Assembly (NCBI GenBank): GCA_020718065.1
Contig: DYDE01000002.1
Span: forward strand, 1-54,794
Length of the DNA: 54,794 nucleotides
Reading direction: 5' to 3'
DNA from: Marinifilum sp.
GTDB lineage: Bacteria > Bacteroidota > Bacteroidia > Bacteroidales > CG2-30-32-10
Made by a program: the position numbers and the translations under genes. This document shows, one piece after another, positions 1 to 54,794 of the stretch; the first letter of the stretch is position 1, and each line of letters starts with the position of its first letter. The notes beneath the pieces are model-generated. The model searched no databases and was not told the DNA's origin. It saw only the letters and a program-made list of their open reading frames with translations.

Positions 1-1888
1 ATATAGTTTGTCCGGGACGATAAATAGCCCTATCAGTAAAGAAAAATGTTTGCAGGTGCTTGTATTTCTGAGGAGTTGTATATTTATATTGATAGTAATT
101 TCTATCAGTTCTCAACTGGTCACTACCATAAAAAAAGTCCATATAAAAACTACGTGAATAATCCTTTGAATTATATGTAGGGATTTTAAAATAGCCTTCG
201 CTATTTGTAATATATGTGCCACCTTTTATATATTCATAACTACTTGTAACATAATTATAGCGTTCAAAATACATTTGTGCAGTTGCACTAACTAAAGGTT
301 CTCCAGTTACACGGTTGAGCATATAAAAATCATAAGAATAATCAGGATTTTGTCTGTTAATATAACTTATGCTTGAACTCCAATAGCTGCTATAAGCAAA
401 TATATTATTATCTACTTTAAAATTATTGTTATTACAAACTAGAACTACATAATATCCCGAAGGTAATTCTGGCATTTTAATTTCTATAGAATGGTTTTGG
501 TAATCACCATCATCGATAAGTTTAACCGACCACTCTTTAATTGGCTTATACTTAATGTATTTTTCCAACAACTCTTTTCCATAATATTTATATACAAGTT
601 TTTTATCTGTATCAGGATCCATTTTAATAACTCTCACGGTTATTTCAGGTGTATTTTTGTAAGAAACCAACGCTCTGAATGGTTTGTTTGGAACATTAAC
701 ATCTTCAATAGTAAATGATAATGCTTTATCTAAAATTCTACTTTGTAAATATTTACAATTTTTTGCACCATCTGTTTCTGGAAAAATTTTTAAAGTATTC
801 TCACATTTTTCGTATGCTGTTTTAATAAGCCACTTGTTTTTTTCAGATTCTAAGGGTTTATACTGTAAACCCTTATTATAATATTGATTTGCGATCGCAT
901 AAGAAATATCAGTAGAAGCAGGGTATTTAATAAACTTACTTTCAAGGTTAATCAGATATTCGAGATAGATACTATCTTTCGATTCAATAACGGTATTCGC
1001 ATTAACAAAAGCAATTCTTTTCAAATCAACATCTATTAATGCCTGAGGGTTGCTGTCATGAAGATGAAAAATAGTCAGATCCTGCAATAATTTAATAGCA
1101 TAATATTTTAGGGATAAAGAATCCTTTGTAACAATATCTATTTTAGCAAAAGCTTCAGGTAATTGATAATAATCAAGGGAGTTTAGCTCAAATTTAAAAA
1201 CAGGTTCGGCAAGCCCTGTTTCGTCATTCATAAAAAAATCTACAGCCCTGTGAGCAAGAAAATCATATAAGGTTGGGCGATAATTTTTAGAGTTATAGCC
1301 TTTAGTTATAATAGCATCATATATTTTAAGCTCTGTATCTTTAAGCTGTTGGACATTTTTTAATACTTCAAGGTGGTTGTAAATGACTTCTTTAACAACT
1401 TTTTTTAAATCCCAAGTACGTATATCATTTTGTTCAAAATTTGCTGTTTCAGTGCGATTTAAAAACAAATATCGGTTTTGTTGATAATATCTCCAATACA
1501 TCTCAGCTAACATTGATTGCAAAACCGGCTTAATTGGAAACTCAGCAGTATTTACTTCATTTTCAAGCTGATTTATATTTTTAACATAAGCATCTTCTTC
1601 AACATTGTCAATAAGTTTCATTTTATAAATAACTGCTTTTACAAAATGGGCAGCATTTTTTTGTTCTTTTGCTTTATTATAAAGGACATTAACAATCTCT
1701 AACGCAGATTTTGGTAGTCCTTTTCCTATTAAAGAATCTACTTTCTTCCATTCATTTTCAAAATCTTTATCATTACTAATTTTCATAATATTGGCTTTTT
1801 TTCGTTCAATATTTTTAACTGCAACATAGTTTGCTGCCAATGCTAAAACACTGATAATACATAGTATTATTACAATTCTTGTTTTCAT
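1..1888 (-). CDS. Alpha-2-macroglobulin-like (MG2) protein, N-terminal part, cut by window edge
   Basis: Open reading frame on the minus strand from an ATG at 1888 running off the left edge, 629 codons visible. It begins MKTRIVIILCIISVLALAAN, a signal peptide or single N-terminal membrane anchor. A long helical segment follows (EWKKVDSLIGKGLPKSALE), then beta-rich sequence ending at the edge in FFTDRAIYRPGQT, the signature of the MG2 bait-protein domain in bacterial alpha-2-macroglobulins. Family members in Bacteroidota are near 1,900 residues, so about two thirds should lie outside the window. They are thought to be periplasmic or surface protease traps. The thioester region is not visible, so I cannot say whether this one has it. 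The family call is from the MG2 motif and N-terminal resemblance. Confidence 0.85.
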   Translation of the reverse strand, partial: MKTRIVIILCIISVLALAANYVAVKNIERKKANIMKISNDKDFENEWKKVDSLIGKGLPKSALEIVNVLYNKAKEQKNAAHFVKAVIYKMKLIDNVEEDAYVKNINQLENEVNTAEFPIKPVLQSMLAEMYWRYYQQNRYLFLNRTETANFEQNDIRTWDLKKVVKEVIYNHLEVLKNVQQLKDTELKIYDAIITKGYNSKNYRPTLYDFLAHRAVDFFMNDETGLAEPVFKFELNSLDYYQLPEAFAKIDIVTKDSLSLKYYAIKLLQDLTIFHLHDSNPQALIDVDLKRIAFVNANTVIESKDSIYLEYLINLESKFIKYPASTDISYAIANQYYNKGLQYKPLESEKNKWLIKTAYEKCENTLKIFPETDGAKNCKYLQSRILDKALSFTIEDVNVPNKPFRALVSYKNTPEITVRVIKMDPDTDKKLVYKYYGKELLEKYIKYKPIKEWSVKLIDDGDYQNHSIEIKMPELPSGYYVVLVCNNNNFKVDNNIFAYSSYWSSSISYINRQNPDYSYDFYMLNRVTGEPLVSATAQMYFERYNYVTSSYEYIKGGTYITNSEGYFKIPTYNSKDYSRSFYMDFFYGSDQLRTDRNYYQYKYTTPQKYKHLQTFFFTDRAIYRPGQTI

Positions 1889-2097
1889 AATTATGATTTG
1901 TTAATTTAAAATTCATTTTTCGTTTTAGATGCATTGTTTTTTCAGATTCCATAAAAGTATAATATTTTTTTATAAAAATAACTGATTAAATACATTTTAT
2001 TTTAGGTATGTGTTTTTTGTGATTACACAAACAATATTCTTTATAATTGTAATTTTAAACAACCTGAACTATTGAATTAAAGTAAAATTCCGAACAA

Positions 2098-2126
2098 TAA
2101 AAAAACCCAATGAAAATCAAAGGGTT
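2098..2126 (-). terminator. Rho-independent terminator after the DUF3108 gene
   Basis: Read on the minus strand, an AACCC...GGGTT hairpin is followed by seven T residues, starting 25 bases past the stop codon of the DUF3108 gene. The stem is short (5 bp), so efficiency is uncertain. Confidence 0.5.
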
Positions 2127-2150
2127 ATTTTATTTCAAAAAAGAATAAAT

Positions 2151-2945
2151 TTATTTAATTTTTGAAGATAATGGGTTTAAAAGACCAGAGTATTTAACCA
2201 ATTCCATTTTAACTTTTCCTACTCTTATGCCAGATTCCGCAATAATAGGCATTCTGTTTTTATCATCTGTAACCCACAAGGTCATTGGGTAAGGGTCTTT
2301 AAATGTTTTATCAACAGCAACCATTGGTTTAAATTTTAAACAGTTGAAAGTTCCAAGATCAGTAGTTACGACTTCCTTTCCTAAATATTTTATCTTTGAA
2401 GTATAAACCGAATCATCAATATAAAAATCAACTGGATATATATCTCCAGATTTTGCATTTGTAAAATCATAAGTACGGGCATAATAAAAAGCTGAAATTA
2501 TATCCTGCACATATTTAGGTGTATTAATTGTTTTTTTTTGACTGATTGTTTTACCCTTTCTTTGATCGAAAGTAATATCCTGACTTATTTTATAACCACC
2601 TTCATTCACCCTGCGGATAAATACCCATGGGAACATACCTTCTTCATCAATATATGTTTCATAATTATCCACTACTTTAAAAAACAAATTAAACATACCT
2701 AATGATTTACCCAGACCAACTACATGATAAGTATTCCTTCCACCTATAATTTTATTTTCTTCTGTAACTTTTAAAGAAGCCATTCCTGCTACAACTTTTC
2801 CTGTCAGCACTGCATCATAGTAAACTTTAAAATATAGTTCCTCTCCTCTTTTGAAAACTTCATTGTTTACTTTTCTTAATTCCTGAGATTTCAAACTTAC
2901 TGATGATATCATCATCAGTATTACTATAAAAAATACACGTTTCAT
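2151..2945 (-). CDS. DUF3108 domain secreted protein
   Basis: 264 residues from the ATG at 2945. The frame is open upstream to 3017, but the 2945 start gives a clean signal peptide (MKRVFFIVILMMISSVSLKS) and avoids abutting leuS, so I prefer it. The rest is the DUF3108 fold: GEELYFKVYYDAVLTGKV near the mature N-terminus, a central YETYIDEEG segment, and a C-terminal LWVTDDKNRMPI strand. Family members are predicted periplasmic or outer-membrane-associated beta proteins of unknown function, common in Bacteroidota. It lies 72 bp after leuS on the same strand and has its own terminator, so it may be read from the leuS transcript. No enzymatic residues are recognisable. Confidence 0.85.
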   Translation of the reverse strand: MKRVFFIVILMMISSVSLKSQELRKVNNEVFKRGEELYFKVYYDAVLTGKVVAGMASLKVTEENKIIGGRNTYHVVGLGKSLGMFNLFFKVVDNYETYIDEEGMFPWVFIRRVNEGGYKISQDITFDQRKGKTISQKKTINTPKYVQDIISAFYYARTYDFTNAKSGDIYPVDFYIDDSVYTSKIKYLGKEVVTTDLGTFNCLKFKPMVAVDKTFKDPYPMTLWVTDDKNRMPIIAESGIRVGKVKMELVKYSGLLNPLSSKIK

Positions 2946-3017
2946 TTTATCAGTTTTTAATGTTGCTTTATAAAAATCAAAAAGTGTTCCAAAAAACAAA
3001 AAACCTTGCAATTTCAA

Positions 3018-5780
3018 TTATATCACAATATTAATGATTTTTTGAGGAACAACAATAATTTTTTTGGGTTGTTTACCCTCTAACCATTTTTGTGAATCTA
3101 CATTTGTGATAATAGCTTTTTCAATATCTGGAATAGACATATTTACTGGTAATTCTATTTTAAAACGCATTTTCCCATTAAAAGATACGGGATAAGTAAA
3201 ATTGTTACTAGCCAAATAAGCTTCATTTAACAAAGGAAATGCGGCATCACTAATGGTATTTTTATTTCCAAGCAAATACCATAATTCTTCTGCAATATGA
3301 GGAGCATAAGGTGAAATAATAATAGTTAAATCCTGTAATATTTCTCTTTTATTGCATTTTAATTCCGTCAGCTCGTTAACACAAATCATAAATGAACTTA
3401 CAGTTGTATTAAAAGAGAATCTTTCGATGTCTTCTTGCACTTTCTTAATAGTTTTATGTAATATTTTCAATTCTTCAGGAATTGCTTTCTCTTCAGAAAT
3501 ATTTAAATCATTGTTATTATCATGAAATAGTTTCCAAAGTTTACGTATAAATCGAAATACACCCTCAATACCTTGTGTATCCCATGGTTTGTGTTGTTCG
3601 AGGGGTCCAAGAAACATTTCATATAAACGTAGCGTATCTGCTCCATACTTTTCAATTAATGCATCTGGATTTACAACATTAAGAAGCGATTTGGACATTT
3701 TTTCAACTTCCCAACCACAAATATATTTCCCATCTTCCAAAATAAATTCTGCGGAATTTAAATCAATATGAGAATTTTTAAATTCTTCAATATTTAACAA
3801 ATCATTGTTTACGATACTAACATCAACATGAATTGGAGAATAATCATATTTATCTTTAAGATTATATGAAACAAATTTATTAGTATCTTTTATCCTATAT
3901 ACAAAACTAGATCTTCCCTGAATCATTCCCTGATTGATAAGCTTTTTGAAGGGCTCTTTTTTACATACTAAACCAAGATCATATAAAAACTTGTTCCAAA
4001 AACGCGAATATATTAAATGACCTGTAGCATGTTCAGCACCACCGATATAAAGATCAACATCTTGCCAGTATTCATTTGCTTCTTTAGAAACTAGTGTTTC
4101 TCTATTTTGAGGATCCATGTATCTTAGATAATATGCACTCGAACCAGCAAAACCTGGCATAGTATTACATTCAATTGGATAGCCATCTTTAGTGTTCCAA
4201 TTTTTAGCACGTGCAAGAGGTGGTTCACCGGATTCTGTTGGAAGATAAGCATCAACTTCTGGTAATTCTAAAGGTAAATCTTTTTCATCAATGGTATAAG
4301 GAATTCCATTTTTATAATAAATAGGAAATGGCTCACCCCAATATCTTTGACGACTAAAAATAGCATCACGCAAACGATAATTAATTTGTCTTTCTCCAAT
4401 ATCTGTATCCTCAACTTTTTCAATTACTGTTTTCATTGCTTCTTTTACCTTCATTCCATTGATAAATTCGGAATTAATAGCAATTCCATCTTTTGCATCA
4501 TAAGATTCTACAGAAATATCACCTCCAGAAATAACTTCAATAATAGGGATATTAAAATGTTTTGCAAATGCATAATCTCTGCTATCATGGGCAGGAACAG
4601 CCATAACAGCTCCTGTACCATAACCTATTAAAACATAATCAGCTATCCAAACTGGAATTTCTTTTCCAGAAAAAGGATGAATGGCATAAGCACCAGTAAA
4701 TTCACCAGTAATTCTTTTTACATCTGCCATTCGCTCTCTGTCGGATCTACTCTTTGTTTCTTTAATATAATTATTAACAGTTTCTTTTCTATCAGGAGTT
4801 GTAATTGTAGAAACCAATTCATGTTCGGGTGCAAGTGTCATAAATGTTACACCGAAAATTGTATCAGGACGTGTTGTAAATACAGACAATAAGTTGTCAA
4901 AGTTTTTAATTTTAAAATTTATGAGAGCACCTTCTGATTTGCCAATCCAATTTCTTTGGACTTCTTTAATAGAATCCGCCCAATCAATTTCATCAAGTCC
5001 CAACAACAATCTCTCTGCATAAGCAGTAATTCTTAATGACCATTGTTTCATTGATTTTTTTAAAACAGGATGACCTCCTCTAACTGAGAATCCTTCACTA
5101 ACCTCATCATTTGCCAAAACAGTTCCCAAAACAGGACACCAGTTAACCATAGTATCAGCCAAATAAACCAAACGATAATTCATTAAAATATCGCTTTGCT
5201 GTTTCTCAGTCATGGCATTCCATTCAGAGGCTGTAAATTTTTTTGTTTCAGAACAAGCTGCATGAATCTTAATATTTCCATTAATTTCAAATACTTTAAT
5301 TAAAGATGCCAGTGTTTCTGCTTTGTCTGTGTTTTTATTATACCACGATTTAAATAGTTTTATAAAAACCCACTGAGTCCATTTGTAATAATCGGAATTA
5401 CATGTTCTAACCTCCCTGTCCCAGTCAAATGAAAATCCAATTTTATCAAGCTGTTCGCGATAACGGGCGATATTTCTTTCAGTAGTAATTGCTGGATGTT
5501 GGCCTGTTTGAATTGCATATTGCTCAGCAGGTAAGCCATATGCATCGTATCCCATTGGATGAAGAACATTAAACCCTTTTAATCTCTTAAACCTTGCATA
5601 AATATCAGAAGCAATGTATCCCAAAGGATGTCCAACATGAAGTCCTGCTCCTGAAGGATAGGGAAACATATCCAAAACATAAAATTTTGGCTTGTTTTTA
5701 TCAATAGTTGCTTTGTAAATTTTATTTTCAGCCCAGTATTTCTGCCATTTCTTTTCTGTTTCACTATAATTGTAATCCAT
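3018..5780 (-). CDS. leuS: Leucyl-tRNA synthetase
   Basis: 920 residues. Charges tRNA-Leu with leucine in the cytoplasm. The class I signatures are both present: HVGH at residues 48-51 (after [10 protein letters not shown]) and KMSKS at 694-698. Between them lie the CP1 editing insertion ([14 protein letters not shown], then [20 protein letters not shown]) and a long insert near 250-350; the C-terminal anticodon-binding helices contain [13 protein letters not shown]. The length is slightly above the bacterial average of about 860 but ordinary for Bacteroidota, where extra inserts occur. It sits 30 bp downstream of alaS on the same strand, so the two synthetase genes are likely co-transcribed. 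Confidence 0.98.
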
Positions 5781-5810
5781 CTTTTATCTTTTTTTCTATT
5801 GAAGTTATTG

Positions 5811-8426
5811 TTAATTTATATAATTTATTGATTTCGCCAATGCGCTTTCAATGCCCATAATATTTTTACCTCCTGCAGTTGCAAAAAAGGACTGTCCACC
5901 ACCACTACCATCTATTTCTTTTGCTAATTCTTTCACAATATTTGAAGCATTCAAACCTTTGTCTTTAACTAAATTTTCCGAAATCATAACAGATATACTT
6001 GGTTTGCCATCTGATTCAGTTGCAATTAACAAAAACAAATCATTTATTTCTGATTTAATACTAAAAGCTAAATCCTTTATGTTTTTTAAATCTAAGTTTA
6101 CTTTTTCAGCCAGATAATTGATATTGTTAATTTTTTTAATCTTTTTGATTAGCTCTGTTTTAACAATTTTTGTTTTCTCTTTATTGAATTCATCTAATTG
6201 TTTTTGAAGATTATTGTTTTGTTCAATCAAATTATTAACAGCTTTAATTATATCCTTAGGATTTTTTAAGATTTTATTTATTTCATCTATTGTGTTGCTT
6301 TGAGAAGTATAGTATTCAATTGCTTTGTCTGCAGTTATTGCTTCAATTCGTCTAACACCAGCTGCAATTGCTGTTTCAGAAACTATCTTAAACAACCCTA
6401 TGTTTCCTGTTGCGTCAACATGGGTTCCTCCACACAATTCAATTGAAAAATTAGTATCAAAAGCTATCAATCTAACAAAATCTCCATATTTTTCTCCAAA
6501 CAAAGCAACTGCACCTAATTCTTTTGCTTTTTCTATCGGAATATTTCTTTGTTCTTCGATATGAATATTTTCTCTAATTTTCTCATTAACAATCTTCTCA
6601 ACATTAATGATTTCTTCATCTGTAAGCTTAGAAAAATGGGAAAAATCAAAACGTAAACGCTCCTCATCCACATAAGAACCTTTTTGTTCAATATGGTTTC
6701 CCAAAACTATTCTAAGTGCTTTATGAAGAAGATGAGTTGCTGAGTGATTATCAGCAGTATGAATTCTTTTATCAATGTCAACTTTTGCTGTATAGGTTTT
6801 CATTAAATCATCAGGAAGTTCATCTGCTAAATGAACGATGAGATTGTTTTCTTTTTTAGTGTCAACAATAACAATATTATCATTGATGGATAACAAGCAT
6901 CCTTTATCTCCAACCTGACCTCCTGATTCTGCATAAAAAGGTGTTTTATCCAATACAATCTGAAAAAATTCTTTATCTTTAGACTTAACTTTGCGATATT
7001 TAATAATATTAACTTCAGCTTCAAGGGTATCATAACCAACGAATTCGGTCTCTTCAGTATTTTGTAACACAATCCAATCACCAGCATTAATAGCACCAGC
7101 TGATCTTGAGCGAGTTTTTTGTTCTTCCATACCTTTATTAAAGCCAGACATATCAATAGTCCATCCTTTTTCTTCAGCCATTAATTGAGTTAAATCAATA
7201 GGAAATCCGTAAGTGTCGAATAATTCAAAAGCAAAGCTTCCATCAATTATTTTCTTTTCATAAGAAGTTGAAATATAATTTTCAAACTTCTGAATTCCCT
7301 TTGATAAAGTTCTTAAAAACGCGTTTTCTTCCTCAGTAATAACCTTTTTTATAATTATTTCCTGAGATTTTATTTCCTTAAATACATGTCCCATTTGATT
7401 TACAAGAGTAGGAAGTAATTCATTTATAAATGGTACTTTAACACCTAAAAACGTATAAGCATACCTAACGGCTCTTCTTAATATTCTTCTTATAACATAC
7501 CCAGCTTTATTATTGGAAGGCAATTGTCCGTCAGCAATAGCAAAAGAGATTGCTCTTAAATGGTCTGCAATAACCCGAATTGCAATATCCGTATTCTCAT
7601 TCAAACCATATTTAACATTTGCTCTGTTTGCTATTTCGTTTATTAAAGGTTGAAAAACATCAGTATCATAATTTGATTTCTTGTTTTGAAGTACCATACA
7701 CAATCTTTCAAACCCCATTCCTGTATCAACATGCTTTGCAGGTAATGAAGTTAATGATCCGTCTTGTTTTCGGTTAAATTCAATAAAAACCAGATTCCAG
7801 ATTTCTATAACAAGAGGGTTACCTGTATTAACCAATGAAGCTCCATCTGATTTTTCTCTTTCAGATTTGTCTCTTATATCAACATGTATTTCCGAACAAG
7901 GACCACAAGGACCTGTATCACCCATTTCCCAAAAATTATCTTTTTTAGAACCCAGAATAATTCTCTCTTCAGGTACTATTTCTTTCCAGTAATTAAATGC
8001 TTCTTTATCTTTTTCTAATCCTTCCGAACTATCACCTGCAAAAATAGTAATATACAATTGATCCTTATTTATTTTATAAACATCAGTAAGTAATTCCCAA
8101 GCCCATTCAATAGCTTCATTCTTAAAATAATCACCAAACGACCAGTTTCCAAGCATTTCAAACATGGTATGATGGTAAGTATCTTTTCCAACCTCTTCCA
8201 AATCGTTATGTTTACCAGATACTCTAAGGCACTTTTGGGTATTTGCAATTCGATTATACTTAATTTGACTGTTACCTAAGAAAATATCTTTAAACTGATT
8301 CATACCAGCATTGGTAAACATCAATGTTGGATCATTTTTCACAACCATTGGTGCTGAATCAATAATCTGGTGTTGCTTTGAATTGAAGAAATCTAAAAAT
8401 GTTTTTCTAATGCTTATTGAATCCAT
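5811..8426 (-). CDS. alaS: Alanyl-tRNA synthetase
   Basis: 871 residues, full length. Class II aminoacylation core at the N-terminus (motif with HHTMFEMLGNWSFGDYF), then the editing domain with all four zinc-site positions: H561 and H565 in HSATHLLHKAL, C665 and H669 in ELCGGTHVDATGN. The last 150 residues are a coiled coil (NNLIEQNNNLQKQLDEF) and the C-Ala domain ending in GSGGGQSFFATAGG. Acts in the cytoplasm in translation and clears mischarged Ser/Gly. First gene of the alaS-leuS minus-strand run; the divergent M23 peptidase begins 173 bp away. Confidence 0.98.
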   Translation of the reverse strand: MDSISIRKTFLDFFNSKQHQIIDSAPMVVKNDPTLMFTNAGMNQFKDIFLGNSQIKYNRIANTQKCLRVSGKHNDLEEVGKDTYHHTMFEMLGNWSFGDYFKNEAIEWAWELLTDVYKINKDQLYITIFAGDSSEGLEKDKEAFNYWKEIVPEERIILGSKKDNFWEMGDTGPCGPCSEIHVDIRDKSEREKSDGASLVNTGNPLVIEIWNLVFIEFNRKQDGSLTSLPAKHVDTGMGFERLCMVLQNKKSNYDTDVFQPLINEIANRANVKYGLNENTDIAIRVIADHLRAISFAIADGQLPSNNKAGYVIRRILRRAVRYAYTFLGVKVPFINELLPTLVNQMGHVFKEIKSQEIIIKKVITEEENAFLRTLSKGIQKFENYISTSYEKKIIDGSFAFELFDTYGFPIDLTQLMAEEKGWTIDMSGFNKGMEEQKTRSRSAGAINAGDWIVLQNTEETEFVGYDTLEAEVNIIKYRKVKSKDKEFFQIVLDKTPFYAESGGQVGDKGCLLSINDNIVIVDTKKENNLIVHLADELPDDLMKTYTAKVDIDKRIHTADNHSATHLLHKALRIVLGNHIEQKGSYVDEERLRFDFSHFSKLTDEEIINVEKIVNEKIRENIHIEEQRNIPIEKAKELGAVALFGEKYGDFVRLIAFDTNFSIELCGGTHVDATGNIGLFKIVSETAIAAGVRRIEAITADKAIEYYTSQSNTIDEINKILKNPKDIIKAVNNLIEQNNNLQKQLDEFNKEKTKIVKTELIKKIKKINNINYLAEKVNLDLKNIKDLAFSIKSEINDLFLLIATESDGKPSISVMISENLVKDKGLNASNIVKELAKEIDGSGGGQSFFATAGGKNIMGIESALAKSINYIN

Positions 8427-8497
8427 AGTAATTTTAGGAAAATTTAAATTTTAACAATTTTTAACAATTAATAAATTACAAAATTAGATTTTTTTTG

Positions 8498-8505
8498 TAT
8501 GTTTG
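8498..8505 (+). promoter_or_regulatory. -7 box (TATGTTTG) for the M23 peptidase gene
   Basis: TATGTTTG matches the Bacteroidota sigma-ABfr -7 consensus TAnnTTTG and lies about 95 bases before the ATG at 8600. No clear TTTG -33 element is visible upstream. Confidence 0.45.
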
Positions 8506-8514
8506 CATTAAATC

Positions 8515-8568
8515 AAAACAAGCAATATCTCAAACTCTTGATTTGCAAACAGTTTAATGCTTGTTTTT
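8515..8568 (+). promoter_or_regulatory. 5' leader hairpin before the M23 peptidase
   Basis: AAAACAAGCA (8515-8524) is the exact reverse complement of TGCTTGTTTT (8558-8567), a 10-bp stem with a 33-nt loop, followed by TTG and TTATTTTG. If transcription starts just after the -7 box at 8498, the stem opens the 5' UTR. The T-rich trailer is reminiscent of an attenuator, but the loop is long and this may be a plain structural leader. Confidence 0.35.
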
Positions 8569-8599
8569 TGTTATTTTGTATAAACTAATCACCAATTAA

Positions 8600-9571
8600 A
8601 TGGCAAAAAGTAAATATCATTTCAATTTTAAATCATTAGAAATTGAAAAAGTAAAAATAACACTAAAAGAAAAAGTATTAAAATTACTTTCTGTTTTAGC
8701 TGCAGGAATGGTATTTTCTGCAGTTGTAATATTACTTGCGTATAATTTCTTTAATTCTCCTAAAGAAAAGATGTTAAGACGCGAGAATGAGCAGCTAACT
8801 TTACAAATTGAATTGTTTAATAGCAAATTAGATAAGATATCTACAGTTTTAAATGATTTACAAAACAGAGATGATAATATTTATAGAGTAATTTTTGAAT
8901 CAGATCCTATACCTAATTCAATAAGGAAAGCAGGATTTGGCGGAGTTGACAAATATTCTAAATTAGAGGGATATAATAATTCAGATTTATTAATAAATAC
9001 AACTAAAAGATTGGATGTTATTTCTAGACAACTTTATGTTCAGTCAAAATCTTTTGATTATATTTTTATTAAAGCTAAAAAGAAAAATGAAATGCTTTTA
9101 TGTATTCCTGCAATTCAACCAATTTCTAATAAAGATTTAACTCATCTTGCTTCTGGTTTTGGCTATAGAATTCATCCAGTATACAAAACACTCAAAATGC
9201 ATACTGGAATAGATTTTGCAGCTCCAAAAGGAACTCTTATTTATGCTACTGGAAATGGAATAGTTGATGCAGAAACTGGAACAAAGTCTGGTTATGGTTT
9301 AGCAATTGTCATTAATCATGGGTTTGGTTATCAAACTTTATATGGACATTGTAGTGGCATTATAGTTAAGCCAGGTGATAGAGTTAAAAGAGGTCAAGTG
9401 ATTGGTTATGTTGGAAACTCTGGACTTTCAGTTGGCCCACATGTTCATTATGAAGTGATTAAAAACGGCGTGAAAATTGATCCTATAAATTTCTTTTATA
9501 ACGATTTATCTCCTGCAGATTATGAAAAAGTACTTGAGATAGCATCAAGAGTTAACCAATCATTATCTTAA
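8600..9571 (+). CDS. Membrane-anchored LytM/M23 peptidase
   Basis: 323 residues. A cytoplasmic N-terminus of about 28 residues, one membrane segment (29-49), a coiled coil (55-90), a linker, and a C-terminal M23 domain (about 180-295). Zinc and catalytic positions are intact: H201 and D205 in HTGIDFAAP, H250 in LYGHCSG, H281 and H283 in GPHVHYEV. An active lysostaphin-like fold is therefore expected to cut peptidoglycan cross-bridges in the periplasm, or to regulate an amidase, as the anchored coiled-coil members do. It is divergent from alaS, an arrangement often seen in Bacteroidota, and ends just before a strong terminator. Confidence 0.92.
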   Translation: MAKSKYHFNFKSLEIEKVKITLKEKVLKLLSVLAAGMVFSAVVILLAYNFFNSPKEKMLRRENEQLTLQIELFNSKLDKISTVLNDLQNRDDNIYRVIFESDPIPNSIRKAGFGGVDKYSKLEGYNNSDLLINTTKRLDVISRQLYVQSKSFDYIFIKAKKKNEMLLCIPAIQPISNKDLTHLASGFGYRIHPVYKTLKMHTGIDFAAPKGTLIYATGNGIVDAETGTKSGYGLAIVINHGFGYQTLYGHCSGIIVKPGDRVKRGQVIGYVGNSGLSVGPHVHYEVIKNGVKIDPINFFYNDLSPADYEKVLEIASRVNQSLS

Positions 9572-9587
9572 AAAAATCATATTATAT

Positions 9588-9622
9588 AAAAAGCCCCGCT
9601 TCTTTGATTGTTGGGGCTTTTA
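9588..9622 (+). terminator. Rho-independent terminator after the M23 peptidase
   Basis: AAAAAGCCCC, a 15-nt loop, then GGGGCTTTTATT; the stem is 8 bp. It starts 16 bases past the stop codon and separates the M23 gene from the CapA-like gene. Confidence 0.85.
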
Positions 9623-9670
9623 TTATTAAATACTTTCAATAAATTGACACACTTAAACAATAAAAAGAAA

Positions 9671-10783
9671 ATGAAGAAAATTACAACTGTATTTATATTA
9701 TTGCTATTAGTAACAGGAATTGTTTTTGCAATTTCGAAAAGTGTCAATAAAGAAGAAAAGAAAGAGATAATTGTAACAAATACAAAAGAAAAACCACTCA
9801 ATAAAGTTAATGATACTATTTCAATAATTGGAGTCGGTGATATGATGTTGGGCACAAATTACCCTTCTACACAATATTTACCACCCAATGATGGCAAAGA
9901 TATTCTTTCACCCGTAAAAGATATTTTAATCAATGCAAATGTTACCTTTGGAAACCTTGAGGGAAGTGTTTTAGACAGCGGCGGTTCTCCAAAAAATTGT
10001 AAGGATCCTTCAAAGTGCTATGTTTTCAGAATGCCAACAAGATATGTAAATTATTTAAAAGAAGCAGGTTTTGATGTAGTCAGTAATGCCAATAATCATG
10101 CAGGTGATTTTGGCGATGTAGGCAGAACCAGTACTATGAATACATTAAAAAATGCAGGTTTGCATTATGCAGGACAAACTTCCATGCCTTACACTACATT
10201 TGAAATTGATGGCATTAAATATGGATTCTGTGCATTTGCTCCAAATTCTGGAACAATTGACATGAGAGATATTGATAACGCCAAAAACATTGTTAAACAT
10301 TTGGATTCAATCTCAGACATCGTTATTGTATCATTTCATGGCGGTGCTGAAGGGGCTACCCATAGGAATGTAACAAGAAAAACTGAAATATTTTTAGGAG
10401 AAGATAGAGGAAATGTTTATGTTTTTTCTCATGCTCTAATAGATGCTGGTGCAGATGTGATATTTGGTCATGGACCACATATTACAAGAGCCATTGAACT
10501 ATATAAAAACAGATTTATTGCATATAGTTTAGGCAATTTTTGCACTTATGCCAGATTCAGTCTTAGTGGATATGCAGGAGTTGCTCCAATTATCAAAGTT
10601 TTTGTAACTAAAACCGGAGAGTTTATTAAAGGTCAGATATTTGCTATTAAACAACCAGGTGAAGGCGGCCCAATTATTGATAATAGTAATAAAGTTATAA
10701 AAGAAATTATCGAGCTAACTACAGCAGATTTCCCCGAAACAGAACTTCTAATTAAAGAAACTGGTGAAATAACCAAAAAATGA
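9671..10783 (+). CDS. CapA-like (PGA_cap) metallophosphatase-fold protein
   Basis: 370 residues from the ATG at 9671. The frame is open back to 9608, but that overlaps the terminator, and 9671 starts a typical signal peptide or anchor (MKKITTVFILLLLVTGIVFA). The rest is the CapA domain: GVGDMMLGTNYPS at the start of the fold, FGNLEGSVLD, VVSNANNHAGDFG, IVSFHGGAEG, VIFGHGPHITRAIE and IAYSLGNF, all in the conserved order with the metal-binding D, N and H residues. Family members are named for poly-gamma-glutamate capsule synthesis, but no capB/capC neighbours are present, so the substrate here is unknown. It is convergent with the NlpC/P60 gene, with one base between the stop codons. Confidence 0.9.
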   Translation: MKKITTVFILLLLVTGIVFAISKSVNKEEKKEIIVTNTKEKPLNKVNDTISIIGVGDMMLGTNYPSTQYLPPNDGKDILSPVKDILINANVTFGNLEGSVLDSGGSPKNCKDPSKCYVFRMPTRYVNYLKEAGFDVVSNANNHAGDFGDVGRTSTMNTLKNAGLHYAGQTSMPYTTFEIDGIKYGFCAFAPNSGTIDMRDIDNAKNIVKHLDSISDIVIVSFHGGAEGATHRNVTRKTEIFLGEDRGNVYVFSHALIDAGADVIFGHGPHITRAIELYKNRFIAYSLGNFCTYARFSLSGYAGVAPIIKVFVTKTGEFIKGQIFAIKQPGEGGPIIDNSNKVIKEIIELTTADFPETELLIKETGEITKK

Positions 10784-10784
10784 T

Positions 10785-11330
10785 TTATAAATCCAAATGA
10801 CGGGCTGTTACAAACCTGATTTTATAATAATTAATTTCACTTAACCTATCAATGATTATTCCTCTTCTGGTGGAATGAATCATAGTAATAGATTTGTCGT
10901 CAACCTCAATTACCATTGAAACATGCCCGATTTTTTTATTATTAATATTTCTTCCTTTAAAGAAGAGCAAATCGCCTTTTCTAGCTTCTGTGAGGTTTAT
11001 TTCTTTTCCAATACCAGCTAACCCAATAGATGAACGGGGAATTTCATACCCGAATTTATTAAAAACATAGTGAATATATCCTGAGCAATCGAAGCCACTT
11101 TTGTCATAACCTTTATATCTATATGGAAGTCCAATAAAATTTTTAGCAAAAACTATCATGCTATCTATTAAGTTTTCTTTTAACTTAGAAGAATCAACAA
11201 TAGTTTTTGGAATTGATGCTACAATATTAGTATCTGAATATGTATTATAAGAACTTGCATTCAAGTTGCCCTGAAATACAAATGCTTTAATTAATATAAC
11301 AAATAGAAATAAAAATAAAATATTTTTCAT
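10785..11330 (-). CDS. NlpC/P60 (C40) cell-wall peptidase
   Basis: 181 residues. Signal peptide (MKNILFLFLFVILIKAFVF), about 35 linker residues, then an NlpC/P60 domain with its triad: C82 in FDCSGYIHYVF, H136 in IGHVSMV and H152 in MIHST. Expected to cleave D-gamma-Glu-diaminopimelate bonds in peptidoglycan stem peptides outside the inner membrane. The preceding motif GLPYRYKG and the PRSS segment are typical of the family. It stands alone on the minus strand with its own -7 box, and its 3' end meets the CapA-like gene tail to tail. Confidence 0.93.
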   Translation of the reverse strand: MKNILFLFLFVILIKAFVFQGNLNASSYNTYSDTNIVASIPKTIVDSSKLKENLIDSMIVFAKNFIGLPYRYKGYDKSGFDCSGYIHYVFNKFGYEIPRSSIGLAGIGKEINLTEARKGDLLFFKGRNINNKKIGHVSMVIEVDDKSITMIHSTRRGIIIDRLSEINYYKIRFVTARHLDL

Positions 11331-11354
11331 TAATTTAAATTAAAAATTCGGATG

Positions 11355-11362
11355 CAAAATTA
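11355..11362 (-). promoter_or_regulatory. -7 box (TAATTTTG) for the NlpC/P60 gene
   Basis: Read on the minus strand the site is TAATTTTG, matching TAnnTTTG, 25 bases before the ATG at 11330. The -33 element is not clear. Confidence 0.5.
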
Positions 11363-11487
11363 GTTATTTTTTTTAATTTTTATTGCTGAGTTACTAGCAA
11401 TGTTATTGTTCCATTGTAGTAAAACGAATGAATAAACTTGCTAATTTTTATGCGGTTTTAGCAAAAATGACAGAACGGTTTAGCAAT

Positions 11488-11525
11488 TATAAAGGATAAA
11501 CAAGAAGAATTGTTTACCTTTTATA
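11488..11525. repeat. 16-bp imperfect inverted repeat (hairpin) between purC and the NlpC gene
   Basis: TATAAAGGATAAACAA (11488-11503), loop GAAGAA, then TTGTTTACCTTTTATA (11510-11525). Fifteen of 16 positions pair, one as G-U. It lies 39 bases beyond the purC stop on the minus strand, but no T run follows it on that strand, so it is not a classical terminator. It could be an operator, an mRNA-stabilising hairpin or a small element remnant. Confidence 0.55.
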
Positions 11526-11564
11526 AATTACACAAACTATGAATAAAATTTTCTGAAAAAGAAA

Positions 11565-12518
11565 CTACTTTTTATTGCTTTCTAAAAATTTCAAAATGTT
11601 TTTTTCAACTCTGGAAAGCGTATTACTAATGTCCGATCTTTCAAATTTATTTCCAGTAATGTTCTCATACAATTCAATATATCTTTCGGAGACCAAACCG
11701 ACAAAACTTTCATCCATTAATGGGACTTGCTGACCGTCTTTACCCTGAAACCCTTTTCCCATTAACCACTCACGAACAAACTCTTTTGAAAGTTGTTTTT
11801 GAGATTCATTATTTATTTGTCGCACTTCATAACCTTCTTTATAAAAATAACGTGAAGAATCTGGTGTGTGAATTTCATCTATAAGGTATATTTTATTATC
11901 TTTTTTCCCAAATTCATATTTGGTATCAACCAATATAAGCCCCATTTTGGCAGCAATCTCAGTGCCTCTTTGAAATAATGCCAATGTGTATTTCTCAAGT
12001 TCATCGTAATCAGCTTTACTAACTATTTCTAATTTTAATATTTCTTCTTTTGAAATATCTTCATCGTGCCCAATAACAGCTTTTGTTGTCGGAGTGATGA
12101 TAGGTTTAGGGAATTTGTCATTTTCTTTCATTCCGTCTGGCATTGTAACCCCACAAATACTTCTTTTTCCACTTTTATATTCACGCCAAGCGTGCCCAGA
12201 GAGATAACCTCTAACTACCATTTCGATTTTAAATGGTTCGCAAAAAAGACCAATGGTTACCATTGGATCTGGTGTGTTTATTTTCCAATTTGGAACAATG
12301 TCAGCTGTTTCATCAAGAAATTTTGCAGCAATCTGATTTAATACTTGTCCCTTATAAGGTATTCCTTCTGGAAGCACAACATCAAAAGCTGAAATTCTGT
12401 CTGAAACAATCATTATCATTAATTCGTCATTAATATTATAAACATCTCTTACTTTACCTTTGTAAAAGCTTTTTTGACCGGGGAAATTAAAATTTGTGGC
12501 TGTAATTGCAGTCTTCAT
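11565..12518 (-). CDS. purC: SAICAR synthetase (phosphoribosylaminoimidazole-succinocarboxamide synthase)
   Basis: 317 residues. Joins aspartate to CAIR with ATP in de novo purine synthesis. Conserved blocks are all present: [10 protein letters not shown] at the N-terminus, [36 protein letters not shown] and [14 protein letters not shown]. The length is like the longer, eukaryote-type PurC found in Bacteroidota (about 310) rather than the 237-residue E. coli form. Its ATG overlaps the TGA stop of phoH by 4 bp (ATGA), so it is translated from the phoH-purC mRNA. Confidence 0.97.
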
Positions 12519-13510
12519 AATTGATTAGATTTATTAGTTAAATTTTCATAATTATTGAGTTCATGTTCTTTTGCATATGCTTTTACTATTTCAGATACAA
12601 GTTTATGTCTTACAATATCTGTTTCGTTCAAATATATGATTTCAATACCTTTTATATCATTTAAAATTCTAATTGCCAGAATAAGTCCAGAAGATTTACT
12701 TTTTGGCAAATCAATTTGTGTAATATCACCAGTTACAAAAAACTTAGCCGATTTTCCCATTCTAGTTAAGAACATCTTCAATTGATTTTCTGTTGCATTT
12801 TGAGCTTCATCAAGAATTGCAAAAGCATTATCCAAAGTTCTTCCACGCATATATGCCAATGGCGCAATTTCAATTGTTCCATCTTCCATATAGTTTTTGA
12901 GTTTAGCAGGTGGAATCATATCTCTTAGAGCATCATAAAGCGGTTGCAAATAGGGATCTAATTTTTCTTTCATATCTCCTGGTAAAAAGCCTAAGTTCTC
13001 CCCAGCTTCTACAGCAGGTCTTGTTAATATTATTTTTTTTATTTCCTTATTTTTTAATGCTCTGACAGCTAAAGCAACTGCAGTATATGTTTTGCCGCAT
13101 CCAGCAGGACCAATAGCAAAAATCAAATCATTATTAGCACAACTTTCAACCATCCTAAACTGATTGACAGTTCTTGCTTTAACTAACATGCCATTTTTAC
13201 CATGTATCAATACATGATTATGAAAATCTTCCTTTTCATAAATAGTTTTATGAATTCCTTCTTCTATTAATTGCAGCATATTGGATTCTGTGATTTTCCC
13301 ATATTTCTCAACATGCTTTAATATTAATGAAAATTTTTCTTCAAACAATTCAATCTCGTCTGGTTCTCCGTTTAGTTTAATTATTTCACCACGGGCTACG
13401 ATTTTTATTTTTGGGAATAGCTTTTTTAAAAAATCAAGAAGAACATTGTTTACCCCATAAACATCAACCGGATTTAAAAAATCAATACTTATAATCTTTT
13501 CAGCAACCAT
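12515..13510 (-). CDS. phoH: PhoH-family ATPase
   Basis: 331 residues. N-terminal region of about 110 residues, then a P-loop ATPase domain with Walker A GPAGCGKT at 134-141 and Walker [11 protein letters not shown] near 229-238. Further conserved blocks are [28 protein letters not shown] and [11 protein letters not shown]. This is the PhoH/YbeZ group, which in other bacteria pairs with the endoribonuclease YbeY in rRNA maturation. ybeY is not adjacent here, so the role is inferred from the family. First gene of a two-gene operon with purC. Confidence 0.93.
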
Positions 13511-13543
13511 TAAAATTTTTATTTGGAAATGTTAATTTTAAGC

Positions 13544-13551
13544 CAAAATTA
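13544..13551 (-). promoter_or_regulatory. -7 box (TAATTTTG) for phoH-purC
   Basis: Minus-strand TAATTTTG, 34 bases before the phoH ATG, matches TAnnTTTG. It should drive the phoH-purC pair. Confidence 0.5.
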
Positions 13552-13650
13552 TATAATTTTTGTTAATATCATTTTGAGAATTATAGAAATGATTACTTTT
13601 GAATTTTATATGCTTTTATATAATTAAGAAGGTCTATTAATATTTTTAAG

Positions 13651-14430
13651 ATGCCGATAATTACTCTTACCAGCGATTGGGGTTTGAAGGATCACTATGC
13701 AGCTGTGATTAAGGGAACTATTATAAGTCAATTACCCAATGCAACCATTATTGATATTTCTCACGAAATAGATAAATTCGATATATTTCAGGCTTCATTT
13801 ATAATTAAAAGCAGTTATTCCCATTTTCCAAAAGGCACTATTCATATTATCGCTATTAATACTATTGCTTCAATTAACGAACCACATACTGTCATCCTTT
13901 ATCAGGGACACTATTTTATTAGTGCAGATAATGGGATATTTTCATTATTATTTGAAAACAAACCAGAATCAATTGTTGAGTTATCATTGATTCAAGATTC
14001 AGATTATTTCATTTTTTCTGAAAGGGATGTCTTTGTTAAAGCGGCTGTTATGCTAGCAAATGGAAGCAAAATTGAAGAACTTGGCATAAAAAAGGATCAC
14101 TTAAATCATAAAATGACTTTAACTCCAATTATTGAAGCTTCCTCTATTAAGGGAACTGTTATTTATATTGACTCTTACGAAAATGTATTTGTTAATATAA
14201 CCGAAAAAGTTTTCAAAGAATGTGGTAAAGGAAGACCATTTACGATTAATTTCAGATATAATGAAATAAATTCAATAAGCGAATCTTACGCCGATGTGAT
14301 TGAAGGAGATATTGCTGCATTATTTAGCACTACGGGCTATCTTGAAATAATTCAAAATTTAGGAAATGCCAGCGGAATGCTTGATTTAAAAATTGGAGAC
14401 CCTGTAAGAGTTTACTTCAATGAAAAATAG
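13651..14430 (+). CDS. SAM hydrolase (SAM hydroxide adenosyltransferase, DUF62 family)
   Basis: 259 residues. Member of the fluorinase/chlorinase superfamily that in most bacteria hydrolyses S-adenosylmethionine to adenosine and methionine. N-terminal TLTSDWGLKDHYAAVIKGTI carries the conserved Asp residues of the SAM site, followed by IIDISHEIDKFDIFQASFII. The second domain has GTVIYIDSYENVFVNIT. No insertion like the 21-residue loop of the true fluorinase is evident, which favours the hydrolase, but the call is by family resemblance. The gene opens a plus-strand run towards gldF, 68 bp downstream. Confidence 0.9.
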   Translation: MPIITLTSDWGLKDHYAAVIKGTIISQLPNATIIDISHEIDKFDIFQASFIIKSSYSHFPKGTIHIIAINTIASINEPHTVILYQGHYFISADNGIFSLLFENKPESIVELSLIQDSDYFIFSERDVFVKAAVMLANGSKIEELGIKKDHLNHKMTLTPIIEASSIKGTVIYIDSYENVFVNITEKVFKECGKGRPFTINFRYNEINSISESYADVIEGDIAALFSTTGYLEIIQNLGNASGMLDLKIGDPVRVYFNEK

Positions 14431-14498
14431 ATTGTTTTCAATTTTTTTTATTACTATTTAAAAATAGATTAATTTCGCAATCTAAATTTATAAACTTT

Positions 14499-15230
14499 AT
14501 GTTTACGCTTTACATTAAAGAAATTAGCAGTTTTTTAAATTCCTTAATCGGTTATATTGTTATTACAGTTTTTTTACTCATTAATGGTTTATTTTTATGG
14601 GTTTTTCAATTTGATTTCAATATTCTGGATGGTGGATATGCTAATATAGATGGTCTTTTCATGTTAGCTCCTTTTGTTTTTCTATTTCTAATACCGGCAA
14701 TTACGATGCGATCTTTTGCAGATGAAAGAAAAAGTGGAACTATTGAGCTTTTAATGACTAAACCTTTAACTGATTACCAGATAATATTTGCAAAATATTT
14801 TGCAGGCTTAACTTTGGTGGTTTTTTCATTGTTACCAACACTTATTTATTATTTTTCCGTCTATCGTCTTGGCGCAACAATAGGTAATCTCGATATCGGA
14901 GGGACATGGGCTTCTTATATCGGTTTATTATTTTTGGGAGCAGCATTTGTAGCAATTGGTTTATTTTGTTCTTCAATAACAGAAACACAAATTATAGCTT
15001 TTATTTTAGCTGTTTTTATTTGTTGGTTTTCTTATATGGGTTTCGAATCCCTTTATTCTCTTGAACTTTTCGGGAAAATCGATTTGTTCATTAAATCTCT
15101 TGGCATAAGCGATCATTATGCATCAATTAGCAGAGGCGTTATAGACAGCAGGGATGTTTTATATTTCATTAGCATTACTGGATTGTTTATTATTTTAACT
15201 AAATTATCTCTTGTGAGCAGGAAATGGTAA
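14499..15230 (+). CDS. gldF: Gliding motility ABC transporter permease GldF
   Basis: 243 residues with six predicted membrane segments. An ABC-2 type permease: FTLYIKEISSFLNSLIGYIV at the N-terminus and the conserved cytoplasmic segment TMRSFADERKSGTIELLMT, typical of GldF. With GldG and the ATPase GldA it forms an ABC transporter needed for gliding in Flavobacterium, although many non-gliding Bacteroidota keep the genes. gldA is not adjacent in this window. It precedes gldG by 30 bp on the same strand. Confidence 0.92.
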   Translation: MFTLYIKEISSFLNSLIGYIVITVFLLINGLFLWVFQFDFNILDGGYANIDGLFMLAPFVFLFLIPAITMRSFADERKSGTIELLMTKPLTDYQIIFAKYFAGLTLVVFSLLPTLIYYFSVYRLGATIGNLDIGGTWASYIGLLFLGAAFVAIGLFCSSITETQIIAFILAVFICWFSYMGFESLYSLELFGKIDLFIKSLGISDHYASISRGVIDSRDVLYFISITGLFIILTKLSLVSRKW

Positions 15231-15260
15231 TTATTTTAACAAAATGAATTTCTTTATATA

Positions 15261-16973
15261 ATGACTACCAAGAAAAAACAAATTAAAATTCAAAACCTTA
15301 CTCAATTAACACTGAGTATTGTAATAATTATCTTAATAAACATAATAGGTTCTTTTACTTTTTTTCGTATTGATTTAACATCTGAAAAAAGATATTCTCT
15401 CTCAGATGCAACAAAAGAAATGCTTAAGAAAGTGGATGATATTGTTTATTTTAAGGTGTTTCTAGAAGGAGATTTCCCAACAGGTTTCAAAAGATTAAGT
15501 AAAGAAACCAAAGAAATGCTTGATGAATTCAGGGCTTATAACAAAAACATTCAATATGAATTTATAAACCCTACAAAAGTTAAGGACAAAGAAGATGTTA
15601 AGGGATTATATGATCAGCTCATAAAAAAGGGATTAGAACCAACTACCATTATGGTAAAAAAAACAGAAGGATCGTCACAGCAGGTTGTTTTTCCAGGTGC
15701 TTTGGTAACGTATAGAGAAAAAGAATTGCCATTGCAATTGCTCAATAATCAAATTGATATCAGCTCAGAAAATGTTCTTAACAACTCCATTCAATCTTTG
15801 GAATATGGGATATCTAATGTTATAAAAAAAATCACAACTATATATAAACCAAAAGTTGCATTTATAGAGGGACACGGAGAACTTAATAAAGAAAAAGTTG
15901 CAGATATTTCCAAAACTTTATCGGATTATTATGATGTATCAAGAATTAAAATTAATCATAAGTTAAAAAGCTTAGATTTAATAAAAGCTATAATAATTGC
16001 AAAGCCCGATACAGCTTTTGATGAGAAAGATAAATATATCATTGATCAATTTATAATGAAAGGGGGCAAGGTTTTATGGCTAGTCGATCCTGTTTATGCA
16101 ACTATGGATAGCTTGCAAAAAAACATTGAAACTGTTGCTTTTGCACCACATTTAAATCTAGAAGATATGTTTTTTAATTATGGAGTGAGAATCAACTCAA
16201 ACCTTATAATGGACATACAATCTTCTTCTATTCCCATGGTTACTGGGAAGACGGGCAACCAACCTCAAATAAACTTAGTGCCATGGTATTATTTTCCAAT
16301 TATAACACCTTATATTAATCACCCAATTGTTAATAATCTAAATTCTTTGAAGCTAGAATTTGCTAGCACCATAGATACAATTGGTGTCGATGGCATCAGA
16401 AAAACCATCTTACTTACAACTTCGAAAAATACTAAACTAAATAATACTCCATGTAGAGTGAGCTTAGATATTACAAAAAAAATTCCCGATGAACGATTAT
16501 TCAATAAATCAAACGAACCTGTTGCTGTGCTTTTAGAAGGAGAATTCAAATCTCTTTTCCAAAACCGACTTTTAGAAGATTTTATTGATAGTATGAAAGT
16601 TGCTAAAACACAATTTATTGAAAAAAGCAAACAAAATAAAATGATTGTAATATCAGATGGTGATATTATTAAAAATCAATTTCAAAACTCTAATGGACAA
16701 ATCGTTCCTTTGCCTCTTGGTTATGATAAATACACACAAATAAGTTATGGAAATAAAGATTTTATTCTAAATGCCATCAATTATTTGTGCGACGACTCTG
16801 GATTGATTTCTGCAAGATCGAAAGTGTTAAAATTACGTTTGCTCGATAGCACCAAAATAACTAAAAACAGATTGTTTTGGCAATTGTTAAACACATTGGT
16901 ACCAGTACTTATTGTCGTTTTGTTTGGAATAATCCAAGGTTTTATCAGAAAAAGAAAATACGCCAGAAGTTAA
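15261..16973 (+). CDS. gldG: Gliding-motility ABC transporter subunit GldG
   Basis: 570 residues. A cytoplasmic start, membrane segment near 18-38 (LSIVIIILINIIGSFTFFR), a large extracytoplasmic ABC_transp_aux region (residues 40-540, with VYFKVFLEGDFPTGFKRLS and KVAFIEGHGEL), and a second membrane segment near 545-562. SEKRYSLSDATKEML after the first helix is typical of GldG. The topology (two helices around a large periplasmic domain) and the position right after gldF settle the call. Likely translated from one mRNA with gldF and the following gene. Confidence 0.92.
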   Translation: MTTKKKQIKIQNLTQLTLSIVIIILINIIGSFTFFRIDLTSEKRYSLSDATKEMLKKVDDIVYFKVFLEGDFPTGFKRLSKETKEMLDEFRAYNKNIQYEFINPTKVKDKEDVKGLYDQLIKKGLEPTTIMVKKTEGSSQQVVFPGALVTYREKELPLQLLNNQIDISSENVLNNSIQSLEYGISNVIKKITTIYKPKVAFIEGHGELNKEKVADISKTLSDYYDVSRIKINHKLKSLDLIKAIIIAKPDTAFDEKDKYIIDQFIMKGGKVLWLVDPVYATMDSLQKNIETVAFAPHLNLEDMFFNYGVRINSNLIMDIQSSSIPMVTGKTGNQPQINLVPWYYFPIITPYINHPIVNNLNSLKLEFASTIDTIGVDGIRKTILLTTSKNTKLNNTPCRVSLDITKKIPDERLFNKSNEPVAVLLEGEFKSLFQNRLLEDFIDSMKVAKTQFIEKSKQNKMIVISDGDIIKNQFQNSNGQIVPLPLGYDKYTQISYGNKDFILNAINYLCDDSGLISARSKVLKLRLLDSTKITKNRLFWQLLNTLVPVLIVVLFGIIQGFIRKRKYARS

Positions 16974-16992
16974 TTTTAATATTTTTAATATT

Positions 16993-18054
16993 ATGAAGAA
17001 AAACAGAATAATAATCCTTTTTACTTTAATATTAGCAATTATTGCCGTTTTATTAATACTCAGAAATTCCAAGAGTACCTTAAAAAAAGAGCTAAAAGAT
17101 TTTGCAGTTACTGATACATCAACTATAACAAAAATTTTTCTTGTTGATAAAGGGAATCGTTCAGTACTATTAACAAAAAGTTTACCTGGACATTGGATGG
17201 TAAATGGAAAATTTATTGGTAAACCTGAAATAATAAAAACTTTATTGGAGACGATGCTTAAGTTGCAGGTGAGAGAGCCAGTTCCTAATGCTGCCCGTAA
17301 TAACATATTAAAACGTCTTTCTACCTTATCAACAAAGGTTGAAATATATCAAAAAGTTTACAGAATAAACATATTTGGGTTAAAGTTATTTCCACATGAA
17401 AAACTTACAAAAACATATTATGTCGGAGATAATACCCAAGATTTATGTGGTACATACATGTTGATTGAAAACTCTTCAGAACCTTTTATAGTATGGATAC
17501 CAGGATTTAACGGGTTTTTAACTATGCGTTATACTCCCAAAGAAGAAGATTGGCGTGACGCAACTATATTTAACCTTCCATTTAGCAAAGTGAAGTCTGT
17601 TACTGTTAAGTTTCCTACTACTCCTGATTCATCTTACACAATCAATCATATCGGAGAACGTGATTTTTCTTTGATTTCACTAGTAAACAATAAACAAATA
17701 ATGGATGTAGATACCTTAAGGGTTCTTGAATATCTTTCTTCATTCAGATCTCTTAAATATGAAGCCCTTTTAAATGACATTGGAGCTGATTTCAAAGATT
17801 CAATTACCAGAATGACACCTTTTCACATAGTTACACTTACTGATATAAATGGGAAAACCACAACTATAAAAACTTTTCATAAAAAACCAATGACAGAAAC
17901 CCCTGAAATGAACTTTCCTTTGAACATGACCTATGACACATCTTCTGATCCTGAAAGAATGTATGCACTAATAAATGATGATAAAGACTTTGTATTAATC
18001 CAATTTTATGTTTTTGACCGTATTTTACGAACAATCAACTTCTTTATTAAGTAA
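16993..18054 (+). CDS. DUF4340-like membrane-anchored protein
   Basis: 353 residues. N-terminal membrane anchor (IIILFTLILAIIAVLLIL) then an extracytoplasmic beta-rich region. The pattern with ITKIFLVDKGNRSVLLTK, WMVNGKFIGKPEIIKTLLET and KTYYVGDNTQD resembles DUF4340 proteins, which recur next to GldG-type ABC_transp_aux genes. It starts 19 bp after gldG on the same strand, so it is probably an accessory subunit of the same transporter. This is inferred from context; no catalytic motif is visible. Confidence 0.75.
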   Translation: MKKNRIIILFTLILAIIAVLLILRNSKSTLKKELKDFAVTDTSTITKIFLVDKGNRSVLLTKSLPGHWMVNGKFIGKPEIIKTLLETMLKLQVREPVPNAARNNILKRLSTLSTKVEIYQKVYRINIFGLKLFPHEKLTKTYYVGDNTQDLCGTYMLIENSSEPFIVWIPGFNGFLTMRYTPKEEDWRDATIFNLPFSKVKSVTVKFPTTPDSSYTINHIGERDFSLISLVNNKQIMDVDTLRVLEYLSSFRSLKYEALLNDIGADFKDSITRMTPFHIVTLTDINGKTTTIKTFHKKPMTETPEMNFPLNMTYDTSSDPERMYALINDDKDFVLIQFYVFDRILRTINFFIK

Positions 18055-18108
18055 GTGTTATACTACTAGTTTTTTAATATTTTTTTTTATAAGTCATACA
18101 AAAAACTT

Positions 18109-18116
18109 TATCTTTG
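18109..18116 (+). promoter_or_regulatory. -7 box (TATCTTTG) for dnaN
   Basis: TATCTTTG fits TAnnTTTG well; it lies 114 bases before the dnaN ATG, implying a leader of about 105 nt. No clear -33 TTTG. Confidence 0.55.
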
Positions 18117-18230
18117 CGAAAACAACAATCATAATTATTTAATACTTTACTTTTAAATTGCTCTAAGGAATATTCCCTATCTACCAAAGACGAGCGTAAC
18201 ACATTAATTTAAAAATTAAAAAATATCTAT

Positions 18231-19355
18231 ATGAAATTTATTATCTCAAGTTCATTATTATTAAAACAATTGCAATCAATAAGTGGGGTTTTAAACACCA
18301 ACAACACATTGCCAATACTTGATAATTTCTTATTCGATTTACAAGGAGAAGAATTGTCTTTATCTGCATCAGATCTTGAAACTACAATGACCGCAACTAT
18401 TGCTGTTTCAATGGCAGACGAATCTGGAAAAGTTGCAGTCCCTGCAAAAATATTATTAGATACACTTAAAACATTTTCTGATATTCCTATCACCTTTACA
18501 ATTGACGCTGCAACAAACGCAATTGAAATTTCTGCTGGAGAAGGTAAATACAAATTATCTGGACAAAATGGAGATGAGTTTCCAAAAGTACCAGTAATCG
18601 AAGGTGCTGCAAATCTTGAATTAAATGCTTCAATAATATACAATGCAATTGTTAAAACAATATTTGCAACTGCAGTTGATGAGCTTCGTCCGGTTATGTG
18701 TGGTGTTTTTTGCCAACTAACTCCAGATGAAATGATATTTGTTGCAACCGATGCTCACAAGCTTGTTAGATACAAACGTGGGGATGCAAAATCGAAAAAA
18801 GAAGCAGCTTTCATTTTACCTAAAAAACCTTTAACACTGCTAAAAAATATATTATCAAATTTAGATACAAATCTAAAAATTGAATTTAATAACACCAATG
18901 CTTTATTTACAATAAATAATGTAACTCTTATTTGTCGTTTGATTGATGGCAAATATCCAAACTATGAAGCGGTTATTCCTACTGAAAATCCAAATAAATT
19001 AAGTATTGAAAGAATTCCATTTTTAAATGCAATTAAAAGAGTATCTATCTTTTCTAATCAATCTACCCATCAAATTCGTTTTAAAATATCAGGAAGAGAA
19101 CTAATATTAAGTGCAGAAGATCTTGATTTTTCTAACGAAGCAAAAGAAAGATTAACTTGTTCGTATGAAGGTGAAGATATTGAAATCGGTTTCAATTCAA
19201 AGTTTATGCTAGAAATGCTCAATAATCTTGATACTGATGAGGTAAGTATTGAAATGTCTTTACCAAACAAAGCTGGTATATTAAAACCAGTTAATAGTGA
19301 AAACAAAGCAGAAGATGTGCTTATGCTTGTTATGCCAGTTATGCTGAATAATTAA
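18231..19355 (+). CDS. dnaN: DNA polymerase III beta subunit (sliding clamp)
   Basis: 374 residues, normal length for the three-domain clamp. It starts MKFIISSSLLLKQLQSISGV, a typical beta-clamp N-terminus, and has TNNTLPILDNFLFD and EFPKVP in domain 1, VMCGVFCQLTPDEMIFVATDAHKL in domain 2, and FNSKFMLEMLNNLD and a C-terminal VMPVML in domain 3. Encircles DNA and tethers the polymerase. Here it is apart from dnaA/recF and has its own promoter-like box and terminator, so it is a single-gene unit. Confidence 0.98.
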   Translation: MKFIISSSLLLKQLQSISGVLNTNNTLPILDNFLFDLQGEELSLSASDLETTMTATIAVSMADESGKVAVPAKILLDTLKTFSDIPITFTIDAATNAIEISAGEGKYKLSGQNGDEFPKVPVIEGAANLELNASIIYNAIVKTIFATAVDELRPVMCGVFCQLTPDEMIFVATDAHKLVRYKRGDAKSKKEAAFILPKKPLTLLKNILSNLDTNLKIEFNNTNALFTINNVTLICRLIDGKYPNYEAVIPTENPNKLSIERIPFLNAIKRVSIFSNQSTHQIRFKISGRELILSAEDLDFSNEAKERLTCSYEGEDIEIGFNSKFMLEMLNNLDTDEVSIEMSLPNKAGILKPVNSENKAEDVLMLVMPVMLNN

Positions 19356-19371
19356 CAAATAAATAATTATC

Positions 19372-19410
19372 AAAAAAGAGGCAATTAAATAGGATTGCCT
19401 CTTTTTTTTA
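19372..19410 (+). terminator. Rho-independent terminator after dnaN
   Basis: AAAAAGAGGCAAT, 8-nt loop, ATTGCCTCTTTTTTT: a 13-bp stem including the A/T part, with a T run, 16 bases past the dnaN stop. Confidence 0.92.
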
Positions 19411-19490
19411 TATTTGTTTAATAATCAAATATAAGTTCATTAAATAAACCTTTTTTGTTTTTTATGAATCCTAATTTGCTAAAAAACTTG

Positions 19491-19498
19491 TAGGTTTG
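19491..19498 (+). promoter_or_regulatory. -7 box (TAGGTTTG) for the deoxyhypusine-synthase-like gene
   Basis: TAGGTTTG matches TAnnTTTG, only 16 bases before the ATG at 19515, giving a very short leader. Suggestive only. Confidence 0.4.
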
Positions 19499-19514
19499 TA
19501 AAAAAATTACACAT

Positions 19515-20489
19515 ATGACAAAAGGACCTATATCTCAATTTATCGATCATCATTACAGACATTTTAATTCTGCTGCTTTAAAAGATGCGGCCATTGGCTA
19601 CGAAACTCATTTACTCGAAGGTGGCAAAATGATGGTAACACTTGCTGGCGCAATGAGTACGGCAGAATTGGGTATTTCATTAGCTGAAATGATTCGTCAG
19701 GATAAAATTCATATTATTTCTTGTACTGGTGCAAACCTAGAAGAGGATTTAATGAATTTAGTTGCTCATTCACATTACAAGCGAGTGCCAAACTACCGCG
19801 ACTTAACTCCAGAACAGGAATGGGAATTGCTTGAAAATAACTTAAACCGTGTCACTGATACTTGTATTCCAGAAGAAGAAGCTTTCAGACGTTTACAAAA
19901 ACACATCTATGAGTTATGGAAAAATGCTAATGATAAAGGCGAACGTTATTTCCCTCATGAATTTATGTATAAAATGATTAATAGTGGTGTTTTGAAACAA
20001 TATTACGAAATTGACCCCAAAGACAGTTGGATGATTGCTGCAGCCGAAAAAAACTTACCTATTGTCGTTGGCGGATGGGAAGATAGCACAATGGGCAACA
20101 TATTTGCAAGTTACATCATAAAAGGACAATTGAATGCTTCTACCATGAAAAGCGGTATCGAATATATGGTATGGTTATCGGATTGGTATAGAAATAATAG
20201 TAGTGGAAAAGGTATTGGATTCTTCCAGATTGGCGGAGGTATTGCTGGAGATTTCCCTATTTGTGTAGTTCCTATGATGTATCAGGATCTAGAATGGCAC
20301 GATGTTCCTTTCTGGAGTTATTTTTGTCAGATTTCAGACTCCACTACTTCTTATGGTTCTTATTCAGGCGCTGTTCCAAATGAAAAAATTACCTGGGGTA
20401 AACTTGATATCAAAACACCAAAGTATATAGTAGAATCAGATGCTACTATTGTAGCTCCTTTGATTTTTGCATGGATATTGGGTTGGTAA
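19515..20489 (+). CDS. Deoxyhypusine-synthase-like NAD-dependent aminobutyl transferase
   Basis: 324 residues. Homologue of eukaryotic deoxyhypusine synthase: GGKMMVTLAGAMSTAELGIS at the N-terminus, IISCTGANLEEDL, FFQIGGGIAGDFPI, and SYSGAVPNEKITWGKLD. K296 in WGK matches the lysine that forms the enzyme-substrate imine in the human enzyme, so an active enzyme is likely. Bacteria lack eIF5A, so the acceptor cannot be the usual one. Bacterial homologues are linked to alternative polyamine synthesis such as homospermidine or aminopropyl/aminobutyl transfer, but the exact substrate cannot be read from the sequence. Single-gene unit between dnaN and the mre cluster. Confidence 0.88.
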   Translation: MTKGPISQFIDHHYRHFNSAALKDAAIGYETHLLEGGKMMVTLAGAMSTAELGISLAEMIRQDKIHIISCTGANLEEDLMNLVAHSHYKRVPNYRDLTPEQEWELLENNLNRVTDTCIPEEEAFRRLQKHIYELWKNANDKGERYFPHEFMYKMINSGVLKQYYEIDPKDSWMIAAAEKNLPIVVGGWEDSTMGNIFASYIIKGQLNASTMKSGIEYMVWLSDWYRNNSSGKGIGFFQIGGGIAGDFPICVVPMMYQDLEWHDVPFWSYFCQISDSTTSYGSYSGAVPNEKITWGKLDIKTPKYIVESDATIVAPLIFAWILGW

Positions 20490-20559
20490 TATTCAAAATC
20501 AGAATCCGAAAGAAGAACACGTCATTATTATTAACCTGTGTTAATTAATTATAAATATC

Positions 20560-21075
20560 CTATTTTTTGGGTTTGTAAAATATATATTGACCAACTATAA
20601 TTAATAAAATAGTGCCTGTTGAACTAAAAAATACTCGCATTAGTGTTTGAAAAAACTCTCTAAAACTGAACATTTCTAAATAAAACAAAATAAAATGATG
20701 AACAAATACCAGTATTAACGTATAAATAAAAAACCATTTCAAACTAAAATATTTTATACCAGGATATGCACCAGCTTCAAAAGCTTCTTTTGGTGATAAT
20801 AAATTGACAACAGCTGGGCGAATAAAAGCAATAAAGACCGATGCAGAAGCATGAAGCCCTATTGTATTAGAAAACAGATCTATAGATATTCCAATAAGAA
20901 AAGAAGTAGTTAATACTATCCAACCTTGAGTTTGAACAGGTAACATTAATATAAAAAGCACATATAAATAAGGATTGATATAACCACTAAATTGAATATT
21001 ATTTAATATCAATACTTGAAGCAATATCAATGCAAAAAAACGGATACTATTTATAATAATTAAATTGTTATTCAT
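20560..21075 (-). CDS. mreD: Rod-shape protein MreD
   Basis: 171 residues, nearly all hydrophobic with about five membrane segments, no catalytic motif. Identified by position as the third gene of mreBCD and by the MreD-like pattern (an N-terminal helix, then PYLYVLFILMLPVQ and LIGISIDLFS with charged loops). It links the MreB/MreC elongasome in the inner membrane. Its start overlaps the end of mreC by 8 bp. Confidence 0.88.
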   Translation of the reverse strand: MNNNLIIINSIRFFALILLQVLILNNIQFSGYINPYLYVLFILMLPVQTQGWIVLTTSFLIGISIDLFSNTIGLHASASVFIAFIRPAVVNLLSPKEAFEAGAYPGIKYFSLKWFFIYTLILVFVHHFILFYLEMFSFREFFQTLMRVFFSSTGTILLIIVGQYIFYKPKK

Positions 21076-21898
21076 TTTGTGTTTTCTTCTCTAATTCGTC
21101 TTGTTCCTTTTTATAAAAGTTTTTTATCACATAAACGTAAGATAAATTATTAAAATCTTCAGCAAACTCAATTGTTATTGTATAAAAACTATTACCAGAT
21201 TCAATTTTATGATCTATTATTTTTCCTATCACAATACCTTCGGGAAAAACACTCGAAAATCCACTGGTTATTATAGTATCCCCCCTGTATATTGGCACAT
21301 GAGTGGGAATATCAATCAAAGTAGCTCTTCGGTAATTGTATCCATTCCATAAAACAGAACCTACGTTTCCATATTTCTTAACTTTAGCACTAATTTTAGA
21401 ATCTTTATGTAGAACGGAAATAACAGAAGCAAAATTATCAGAAACATCCTTAACAATTCCAACAATACCTTTCGATGAAATAACACCCATATCCTTAGTT
21501 ATACCATGATTTCTGCCAACATTTAATGTAAGATAGTTGTTTCTTTTGTTTGTTGAACTATTTATAACTTTAGCACTGATATATTGATATTGTAATTTAT
21601 ATGTCAGATCATTTTGTGTAAAAACGGTACTGTTTGTTTTTATATAATTATTAGAAGACATGGAATGTAAGCGTGCATTTTCTTCAGCAAGCGTCTTGTT
21701 TGCATATCTTAAAGAAAAAAATTCAGCAATATTATTATTTGTTTTATAAACAAAACCACTAATAACATTAGAAGAATTAATAAAAGCAGCTTTTTGGTAA
21801 TAGCTATTCTCTATAAATAGAGAAAGGGAAAGCACTTCCAGTGTGAGAAACAAGAAAAATATTTTGTATTTCCATAAATAAATAAACAAGTTTCGCAT
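21068..21898 (-). CDS. mreC: Rod-shape protein MreC
   Basis: 276 residues: membrane segment near 10-28, coiled coil (about 60-85), then the periplasmic MreC beta domain with LNVGRNHGITKDMGVISSKG, GIVGIVKDVSDNFASV and GDTIITSGFSSVFPEGIVIG. Scaffold between cytoplasmic MreB and the periplasmic cell-wall synthases. It lies 39 bp after mreB and overlaps mreD. Confidence 0.95.
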   Translation of the reverse strand: MRNLFIYLWKYKIFFLFLTLEVLSLSLFIENSYYQKAAFINSSNVISGFVYKTNNNIAEFFSLRYANKTLAEENARLHSMSSNNYIKTNSTVFTQNDLTYKLQYQYISAKVINSSTNKRNNYLTLNVGRNHGITKDMGVISSKGIVGIVKDVSDNFASVISVLHKDSKISAKVKKYGNVGSVLWNGYNYRRATLIDIPTHVPIYRGDTIITSGFSSVFPEGIVIGKIIDHKIESGNSFYTITIEFAEDFNNLSYVYVIKNFYKKEQDELEKKTQNE

Positions 21899-21937
21899 AC
21901 AATATCAAGTAAGCATTAAAAAATAATAAACAATCCC

Positions 21938-22960
21938 TTATTTGATTAAAAATGGAAATTTATCAAAGTTCTTAAGTGCAATACCAGTGCCTCTCGCAAC
22001 AGCTAATAGAGGATCTTCAGCAACATGAACACGAAGTTTTGTTTTAAGAGATATCCTTTTATCTAATCCTCTTAAAAGTGAACCACCACCAGCAAGATAA
22101 ATACCTGTTCTGAAAATATCTGCAGAAAGTTCAGGTGGTGTCATCTCTAATGCATTTAAAACAGCAGCTTCTATTTTAGAAATAGATTTATCAAGTGCAT
22201 GAGCAATTTCAGAATAACTAATATAAATTTCTTTGGGAATACCAGTAAGCATATCTCTTCCGTGAACTGCCAAATCTGGAGGAGGATTTTCAATTTCTGT
22301 CATTGCTGCACCAACATCAATTTTTATTTTTTCTGCAGTTCGTTCTCCAACAAGAATATTATGTTGTTTTCGCATATATTCTTCAATATCGCTATTAAAA
22401 ACATCACCTGCAATTCGTATTGATTTATTACAAACAATACCACCAAGTGCAATAACTGCAATCTCACTTGTACCACCTCCAATATCAACAACCATATTTC
22501 CAAAAGGTTCAAGTACATCTAACCCAATACCAATTGCGGCAGCCATTGGCTCATGAATTAATCTTACTTCTTTTGCTCCAGCTTGTTCTGCGGAATCTCT
22601 AACAGCACGTTCTTCAACTTCTGTTATTCCAGAGGGAATTCCAATAACCATTCGTAATGATGGAGGGAATAAAGGCTTTTTAGGGCTGGTCATTTTAATT
22701 AATTCGCGAATCATATATTCTGCAGCCTGAAAGTCAGCAATTACGCCATCCCGAAGTGGTCTTATTGTTTTAATGTTTTCATGTGTTTTTCCATGCATCA
22801 TCATTGCTTGTCTTCCAACAGCAATAATTTTTTGTGTTGATCTGTCAATTGCTACTATTGAAGGTTCGTTTACAACTACTTTATCATTATGAATAATAAT
22901 AGTATTTGCAGTACCTAAATCAATTGCAATTTCTTTTGTTAAAAATGAAAAAAGTCCCAT
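21938..22960 (-). CDS. mreB: Rod-shape actin MreB
   Basis: 340 residues, normal length. Actin-fold nucleotide motifs are present: AIDLGTANTIIIHNDKVV (phosphate 1), VVDIGGGTSEIAVIALGGIV (phosphate 2) and YLAGGGSLLRGLD (adenosine). Forms membrane-bound filaments that direct lateral wall synthesis, so a rod-shaped cell is likely. It begins 19 bp after the purH stop with no terminator between them, so it appears to be read from an asd-purH-mreBCD transcript. Confidence 0.98.
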   Translation of the reverse strand: MGLFSFLTKEIAIDLGTANTIIIHNDKVVVNEPSIVAIDRSTQKIIAVGRQAMMMHGKTHENIKTIRPLRDGVIADFQAAEYMIRELIKMTSPKKPLFPPSLRMVIGIPSGITEVEERAVRDSAEQAGAKEVRLIHEPMAAAIGIGLDVLEPFGNMVVDIGGGTSEIAVIALGGIVCNKSIRIAGDVFNSDIEEYMRKQHNILVGERTAEKIKIDVGAAMTEIENPPPDLAVHGRDMLTGIPKEIYISYSEIAHALDKSISKIEAAVLNALEMTPPELSADIFRTGIYLAGGGSLLRGLDKRISLKTKLRVHVAEDPLLAVARGTGIALKNFDKFPFLIK

Positions 22961-22979
22961 TATATTTTATGTGTTAGTA

Positions 22980-24506
22980 TTAATGTTTAAAATGTCTAAA
23001 TCCTGTTATTGCCATTGCTACTTCGTGATGATCACAAAACGCAATAGACTCCTTATCATTTATAGAGCCTCCGGGTTGAATTACTGCCCTTATACCTTCA
23101 GCTTCTGCCAATATTACACAATCAGGAAAAGGGAAAAAAGCATCCGATGCCATTACTGCTCCCTCTAATTCAAAGCCAAAATCTTTGGCCTTTTTAATAG
23201 CTTGCTTTAGTGCGTCAATTCTTGAAGTTTGTCCCATTCCACTCGCTAACATTTGTCCGTTCCTTGCTAATACAATTGCATTAGATTTCGTATGCTTTAC
23301 TATTTTATTTGCAAAAAGCATATCGAGCTTTTCCCTCTCAGTTGGAATAGTTTTTGTGGCAATTTTTAGGTCTTCTAATGTCTCTGTCTTGTTATCCTTT
23401 GATTCTTCTAAAGTGCCATTCAAAACTGATTTAAACTGTTTGTTGGGAAAACTAAACGGTTTCATTTGCAAAATTATTCTATTTTTCTTTACTTCAAGTA
23501 TTTCAAGTGATTTATTTTCATATCCGGGAGCAATAATAATCTCAAAGAAAAGCTGGTTAACTTCTTGAGCTGTTTGTTCATCAATATAAGTATTGGTAAT
23601 TAAGACACCTCCAAATGCGGATACAGGATCTCCTGCTAATGCATCTTTCCATGCATCTATTAATTTTGTTCCGCTTGCAATTCCACATGCATTATTATGT
23701 TTTATAATAGCAAATGTTGGCTCCGTGAATTCGTTAATTAAGCTGATAGCAGCATCAACATCAAGTAAATTATTATATGATAGCTGTTTTCCGTGCAATT
23801 GTTCAAGTATATCTTCTATTTTCCCATAAAAAACGCCTTCCTGATGTGGATTTTCGCCATAACGTAATACAGAAAAATCTGTAATACTTTGTTTAAAAAC
23901 TGTAGTTTGTTGTTCTCTATTGAAATAGTTAAATATAGTTGTATCGTAATGAGAAGATACATTAAAAGCAAAACCGGCAAAAGTTTTTCTTTCAGCTATG
24001 CTTGTATTACCATTATTTTTGTTAAGTAAAGTGAGCAATTTGCTATAATATTCAGAAGCCGGAACAATTAGCACATCTTGGAAATTTTTAGCGGCAGCTC
24101 TTATTAATGATATTCCACCAATATCTATTTTTTCTATTATTTCTTCTTCTGGAGCTCCTTTGGCAAGCGTTTCTTCAAAAGGGTACAAATCAACAATAAC
24201 AAGATCAATTTCTGGTATTTCATATTGTTGCATTTGTTTAATATCGCCTTCCTCTTCTCTTCTACCTAATATTCCACCAAAAACTTTTGGATGCAAGGTT
24301 TTTACCCTACCACCTAAGATTGACGGATACGATGTAAGTGACTCAACCGAAGTAACAGCAATACCTAAAGACTCAATAAATTGTTGAGTCCCCCCTGTAG
24401 AATATAGTGTAACTCCAAGTTCATTTAGTTTTTTAATAATTTCACCAAGCCCATCTTTGTAAAATACAGAGATGAGCGCAGATTTTATTTTCTTTTGATC
24501 TTCCAT
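22980..24506 (-). CDS. purH: Bifunctional AICAR formyltransferase/IMP cyclohydrolase
   Basis: 508 residues, normal for PurH. N-terminal cyclohydrolase (MGS-like fold) with LGVTLYSTGGTQQFIES and GGRVKTLHPKVFGGIL. C-terminal transformylase has RYGENPHQEGVFYG, FAIIKHNNACGIASG, DPVSAFGGVL and a C-terminal FPFPDCVILAEAEGIRAV block. Performs the last two steps to IMP; the formyl donor 10-formyl-THF is produced by FolD (34368-35243 in this window). 11 bp separate it from asd, 19 bp from mreB. Confidence 0.97.
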   Translation of the reverse strand: MEDQKKIKSALISVFYKDGLGEIIKKLNELGVTLYSTGGTQQFIESLGIAVTSVESLTSYPSILGGRVKTLHPKVFGGILGRREEEGDIKQMQQYEIPEIDLVIVDLYPFEETLAKGAPEEEIIEKIDIGGISLIRAAAKNFQDVLIVPASEYYSKLLTLLNKNNGNTSIAERKTFAGFAFNVSSHYDTTIFNYFNREQQTTVFKQSITDFSVLRYGENPHQEGVFYGKIEDILEQLHGKQLSYNNLLDVDAAISLINEFTEPTFAIIKHNNACGIASGTKLIDAWKDALAGDPVSAFGGVLITNTYIDEQTAQEVNQLFFEIIIAPGYENKSLEILEVKKNRIILQMKPFSFPNKQFKSVLNGTLEESKDNKTETLEDLKIATKTIPTEREKLDMLFANKIVKHTKSNAIVLARNGQMLASGMGQTSRIDALKQAIKKAKDFGFELEGAVMASDAFFPFPDCVILAEAEGIRAVIQPGGSINDKESIAFCDHHEVAMAITGFRHFKH

Positions 24507-24517
24507 TATTTTGTGTT

Positions 24518-25507
24518 TTATATTAATTTATTTTCAATAAGATATTGGGCAATTTGCACAGCATTTGTTGCAGCTCCTTTTCTAAGATTATCTGCTACTA
24601 CCCATAAATTAAGCGTTTTTGGTTGAGACTCATCTCTTCTTATTCTTCCTACAAAAACTTCATCTTTTCCCTTACAATACAAAGGCATTGGATATTGATT
24701 CTTTGAAATATCATCCTGTAAAATTATACCTTTTGATGAATTTAACAATAATTTTAACTCATCAATATCAAATTCATTTTCAAATTCAATATTAACAGCT
24801 TCGGAATGACCTCCAAGTACAGGAATTCTCACTACAGTTGATGTAATTCCTATATTATAATCATCCATTATTTTTCTAGTTTCATGGACAAGCTTCATTT
24901 CTTCAGAAGTATATCCATTATCAAGAAAATCTCCACCATGAGGAAAACAATTCATATCTATCTGATATGGATAAACCTTTTTAGTATTGATACCCTTTCT
25001 TTCGTCTTTCATTTGCTGAACAGCAGTAACACCTGTACCCGTAACAGACTGGTAGGTAGAAACCACCAGTCTTTTTATCTTATATTTTTTATGTAATGGA
25101 GCTAATGCAACAACCAACTGAATTGTTGAACAATTTGGATTAGCAATTATTTTATCATTTATATTAAGAATTGATGCATTTACTTCTGGAACAATCAGCG
25201 GAATATTCTTTTCCATTCTCCATGCAGAAGAATTATCTATTACTGTTGTTCCTACTTCGGCAAACTTTGGCACCCATTGTTTTGATACAGTCCCACCTGC
25301 TGAAAACAAAGCTATATTTGGTTTATTCTCAACAGCTTTTTGAAGTGAAATAATAGTATAAGTTTTATTATTAAATATCAATTCTTTCCCAACAGATTTT
25401 TCTGATGCAACAGCATAAAATTCATTAATCTCAATAAGGCTTTCTTCAAGTACTTTGATCATTTCCTGGCCAACAAGTCCAGTAGCACCAACAACTGCAA
25501 TTTTCAT
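24518..25507 (-). CDS. asd: Aspartate-semialdehyde dehydrogenase
   Basis: 329 residues. NADP-binding GATGLVGQEM (residues 7-16), catalytic C126 in IIANPNCSTIQLV, and VLGGHSEAVNIEF for the substrate-binding histidine region. Reduces aspartyl phosphate to the semialdehyde, the branch point to lysine/diaminopimelate, threonine and methionine. First gene of the minus-strand asd-purH-mreBCD run. Its diaminopimelate output feeds the peptidoglycan that the mre genes place, though this linkage could be coincidental. Confidence 0.97.
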   Translation of the reverse strand: MKIAVVGATGLVGQEMIKVLEESLIEINEFYAVASEKSVGKELIFNNKTYTIISLQKAVENKPNIALFSAGGTVSKQWVPKFAEVGTTVIDNSSAWRMEKNIPLIVPEVNASILNINDKIIANPNCSTIQLVVALAPLHKKYKIKRLVVSTYQSVTGTGVTAVQQMKDERKGINTKKVYPYQIDMNCFPHGGDFLDNGYTSEEMKLVHETRKIMDDYNIGITSTVVRIPVLGGHSEAVNIEFENEFDIDELKLLLNSSKGIILQDDISKNQYPMPLYCKGKDEVFVGRIRRDESQPKTLNLWVVADNLRKGAATNAVQIAQYLIENKLI

Positions 25508-25537
25508 GTAAAATTATTTATACAATTTTTATTATTG

Positions 25538-25545
25538 CAAAAATA
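25538..25545 (-). promoter_or_regulatory. -7 box (TATTTTTG) for asd-purH-mreBCD
   Basis: Minus-strand TATTTTTG, 30 bases before the asd ATG, matches TAnnTTTG. A single box here would serve the five-gene run. Confidence 0.45.
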
Positions 25546-25583
25546 GTATATTTACAAGCTATATTTAAAGAAAACATTACACT

Positions 25584-28199
25584 ATGAAAAAAATATTTTT
25601 TATTTTATTATTTATACCTATTCTAGCAGTATCTCAAGTTGTTGATAATTTTAGTGATGGGAATTTCACTGCAAATCCCACTTGGGCAGGAGAAACTTCT
25701 GAATTTATAGTAAATTCATCTTTTCAGCTTCAACTCACAGCAACTTTACCCTACACAGCTCCTTCAGATACAGCATATCTTTCAACACCAAATACCAGAA
25801 TTAATGACACAGAATGGCGTTTTTGGGTTAAACTTTCATTCGCTACCTCTGCCAATAATCATGGTCGAGTTTATTTAGTAAGCGATCAGTCTAATTTAGA
25901 AGGACCTTTAAATGGATATTTTGTTCAGCTCGGTGATTATGGTGATAGCAAGGATAGCATTTCTCTTTATAAACAAAATGGAAATATATTTACTAAAATA
26001 ATAAATGGTTCAATTGTCTATACAAATAATTCAACAAATACATTTAAGGTTAAAGTTATTCGTGATAATATAGGAAACTGGCAACTTTTTTCTGATGCAT
26101 CAGGTGGTAATAATTTTAGTTTGGAAGGTAGCTGTTTTGATAACTCGATTACAAATTCAAACTTTTTTGGTGTTTTTTGTAAATACACTTCAAGTAACGA
26201 TACAAAGTTTTATTTTGATGATTTTTATGTGGGTTCAATTATAGTTGACAATACTCCTCCAATTATTAATTCCGTATCAGTCATTACTGCAAATGAAGTA
26301 GATGTGTTATTTTCTGAAACTGTTGAACCAATTACAGCAGAAGATGTCAATAATTATACTGCAAATAATAACCTAGGGCGTCCAATATTAGCATTACGTG
26401 ATGCTATTAATAGCGCTATAGTTCATCTTACATTTCAACAAACATTTGCCAATGGACAACTAAACATTTTAACCATTTCAAACATCAAAGATATTGCAGG
26501 AAATACTATGACGTCTGACTCTATAGATTTTGTTTATTATATTGTTAAACCTTTTGATATAGTAATTAATGAGTTAATGATTGATCCAGACCCAGCAGTC
26601 GGATTACCACCATACGAATATATTGAATTATTAAACAGAACTTCATTTCCTCTATCACTTAAGGGATTTAAATTAGTTTATGGATCTTACATCAAAAATT
26701 TTCCTGATAGTGCATCAATTGAAGCAAATGGATATTTAATAATCACCAAAGATGATGCAGTTCAGCTTTTTGTTGGATATGGAAAAGCCATAGGATTATT
26801 TACCAATATATATTCTTTAACAAATGATGGACAGACAGTACTATTAACAACTCCTACAGGTAGTATTATTTCAAGCCTTTCTTATAATATGGATTGGTAC
26901 AAAGACAACAATAAAGATGATGGGGGATGGTCCATAGAACAAATCGACCCTCTAAATCCATGTGGTGAAATAAATAATTGGAAAGCTTCTGTTGATGTAA
27001 ACGGTGGGACTCCCGGTAAACGAAATTCAGTTTTTGCTAATAACATTGATAATATTCTACCTACAATAGTAAGGATTGGGTTACAAAATGATTCTACAAT
27101 TCAGGTGTATTTTAGTGAATCTCTTGATAGTTCAAAGTTAAAAAATATTGAAAATTATCATATTGACAATACTATTGGAAATCCTTCTTCAATTAAATTA
27201 ATATCTCCACAATACAAATCTTTAATTCTCTCATTAAATAAGCATATACAACCTAGTATTATTTATACATTAACTATTAAAGATACAATAACAGATTGTG
27301 TCGGAAATATTCTTACCATAAATTCTGAAGCTCGTTTTGCTCTGCCTGAAGAAGCTTTTGTTAATGATATTACTATAAATGAAGTGCTTTACAATCCTAA
27401 GGATGATGGTGTTGACTTTGTAGAACTTTATAATCGATCTAATAAGGTAATTGACCTAAAAACTTTAAATTTGTCATCTTTTAAAAACAATGCTCTTTAT
27501 GAAACCCAATCCATTTCTTCAGAAGGTTATTTGATGTTTCCTGGAGATTATACAGTTCTAAGTACAAATATTGCAATGGTAAAAACTCAATACTATTCAC
27601 CAAACCCCAACGGGTTTAATGAAATGAAAACATTTCCATCATTTAATAATGACAGTGGTATTGTAATTATTTCTAAAAAAAATAATGATATTATAGACAA
27701 ACTAACATATTATGAAACCATGCAATTCCCTTTACTAAATACTACTGAAGGAGTTTCTTTAGAAAGAATAAACTATGATAGACCAGCCAGCGGCATTACC
27801 AACTGGAATTCAGCTTCTGAAGCTGTTGGTTTTGCCACTCCTGCATATAAAAACTCACAATACTCAAATGGTATTCAAATAGATGAACCAATAACCGTTG
27901 ATCCTGAAATCTTTTCACCTGATAATGATGGGTATAATGATGTTATAAATATTAACTATAGTTTTAGCACTTCTGGATATATTGGAAATATTGCTATATA
28001 TGATTCCAATGGCAGATTGATTAAAAATCTGGTTAAAAATGAGCTACTATCGACATCCGGAACCTTTTCATGGAATGGGATAACCGAAGACAATGAAAAA
28101 GGGAAAATTGGAATCTATATTGTTTTTATAGAAGTTTTTGATTTAAATGGAAATGTGAAACATTATAAAAAATCCTTTGTTCTGGGAGCTAAATTATAA
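25584..28199 (+). CDS. Secreted lamin-tail/SbsA-Ig surface protein
   Basis: 871 residues. Signal peptide (MKKIFFILLFIPILAVSQ), an N-terminal jelly-roll-like region (20-215), an SbsA-type Ig domain (DNTPPIINSVSVITANEVDV, about 218-320), lamin-tail domain 1 (INELMIDPDPAVGLPPYEYI, about 325-465), a second SbsA-like Ig region (490-595), lamin-tail domain 2 (ITINEVLYNPKDDGVDFVEL, about 600-730), and a C-terminal segment with FSPDNDGYNDVININYSF and WNGITEDNEKGKIGIYIVF. The tail resembles FlgD-Ig/gliding-motility C-terminal sorting domains recognised by the type IX secretion system, so export through the outer membrane is likely. It is divergent from asd. Substrate or ligand unknown. Confidence 0.88.
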   Translation: MKKIFFILLFIPILAVSQVVDNFSDGNFTANPTWAGETSEFIVNSSFQLQLTATLPYTAPSDTAYLSTPNTRINDTEWRFWVKLSFATSANNHGRVYLVSDQSNLEGPLNGYFVQLGDYGDSKDSISLYKQNGNIFTKIINGSIVYTNNSTNTFKVKVIRDNIGNWQLFSDASGGNNFSLEGSCFDNSITNSNFFGVFCKYTSSNDTKFYFDDFYVGSIIVDNTPPIINSVSVITANEVDVLFSETVEPITAEDVNNYTANNNLGRPILALRDAINSAIVHLTFQQTFANGQLNILTISNIKDIAGNTMTSDSIDFVYYIVKPFDIVINELMIDPDPAVGLPPYEYIELLNRTSFPLSLKGFKLVYGSYIKNFPDSASIEANGYLIITKDDAVQLFVGYGKAIGLFTNIYSLTNDGQTVLLTTPTGSIISSLSYNMDWYKDNNKDDGGWSIEQIDPLNPCGEINNWKASVDVNGGTPGKRNSVFANNIDNILPTIVRIGLQNDSTIQVYFSESLDSSKLKNIENYHIDNTIGNPSSIKLISPQYKSLILSLNKHIQPSIIYTLTIKDTITDCVGNILTINSEARFALPEEAFVNDITINEVLYNPKDDGVDFVELYNRSNKVIDLKTLNLSSFKNNALYETQSISSEGYLMFPGDYTVLSTNIAMVKTQYYSPNPNGFNEMKTFPSFNNDSGIVIISKKNNDIIDKLTYYETMQFPLLNTTEGVSLERINYDRPASGITNWNSASEAVGFATPAYKNSQYSNGIQIDEPITVDPEIFSPDNDGYNDVININYSFSTSGYIGNIAIYDSNGRLIKNLVKNELLSTSGTFSWNGITEDNEKGKIGIYIVFIEVFDLNGNVKHYKKSFVLGAKL

Positions 28200-28270
28200 T
28201 CACATTTACTATTTATATTTTCTTTCTTTAAATAAATAAAAAAAACTCTGGAAATACAATTAAACTATTT

Positions 28271-28903
28271 ATGGGCGTATATTTAAAAAAACAAATTAAC
28301 GAACATACTTTTCTTGGTATATGGGAAATAAATGACACAATAGAATCTCTTTATAATCAGCTTACGCTAAATAGTGAAGAACAAAAACTATATAACAACT
28401 TTCGCACCAATCAAAGACGGTTACATTGGCTTAGCTATAGAGTGCTGATAAAACAAATATTAAACAACGAAATAAATAGCATTGGATATGATGAAAACGG
28501 GAAACCTTTTTTAAATAATAGCTCCTATCACATTTCTGTAACTCATTCTGGAAAATTTTCTGCTTTAATTTACAGTAAAAATCCAGTTGGAATTGACATT
28601 GAACACATAAGACCTAAAATAATTCCAATAAGAGATAAATTTATGAGCGATCATGAGTTTGAACAAGTTGATAAAATGTATACCACAGAACAACTTTTTA
28701 TTTATTGGGGAGCGAAAGAAGCTCTATACAAATTATATGGATCAAGAAACATTGTGTTTAAAGAGAATATTTTAATTGAAGCATTTCCTTATAAACAGAA
28801 GGATTTAATTAGAGGAAAAATAACAACAGCAGACTTTCAGAAAGAATACACCTTACACTATGAATATATTGAAGATTATTCTTTGGTATATGTTGTTGGT
28901 TGA
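28271..28903 (+). CDS. Sfp-type 4'-phosphopantetheinyl transferase
   Basis: 210 residues. Transfers phosphopantetheine from CoA to a carrier-protein serine. The superfamily motifs are intact: GIDIEHIRP with D109 and E111 (metal ligands) and WGAKEALYKLYG with E150 and K154. N-terminal part NQRRLHWLSYRVLIKQIL and HISVTHSGKFSALI fit the Sfp two-domain layout. No polyketide or peptide synthetase is adjacent, so it may serve the primary acyl carrier protein or a distant cluster. Its 3' end lies 49 bp from the convergent sod gene. Confidence 0.92.
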   Translation: MGVYLKKQINEHTFLGIWEINDTIESLYNQLTLNSEEQKLYNNFRTNQRRLHWLSYRVLIKQILNNEINSIGYDENGKPFLNNSSYHISVTHSGKFSALIYSKNPVGIDIEHIRPKIIPIRDKFMSDHEFEQVDKMYTTEQLFIYWGAKEALYKLYGSRNIVFKENILIEAFPYKQKDLIRGKITTADFQKEYTLHYEYIEDYSLVYVVG

Positions 28904-28935
28904 TATAAAAAGAGAGTAGATTTTCTCTACTCTCT
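28903..28935 (-). terminator. Rho-independent terminator for the superoxide dismutase gene
   Basis: Ten-base arms AGAGAGTAGA and TCTACTCTCT around a 5-nt loop. On the minus strand the hairpin is followed by TTTTTATAT, so it ends sod transcription. On the plus strand there is no T run after it, so it would not act well for the PPTase gene. Confidence 0.85.
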
Positions 28936-28952
28936 CAAAAGGTATGAATAAT

Positions 28953-29531
28953 TTATTTTAATCTTTTTGCAACAACATTCCAATCTATAACATTCCAAAA
29001 GGCTGAAATATAATCAGGACGCTTGTTTTGATAATCCAAATAATAAGCATGTTCCCATACGTCGCAAGTTAATAATGGATTCAGATCATTTTTTAATGGG
29101 TTTCCTGCATTACTTTCTTGAATAATGTCAAGAGAACCATCACTTTTCTGAACCAACCAAGACCATCCTGCACCAAAAAGAGTAGCAGAAGCCTTTGAAA
29201 ACATGTCTTTAAATTCAGCAAAAGAACCAAATGATTTAAGAATGGTATCAGCTAAAATACCTGTTGGTTCGCCTCCACCTTTGGGTTTAAAGCTATACCA
29301 GTAAAATGTATGATTCCAGATTTGAGCTCCATTATTGTATATACCTCCGCTTGCTTTGCGAATAATATCTTCTAATGATGAATTTTCAAATGCTGTTCCA
29401 GGAATAAGATTATTAAGATTAGTAACATATGCCTGATGATGCTTCCCATAATGAAAATCTAAAGTGTTTTTCGTTATATGAGGTTCCAAAGCATCCAAAC
29501 TGTAAGGTAATTTTGGTAATTCGAAAGCCAT
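28953..29531 (-). CDS. sodB: Superoxide dismutase, Fe-type (or cambialistic)
   Basis: 192 residues, cytoplasmic (no signal peptide). Metal ligands H27, H74, D157 and H161 are all present, in DFHYGKHHQAYV, WNHTFYW and CDVWEHAYYLDYQNKRPDY. The residue that distinguishes metal use, Q70 in GAQIWNHTFYW, is in the position typical of iron enzymes, with ATLFGAGWSWLV downstream. Bacteroidota enzymes of this type may use Fe or Mn, so strict metal choice is uncertain. Has its own -7 box and terminator. Implies oxygen exposure. Confidence 0.96.
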   Translation of the reverse strand: MAFELPKLPYSLDALEPHITKNTLDFHYGKHHQAYVTNLNNLIPGTAFENSSLEDIIRKASGGIYNNGAQIWNHTFYWYSFKPKGGGEPTGILADTILKSFGSFAEFKDMFSKASATLFGAGWSWLVQKSDGSLDIIQESNAGNPLKNDLNPLLTCDVWEHAYYLDYQNKRPDYISAFWNVIDWNVVAKRLK

Positions 29532-29575
29532 GATTTTAATGTTTTAAATGAATATTTGAATACTTAATTTTTATT

Positions 29576-29583
29576 CAAAGGTA
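29576..29583 (-). promoter_or_regulatory. -7 box (TACCTTTG) for sod
   Basis: Minus-strand TACCTTTG, 45 bases before the sod ATG, a good match to TAnnTTTG, back to back with the plus-strand box at 29605. Confidence 0.55.
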
Positions 29584-29604
29584 ATATAATTTCAAAAAAT
29601 AAAT

Positions 29605-29612
29605 TACTTTTG
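29605..29612 (+). promoter_or_regulatory. -7 box (TACTTTTG) for the small lipoprotein gene
   Basis: TACTTTTG, 24 bases before the ATG at 29636. With the sod box it makes a compact divergent promoter region. Confidence 0.55.
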
Positions 29613-29635
29613 CAAATAATTAAATTATTGATAAA

Positions 29636-29836
29636 ATGAAAAAATTGTTTTTTTTATTGTTTGTTTCTGCTTTTTTGTTTTCTTGTGGTCCTTCTAAAGA
29701 AGAAATAGCAAAACAAAAAAGAATTGAAGACTCTTTATTAGAAATAGAAAGGAATTCGGCTCTTGAAAATGCTAATAAATTATTAGATTCTACTTTAGAA
29801 GATAGTGTTAGTGTAAATAAAAGTGATAAAAAATAA
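29636..29836 (+). CDS. Small lipoprotein, unknown
   Basis: 66 residues. Signal peptide ending in a lipobox (LFVSAFLFSCGPS, Cys 17), then a 49-residue charged helix (EEIAKQKRIEDSLLEIERNS) rich in E, K, S and D. Exported and lipid-anchored, but no domain is recognisable. Similar 60-70 residue lipoproteins are frequent in Bacteroidota. Its own promoter-like box is shared with the divergent sod region. Confidence 0.7.
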   Translation: MKKLFFLLFVSAFLFSCGPSKEEIAKQKRIEDSLLEIERNSALENANKLLDSTLEDSVSVNKSDKK

Positions 29837-29960
29837 TTAATTATTTATCATGCTGGTTTTTAAAAATTTGGGAGAAAAAATGCCCACTATTTTGTAGGTA
29901 TTTTTACCTAATTTTCTAAAATAAGTGTTTTTACTCTAGCATCTATATGGTTTTTTTGTT

Positions 29961-29968
29961 TACATTTG
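29961..29968 (+). promoter_or_regulatory. Orphan -7 box (TACATTTG)
   Basis: TACATTTG matches TAnnTTTG but the nearest downstream gene starts 330 bases away, beyond a terminator at 30047-30082. It could drive a short noncoding RNA. Confidence 0.35.
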
Positions 29969-30046
29969 TACCGTAGAACTTATTTCATTTTTACTTTGTT
30001 TTTTTAAATTTTAGTTAATATTTTTGTGTTTAGTTATTGGTTGGTT

Positions 30047-30082
30047 AAAAAGCCTCTAGAGTAAAATCTAGGGGTTTTTTAT
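30047..30082 (+). terminator. Rho-independent terminator in the intergenic region
   Basis: AAAAGCCTCTAGA, 6-nt loop, TCTAGGGGTTTTTT: 12-13 paired positions with G-U pairs and a T tail. It is 210 bases past the small lipoprotein, so it may end either that mRNA or a separate short RNA. Confidence 0.75.
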
Positions 30083-30294
30083 TTATTTACCAATTATATT
30101 TAGATAACTTTTATTAATTGAAAGCTAAAATTTCTTGACAGTACCTGAAAATAAACAAACGAAATATATTAAAAAACATTAGAAGCAATAAACCATTCTG
30201 ATTTTTAACTTCTTAGAAAGTTTATTGTTATAATTACAAAAATAAAGATATTTTTGAATAATAAAAAATCAGTTATGATATAGTGTTATTTGAT

Positions 30295-32025
30295 ATGAGA
30301 ATATATAAATCATTAATAGTTGGACTTTTTTGTTTATCTACTATACTTTCATCAGGGCAAACAATGGCTACAGATAACTATTTTCGTTCGCCTCTTTCTA
30401 TTCCTATTATTTCATCAGGTAGTTTTGGGGAAATAAGAAGTGACCATTTTCATTCTGGAATTGACTATAAAACTCAAGGAACTGAAGGCATATCTGTTTA
30501 TGCAGTTGCAGATGGATTTGTTTCAAGAATTAAAATTTCGCCTTCAGGTTATGGAAATGCTTTATATATTACTCATCCCAATGGTTATGTGTCAGTTTAT
30601 GCTCATTTAAAAAATTTTAACAATTCTATTGATTACTATGCTAAACAAGAGCAATATAAAATTGAATCATTTGCTATAGATTTAGCTCCTGACAGCAATA
30701 AATTAAAAGTAAAAAAAGGTGATTTAATTGCTTTTTCTGGAAATAGTGGCAGATCTTTTGGAGCTCATCTTCATTTTGAATTAAGAGAAGAGTTATCTGA
30801 AAATCCAATTAATCCTTACCTTAATGGATTCAAAATTAAAGACAATACCCCCCCTGTAGTGAAATCAATTAAAATATATCCTATTGGTGAAGGCAGTAGC
30901 GTTAATAATTCAATAGAGCCTTTTACATTAGAAGTTTTCGGAACAGGAAACAAATATTCTATTAATAAATCTAGTAATATTACGGTATTCGGAAATATTG
31001 CTTTTGGAATTGAGGCTTATGATTTAGCAGAAGGAGCAACAAATAATAAAGGTATATACTCTATCGAACTTCTTGTGGATTCAATTTCCTATTTTTCATT
31101 AAAACTAGATAAAATGGATTTTAATGAAAACAGATATATTAATGATTTAATTGATTATAAAGAGTTTGTTAAAAACAAAAAGAAAGTTATTCAATCAAAA
31201 AAAGCAATAAATAACAATTTGAATAATCTTTATAATATTATTAAAAACAATGGAATTATTAAATTTGATGATAATAAAACCCATACAATTACTTACATAT
31301 TAAAAGATGAAAAACAAAACACAAGCAAATTAAGTTTTAAGATTGATTGTTCATATAAAACAAATGTTCAAGAATATAAAAACAACAATCTTTTTACTGA
31401 TACGATATATTGCTATAAACCAAAAAGAATAGAAAAAGAAAATATAATTCTAGATTTTCCAATTAATTCAATATTTGATTCATTGTTTTTTAATTTTTCT
31501 CAAGCAAACAGTCCTTTATATAACACTAGCCCCATATACAATATTCATGATTCATATACTCCTATTTTAAATGCTTATACAATATCAATAAAAATAGATA
31601 GTTTATCAATAAAAAATTATGAAAAATCAGTAATTGTTAAAATAAATGAAAAAAATGAGAAGAAGCCTATTATTAGTAAATGGGAAAACGGATATGTTAA
31701 TGCTAAATCATTTGAATTTGGGAGTTTTACAGTATTAATTGATTCAATACCTCCTATAATAAAGCCTATAAATATTAGCAACAACAAAAACATGTTGGAA
31801 GAAGAAGCTATCATTATAAAAATAACAGATAATTTATCAGGTATAGCAACTTATAAAGGTACAATCAATGGAAAATGGGTTTTAATGGAATACGATGAAA
31901 AGAAAAACCTTTTAAAATATTATTTTAATAATAATAAAACAAAAAAAGGGGATAATATTTTGGAATTGCAGGTTAAAGACCAAAAAAATAATCAATCAAC
32001 ATATAAAGTTGTTTTTATAAAATAA
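30295..32025 (+). CDS. Secreted M23 peptidase with C-terminal beta domains
   Basis: 576 residues from the ATG at 30295; an in-frame GTG lies 12 bases upstream, but the ATG gives the cleaner signal peptide (RIYKSLIVGLFCLSTILSSG). M23 domain near residues 30-170 with zinc motifs: HFHSGIDYKT, VYAHLKNF and SFGAHLHFELRE, all metal positions present, and an insert of about 30 residues between strands (YYAKQEQYKIESFAID). The C-terminal 370 residues are Lys/Asn-rich and beta-predicted, with no named domain. A periplasmic or surface peptidoglycan endopeptidase is expected. Differs from the anchored M23 at 8600 in lacking a coiled coil. Confidence 0.88.
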   Translation: MRIYKSLIVGLFCLSTILSSGQTMATDNYFRSPLSIPIISSGSFGEIRSDHFHSGIDYKTQGTEGISVYAVADGFVSRIKISPSGYGNALYITHPNGYVSVYAHLKNFNNSIDYYAKQEQYKIESFAIDLAPDSNKLKVKKGDLIAFSGNSGRSFGAHLHFELREELSENPINPYLNGFKIKDNTPPVVKSIKIYPIGEGSSVNNSIEPFTLEVFGTGNKYSINKSSNITVFGNIAFGIEAYDLAEGATNNKGIYSIELLVDSISYFSLKLDKMDFNENRYINDLIDYKEFVKNKKKVIQSKKAINNNLNNLYNIIKNNGIIKFDDNKTHTITYILKDEKQNTSKLSFKIDCSYKTNVQEYKNNNLFTDTIYCYKPKRIEKENIILDFPINSIFDSLFFNFSQANSPLYNTSPIYNIHDSYTPILNAYTISIKIDSLSIKNYEKSVIVKINEKNEKKPIISKWENGYVNAKSFEFGSFTVLIDSIPPIIKPINISNNKNMLEEEAIIIKITDNLSGIATYKGTINGKWVLMEYDEKKNLLKYYFNNNKTKKGDNILELQVKDQKNNQSTYKVVFIK

Positions 32026-32056
32026 AAGTGCTTTATATGCTTAAAACAAGCACTTT
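32025..32056 (+). terminator. Weak hairpin after the secreted M23 peptidase
   Basis: AAAGTGCTT (32025-32033) and AAGCACTTT (32048-32056) form a 9-bp stem with a 14-nt loop beginning at the stop codon. No T run follows directly (it is delayed about 15 bases), so termination is uncertain. Confidence 0.4.
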
Positions 32057-32161
32057 CAAATGAAAAGCCAATTTTTTATAAAATTTTTATTGAAAATATT
32101 GTTCATATTTTTTTAAATTTACACCGTGAAAAACACATAAGTATAATCAATACTTAGAGAT

Positions 32162-33718
32162 ATGTATATATTAGGGTCAATTATAAAAAGAGCGATAGAA
32201 TTACGAAGCAAAATCCCTACATTCTCCGATATTAATTCAAGTGATGCTTATAAAGCTCAAAAAAGAACTTTAAAAAGGTTACTAAGAAGGGCTAATGAAA
32301 CTGCATTTGGTGAACATTATAATTTTTGGGAAATATTAAAAAGCAAGAATCCGGTAAAGACTTTTCAAGAAACGGTTCCTGTTCATGATTATAATTCTAT
32401 CTACAAACAATGGTGGTATAGGACCCTGACTGGAGAATCATACGTTTGTTGGCCAGGATCGGTGAAGTATTTTGCATTAAGTTCAGGAACATCTGAAGCC
32501 TCAAGTAAGTACATACCTGTTACCAATGATATGATACGTGCAATTAAGAAAACAAGTATTCGTCAATTAGTTTCTCTTGCACAGTACGATTTTCCAAATG
32601 AATTTTACGAAAAAGGCATTCTAATGCTTGGTGGCAGTACTCATTTGCAGTTTAATGGCACTTATTATGAAGGGGATTTATCTGGAATTACAGCGGGAAA
32701 TTTACCTTTTTGGTTTCAACATTTTTATAAACCAGGAAAAAGAATTTCTAAAGAAAGAGAATGGTCAACAAAGTTAGATGAAATTGTTAAAAATGCAAAG
32801 GATTGGGATATTGGTGTTATCGTTGGTGTTCCAGCTTGGTTGCAAATATTAATGGAGCGCATTATCAAACATTATAATGTGAAAACAATTCATGATGTTT
32901 GGCCTAATTTATCAATATATGTCCACGGTGGTGTTTCTTTTGTTCCTTTTATGAAAGGTTTTGAAAAATTATTAGCACACCCTTTAACATATATTGAAAC
33001 TTATTTGGCATCAGAAGGATTTATTGCTTTTCAATCTCGACCAAACACAGAATCAATGGAACTGGTTATTGATAATGGTATTTTCTTTGAATTTGTTCCA
33101 TTTAATGAAAAGAATTTCAATTCAGATGGAAAAATCAAAGATTTTCCAGAAACATTAACTATTAAAGAAGTTGAAGAAAATAAAGAATACGCCCTTTTAT
33201 TATCTTCATGTTCAGGAGCATGGCGTTATTTGATTGGTGATACAATTAAATTTACTTCCTTAAAAAGAAACGAGATATTAATTACAGGCAGAACTAAACA
33301 TTTTCTCAGTTTGTGTGGAGAACATTTGTCACAAGAAAATATGAATTCTGCAGTAAAAATGCTGGATGATGAATTTAATCTTGATATTCGAGAATTTACA
33401 GTAGCTGGAATCAGACATGATTCAATGTTTGCGCATAAATGGTTTCTTGGGACAGATAAAATCATTTCACCTGAATTGGCAAAGCAAAAAATAGATGAAA
33501 ATTTAAAAATACTTAATGATGATTATCGGGTTGAAAGGATTGCTGCAATTAAAGATGTATTTGTTGAAGTATTGCCATCAGATGTTTTTTACGACTGGAT
33601 GAAACAAAAGGGCAAAGAGGGTGGACAAAACAAGTTTCCTCGTGTTTTGAAAAATCAACAAATTAATGAATGGGAAGAACATATTTTAAAATATAAACAG
33701 AAACATCAACTTTTATAA
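32162..33718 (+). CDS. GH3-like acyl-amide synthetase
   Basis: 518 residues, a full-length GH3 fold (ANL superfamily relative of the plant auxin-responsive GH3 proteins that couple acyl acids to amino acids). ALSSGTSEASSKYIPVT is the ATP-binding motif, then FVPFMKGFEKLL, TYLASEGFIAFQ and LLLSSCSGAWRYLIGDTI, and a C-terminal domain with ITGRTKHFLSLCGEHLS. Bacterial members of Bacteroidota are uncharacterised as to acyl acid and amino acid. Its stop codon is directly followed by the ATG of a LysE exporter, which suggests that the product may be an amino-acid conjugate that is exported. This is inference. Confidence 0.88.
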   Translation: MYILGSIIKRAIELRSKIPTFSDINSSDAYKAQKRTLKRLLRRANETAFGEHYNFWEILKSKNPVKTFQETVPVHDYNSIYKQWWYRTLTGESYVCWPGSVKYFALSSGTSEASSKYIPVTNDMIRAIKKTSIRQLVSLAQYDFPNEFYEKGILMLGGSTHLQFNGTYYEGDLSGITAGNLPFWFQHFYKPGKRISKEREWSTKLDEIVKNAKDWDIGVIVGVPAWLQILMERIIKHYNVKTIHDVWPNLSIYVHGGVSFVPFMKGFEKLLAHPLTYIETYLASEGFIAFQSRPNTESMELVIDNGIFFEFVPFNEKNFNSDGKIKDFPETLTIKEVEENKEYALLLSSCSGAWRYLIGDTIKFTSLKRNEILITGRTKHFLSLCGEHLSQENMNSAVKMLDDEFNLDIREFTVAGIRHDSMFAHKWFLGTDKIISPELAKQKIDENLKILNDDYRVERIAAIKDVFVEVLPSDVFYDWMKQKGKEGGQNKFPRVLKNQQINEWEEHILKYKQKHQLL

Positions 33719-34360
33719 ATGATTTATTCTTTATTCAAAGGCGTTTTATTAGGATTCACTGTTGCAATTATTTTGGGACCAGGGTTTTTCTCGTTACTAC
33801 AAACTAGCATTTATCGTGGATTCAAAGCTGGGGCATTGCTTGCTATAGGAATTCTTATTAGCGATTTTGCAATGATTTCATTATGTTATTTTGGTTTTAT
33901 GCAAATCTTTGATAACCCAGAAAACCAATTATCTATAGGAATCATCGGAGGTATTATTCTTATTGTATTTGGAATTGTTACATTTACAAGAAAACCAAGT
34001 CTGGGTGACAGGCCTAAACAAAATTATGATTCAAAAGCAAAAAAACCTAAAATCATTGCATATATTGGAAAAGGGTTTTTGATGAATACCCTTAATCCTT
34101 TCTTGCTAATTTTTTGGATTGGAGTGGTTAGCTTTGCAACTTCCAATTATGGATTAGATTATAAAAGTCTTATATTTTTCTTCTCTGGAACACTTGGTAC
34201 TATTCTTTTAACTGATCTAGTTAAATGTTATTTGGCAATAAAAGTGAGGAAATTCCTTAACTTACATGTAATAACCTGGATGAATCGACTTGTTGGTATC
34301 ACATTAGCTGTATTTGGAATTGTATTGATCGTAAGGGTTGTGATTTTTTGTTTTTACTAA
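33719..34360 (+). CDS. LysE/RhtB-family exporter
   Basis: 213 residues with about six membrane segments. It begins with a helix containing VAIILGPGFFSLLQTSIYRGF, the family's first-helix P-G pattern, and continues with AIGILISDFAMISLCYFGF and MNTLNPFLLIFWIGVVSF. LysE-type carriers export amino acids or related amines by proton antiport. The start codon follows the GH3-like stop with no gap, so the two are surely co-translated. Seven bases separate its end from the folD stop on the other strand. Confidence 0.85.
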   Translation: MIYSLFKGVLLGFTVAIILGPGFFSLLQTSIYRGFKAGALLAIGILISDFAMISLCYFGFMQIFDNPENQLSIGIIGGIILIVFGIVTFTRKPSLGDRPKQNYDSKAKKPKIIAYIGKGFLMNTLNPFLLIFWIGVVSFATSNYGLDYKSLIFFFSGTLGTILLTDLVKCYLAIKVRKFLNLHVITWMNRLVGITLAVFGIVLIVRVVIFCFY

Positions 34361-34367
34361 GTTATAA

Positions 34368-35243
34368 TCAGATTTCTTTTTTTGCTGCTTTAAGAGTATT
34401 CATCAATAATGCAGTAATTGTCATCGGACCAACACCACCAGGAACAGGAGTTATATAACTACATTTTTTTGATACTTCATCGTATTTTACATCACCTTTT
34501 AAACGGAAACCAGATTTGGTCTCATTTGAAGGGACTCTATGTAAACCCACATCAATAACCACAGCTCCTTCTTTAACCATATCTGCTTTCACATATTCAA
34601 GTTTGCCCATAGCAACAATTAATATATCGGCTTGTGCTGAAATTTCTTTTAAATTTTTGGTTTTACTATGACATAAAGATACTGTGCAGTTTCCTGGATT
34701 GGTATTGCGAGCTAACAAAATACTCATTGGAGACCCAACAATATGACTTCTACCTAAAACAACACAATGTTTACCTTCGGTTTCAACACCAGCACGTTTT
34801 AATAATTCTAAAATGCCGAGGGGAGTTGCAGCAATAAAAGCTGGTAAATTGCTTGCCATTTTACCAAAATTAATTGGATGAAAACCATCAACATCCTTGG
34901 TATAGTTTATTTTTTCAATTACTTTATCAACAGAAATGTGTTTTGGTAATGGTTGTTGTACAATTAAACCATCAATATCATCATCATTATTAATAAAATC
35001 TATAGTATCAAGTAATTCTTTTTCGGTAATTGTTGAAGGGTATTTATATACAGAAGAGATAAAGCCAACTTCATGGCAAGCTTTTTCCTTATTTGCAACA
35101 TAAGTTTGACTTGCAGGATCATCTCCTACAATAATAGCAGCTAAATGGGGGGCCTTGGTATTATTATCTAACATTTCTTTAACCTCTTTAGCTATTTCAG
35201 ATTTTATTTCATCTGCTATTTTTTTTCCATCTATTATATTCAT
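34368..35243 (-). CDS. folD: Methylene-THF dehydrogenase/methenyl-THF cyclohydrolase
   Basis: 291 residues from the ATG at 35243; an in-frame TTG just upstream is less likely. [17 protein letters not shown] holds the catalytic Lys, [14 protein letters not shown] and [14 protein letters not shown] the folate-site blocks, and [15 protein letters not shown] the NADP loop; it ends with [19 protein letters not shown]. Makes 10-formyl-THF, used by PurH in this window. Monocistronic on the minus strand as far as seen. Confidence 0.97.
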
Positions 35244-35343
35244 CAATATTTCTTTTATTTAATTTTTAATGTTAGATAGAATGTCCAAAATATTTATTGC
35301 TTTTTTGGTATGCTTTTATATATGACATTTCATCATATTTAGC

Positions 35344-36678
35344 TTAGTTTCCTCTAAAATTCTTCATCATTTTCATCATATTGGCACCACCTCCACCAGA
35401 CATGGATTTCATTATGCGACGAGTGTCATCGAATTGTTTGATTAGTCTGTTTACTTGTTGAATATCTGTTCCACTACCGATAGCAATTCGTTTTCTTCTG
35501 CTTCCATTTAAAATAACAGGATTTTCTCTTTCTTCGGGTGTCATAGAAAAAATAATAGCTTCGATTCCTTTAAAAGCATTATCGTCAATATCAACATCTC
35601 TTAATGCTTTTCCCATACCGGGTATCATTCCCATTAAATCTTTGATATTACCCATTTTTTTTATTTGACCAAGTTGAGAAAGGAAGTCGTTAAAGTTAAA
35701 TTGGTTCTTTGCAATTTTTTTCTGAAGTTTTTGGGCTTCCTCTTCGTTGAATTGTTCCTGAGCACGTTCTACCAAAGAAACAATATCACCCATACCAAGT
35801 ATTCGGTCGGCCATACGTTCTGGGTAAAAAACATCAATTGCATCAAGTTTTTCACCAATACCAACAAATTTAATTGGTTTATTAACAACAGAACGAATTG
35901 TCAGGGCAGCACCACCTCTTGTATCTCCATCGAGTTTTGTTAAGACAACTCCTTCAAAATTAAGGCGATCGTTAAAAGCTTTTGCAGTATTAACAGCATC
36001 TTGTCCTGTCATTGAATCAACAACAAACAAAGTTTCCTGAGGATTAAGAGCCTTTTTAATAGCTGAAATTTCGTTCATCATTTCTTCATCAATAGCTAAT
36101 CGGCCGGCTGTATCGACAATGACAACATTATAACCTCTGTCTTTTGCAAAATTAACTGCATTTTTAGCAATAGCTACCGGATTTTTACTTTCTTCTTCTG
36201 CAAAAACAGGAACATCAATTTGTTCACTCAAAACTTTTAATTGTTCGATAGCTGCTGGACGATATATATCGCAAGCAACAAGTAAAGGACTTTTTCCTTT
36301 TTTAGTTTTAAGATAATTGGCTAACTTACCTGAGAATGTTGTTTTCCCAGAGCCTTGTAACCCAGCAATTAATATGATAGCAGGGTTACCTTTTAAATTA
36401 ACGTCAGTTTTTTCAGTACCCATTAAGGCAGTAAGCTCATCATGAACTATTTTTACCATCAATTGGCTGGGAGAAACTGCAGTTAAAACATTCTGACCTA
36501 ATGCTTTTTCTTTAACCTGTTCTGTAAAAGATTTTGCAATTTTATAGTTAACGTCTGCATCTAAAAGTGCTTTTCTAACTTCTTTAAGGGTTTCTGCAAT
36601 ATTTATTTCAGTAATTCTACCTTGGCCTTTAAGGATTTTAAATGCCCTTTCGAATTTATCACTTAAACTTTCAAACAT
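35344..36678 (-). CDS. ffh: Signal recognition particle GTPase Ffh
   Basis: 444 residues. N domain, then the G domain with GLQGSGKTTFSGKLANYL (P-loop), VIVDTAGRLAIDEEMM and LTKLDGDTRGGAAL, and a Met-rich M domain with LSQLGQIKKMG, GMIPGMGKALR and the C-terminal NMMKMMKNFRGN. Binds 4.5S RNA and signal peptides and delivers ribosomes to FtsY. The 4.5S RNA gene is not in the window. The 97 bp after it contain nothing I recognise. Confidence 0.97.
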   Translation of the reverse strand: MFESLSDKFERAFKILKGQGRITEINIAETLKEVRKALLDADVNYKIAKSFTEQVKEKALGQNVLTAVSPSQLMVKIVHDELTALMGTEKTDVNLKGNPAIILIAGLQGSGKTTFSGKLANYLKTKKGKSPLLVACDIYRPAAIEQLKVLSEQIDVPVFAEEESKNPVAIAKNAVNFAKDRGYNVVIVDTAGRLAIDEEMMNEISAIKKALNPQETLFVVDSMTGQDAVNTAKAFNDRLNFEGVVLTKLDGDTRGGAALTIRSVVNKPIKFVGIGEKLDAIDVFYPERMADRILGMGDIVSLVERAQEQFNEEEAQKLQKKIAKNQFNFNDFLSQLGQIKKMGNIKDLMGMIPGMGKALRDVDIDDNAFKGIEAIIFSMTPEERENPVILNGSRRKRIAIGSGTDIQQVNRLIKQFDDTRRIMKSMSGGGGANMMKMMKNFRGN

Positions 36679-36701
36679 ATTGTATATTTTTTTGAGAGGG
36701 A

Positions 36702-36709
36702 CAAAATTA
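36702..36709 (-). promoter_or_regulatory. -7 box (TAATTTTG) for ffh
   Basis: Minus-strand TAATTTTG, 24 bases before the ffh ATG, matches TAnnTTTG. Confidence 0.45.
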
Positions 36710-36967
36710 CAAAAAAAATTGATTTTTGATATTGTATTTAAACCTTACTTATTAGTTTTTAAATGTAAAAAAAACTAATTGTTATAAGACTACAGTTAAG
36801 ACAATTTATCAATCTGGCGAAGTATGTTAAAACAATACTTTTTTCACAAATATTCTTTGGAGAGACAGGTTTGTGAAGCTTTTCCTTTTTATGAGAAAGC
36901 GAAAATAATATCAATATCTTACATTTTTTGTACACTTGTATATTTATTTTTATTTAATAATTCTTTT

Positions 36968-36975
36968 TAGATTTG
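36968..36975 (+). promoter_or_regulatory. -7 box (TAGATTTG) for the 112-aa lipoprotein gene
   Basis: TAGATTTG, 37 bases before the ATG at 37012, fits TAnnTTTG. No well-placed -33 element. Confidence 0.45.
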
Positions 36976-37011
36976 TAGTGATTAATAAATATCAAATAAT
37001 TATAGAAAATT

Positions 37012-37350
37012 ATGAAAAAAGTATTACTTTTTTTCTCAGCCTTGGCTGTAATTTCATTAGCTTCATGCAAAAAGGATTATTCCTGTTTTTGTACAGAAGC
37101 AAGTACAACAACAAGAACTGATTATTACGATGATGATGGAATACAAGGAATGGATGTAACAACATCTCCTACAGTACAAAACAGTTTTATTGAATCTTTG
37201 GGTAAGACAACAAAAAAAGATGGTAATAAACAATGTAACGATTTTACTGAAACAACAGAAAGTTCTGTTGGAGCAACAATGACCGTAAATGGTATTAAAT
37301 ACGGAACCATTGAAAAAACAAAACATGTAACTAATTGTTCATTAAAATAA
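37012..37350 (+). CDS. Small lipoprotein with Cys-rich ends
   Basis: 112 residues. Lipobox VISLASCKKD (Cys 19). The mature part has CKKDYSCFCTEAS, a middle of Thr/Ser and acidic residues (TDYYDDDGIQGMD), one Cys in KQCNDFTE and a last Cys in HVTNCSLK. The even number of Cys besides the lipid-bearing one (four) would allow two disulphides in the periplasm or at the surface. No domain is recognisable. It has its own promoter-like box and a strong terminator. Confidence 0.72.
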   Translation: MKKVLLFFSALAVISLASCKKDYSCFCTEASTTTRTDYYDDDGIQGMDVTTSPTVQNSFIESLGKTTKKDGNKQCNDFTETTESSVGATMTVNGIKYGTIEKTKHVTNCSLK

Positions 37351-37354
37351 AGAT

Positions 37355-37381
37355 AAAGAGCTTCAAATGAAGCTCTTTTTT
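37355..37381 (+). terminator. Rho-independent terminator after the 112-aa lipoprotein
   Basis: AAAGAGCTTC, loop AAAT, GAAGCTCTTTTTTC: a perfect 10-bp stem with T tail four bases past the stop codon. Confidence 0.93.
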
Positions 37382-37496
37382 CTTTTATACTATGTTAACA
37401 AGCATTCAATCCCATTTCTTAAATATTTTCTTTTTTCAATATTATCTTTAATACTTAAAAAACTAAATAAAACGCTTCATCCTTTTATAAGCAGAA

Positions 37497-37504
37497 TAAA
37501 TTTG
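37497..37504 (+). promoter_or_regulatory. Orphan -7 box (TAAATTTG), near-copy of the 38201 promoter
   Basis: GCAGAATAAATTTG at 37491-37504 repeats GCAGAATAAATTTG at 38195-38208, and the downstream bases are also similar (AAACAA, TTTAATA). No gene follows; the 21-bp array starts 54 bases downstream. Confidence 0.4.
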
Positions 37505-37557
37505 TGAAAACAAATTTAATATTAAAGTTTTAAGAATCAACAGAGTCTGTAGAGACA

Positions 37558-37851
37558 ATTAAAATTTCGGAAATGATTATTGAATTGATGTTACAATGTT
37601 TTATAGTATAGGGAAGGTTTCTTAAATTCTCCAGATAGTATCTTGAAGTCTCCGGACAATGTTTAGAATTACCTAAACGGTTACTTTATTAACCGAAACG
37701 GATATATTATTAATCGATACGGTATCTTGAAGTCTCCGGAGTGTTCCTTGAAGCCTCCGGATTATTAATAGTAGTACGAGTATTGTTATTTTAATTGTCG
37801 AAATGGACTATGGTTAATAGACAATTGGATTATATGATGATGGGGTTAAAT
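37558..37851. repeat. Degenerate 21-bp tandem array (about 14 units)
   Basis: Units start every 21 bases from 37558. The best conserved are CTTGAAGTCTCCGGACAATG (37642), CTTGAAGTCTCCGGAGTGTT (37726) and CTTGAAGCCTCCGGATTATT (37747), with CTTAAATTCTCCAGATAGTA at 37621. A sub-group has ...CTAAACGG, ...CCGAAACGG and ...TCGATACGG at the same register (37663, 37684, 37705). Stop codons interrupt every frame, so it is not a coding repeat. Twenty-one bases is two helical turns. Edges are gradual and approximate. Confidence 0.65.
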
Positions 37852-37917
37852 TTGAGCGGTAGATTTGAAAAATAAAGCTAAGTGAATAATCTAATTAGAA
37901 ACAAGTTTCAGAGCATT

Positions 37918-37963
37918 TACCATAGAGGCATAGATTTCAAAGAGAAACACATAGAGTCATATA
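37918..37963. repeat. CATAGAG-type short repeat
   Basis: ACCATAGAGGCATAGA followed by AGAAACACATAGAGTCATA. Sequences of this type (CATAGAG or CACAGAG multiples) occur scattered in intergenic DNA of many Bacteroidota; the resemblance is from memory. Confidence 0.4.
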
Positions 37964-38178
37964 AGATAATCCCTAAACTTATTGAATGAGATTGAATGCC
38001 CCCCTTTCCTAAATCCTTTTCCCTAATAAGGAAAGGTCTTTGGCGATAGTTGAAGTTTTAAAAGGTTGTTTTTACTAATTAACTTAAAATTTATAGATTT
38101 AAGATTTTAAATACGACCATTCAATATTGAATTAATACCATTCAATAATAATGTTATGCTATTCACTTAATACTTTCT

Positions 38179-38208
38179 TTTGCATACGAACAATGCAGAA
38201 TAAATTTG
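38179..38208 (+). promoter_or_regulatory. Promoter (TTTG-N18-TAAATTTG) of the 527-aa secreted protein gene
   Basis: TTTG at 38179-38182, 18 bases, then TAAATTTG at 38201-38208: the most complete match to the Bacteroidota -33/-7 consensus that I see in this window. The ATG follows 25 bases later. Confidence 0.7.
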
Positions 38209-38233
38209 CATAAACAATTAAAATTTAATAAAC

Positions 38234-39817
38234 ATGAAAAAGTACATTATTATTAGTATAGCATTTGCTGTATTATTTTCTTTTGGACAAAAGATAAATG
38301 CTCAAAGTTTGAAAGACCTAAAAAACAAAACTGAAAAAACAACCAAAAATTTGAATAATAATTCAAATAAAAAGAATTCAAACACAAACACTAACACAAA
38401 TTCAAACAGTAATACTGAGGTGAAAGATAATAAAAACACCAATGATAATAGTGGAAGTGAAGATAAGGGTTTGGAAGAATGGTTCAAGAAAAAATATGAA
38501 ATAATCAATGATTATGAATCTACGTTGAGTGAAAGCGCTTTACAGCGTGGAGAAATGAATCCTAAAAAAGCATTGAATTTTGCTAAAGAACTTGAATATC
38601 CTAAAACTATTGCTATTCTTGAAGAAAAAAAGATTGCTGTTAAAGCATCTCTTGACAATTATAAAGTTGAAAAGATGAAAAAATATGGTGAAGTATTTAC
38701 AGCTAGTTATATGGATACGTATAAACCATTAATAAATAAAAAAATAGAAGAAGCTTATCAATATAAAAAGAAAAATGAAGGTTATGCTGTTAAACTTATT
38801 AATGAAGCAAATACCTATATGGAAGTAATAATGCTTATTATACAAGAAAACCAGGATGCAATTAAATTGAATAAAGACTTAGAAGGAATTTCAAAAAACA
38901 TTTTAGATCCTTATTATGCAAGAGTTTTCACCAGTAATTTCCATAAGAAAAATGTCGGTAAAATACTTTTCTCAAACAAACCAATAACTGTTGGTAAAGA
39001 GGATTCTACTCAATTTAAAACAACATTTTTACCAACTGAAAATATTTATGCAGTTGCGTATTTAAATGGAAAGATTAAAGATATTGGAGATAAAGATAAC
39101 GGAGTTTACCATGTTTATATTGATGACAACGAGAATCCAACCAATATTTCATTTGGTCATAACAAAGGAGATGAAAATTTGAGCTATTACTTAATAGAAA
39201 TTTTACCTCAACCTGATTTAGCCTATCATGGGCTTGATCCAGTTGAATTTGGAAAGATTTTATCTGGTCTTTCTCCAAGAAATCATGTTATGAAGCTTGG
39301 ATTTGGTGGCAACTATAACTCTTATGCTATGGGAGAAATAACTTTAGACTGGGTTACCGCAGATGGTAATAAAATATTAGCAAATAATAATTTAGCATCA
39401 AAAAATGCTCAGGATAATTGGGCTCGTAATATGAAGTTATCAGAAGTTTATTTTTTACCTATGGAAAAATACAACGATCCAGATATGAGTACTGAAAAAA
39501 TAAAAGCTATGATATTAGCTAATGAAGATTTTAAAGACAAAATAAGTCAAATAATGAAAATACAAGTCACAGGTTATACAACCTCATTCTCTACAGAAGA
39601 TTGGGTTATTTATACTAATGAGTTAGGTATTCCAACTAATAAAGCTTCTAATCGTTATATTGGAATTGTTTATAAAGGTGCAGATGGCTGGTGTTATTTT
39701 ACTGAATGTATTTATTTTGTGAGAGATTACGAGGGTGGTGGTACTTATAGCAAACCAAGATTATATTTTGGTTCTGATGTATTAAATACTAAGATAGATT
39801 GCAAAAACGTGAAATAG
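38234..39817 (+). CDS. Secreted protein of unknown function with Asn/Ser/Thr linker
   Basis: 527 residues, not recognised. Signal peptide (MKKYIIISIAFAVLFSFG, cleaved near INAQ), a low-complexity linker (residues 33-75) made of N, T, S and K, a helical region (about 80-230, e.g. KKKYEIINDYESTLSESAL), then a beta-rich C-terminal half (240-527) with IYAVAYLNGKIKDIG, VYHVYIDDNENPTN and FGSDVLNTKIDCKNVK. A Cys pair (WCYFTEC) and one C-terminal Cys are present. Exported; it has its own promoter and terminator. The C-terminal half could be a ligand-binding beta domain, but I cannot name it. Confidence 0.75.
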   Translation: MKKYIIISIAFAVLFSFGQKINAQSLKDLKNKTEKTTKNLNNNSNKKNSNTNTNTNSNSNTEVKDNKNTNDNSGSEDKGLEEWFKKKYEIINDYESTLSESALQRGEMNPKKALNFAKELEYPKTIAILEEKKIAVKASLDNYKVEKMKKYGEVFTASYMDTYKPLINKKIEEAYQYKKKNEGYAVKLINEANTYMEVIMLIIQENQDAIKLNKDLEGISKNILDPYYARVFTSNFHKKNVGKILFSNKPITVGKEDSTQFKTTFLPTENIYAVAYLNGKIKDIGDKDNGVYHVYIDDNENPTNISFGHNKGDENLSYYLIEILPQPDLAYHGLDPVEFGKILSGLSPRNHVMKLGFGGNYNSYAMGEITLDWVTADGNKILANNNLASKNAQDNWARNMKLSEVYFLPMEKYNDPDMSTEKIKAMILANEDFKDKISQIMKIQVTGYTTSFSTEDWVIYTNELGIPTNKASNRYIGIVYKGADGWCYFTECIYFVRDYEGGGTYSKPRLYFGSDVLNTKIDCKNVK

Positions 39818-39836
39818 ATTATTCATTTAGATTGGT

Positions 39837-39873
39837 AAAAGCCTGTCTTTACATATTGAGGCAGGTTTTTTTA
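39837..39873 (+). terminator. Rho-independent terminator after the 527-aa protein
   Basis: AAAAGCCTG, about 15-nt loop, CAGGTTTTTTTAT; a short GC stem with one bulge and a strong T run, 20 bases past the stop. Confidence 0.8.
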
Positions 39874-39927
39874 TACCTTCTTTGTTTTTTAATAATGTAT
39901 TACGTAAATGAAGAAAATCTTTAAATT

Positions 39928-39935
39928 TATCTTTG
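39928..39935 (+). promoter_or_regulatory. -7 box (TATCTTTG) for the histidine kinase/regulator pair
   Basis: TATCTTTG, 53 bases before the ATG at 39989, matches TAnnTTTG. Confidence 0.5.
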
Positions 39936-39988
39936 GGGACAACAATATTTAATAAAATTTATGTAGGTTTGGGAAAATAATTATCAAA

Positions 39989-42274
39989 ATGCGTTTTATT
40001 TCTTTAATCTTTTTATATCTGACATTTCTGCTTTTTTTCATACCTGTTGTAGCTCAACAAAACAATGACCAGATTGAAAAAGAACTTAAAAAATCAATAC
40101 CCGATACTGCTCGAGCAAGGTTACTTATTCAATTGAGTGAAAATCTTATGCATAACGATGCTGAAGAAGCAATAAAATATGCAAAAGATGCGTTGTCATT
40201 AGCAAGTACTCTTAAAAATAATGATTATTTAGCTGATGCTTGTCTTCAGGTAGCATATTCTTACAATTATTTAAATGAGTTTGAAAAATCCGACACATTT
40301 GCACTTAAGGCTAAAGAATTATATGAGCTGATAAAAAACCCACAAGGTATTTCAAAAGCGTTATGCTGTTTGGGTAACAATAAAATTAACAGGACGGATT
40401 ATCCTAAAGCATTAGAATTATATAACCAGGCAATTACTTATGCAGAACAAAGCAATTATAAGAAAGGTCTTTCAGCTATTTATACCAATTTGGGTTTGAT
40501 ATACGATTGTGTTGATAACTTAGATAAGGCATTGTCATATTATAATTTAGCTTTACAAATAGACAGTTCTATTAACAACAAGGAAGGTGTTGCCCTTACC
40601 TATAATAATATGGGAAGACTTTATGCAAAAAAAGGAGAGAACAACAAAGCCTTATTGTACTATACGAAATCATACAGCATTTTTTCTTCAATTGATAATA
40701 AGCAAAGTATGGCTTATTTAATGACCAATATTGGTAATATGTATTTTGAAACCTCAGATTATAACAAGGCTTTAGAATATTACTTTAATTCAATAAAAAT
40801 CAAAAAAGAAATTTCTGATACAATTGGAATAGCAAATGCTTTAAATAATATTGGAGTTGTTTATATAAAAAAAGAGCAGTTAGATTCTACCTTACAATAT
40901 TTTAAAGCAGCACAAAACCTTTATTTAAAAGTTAAATATAAAACGGGTATTGCAAATTCATATGGAAATATAGGTGAAATATACTTTATGCAAGGTAAAA
41001 ATGGGGAGGCAATTGATTATTTTTATAAATCAATTGACCTTCGAAGAAAAATAAGCGATCTTAGCGGTGCATCTAAAAGTTATTTAGGTCTTGGGAAAAT
41101 TTATAATTCGATTGGAAAAATCGATTCTGCTATTACAAATTTTAACAAAAGCCTTTATTTTGCAAATATTTCATCAGATAAAAAAACAAGACTCGAATGT
41201 TTGAAACAAATTGCAGAAACAGAAGCAAACAGGGTAAATTATTTTAAAGCATATAAAACATATAAACAATATATTCTTTGTTATGACAGCATAAGTAATG
41301 AACAAGCCAAGCGTGAATTGCTAGATATTCAGGTAAAATACGAAACAGATAATAAAGACAAGGAAATCTCTTTGTTGAATAATGAAAATCAGACAAAAAT
41401 TCAAAAGATAAAAAACCAACGATACCTTATATTTATTTCAATCTTTTTCTTTTTGATAGTAGCGGTTTTTGCCATCATATATTATCGTCTGTTCAGAAAA
41501 AATAAAAAAACAAATCAGGTACTTTCCGAGCAAAATGTTAAAATAGAAATGCAAAAAGAAGAAATAACACAGCAAAGAGATTCTCTTGAAAACCTAAATT
41601 CGGAATTGGAAAAACAAAAAGATTATATCTTAAAACAACATATTATAATAGAAAAAGAATTGAAAGAAACCCTGTTGAAATCTGAAATTTTGCAACGTGA
41701 AAACCTTTCTTTTCAGTTCGAGGCATTAAAAAATCAGTTAAATCCTCACTTCCTATTTAATACTTTCAGCACTCTTATTTCGTTGATACCCGATAATCCT
41801 GCTTTAGCAGAGAAATATACCCGCCATCTTTCAAGTGTTTATCGTTACATTCTCACCAGTAAAGATAAAGAGCTTGCTAAACTCAGCGATGAATTGGAAT
41901 TTATAAACTCATACATGTTTCTGGTTAGTATTAGGTTCGATAATAGTGTAAAGCTCGAAATTAAAGTTGAAAATTCACAATTATCGAAATATTTACCTTT
42001 ACTTTCACTTCAGTTGCTCATAGAAAATGCCATTAAACATAATATTATATCAAACAGAAAAACACTTTTCATTTCAATAATGGCTGAGGATGACATATTA
42101 ACAGTAAGTAATAACTTACAAAAGAAGAGCAGCGTTGAAAATTCCACCAATATTGGTATACAAAATATTGCAAATCGTTACCAATTTCTTTCTAAACGAC
42201 AAATAAAAATAACACAAACACCTTTTGAATTTATTGTTAAACTGCCTTTATTGGATGAAAACAACAAACTATGA
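39989..42274 (+). CDS. TPR sensor histidine kinase, LytS/YehU type
   Basis: 761 residues. Signal peptide (residues 1-25), about nine tetratricopeptide repeats outside the membrane (40-430; e.g. YNQAITYAEQSNYKKGLSAI, YNNMGRLYAKKGENNKALLY), one membrane segment (about 474-497), a coiled coil (505-560), then the His_kinase domain with H587 in QLNPHFLFNTFSTLISL and an ATPase N-box LQLLIENAIKHNI. Lacks the ordinary HisKA dimerisation domain, as in the LytS group. Likely senses a protein or envelope signal through the TPRs and phosphorylates the adjacent LytTR regulator, whose ATG overlaps the stop by 4 bp. Confidence 0.93.
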   Translation: MRFISLIFLYLTFLLFFIPVVAQQNNDQIEKELKKSIPDTARARLLIQLSENLMHNDAEEAIKYAKDALSLASTLKNNDYLADACLQVAYSYNYLNEFEKSDTFALKAKELYELIKNPQGISKALCCLGNNKINRTDYPKALELYNQAITYAEQSNYKKGLSAIYTNLGLIYDCVDNLDKALSYYNLALQIDSSINNKEGVALTYNNMGRLYAKKGENNKALLYYTKSYSIFSSIDNKQSMAYLMTNIGNMYFETSDYNKALEYYFNSIKIKKEISDTIGIANALNNIGVVYIKKEQLDSTLQYFKAAQNLYLKVKYKTGIANSYGNIGEIYFMQGKNGEAIDYFYKSIDLRRKISDLSGASKSYLGLGKIYNSIGKIDSAITNFNKSLYFANISSDKKTRLECLKQIAETEANRVNYFKAYKTYKQYILCYDSISNEQAKRELLDIQVKYETDNKDKEISLLNNENQTKIQKIKNQRYLIFISIFFFLIVAVFAIIYYRLFRKNKKTNQVLSEQNVKIEMQKEEITQQRDSLENLNSELEKQKDYILKQHIIIEKELKETLLKSEILQRENLSFQFEALKNQLNPHFLFNTFSTLISLIPDNPALAEKYTRHLSSVYRYILTSKDKELAKLSDELEFINSYMFLVSIRFDNSVKLEIKVENSQLSKYLPLLSLQLLIENAIKHNIISNRKTLFISIMAEDDILTVSNNLQKKSSVENSTNIGIQNIANRYQFLSKRQIKITQTPFEFIVKLPLLDENNKL

Positions 42275-43029
42275 AAGTATTGATTGTTGAAGACGAGGTT
42301 CATACAGCCAAAGCATTGGCTAAAATGTTAAAAAAAACAGATCCTAATATTGATATAATAAATACTATTGATAGTGTAGAGGAATCTATTCATTTCATTT
42401 CAAATCATAATGAAATTGAATTGATTTTTATGGATATTCAATTGTCGGATGGTATTAGTTTCGAGATATTTAAGGAAATAAAAGTAGATATTCCCATAAT
42501 TTTCACGACTTCATATGATGAATATGCAATCAAAGCTTTTGAAGTAAACAGTATAGACTATATATTAAAACCCATAGAGCCAGATGCACTGAAAAAAAGT
42601 TTAGAAAAACACAATAAGATTGTACATAAAACAAATAAAAATCTGAAATTCGAAAACCTTTTTAACCAAATTAACATTATTACCCAAGAATACAAATCGC
42701 GATTTTTGGTTAAAACCTCTAAAGGATTTAATGTTATTTCTATTGCAGATGTTTCTTATTTTTTTATTGAAAACCAGTTGGTTTTTTTAAAAACAAATGA
42801 TAATAAAAGATTTATTGTAGATTTTACTATGGATGAGTTGGAAAAAACATTAAATCCCAAAAACTTCTTTCACCTAAACAGGCAAATAATTGCATCACTA
42901 AAATCAATTGGAAAGATTGAAAATTATTTTAATAATACTCTTATTGTGAGTCTTATTCCTACTTATGAAAAAGAGATTGTTGTTAGTCGATATACTATAA
43001 AAGAGTTTAAAGATTGGCTGGATAAATAA
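42271..43029 (+). CDS. LytTR-family response regulator
   Basis: 252 residues. Receiver domain (1-120) with the acidic pair E7/D8, phosphoacceptor D55 in LIFMDIQLSDG, conserved T in IFTTSYDEYAIKAFEVN and K in YILKPIEPD. Then a LytTR DNA-binding domain (about 145-250) with FLVKTSKGFNVISIADVSYF and NFFHLNRQIIASL. The overlap with the kinase gene makes it the obvious partner. Targets are unknown; LytTR regulators commonly bind paired 9-bp direct repeats. Confidence 0.95.
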   Translation: MKVLIVEDEVHTAKALAKMLKKTDPNIDIINTIDSVEESIHFISNHNEIELIFMDIQLSDGISFEIFKEIKVDIPIIFTTSYDEYAIKAFEVNSIDYILKPIEPDALKKSLEKHNKIVHKTNKNLKFENLFNQINIITQEYKSRFLVKTSKGFNVISIADVSYFFIENQLVFLKTNDNKRFIVDFTMDELEKTLNPKNFFHLNRQIIASLKSIGKIENYFNNTLIVSLIPTYEKEIVVSRYTIKEFKDWLDK

Positions 43030-43035
43030 AAAACA

Positions 43036-43072
43036 AAAAGGGGCTGTCTCAAAATAGGATAGCCCCTTTTTA
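43036..43072. terminator. Bidirectional terminator between the LytTR regulator and the Cys-rich gene
   Basis: AAAAAGGGGCTGTC, 8-nt loop, GGATAGCCCCTTTTT: stem of about 12 bp, T run on both strands. It serves the convergent genes ending at 43029 and 43094. Confidence 0.93.
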
Positions 43073-43093
43073 GCATATATTAACTAAAAAAAA

Positions 43094-43474
43094 TTATTTT
43101 GGAGTTGTTGGAGTTGTTGGGGTTTTCTTTGTTTTATCACAAGGTTTATCACATTTTTTATCACCAGATTTTTTGTTTGAACAACAATTAGGATTTGTTG
43201 ATTTATCGCCGCCCTGACAACAAGTTTTTTTATCACCTGATTTATCACAGCCAGATGTTTTGTTTCCAGAGTTATGGTTGCCAGTACATGTTTTGCTACA
43301 GCTTGTTTTGCTTGAATCGCATTTTTTTACATCTGTAGATGAAGTTGAAGTACCTGTTTTATTACAACATTTTTTTTCTGTTGTAGTTGAAGAATTTTTT
43401 TGTGCAGTTGCATTTACAACGCTTCCTAAACAGAAAATGCTAACTAAAGCAGCAACAAAAAGAATTTTTTTCAT
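43094..43474 (-). CDS. Secreted Cys/Lys-rich low-complexity protein
   Basis: 126 residues. Signal peptide (MKKILFVAALVSIFCLGSVV, cleaved near NATAQ). The mature part of about 100 residues has 12 Cys, many in CC or CxxxC pairs (KKCCNKTG, KTSCSKTCTGN, KKTCCQGG, PNCCSNKK, KKCDKPCDK), about 20 Lys and a Thr/Pro tail (TPTTPTTPK). No family is recognised. The Cys density recalls metal-binding or disulphide-tethered surface peptides, but evidence beyond composition is lacking. Codon use looks like the neighbours. It shares a bidirectional terminator with the regulator gene. Confidence 0.7.
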   Translation of the reverse strand: MKKILFVAALVSIFCLGSVVNATAQKNSSTTTEKKCCNKTGTSTSSTDVKKCDSSKTSCSKTCTGNHNSGNKTSGCDKSGDKKTCCQGGDKSTNPNCCSNKKSGDKKCDKPCDKTKKTPTTPTTPK

Positions 43475-43570
43475 AAAGTATAAATATTTATTGATTAATA
43501 ATTAAAGCAAAATTAAAGCTAATTTTTGGGTAGCCATAATTTATTTTGTTAATGAAATGTTAAATCTTAT

Positions 43571-44497
43571 TTAAAGTTTAAAAAATAGTAATAATAAAGA
43601 AAGAACCCCAAATAACATAATGAGTTTTGTGAAAAGATTTAAAAAGCCAAAATGCTTTTTTGTTTTAGCTTTTATAATAAAGAAAATTACAAGAATGTAG
43701 GGAATTTGAATAAACAAAAAGGAATATAATAAAAAGATAATCTTATTGTCTTTCCAAAACATATCTTGTAAAAAGATGATGGATACTATTAATATCATTA
43801 TTAAAAAGACAACAAAATATTTAGCTTTTTCAATACCCCAAACAACAGGCATTGTTTTACATCCTACCTTTTCATCTCCCTCTATATCTTGAATATCTTT
43901 AATTACTTCCCGAATCAATGTTGTAAGAAAAGCAAAACCAGCATAAACCAGTACAATTATTTTTATATAAGAAAAGTCAAATGTATCGTTTGCAAAAATT
44001 GCTCTTGGCCAAAACTCAAATAGCCATACTGTTAAAATCATTAAAGCTGTGAGCAAAGCTACAATTATATTTCCGGTAAGGAATCTTCGTTTATAATAGA
44101 TAGCATAAAACCACAGCAAAGTAATTGCAACAATATGAATTGCGGTAAGCCTGAGAAGATGCACTTTAATAGCAACGAATATAGCCAACAAAAGACCTAA
44201 AATATTAAAAAAAGTGTGAAAAAAGATAGCATGTCGGCGTGATATTTTTTTTCCAAGAATAATTTTATCGGGTTTATTTATTCTGTCGATACGCATATCG
44301 AAATAATCGTTGATGGCATAGCCGGCTGCAGATATCAAAACACAAGAAATAACCAGCAAGAAAAAAAACTCATCATTTAAGAAAGGAGAAACATGATTGG
44401 CTTCAAATGCAGGGATAAAAATACAATAACGTATAAGATACTGTATTAGTATAATCATTAAAAGATTGCGAAAACGAAATAACTTCAAATAAGCCAT
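43571..44497 (-). CDS. UbiA-family prenyltransferase (geranylgeranylglycerol-phosphate type)
   Basis: 308 residues with eight to nine membrane segments. The first aspartate motif is NDYFDMRIDRINKPDK and the second DIQDIEGDEKVGCKTMPVV, both needed to bind the prenyl diphosphate. The pattern and the neighbourhood (KdsC-like and DUF2520 genes) match a Bacteroidota group annotated as geranylgeranylglycerol-phosphate geranylgeranyltransferase; the acceptor cannot be read from the sequence and could be a quinone head group instead. Separated by 139 bp from the upstream KdsC-like gene, same strand. Confidence 0.85.
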   Translation of the reverse strand: MAYLKLFRFRNLLMIILIQYLIRYCIFIPAFEANHVSPFLNDEFFFLLVISCVLISAAGYAINDYFDMRIDRINKPDKIILGKKISRRHAIFFHTFFNILGLLLAIFVAIKVHLLRLTAIHIVAITLLWFYAIYYKRRFLTGNIIVALLTALMILTVWLFEFWPRAIFANDTFDFSYIKIIVLVYAGFAFLTTLIREVIKDIQDIEGDEKVGCKTMPVVWGIEKAKYFVVFLIMILIVSIIFLQDMFWKDNKIIFLLYSFLFIQIPYILVIFFIIKAKTKKHFGFLNLFTKLIMLFGVLSLLLLFFKL

Positions 44498-44636
44498 AAA
44501 AAAAAGTTATTATTTATAAGTTATTTTAAGAAGTGAATTAACAAAAATAAAAAATTTATGGGAAATATATTAATAATTTAAATTTATAATATGGAAAGCT
44601 ATATGAATTTTTGATTATTAAAAAATCAAAAGCAAT

Positions 44637-45158
44637 TTACCAATGAAAAGATTCATTATCGAACCATTTACCATGAATTTTCATCACTTGTTCTATAATA
44701 TCTCTAACACAACCAGCGCCTCCCTTATAAGGAGAAATATATTTAGATATAGATTTAATTTCTTCAGAAGCATCAACCGGACATGCAGCAAATCCAACTA
44801 AAGACATCACTTCATAATCGGGAATATCGTCTCCCATATAAAGAATGTTATCTTCATTTATATTGTGTTGGTGAATGTAATTCTGATAAACATCAAGTTT
44901 ATTCGTAATTCCAAGAAAGATATCTGTAATACCCAAACCTGTAAATCTTTGTTTCATTGCTTCAGATTTACCTCCTGAAATAATTATAATTTTATATCCT
45001 TTTTTAACAGCAAGCTGAAGAGCATATCCATCCCTTACATTCATTGATCTTAATTGTTCGCCGTCAGAAGCAATAATAACATTTCCATTTGTAAGCACAC
45101 CATCTATATCAAAAATAAATGTAGTAATTTTATCAAGCATTTGTCTGTAATTGTCCAT
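44637..45158 (-). CDS. KdsC-like HAD phosphatase
   Basis: 173 residues, the short C0 HAD type without a cap domain. Catalytic D17 and D19 in FIFDIDGVLTNGN, Thr/Ser motif IIISGGKSE, Lys in ITNKLDVY and GDDIPDYEVMSLVG for the metal. Similar to KDO-8-phosphate phosphatase (LPS core), with the usual R-x-G-A-G pattern (YKGGAGCVRDIIE) near the C-terminus that closes the tetramer active site. 5 bp separate it from the DUF2520 gene, so co-expressed. Substrate is probable but not proven. Confidence 0.88.
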   Translation of the reverse strand: MDNYRQMLDKITTFIFDIDGVLTNGNVIIASDGEQLRSMNVRDGYALQLAVKKGYKIIIISGGKSEAMKQRFTGLGITDIFLGITNKLDVYQNYIHQHNINEDNILYMGDDIPDYEVMSLVGFAACPVDASEEIKSISKYISPYKGGAGCVRDIIEQVMKIHGKWFDNESFHW

Positions 45159-45163
45159 TTTTA

Positions 45164-45961
45164 CTATTGTTTTGCTTTGTTTTCGTGTTTTTTAATAATC
45201 ATATTTGTTAAATAGCTGTATATATCAGCATAATCTTTTTGATATGAAAGCAATTCTAAATGCTTTCGAATTGTTTTCTCATCTTCTCTTTTGGCGGGGC
45301 CAGTCTGAATGTCGACAGGATTGTTAGTTATAATTTTATTTGCAGTTTCGAGGATGAGAGGTTTCAAATATTCAAAAGGGATTTTATTGCTTTGCATAAT
45401 ATCTTCGGCAATTGAATAAAGATAATTAACAAAATTATTAACAAACACAGCTGATAAATGTAAAATTTTTCTTTTTTCTGAAGACATTACCGTAACATTA
45501 GCAGCAATAATTTTCATAAAGGATATTAAAATATTTTCATTTTCCTTATTATTTGCTTCAATAAAAACCGGAATAGTTTTCCAATCGACAGGACTGCTTT
45601 TTGAAAATGTTTGTAATGGATAAATAACCCCATAATTGTTTGAGGCTTTATGTAAAACAGCAGCAGAAACAGTACCTGAGGTATGCACAATCAATTTGTT
45701 ATCTATTTTTATTGATGAAGCAACTTCGTAAATAGCATTATCATTTATTGCCAATATATATAAATCAGCTTCTTTTGTAATTTCATTGATAGATTTTACA
45801 AAAGCAGAATTTGTTTCTAGCGAAAGTAGTTTTGCTGAATTCGGATGTTTACTGTAAATTTGAATGATTTTTTTGCCTGATTTTTTAATTGCTTCTGCAA
45901 AATGTGTTGCAACATTTCCAGAACCAACAATAACAACTGTTTCAATTGAAGGCAAGATCAT
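45164..45961 (-). CDS. Rossmann-fold DUF2520 protein
   Basis: 265 residues from the ATG at 45961. The open frame extends to 46018, but the preferred start puts the nucleotide-binding motif VVIVGSGNVATHFAEAIKK right at the N-terminus as in relatives. The N-terminal half resembles an NADP-dependent reductase (ILAINDNAIYEVAS, IVHTSGTVSAAVLHK) and the C-terminal half the DUF2520 helical domain (LSAVFVNNFVNYLYSIAEDI). It resembles ketopantoate or pyrroline-carboxylate reductase folds, but the substrate is unknown. Divergent from the methyltransferase gene, with 55 bp between. Confidence 0.85.
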   Translation of the reverse strand: MILPSIETVVIVGSGNVATHFAEAIKKSGKKIIQIYSKHPNSAKLLSLETNSAFVKSINEITKEADLYILAINDNAIYEVASSIKIDNKLIVHTSGTVSAAVLHKASNNYGVIYPLQTFSKSSPVDWKTIPVFIEANNKENENILISFMKIIAANVTVMSSEKRKILHLSAVFVNNFVNYLYSIAEDIMQSNKIPFEYLKPLILETANKIITNNPVDIQTGPAKREDEKTIRKHLELLSYQKDYADIYSYLTNMIIKKHENKAKQ

Positions 45962-46016
45962 AGTTAAAATTTGTGCTAAATTACAATTTATTTGTTTAAA
46001 CAGAGGTTTTAAAAAC

Positions 46017-46748
46017 ATGATAGTAATTTCTAAACTTAAAGATTATTATAATACCCAATCATTTCATCCTAATTTTGTAAGCATATTAATAAATCCTTTT
46101 TATATTATTCGTAAAGGATTGTTACGTATTCTGAAAAAGAAAACACCATTGCTAAACGGGGTCATGATGGATTTTGGTTGTGGATTTAAACCTTATAAGA
46201 AACTGTTTGTTAATGTTGAAAAATATATTGGTGTTGATATTGAAAATGAAGCCCACTCTCACGAAAAAGAAGCAATAGATATTTATTATGATGGCAAAAC
46301 ATTGCCTTTTGGTAATGAGCATTTTGATTCAGTTTTTAGTAGTGAAGTTTTCGAGCATGTTTTTAACCTTGAAGAAATATTAGCTGAAATAAACCGTGTA
46401 CTTAAAAAAGGTGGAACAGCTTTGTTTACTGTTCCTTTTGTTTGGGATGAACATGAAATACCTTTTGATTTTGGACGATATACTTCTTTTGGTATTAAAT
46501 ATGTGGTTGAAAAAGCTGGGTTTGAGGTTATTTCTATTGATAAAAACGGCAACTCAATGGCTGTTGTTCATCAATTATTTATTGTATATCTCAGAGATCT
46601 TTTATTTACAAAGAATAAATATATAAACATTCCTATAAATTTCTTTTTTTTAGCACCTTTTACTGTATTGGGATTAATTGTAATGAATATTTTACCTAAA
46701 AATCATAAATTATTCTTTAACAACATTGTTTTAGCAAAGAAAATATAA
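46017..46748 (+). CDS. SAM-dependent class I methyltransferase
   Basis: 243 residues from the ATG at 46017; the longer frame back to 45864 would overlap the divergent DUF2520 gene. Methyltransf_11 pattern: VMMDFGCGFKPYKKLF (SAM-binding loop), IGVDIENEAHSHEKEAI, DSVFSSEVFEHVFNLEEIL and EINRVLKKGGTALFTVPFV. A hydrophobic stretch near the C-terminus (FFFLAPFTVLGLIVMNILP) may make it membrane-associated. The stop overlaps the start of the glycosyltransferase gene (TAATG), so both probably act on the same surface glycan or lipid. Confidence 0.88.
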   Translation: MIVISKLKDYYNTQSFHPNFVSILINPFYIIRKGLLRILKKKTPLLNGVMMDFGCGFKPYKKLFVNVEKYIGVDIENEAHSHEKEAIDIYYDGKTLPFGNEHFDSVFSSEVFEHVFNLEEILAEINRVLKKGGTALFTVPFVWDEHEIPFDFGRYTSFGIKYVVEKAGFEVISIDKNGNSMAVVHQLFIVYLRDLLFTKNKYINIPINFFFLAPFTVLGLIVMNILPKNHKLFFNNIVLAKKI

Positions 46749-48010
46749 TGCAAATAACACTTGTTAACACTTCGGATTCGGTTGGTGGTGCTGCAGTGGC
46801 ATGTAACAGATTGTTACATGCACTAAACAGCAAGCAAATAAATGTAAATTTATTGGTTCAAAACCAGAGTAGTAATTCTCCCCTGGTTAGTTCTACAACG
46901 AGTGGGTTTTTTAAATCAAAATTAAATTTTTATCGCTTTGCATATGAAAGATTTATATTCTCTTTAAAAGAAAGTTCGAAAGAAGTAAGATTTGCTTATT
47001 CGTTAGCAAATACTGGAGAAGATATTTCAAAAAACAATCTGATAAAACAATCTGATATTATTCATTTGCACTGGATTAATTTTGGATTTCTCTCATTAAA
47101 AAGTCTTGAAAAAGTATTTGCATTAAACAAGCCTGTCGTTTGGACATTACACGATATGTGGACTTTTACAGGAGGTTGTCATTATAGCGGTGATTGTATT
47201 GCTTATCAAATTGAATGTGGCAATTGTCCTTTTCTTAAATATCCTCATAAAAATGATATTTCAAATACTTTATGGAATAAAAAAACAAAACTTTATTTTG
47301 AGAAAAACATAACATTTGTTACATGTAGTAATTGGCTTGCTGATATTGCCAGAAAAAGCTCTTTGTTGAAAAATTTCAGGATAGAATCAATACCCAATCC
47401 TATTGATATTGATATTTATAAACCTCTGGAAAAAGAAACACTAAGAAAAGGAATGAATTTAGATAATAATAAAAAATATGTATTGTTTGGTTCGATGAAT
47501 GTGGGTGATAAACGCAAAGGGTTTAAATATCTGAGTCAGACATTGGAAATATTGGATGCAAAACACCCAGATATGCAGGAAAAATTAGAATTAATTGTAT
47601 TTGGAAAATCAAATCAAGCTGTATTTAGCAAGTTGCCATACAAATTCAACGATCTGGGAATGCTAAAAGAAGAAAACAAGATAGTTGAAGCTTATAACGC
47701 AGCAAACTTATTTGTTTTGCCTTCGTTAGAAGACAACTTACCAAACACCATTATGGAATCTCTTTCTTGTGGAACGCCAGTAGTTGCTTTTAATACTGGT
47801 GGAATACCAGAAATGATAAAACATAAATCGAATGGATACCTTGCTGAATATAAAAATGCAGAAGATCTGGCAAATGGTATTTATGAAACATTGTTTCAAA
47901 TAGAAAATACAAATGCAAACAACAATGCAAGAAGAAAAGTTATTGATTCCTATGCATTCGAAAATATAGCGAGACAGTATAAAAGACTATATGATGATTT
48001 ACTAAAATAA
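46748..48010 (+). CDS. Glycosyltransferase family 4
   Basis: 420 residues with GT-B fold. N-terminal domain SDSVGGAAVACNRLLHALN and VVWTLHDMWTFTGGCHYSGD (the WcaC/AmsK-like pattern with Cys-rich segment CIAYQIECGNCPFL), C-terminal donor domain KGFKYLSQTLEIL and the EX7E-like LPSLEDNLPNTIMESLSCG. Probably adds a hexose to an exopolysaccharide or lipid-linked glycan. Co-translated with the methyltransferase. Ends 2 bp from the PlsC-like gene on the other strand. Sugar and acceptor unknown. Confidence 0.9.
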   Translation: MQITLVNTSDSVGGAAVACNRLLHALNSKQINVNLLVQNQSSNSPLVSSTTSGFFKSKLNFYRFAYERFIFSLKESSKEVRFAYSLANTGEDISKNNLIKQSDIIHLHWINFGFLSLKSLEKVFALNKPVVWTLHDMWTFTGGCHYSGDCIAYQIECGNCPFLKYPHKNDISNTLWNKKTKLYFEKNITFVTCSNWLADIARKSSLLKNFRIESIPNPIDIDIYKPLEKETLRKGMNLDNNKKYVLFGSMNVGDKRKGFKYLSQTLEILDAKHPDMQEKLELIVFGKSNQAVFSKLPYKFNDLGMLKEENKIVEAYNAANLFVLPSLEDNLPNTIMESLSCGTPVVAFNTGGIPEMIKHKSNGYLAEYKNAEDLANGIYETLFQIENTNANNNARRKVIDSYAFENIARQYKRLYDDLLK

Positions 48011-48012
48011 AA

Positions 48013-49368
48013 TTATTTATTAGCAGTATTCGTCTCAACTATTTCATCCATCATCCTTATTATTTCACTTCTTTTGGCAATTAAATTCAGAAAAGAATCG
48101 GATTTAGTGTATTTAACAAATAAATAATTCCATTGAAGTATCGTGGTTCGGAATAACAGTCTGATAAAAAGTGCAAGGCTTGCTGTTACAAATAAAGACA
48201 TATTGAATAAAACGCCTATTTTAAAGTCAAATATTATTATAACAGGTGTGGTGATGAGAAAATAAAATATGGGAAACAGAAACATACCAATTGCCGATTT
48301 AAATGCACTGAAAAAATGGTCGTCCTTAATTTTATTTTTAATAAAATTCCTTATAAATAAATATGGTAAAATACTATTAATAAGGGAATACGCGAAAACA
48401 GGGCATAGAATAATTAACAACAGACTTTTTATAATTACAGTAAAGAAATTATTTGCTTTAACAAATACTTTTTCTTTAAGTTTTAACTGCTTTAATGAAA
48501 TTTTGTATTCTTTTATTTTATTGTCAAGAATGTGTGTTTTATCTTTATACGTTTCAGTATATGTTTCTATGATTTCTATTGTTTTTTTATCAGCTTTAAA
48601 ATCATTCAATAGCTTATTTCTTTTTAATTTCAATTTTTTTAACATTTCAGGACGATATATTTCTCTCAGGGAATCAATCATATCGTAATGTTCCATATCT
48701 TCAATATGGATAATAAGCTCTTTTATTCTATTATAAACTTCTTTTTTAAGTTCATTGACAGCTTTTGCCTGATTTTGTTTATATAATTCAATATAATCGG
48801 ATACTTCTATAGGGTTTCCAAATATAACAAGCAAATCTCCACCCTGATATAAATGGTCAGTATAATTTAAGCCGGCAGGAAATATTTTAACTTTTAAATT
48901 ATAATTACTTTCTTCAACAGCTCCCAGAGCAATGCGTGCAAAACCTTTTTTAAATAAACGCAAATGCCTTGTTCTGTCATGACTTCCCTCCGGAAACATT
49001 GTAAAGGAGCGATTTTCGGACAATAATTCAAAACATGCTTTAAATACTTCATCATTTTTTAAATGACTGTCAGCTCCATCTCTTGGTCTGTAAACCGGAC
49101 TTATTTTAAGTGAACGAAGAAACTTAGCTACAACAGGATTTTTAAAAACAGATGCTCTTGCCAAAAAACCAGTTTGTCTATAAGAAAATATTCCTATTAC
49201 AAAAGGATCTATTAATGTATTCTGATGGTTTGAAACGAAAATGATCGGCGTTCTTTTGGGTATCTTCTTTTGTGTTATTATTTTGAGTTTCCTATAATAA
49301 TAGAAGAAACTGGCAGGAACCATTACCTTTAATAATTGATAAAATAAGCCGATACGCTTGTGCGACAT
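48013..49368 (-). CDS. 1-acyl-glycerol-3-phosphate acyltransferase-like (PlsC family)
   Basis: 451 residues. PlsC domain at the N-terminus: VSNHQNTLIDPFVIG (acceptor histidine H48), FLRSLKISPVYRPRDG and MFPEGSHDRTRHL. The middle is a charged helical segment (215-300) and the C-terminal third has three or four membrane segments, so it is an integral membrane enzyme much longer than plain PlsC (about 245). The first motif is H-x5-D (HQNTLID) rather than the usual H-x4-D, a variant also found in GPAT-like enzymes. Donor and acceptor uncertain. Confidence 0.85.
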   Translation of the reverse strand: MSHKRIGLFYQLLKVMVPASFFYYYRKLKIITQKKIPKRTPIIFVSNHQNTLIDPFVIGIFSYRQTGFLARASVFKNPVVAKFLRSLKISPVYRPRDGADSHLKNDEVFKACFELLSENRSFTMFPEGSHDRTRHLRLFKKGFARIALGAVEESNYNLKVKIFPAGLNYTDHLYQGGDLLVIFGNPIEVSDYIELYKQNQAKAVNELKKEVYNRIKELIIHIEDMEHYDMIDSLREIYRPEMLKKLKLKRNKLLNDFKADKKTIEIIETYTETYKDKTHILDNKIKEYKISLKQLKLKEKVFVKANNFFTVIIKSLLLIILCPVFAYSLINSILPYLFIRNFIKNKIKDDHFFSAFKSAIGMFLFPIFYFLITTPVIIIFDFKIGVLFNMSLFVTASLALFIRLLFRTTILQWNYLFVKYTKSDSFLNLIAKRSEIIRMMDEIVETNTANK

Positions 49369-49445
49369 ATGTAAGTATTTATTTGGAGTTCAAAATAAAT
49401 TAAAAAAAATGATACCAACAAGATTTATGTTAATTGGCAAATATG

Positions 49446-49480
49446 AAAAAAGCTGTTTTCATTAATGAAAACAGCTTTTA
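49446..49480. terminator. Terminator hairpin downstream of the 106-aa lipoprotein
   Basis: AAAAAGCTGTTTTCATTAATGAAAACAGCTTTTA is an almost perfect palindrome with a T tail on both strands. On the minus strand it lies 19 bases past the lipoprotein stop and insulates the PlsC-like gene. Confidence 0.9.
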
Positions 49481-49498
49481 AGTTTTGAACAATACAAA

Positions 49499-49819
49499 TT
49501 ATTCTAATTTGCCTTCATATTCTTTTTGCACTTTATCGTAACAAGCATCAAGAGCATCTTTAAATTCGGTTGCTTTAGCATCCTTGTAATTTGCTTTTAA
49601 TTTTGTTTCTTTATCATCGCATTCTTTAACAAGTTTATCAATTTTTTCGTTTTCTTCTTTTGATAAATCATTATAAGTGCGGTTTCCTTTAATTTCCACT
49701 ACTTTTTTAAGGACATTTTCGCGGCACTTACATACTTTATCTGCATCTGATTTTGGATTGCTGCCGCAAGAAGCAAAAATAAATGCGACAATTACTGGTA
49801 ATAATAACAATTTTTTCAT
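49499..49819 (-). CDS. Small lipoprotein with CxC motif
   Basis: 106 residues. Signal peptide with lipobox FIFASCGSN (Cys 18). Mature part is helical and charged with four more Cys: VCKCRENVLKK at the N-terminus, VKECDDKE in the middle and DACYDKVQKE near the end. No named domain. The CKC...C...C spacing on predicted helices suggests a small disulphide-linked helical hairpin. Neighbour of another lipoprotein gene upstream (38 bp), same strand. Confidence 0.72.
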   Translation of the reverse strand: MKKLLLLPVIVAFIFASCGSNPKSDADKVCKCRENVLKKVVEIKGNRTYNDLSKEENEKIDKLVKECDDKETKLKANYKDAKATEFKDALDACYDKVQKEYEGKLE

Positions 49820-49857
49820 AGTAGGTTTGTTTTTAAGATATATAAATAATAATTAGT

Positions 49858-50364
49858 TTATTTTGTTGGTGTTAATGTAATGTTATATTTAGTAGTTAAT
49901 TCTTTTTGGGCTTTCAGGAAATTTTGAACTTCCTTATCTAACATTTCGTCAATTTTTGTGGATATTTCGTTCATTTTATTGTTGTGTTCTTCTGTATATT
50001 CTTCATCAGGCACTTTAGCAATTTTTAGAACTTCAGCATATTCTTGTTTTACAACCGATTTATATGTAGTTAATAAAGACAATGTTGCATCTTTAAATTT
50101 AGAATCACCACCAAGTGATTTAATTTCACTTACAACCGTAATTGAGGTTTCTATTTGTTTAAGAAAAGCATTGTATAAATTGTCTAATTCTTCCTGTTTG
50201 TTGTTTATTACTGCGTCAGAAAAAGCTTTTTCAGCTTCAATAACTCTAATTTCTTCGTTTACTAATGCATCATTATATTTAATAGCATCATCTTTTGAAG
50301 GTTTACAAGAAACCAATAGCGTTATCAACACTGTTAAAGCAAATAAATTAATAATTTTAGCCAT
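49858..50364 (-). CDS. Lipoprotein of unknown function
   Basis: 168 residues from the ATG at 50364. A longer frame starting at 50469 would overlap the U32 gene, and the inner start gives a clean lipobox (LFALTVLITLLVSCKPS). Mature part is helical with coiled-coil character (VIEAEKAFSDAVINNKQEEL, NKMNEISTKIDEMLDKEVQN). Similar to other uncharacterised Bacteroidota lipoproteins of this length (inference from composition). Likely co-transcribed with the 106-residue lipoprotein 38 bp downstream. Confidence 0.75.
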   Translation of the reverse strand: MAKIINLFALTVLITLLVSCKPSKDDAIKYNDALVNEEIRVIEAEKAFSDAVINNKQEELDNLYNAFLKQIETSITVVSEIKSLGGDSKFKDATLSLLTTYKSVVKQEYAEVLKIAKVPDEEYTEEHNNKMNEISTKIDEMLDKEVQNFLKAQKELTTKYNITLTPTK

Positions 50365-50388
50365 ATCTTTAAATTTATAATTGAAAAA

Positions 50389-50396
50389 CAAAGATA
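50389..50396 (-). promoter_or_regulatory. -7 box (TATCTTTG) for the two lipoprotein genes
   Basis: Minus-strand TATCTTTG, 25 bases before the ATG at 50364, matches TAnnTTTG well. Confidence 0.55.
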
Positions 50397-50428
50397 AAAA
50401 ATTTAAGGAACCAAGGCGTTCAAATTTG

Positions 50429-50436
50429 TAATTTTG
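50429..50436 (+). promoter_or_regulatory. -7 box (TAATTTTG) for the U32 gene
   Basis: TAATTTTG, 20 bases before the ATG at 50456. With 50389 it forms a back-to-back promoter pair. Confidence 0.45.
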
Positions 50437-50455
50437 AAAAATTATTAATAACCAA

Positions 50456-51691
50456 ATGTTGATTAACAAAAAAATAGAATTAATGTCGCCGGTTGGTTCT
50501 TACGAATCGCTGATGGCTGCTATACAGGCAAAAACTGATGCTGTATATTTTGGAGTAGAACAACTGAATATGCGTTCGCGCTCTTCGGCTAATTTTAAAC
50601 TCGAAGATATTGAAAATATAACTACAATATGTAAAGAGAACAGGGTAAGAAGTTATCTTACTTTAAACACGGTTATCTACGACAATGAAATTGATCTGGT
50701 TAAATCAATTATCGACAAATCGAAAGTTTGTGGTATTTCTGCAATCATAGCTTCTGATATTTCGGTAATCAGTTATGCCCGTTCTATTGATATGGAGGTG
50801 CATATTTCTACTCAATGCAATATTACAAACATTGAAGCTGTTAAGTTTTATGCTACTTTCTCTGATGTAATGGTAACTGCCAGAGAATTATCGCTGGAAC
50901 AGGTTGCTGATATTGTTCGGCAAATTGAAAAAGATAACATAAAAGGGCCATCGGGCAATTTGGTTAAGATTGAAGTTTTTGTTCACGGAGCATTGTGTAT
51001 GGCTGTTTCAGGCAAATGTTATCTAAGTCTGGACAATATGAACTATTCGGCAAACCGTGGCGCATGTTTGCAGCTTTGCCGCCGTTCATACATTGTTAAA
51101 GATAAGGATGATGATATTGAACTTGAAGTTGACAATGAATATATTATGTCTCCAAAAGATTTGTCAGCCATAGGTTTTCTCGATAAAATAATTGATGCAG
51201 GGGTGAGTGTTTTTAAAATTGAAGGTAGAGGTCGTTCACCAGAATATGTAAAAACGGTTACAGCTTGTTACCGGGAAGCCATTGACGCTTACCATGCAGG
51301 AAATTACAATCAGGAAAATATTGATAAATGGAAAGAGCGATTAAAATCGGTTTATAACCGAGGCTTTTGGGATGGTTATTATTTAGGAAAGAAACTGGGT
51401 GAATGGACAGAACAATATGGTTCGCAAGCTACAAAGAAAAAAATGTATGTAGGAAAAGTGAACAACTATTTTTCTAAACTAAAAGTAGCTGAAATTAAAA
51501 TTGAAACAAATTCTTTGGATATTGGTGACGAAGTATTGGTAATAGGCCCAACAACCGGTGTAATTGAAGATCAAATAAAAGAAATAAGAGTAGATTTAAA
51601 GAATGTTGACAAAACCGTAAAAGGAGAAGTTTGTTCTATTCCACTCAATGAGTTGGTGAGAAGAGGAGATCAGTTGTATAAGTTGGTTTGA
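50456..51691 (+). CDS. Peptidase U32 family protein (tRNA/rRNA hydroxylation type)
   Basis: 411 residues. U32 signature near residues 175-190: EVFVHGALCMAVSGKCYLS, which has the conserved E-x-F-x2-G-A-L-C...G-x-C-x-L-S pattern, then CLQLCRRSY completing the four Cys of the family. N-terminal IELMSPVGSYESLMAAIQAK begins the TIM-like barrel. Though called peptidases, relatives such as TrhP and RlhA hydroxylate tRNA or rRNA, so RNA modification with prephenate as co-substrate is the more likely role; the exact target is not determined. Begins in a divergent region with the lipoproteins. Confidence 0.9.
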   Translation: MLINKKIELMSPVGSYESLMAAIQAKTDAVYFGVEQLNMRSRSSANFKLEDIENITTICKENRVRSYLTLNTVIYDNEIDLVKSIIDKSKVCGISAIIASDISVISYARSIDMEVHISTQCNITNIEAVKFYATFSDVMVTARELSLEQVADIVRQIEKDNIKGPSGNLVKIEVFVHGALCMAVSGKCYLSLDNMNYSANRGACLQLCRRSYIVKDKDDDIELEVDNEYIMSPKDLSAIGFLDKIIDAGVSVFKIEGRGRSPEYVKTVTACYREAIDAYHAGNYNQENIDKWKERLKSVYNRGFWDGYYLGKKLGEWTEQYGSQATKKKMYVGKVNNYFSKLKVAEIKIETNSLDIGDEVLVIGPTTGVIEDQIKEIRVDLKNVDKTVKGEVCSIPLNELVRRGDQLYKLV

Positions 51692-51697
51692 GAAACC

Positions 51698-51809
51698 AAA
51701 TCCCAGAGGGATTAAATGTTGGTAGAAATAGATACAAGCAATCGTTTTCCCCTCCTTTAGGAGCGGGATGCAAGAAGTTTTCTACCAACATTTAACTTCT
51801 CCAGAGTTT
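51698..51809. repeat. REP-like multi-hairpin repeat, copy 1
   Basis: Starts 7 bases after the U32 stop. TTAAATGTTGGTAGA (51712-51726) is the exact reverse complement of TCTACCAACATTTAA (51781-51795). Inside lies a small hairpin CTCC-TTTA-GGAG. The left flank is ATCCCAGAGGGAT, another hairpin, and the right flank AACTTCTCCAGAGTTT. The same four-part plan occurs in copies 2 to 4. Confidence 0.85.
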
Positions 51810-51867
51810 ATTAAATCTTTCATAGCAAAACTTCACCATTGCAAATTGTCAAAATATCATTAACAAA

Positions 51868-52329
51868 TTATTCTATAAAGTGAAATAAGTAGTTTTCATT
51901 AAAATCAATTTCAAATTTCTTTAAAAACTGAAGATATTCTTCTTTAAATGTGCTTTTTTTATGGTGAATTTCCTGATTTGTAATGTATTTAATTACATTG
52001 TCTCTTTGAGAACGACTGTATGAAAAAGCGCCAAACCCTTCTTGCCAATAAAATTTAAATTTTGATAATTTCTTTTCGTTAATAAATCGCGATGATTCTG
52101 ATTTTATTTCTCGAACCAAATCAGATAAGCAACAAGTTGGTGATTGTCCAATTAAAATATGCATATGATCTGACACAGAATTTATGGTTAGCAGTTTTTG
52201 TTTCTGATTGGTGATAATTCCTGTAATATATTTTTGCAATGGTTCGCGGAATTGTGAATTAATCATTGATTCGCGATTTTGTACCGCAAATATCAGTTGA
52301 ATGGTGATTTGAGAATAAGTATTTGCCAT
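51868..52329 (-). CDS. REP-associated tyrosine transposase (RAYT, IS200/IS605 TnpA-like)
   Basis: 153 residues. HUH motif DHMHILIG with H55 and H57, and a C-terminal catalytic-tyrosine helix NVIKYITNQEIHH with Y115, both as in Y1 transposases. WQEGFGAFSYSRSQ precedes it, typical of the Bacteroidota RAYT/IS200-like group. No TnpB gene. It is bracketed by REP-like repeats 1 and 2, its start being 20 bases from copy 2, which fits the domesticated RAYT family thought to spread such repeats. The frame is complete, so it may be active. Confidence 0.9.
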   Translation of the reverse strand: MANTYSQITIQLIFAVQNRESMINSQFREPLQKYITGIITNQKQKLLTINSVSDHMHILIGQSPTCCLSDLVREIKSESSRFINEKKLSKFKFYWQEGFGAFSYSRSQRDNVIKYITNQEIHHKKSTFKEEYLQFLKKFEIDFNENYLFHFIE

Positions 52330-52349
52330 ATTTGAATATTTGGTTTTTA

Positions 52350-52469
52350 AAATCCCAGAGGGATTGGATGTTTGTAAAAATAAAATACTTAGTGTTGTTC
52401 CGCTCCTATAGGAGTGGGAAGTATGTTGTTGTTATGTTTTTACCAACATTTAACTCCTATGGAGTTTGA
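52350..52469. repeat. REP-like multi-hairpin repeat, copy 2
   Basis: AATCCCAGAGGGATT start, central CGCTCC-TATA-GGAGTG hairpin, TACCAACATTTAACTCC and GGAGTT at the right. The left outer arm (GGATGTTTGTAAAAA) has diverged from the right arm. Begins 20 bases upstream of the transposase start. Confidence 0.8.
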
Positions 52470-52537
52470 TGTTTAATGTTATTGATTACTAATTATTATA
52501 GTTTTTATCTATTTACATTCATTTTGCCTTATTATAT

Positions 52538-52656
52538 AATCCCAGAAGGATTGAAAGTTAGTAGAAAAATGTTTGATTTCGTTTTTCTGCTCTCATAGGA
52601 GCAGGATATACAAAGTAACATTGCTTTTTACCAACAGTTAACTTCTACGGAGTTTG
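52538..52656. repeat. REP-like multi-hairpin repeat, copy 3
   Basis: AATCCCAGAAGGATTGAAAG start, central CTGCTC-TCAT-AGGAGCAG, right end TACCAACAGTTAACTTC then GGAGTT. The 68 bases between copies 2 and 3 resemble the 60 bases between copies 3 and 4 (both contain TATTGAT, ACTAA, CATTTTGC and TTATTA), so the pair arose by tandem duplication. Confidence 0.75.
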
Positions 52657-52716
52657 ACATTTAATAGTATTGATCACTAAATCTTATCTTATTACAATCA
52701 TTTTGCTTTATTAAAT

Positions 52717-52835
52717 AATCCCAGAGGGATTTAATGTTGGTAGAAAATTGATTGCATTTGTTTTTCGCTCCTAAAGGAGCGGAATAAACAATTTCGCATT
52801 GTTCACTACTATCATTTAACTCCTATAGAAGTTAT
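52717..52835. repeat. REP-like multi-hairpin repeat, copy 4
   Basis: AATCCCAGAGGGATTTAATG start, perfect central hairpin CGCTCC-TAAA-GGAGCG (52766-52781), right end ATTTAACTCCTATAGAAGTT. The right outer arm is decayed (ACTATCATTTAA instead of ACCAACATTTAA). Confidence 0.75.
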
Positions 52836-52940
52836 TACTTACAATTTAATTTATTGTTAAAATATAATATTCAAAAACAAATTTAAAAAAATAATTTTTT
52901 AAATATCCCTCTCCTATTTTTCCAAAAAAAAATTTGTTTG

Positions 52941-53216
52941 AAAAAATATTTTCACCCTCTTACAATATTTTTTAAAATTTTCCGTTATTCAACTATAACC
53001 AATAAAAGAAGAATTTCTATGGACATAATAATCTGAAGTTTTATGTTTTTTTTGAAAATATCTAAAAAATATTTTTCAACACTTACAATAAAAAAAACAT
53101 TATTCCGTTAATCATATAAAATTAAGAGAAAAATGAGTTTTAAAATGATAACAATTTCAGGTTTTAAAATATTTTTTTCATTCGATACAATAAAACATAA
53201 AAATTCCGTTAGCAAT
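52941..53216. repeat. Three diverged direct repeats ending in TTCCGTTA
   Basis: Copies at 52941-52991, 53064-53113 and 53164-53216, each AAAATATTTTTCA, then TTACAATA or ATACAATA, an A-rich run, and TTCCGTTA (TCCGTTA at 52981, 53104, 53205). Their 3' flanks are also weakly alike, so the ancestral unit was longer, about 100 to 120 bases. Confidence 0.6.
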
Positions 53217-53272
53217 TAAAAATAATTCCATTTATGAAAATAACTTTTACAATTTTTAATTTAAAAAGTATG

Positions 53273-53299
53273 TTGATTCTAATGTTCTTATTAGCTTTT
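53273..53299 (+). promoter_or_regulatory. Possible promoter upstream of the array transcript
   Basis: TTG (53273-53275), 16 bases, TAGCTTTT (53292-53299), a partial match to the TTTG/TAnnTTTG pair. It would transcribe the boxA-like leader, the array and perhaps the gene at 54065. Confidence 0.3.
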
Positions 53300-53407
53300 C
53301 CGCACAATGTTTATAAACAATACTAAACGCCAAGCTTTAAGCAATTGCGAACTATTTGTTGCAGGATTACAAGCACAAAAAGGATAATAAAATCAAACAA
53401 ATACTTT

Positions 53408-53429
53408 AAGTTCTTTGACGTACTGGAAA
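53408..53429 (+). promoter_or_regulatory. boxA-like antitermination motif
   Basis: AAGTTCTTTGACGTACTGG resembles the leader element found before rRNA genes in Bacteroidota (from memory, AGTTCTTTGACATATTGG-like) and the general boxA core (TGCTCTTTAACA in E. coli). It lies 220 bases before the 42-bp array. boxA elements let long noncoding RNAs escape Rho. The match is by eye. Confidence 0.4.
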
Positions 53430-53517
53430 CTTTATTGCAGGCATCAACAGGTAATATGCTAATTGTATATTATCATGCTTGCAATGCTCTGCGTTGTGGA
53501 GCAAAACACAATCGAAC

Positions 53518-53639
53518 GAACAAAACAGCAAGGGCAAAAGCATTATAAATAGTGTAAAAATAGCTGTAGGGTTATCGGCTATTATCTTTTTGGGTTATAG
53601 AGTGCTCTGTTTCAAGTGCTTTTTGCCCCATGTTTTGTT
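53518..53639 (+). ncRNA. Candidate structured RNA with long closing stem
   Basis: AACAAAACA (53518-53526), GCAA, GGGCAAAAGC (53532-53541) pairs with GCTTTTTGCCC (53618-53628), CA, TGTTTTGTT (53631-53639): 19 paired positions with one bulge and a small internal loop, enclosing about 76 nt. The right arm ends 8 bases before the 42-bp array. No known RNA family is recognised. A decayed insertion with terminal inverted repeats is an alternative. Confidence 0.45.
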
Positions 53640-53647
53640 TAAAATTA

Positions 53648-54025
53648 GAAACACGGATGTGTTTTAATTAAAAAATGTAAAAAAAATGAGAAACACATGT
53701 GTATTTTAGGAAAAAAATGCTTAAAAAGTATGAAACACTAGTGTGTTTTGGACAAAAAATGTATAAAAAACATAAAATGCAACTGCAACTTAACCAAAAA
53801 ATGCTAAAAAAATGTAAAATGCAACTGCAATTTAGGTAAAAAATGGCTAAAAAGTATAAAATGCAACTGCAACTTGACCCAAAAATAGTTAAAAAGTATA
53901 AAATGCAGCTGCAACTTAACTAAAAAATTGCTAAAAAACATAAAATGCAGCTGCAACTTAATCAAATAATACTTAAAAAGTATAAAATGCACAAGCGTTT
54001 TAACTTCAAAATGGCTAAATAACAA
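53648..54025. repeat. Nine-unit 42-bp tandem hairpin array
   Basis: Nine units start exactly every 42 bases (53648, 53690, 53732, 53774, 53816, 53858, 53900, 53942, 53984). Each is an 18-base hairpin (7-nt arm, 4-nt loop, 7-nt arm) plus a 24-base A-rich spacer resembling AAAAAATGCTAAAAAGTAT. Units 1-3 have arm GAAACAC with GTGTTTT or GTATTTT; units 4-8 have AAAATGC with GCAACTT or GCAATTT; unit 9 has AAAATGC with GCGTTTT. The three inner pairs are kept in all nine units although the sequence changes (CAC/GTG to TGC/GCA or GCG). Forty-two bases is 14 codons and four helical turns. In one plus-strand frame stops occur only in a few spacers, so a degenerate peptide repeat cannot be fully excluded. 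Confidence 0.85.
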
Positions 54026-54064
54026 ATAAACAAATGATTATTAACATTTTAATAAATTAAAGTT

Positions 54065-54794
54065 ATGAAAAGAACATGGAATTATGCGGTAAATACGTTT
54101 TTGAATGCTACAAAAACAAATTTTAAGAAAATGTTAGGTCTGGTTAGTTATCATTTAACGGCATTAAATGCCGAAAAAGACGACCCAGAAATATTAGCAC
54201 TATTCAATGCTTCAAAAACTGAATTAGAAACTTATAAAACTAAATATGCAGCATGGAATGGTGCAAAAGGAGACCTTGCAGGTGAAACACAACTTTTTAA
54301 TGATTGTTTGGATTTAATGTCGGACAAACTAGATGGATGGGACCTGAATATACAACAAGTTTATCGTGAAAAAACAGGTGAATATAAATCAATTTTCAAT
54401 AAAGGTAAAACAGGTTTTTATACAGGAACGCAAGATGAACGCATCAGCGAACTGGATACTTTAGAATTACAGTTGAAAAAACATCCTTCTCTTGATACAG
54501 TGCGAGCATCTGTTAAAACCTACAAAGATGAATTAAAAGGTTATAAAGAAAATAAAGAACAATATTTCGAAAAACTTGATAAAGCTTCAGTAGAACTGGA
54601 AAAAAGCCGTATTGTTGTTGGCATTAGAATGTATCGTAACCTTGGTATGTTAATGTATAAATTTGGGGAAACCCCCGAAGAAATTGTCAGATTCTTCAAT
54701 TTAGAACTTTTGCGAAGACATTTAAGCAAAACGGATGATTCAGAAAACCAAAGTTATGTATTATTTATTGATCCTAAAACTACTGAAGAAGCAG
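54065..54794 (+). CDS. Unrecognised helical protein, 3' end cut by window edge
   Basis: Open from the ATG at 54065 to the end of the window, 243 codons. Starts MKRTWNYAVNTFLNATKTNF; no signal peptide, lipobox or membrane segment, so predicted cytoplasmic. Mostly alpha-helical and charged, with coiled-coil stretches (LKGYKENKEQYFEKLDKASV), one Cys, and a helix with RMYRNLGMLMYKFGETPEEI. Codon use is like the rest of the window and slightly less AT-rich than the flanking DNA. I recognise no family. It starts 39 bases after the nine-unit hairpin array with no terminator or clear promoter between, so co-transcription with the array is plausible. Confidence 0.75.
   Translation, partial: MKRTWNYAVNTFLNATKTNFKKMLGLVSYHLTALNAEKDDPEILALFNASKTELETYKTKYAAWNGAKGDLAGETQLFNDCLDLMSDKLDGWDLNIQQVYREKTGEYKSIFNKGKTGFYTGTQDERISELDTLELQLKKHPSLDTVRASVKTYKDELKGYKENKEQYFEKLDKASVELEKSRIVVGIRMYRNLGMLMYKFGETPEEIVRFFNLELLRRHLSKTDDSENQSYVLFIDPKTTEEA

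What the first reader, a model, noticed from the sequence alone, without database searches (positions are those of the whole stretch)
54065..54794. Orphan helical protein gene linked to the hairpin array
The gene follows the array by 39 bases with no terminator. It has no export signal, no family I can name, and a charged coiled-coil composition. Adjacent unknown protein plus structured repeat array is the layout of many nucleic-acid-based systems (defence, mobile or regulatory). The right edge cuts it, so further genes of the unit may lie outside.
Basis: inference. Interest (0 to 1): 0.65.

Follow-up and report, generated by a model that had tools for sequence, protein, structure and literature searches.

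The report
Repeat-array-linked helical protein gene family
The gene at the window's right edge belongs to an unnamed family of bacterial proteins, present in up to 21 copies per genome, and most copies carry their own array of about six 41-43 base repeats upstream; the repeat sequence differs at almost every locus but the spacing, four turns of the DNA helix, does not.

Summary
Nine 42-bp repeats with palindromic cores (53647-54024) precede a 323-aa gene (54065 on; the window edge falls at an assembly gap inside it). No Pfam, NCBIfam, PADLOC or PHROG model fits. The protein is a helical bundle plus a C-terminal beta domain that differs between members.

The family has 6 copies in this genome and up to 21 in other Bacteroidota. 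Of 53 members with at least 400 bp upstream, 38 have a 41-43 bp tandem array within 1 kb, against 8 of 63 long intergenic gaps in two of the same genomes (p 7e-11). Repeat sequences are unrelated even between 50-75% identical paralogs. Only the period (41.8 +/- 0.6 bp, four helical turns) and inverted-repeat symmetry persist. A Bacteroidota promoter motif often lies between array and gene. Many array motifs recur at a few other places in the same genome; the window's has exactly one clear partner. In sampled contigs, genomes with the family had 14 such arrays in 664 kb and genomes without it 0 in 514 kb.

I read the array as a double-stranded, locus-specific cis-regulatory array rather than an RNA. 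The binder is unknown. Satellite drift and an RNA role remain possible.

The parts
53647..54024 (.). tandem array of nine 42-bp units; palindromic cores AAACAC-N2-GTGTTT (first three units) and TGCAACTGCA/TGCAGCTGCA (units 4-8); A-rich flanks
   Evidence: chance level; one partner array at G000:C85:8-181
54065..54793 (+). 5' part (243 codons) of a 323-aa gene: helical bundle domain (about residues 1-210) and start of the C-terminal beta domain; continues past the window edge through an assembly gap
   Evidence: AlphaFold2 model of these 243 residues, mean pLDDT 82.7
53060..53235 (.). two copies of an AT-rich element (TTTAAAATATTTTT...TACAATAAAA...CCGTTA) that resembles elements upstream of the paralogs in C42 (three copies, 145-bp spacing), C64 and C9
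   Evidence: role unknown, possibly promoter-related (inference)
53518..53640 (+). imperfect long inverted repeat between the AT-rich elements and the array
   Evidence: fold; not found near the other family members (by eye)

Best explanation
The gene is one member of a multi-copy, modular, probably cytosolic protein family (six-helix elongated bundle plus an exchangeable C-terminal beta domain). Shown: most members have an upstream tandem array whose period is fixed at 41-43 bp while its sequence is free to change; the units are enriched in inverted repeats; a Bacteroidota promoter motif often lies between array and start codon; the same motif recurs in none to several arrays elsewhere in that genome. 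Inferred: the array is a double-stranded cis-acting element, a row of dyad-symmetric sites placed on one face of the helix (four turns apart), on which a dimeric protein assembles cooperatively and controls or marks the adjacent gene and the few other loci that carry the same motif. The binder may be the family protein itself (autoregulation, as with centromere or operator arrays) or an unidentified factor. I favour cis-regulation of the gene and a small motif-defined set of loci; direct binding by the family protein is possible but unproven.
For: Family-wide linkage: 38/53 versus 8/63 long intergenic gaps, Fisher p 7e-11. Period 41-43 in all 44 arrays kept in that search (allowed range 38-46), mean 41.8, sd 0.6, and the free lag scan also peaks there; the most distant one, L066, is 21 bp, two turns. 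Inverted repeats exceed column-permutation nulls in 21 of 44 arrays, pooled p 3e-18; within-unit complementarity exceeds between-unit pairing by 58 pairs, null sd 10. No excess of G.U over A.C mismatches (76:74 cells, 56:48 columns), and spacers of 0-2 nt in many of the best cases, which fits DNA dyads better than RNA hairpins. TAnnTTTG promoter between array and ATG in 18 of 42, 3.5 expected, mostly at -34 to -65. Array plus gene moved as a unit between two families (L040/L041: protein 95.5% identical, array 70-88%, spacer about 50%, downstream 38%). Motif partners in the same genome. Arrays 14 in 664 kb with the family, 0 in 514 kb without.
Against: Arrays also lie next to unrelated genes and between convergent genes, which a promoter-proximal operator does not explain. 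In the window and its partner nearly the whole 42-bp unit is conserved, not only the dyad. About half of the arrays show no significant dyad. The protein has no recognisable DNA-binding domain, and the helical body is not positively charged. In this window no TAnnTTTG lies between array and ATG. 15 of 53 members lack a detected 41-43 bp array.
Confidence: 0.42

Rival explanations
1. Bacterial satellite DNA: these genomes carry a replication or repair process that amplifies 21/42-bp units in long intergenic regions and copies arrays between loci; the family genes merely sit next to roomy intergenic DNA, and the arrays have no function.
For: Arrays also occur beside unrelated genes and between convergent genes; 21-bp arrays are common in G000 and G155; arrays cluster in gaps over 400 bp; whole units, not only dyads, are shared between partner arrays.
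Against: Enrichment at family genes over other long gaps (38/53 vs 8/63); inverted-repeat symmetry and within-unit covariation; array more conserved than the spacer after transfer between families; absence in sampled genomes lacking the family.
Confidence: 0.27
2. RNA system, like a type III toxin-antitoxin locus: the array is transcribed into repeat RNAs that bind and restrain the adjacent protein; diverse loci coexist in one genome because each pair is specific.
For: Layout of tandem repeats directly upstream of one gene, unit length near 36-45 nt, sequence-diverse repeats, patchy multi-copy distribution; folding z-score -3.9 for this array. CptIN and ToxIN repeats lie upstream of their toxin gene (PMC4627078).
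Against: Promoter motif between array and gene in 18/42, so the gene need not be read through the array; no terminator here; no G.U excess; units within one array differ by about 20-25%; period locked to helical turns, including 21 bp; motif copies exist away from any family gene; predicted fold is a helical bundle, not a ToxN-like barrel.
Confidence: 0.12
3. Chromosome-organising or partition-like system: family proteins bind and bridge the few arrays that share a motif, holding distant loci together, as ParB-type proteins do with centromere arrays.
For: Motif groups of none to several unlinked arrays per genome, often including one at a family gene; F-plasmid sopC is an array of twelve 43-bp repeats (PMC9178275), each with an inverted repeat (own knowledge); elongated bundle fold.
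Against: No ParA/ParB-like gene or domain; no known DNA-binding fold; several arrays have no partner in the assembly (L053, L082, L124 in G210; C9, C42 in G000).
Confidence: 0.12

Closest known systems
sopC centromere array of plasmid F (ParABS type Ia)
   Same: Direct repeats of about four helical turns (twelve of 43 bp, PMC9178275), each containing an inverted repeat (own knowledge)
   Different: Here chromosomal, many sequence-unrelated arrays per genome, upstream of single genes for a helical protein; no ParA/ParB
Type III toxin-antitoxin loci (ToxIN, CptIN, TenpIN)
   Same: Tandem repeats of similar length (36-45 nt) directly upstream of one protein gene; sequence-diverse between loci (PMC4627078)
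   Different: Promoter between array and gene in many members, no terminator here, imperfect units, helical-turn period, motif copies elsewhere in the genome, unrelated fold
REP/REPIN palindromes with RAYT transposases
   Same: Dispersed palindromic repeats tied to a gene family
   Different: REPs are one sequence family per genome; here every locus group has its own sequence in long phased arrays, and no transposase is linked
HBM (helical bimodular) sensor domains: McpS, TorS, PilJ
   Same: Predicted six-helix bundle with two long helices; best structural matches (McpS Z 10.3, rmsd 3.4, 187 aligned; TorS Z 9.1-9.5); weak Pfam HBM match E 0.018
   Different: Below Pfam's cut-off (14.9 vs 29.8 bits) and below the Z that is informative for helical bundles; no signal peptide or membrane segment seen by eye; followed by a beta domain

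Membership tests
Type III toxin-antitoxin | tandem repeats directly upstream of the protein gene | tested here: met
Type III toxin-antitoxin | array and gene read from a promoter upstream of the array, with a terminator between them | tested here: not met
   promoter motif lies between array and gene in 18/42; no terminator-like site in 52800-54300
Type III toxin-antitoxin | toxin is a ToxN/Kid-fold endoribonuclease | tested here: not met
   no Pfam, NCBIfam or PADLOC match to such a toxin; predicted six-helix bundle plus beta domain
Type III toxin-antitoxin | repeats processed into antitoxin RNA | not testable with these tools
   needs RNA data
ParABS centromere array (sopC-like) | tandem repeats of about 43 bp, each with an inverted repeat | tested here: met
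   significant dyad in about half of the arrays
ParABS centromere array (sopC-like) | adjacent ParA ATPase and ParB | tested here: not met
   the family protein has no ParB domain; neighbours unrelated
HBM sensor domain | Pfam PF16591 above its gathering score | tested here: not met
   14.9 bits against 29.8
HBM sensor domain | bimodular six-helix fold | tested here: inconclusive
   McpS Z 10.3; helical bundles below Z 13 may be only a common arrangement
CRISPR array | conserved repeats separated by unique spacers | tested here: not met
   whole unit repeats, no unique spacer part
Rfam RNA family | match to a curated covariance model | tested here: not met
   no match at gathering threshold in five loci

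The most novel reading that the evidence does not exclude
A genome-wide, previously undescribed bacterial system: many helically phased palindromic arrays, each set of one to several arrays with a private sequence, paired with a diversified family of modular helical proteins that assemble on their own arrays and link or co-regulate the loci sharing a motif. Selection would keep the geometry (four helical turns, dyad symmetry) while the sequence turns over, giving dozens of orthogonal address codes per genome.
Probability: 0.22. Interest if true: 0.92.

Novelty: categorically new. Interest (0 to 1): 0.8.

Why it matters
Tandem repeats in bacteria are usually treated as either coding or neutral. 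Here a fixed physical period with free sequence, symmetric units, linkage to a multi-copy unnamed protein family, private motif partners and apparent absence from sampled relatives without the family point to a selected system with many coexisting specificities in one genome. If real, it would be a new way to address loci in a bacterial chromosome and a source of orthogonal DNA-site/protein pairs. Even if the arrays prove neutral, they would be a rare case of satellite-like DNA in bacteria with a helical-turn rule.

Tried and rejected
Coding repeats: the frame of the 42-bp units has stops, and periods 41 and 43 exist. Known RNA families: none. Phage or plasmid origin: no relatives in phages, plasmids or IMG/VR (the viral scan depends on two short peptide patterns). 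Defence: only PD-T4-6 at E 0.0027 for one paralog, a coiled-coil stretch. Block copying of the array to its partner: best register 81% against 77.5% for the next, so no sharp colinear copy. A conserved CGTTA promoter element for all members: holds only in the own genome and a few others. Protein relatedness predicting array relatedness: fails below about 75% protein identity and holds at 95%. Second helical family B (L095 type) as a marker of array-bearing genomes: single or weak copies also occur in genomes without detected arrays (G004, G007, G012, G018), so B alone is not diagnostic, though it is multi-copy in array-rich genomes. Fold searches gave no Foldseek PDB match at E <= 0.001; the single viral match below that has TM-score 0.18 and is not informative. 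Literature searches found no description of such arrays; the library lacks most subscription journals.

Full report
What is there. The window ends inside a gene that starts at 54065. In the genome the contig continues (G000:C66, 81,232 bp) and the gene is 323 aa. A short run of N lies exactly at the window edge, so residues 244-249 are unknown. Upstream lie nine 42-bp units, 53647-54024, 40 nt before the ATG. Units 1-3 have the core AAACAC..GTGTTT, units 4-8 TGCAACTGCA or TGCAGCTGCA, on a shared A-rich frame. The periodicity score is 154; the best of 60 Markov resamples is 23. No terminator-like site was found. The neighbours downstream are ordinary genes, so the gene stands alone.

The protein. 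No model of Pfam, NCBIfam, PADLOC or PHROGs fits at its cut-off. AlphaFold2 gives a six-helix elongated bundle with two long helices and a C-terminal beta domain. The bundle's best structural matches are HBM sensor domains (McpS Z 10.3, rmsd 3.4, 187 residues), and Pfam HBM matches weakly (E 0.018, below cut-off); for helical bundles this is a lead only. The beta domain resembles jelly-roll or GOLD-like sandwiches at Z 6-8. C-termini differ between members: the common beta domain; a CarboxypepD-type domain (L014/L015, and by eye L084/L085; a Pfam CarboxypepD_reg match in one A3 member); a longer C-terminus of repeat type by eye (L011); or none (G462 members). In G043 and G155, hits of the N-terminal domain of a second helical family (B) abut or overlap hits of the common beta domain at the same places (G043:C254, C171, C98; G155:C16), which suggests domain exchange.

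The family. The own genome has 6 members. Others: G111 21, G043 19, G155 16, G210 10, G462 6, G002 4. It is patchy: 12 of 295 genomes of the order, 4 of 395 in a phylum sample. No relatives were found in phage, plasmid or viral collections.

The link to arrays. An autocorrelation scan of upstream regions found a 41-43 bp period for nearly all full-length members; 45 arrays scored 30 or more. With a stricter tandem-repeat criterion, 38 of 53 members with at least 400 bp upstream have such an array within 1 kb, against 8 of 63 long intergenic gaps in sampled DNA of G000 and G210 (Fisher p 7e-11). Two cautions: the control comes from two genomes and simple ORF calls, and members of one genome are related. 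Periods are 42 (26), 41 (14) and 43 (4), mean 41.8, sd 0.6; median 6 copies; median distance to the ATG 144 bp. The range allowed there was 38-46 bp, but the free scan over lags 15-160 also peaks at 41-43 or its multiples. One distant member has a 21-bp period (L066). Four turns of B-DNA are about 42 bp, two turns 21 (established knowledge).

Sequence is free, geometry is kept. Arrays of paralogs with 50-75% protein identity show no recognisable similarity by eye (L014/L015, L027/L071, L039/L059, L084/L085). Inverted repeats within units exceed column-permuted controls in 21 of 44 arrays (pooled p 3e-18). Arms pair better within a unit than between units (excess 58 pairs, null sd 10), for example in L042, where CATAAC/GTTATG changes to GCAATCC/GGATTGC; units related by descent inflate this test somewhat. 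Mismatches of G.U and A.C type are equally common (76:74), which gives no sign of RNA wobble pairing; many of the best dyads have 0-2 nt between the arms. A TAnnTTTG promoter motif lies between array and ATG in 18 of 42 loci, 3.5 expected, mostly 34-65 nt before the ATG. Together this favours double-stranded DNA sites upstream of a promoter over a transcribed hairpin array.

Movement as a unit. L040 (G001, family f1) and L041 (G155, family f120) share a 95.5% identical protein. Their arrays are 70-88% identical, the spacer about 50%, and the sequence after the gene 38%. Array and gene travelled together, and the array has been kept better than the spacer.

Arrays elsewhere, and motif partners. 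21/41-43 bp arrays also lie in other intergenic regions of these genomes, next to PKD lipoprotein genes, a TonB receptor gene or between convergent genes. In sampled contigs 14 arrays of 41-43 bp were found in 664 kb from seven genomes with the family and none in 514 kb from eleven genomes without it (under equal density about 3e-4 by my arithmetic; contigs were not chosen at random, and a few arrays overlap open frames). A second helical family (B, with a CarboxypepD domain) has 21-bp arrays upstream of five of its members in G000. Many array motifs recur in the same genome: the window's array has one clear partner, C85:8-181, 86% over 174 bp, about 190 bp upstream of a gene that looks by eye like an FGE-sulfatase-type protein; the C158 arrays have partners in C74 and C63; in G210 the L061 array has one and the L078 array three, one of them near a remnant of a family gene. 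Some have none. Nearly the whole unit is conserved between the window and its partner, which fits shared descent or exchange at least as well as binding-site selection.

How it most likely works. I commit to a double-stranded cis-acting array: dyad sites four turns apart on one face of the helix, bound cooperatively by a dimeric protein, acting on the gene downstream and on the few loci with the same motif. Steps shown: linkage, period, symmetry, promoter position, motif partners. Steps inferred: that anything binds, that it is the family protein, and that expression is the output. The main rival is neutral satellite amplification; RNA-based and partition-like readings are less likely but not excluded.

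Known systems. sopC of plasmid F is the nearest in DNA anatomy (twelve 43-bp repeats, PMC9178275) and type III toxin-antitoxin loci the nearest in layout (PMC4627078); both fail defining tests. Searches of the held papers found no description.

Noticed in passing
51698-51813, 52350-52471, 52537-52659, 52716-52837: Four copies of an about 110-140 nt element with inverted-repeat ends (AATCCCAGAGGGATT..TTGGTAGAAA / TTTTACCAACATTTAACTCC..GGAGTT) surround a small IS200-like (Transposase_17 type) ORF at 51868-52329: looks like a REP/RAYT cluster.
   Followed up: no
G000:C13, C53, C168, C131, C186, C7 (L095, L178-L182): A second multi-copy helical family with a C-terminal CarboxypepD domain has 21-bp (63-bp higher order) arrays upstream of five of its members in the same genome.
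   Followed up: partly
G043:C254, C171, C98; G155:C16: N-terminal domain hits of the second helical family abut hits of the first family's C-terminal beta domain, as if domains had been exchanged.
   Followed up: no
L170:5304-6140(-) and L221:15803-16603(-): A third unnamed helical family (NPSN..IKIPAL motif), two copies in G000 and one in G155, has 21/42-bp arrays within 500 bp.
   Followed up: partly
L097:11949-12122 and L170:4950-5170; L155:4-199 and L171:9858-10073: Further array pairs with a shared motif at unlinked places of the same genome, found by comparing sampled arrays.
   Followed up: partly
L005:3359-3505, L007:4862-5009, L008: A dispersed intergenic repeat of about 140 bp, about 90% identical, occurs on three contigs that also carry family genes.
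   Followed up: no
G102:C47:13347-14060, G003:C162:7240-8206, G210:C89:105009-105152: Degenerate family copies: internal stops or frameshift, and a remnant close to an array of the L078 motif.
   Followed up: no
53518-53640: Long imperfect hairpin (about 120 nt) between the AT-rich elements and the array; function unknown.
   Followed up: no
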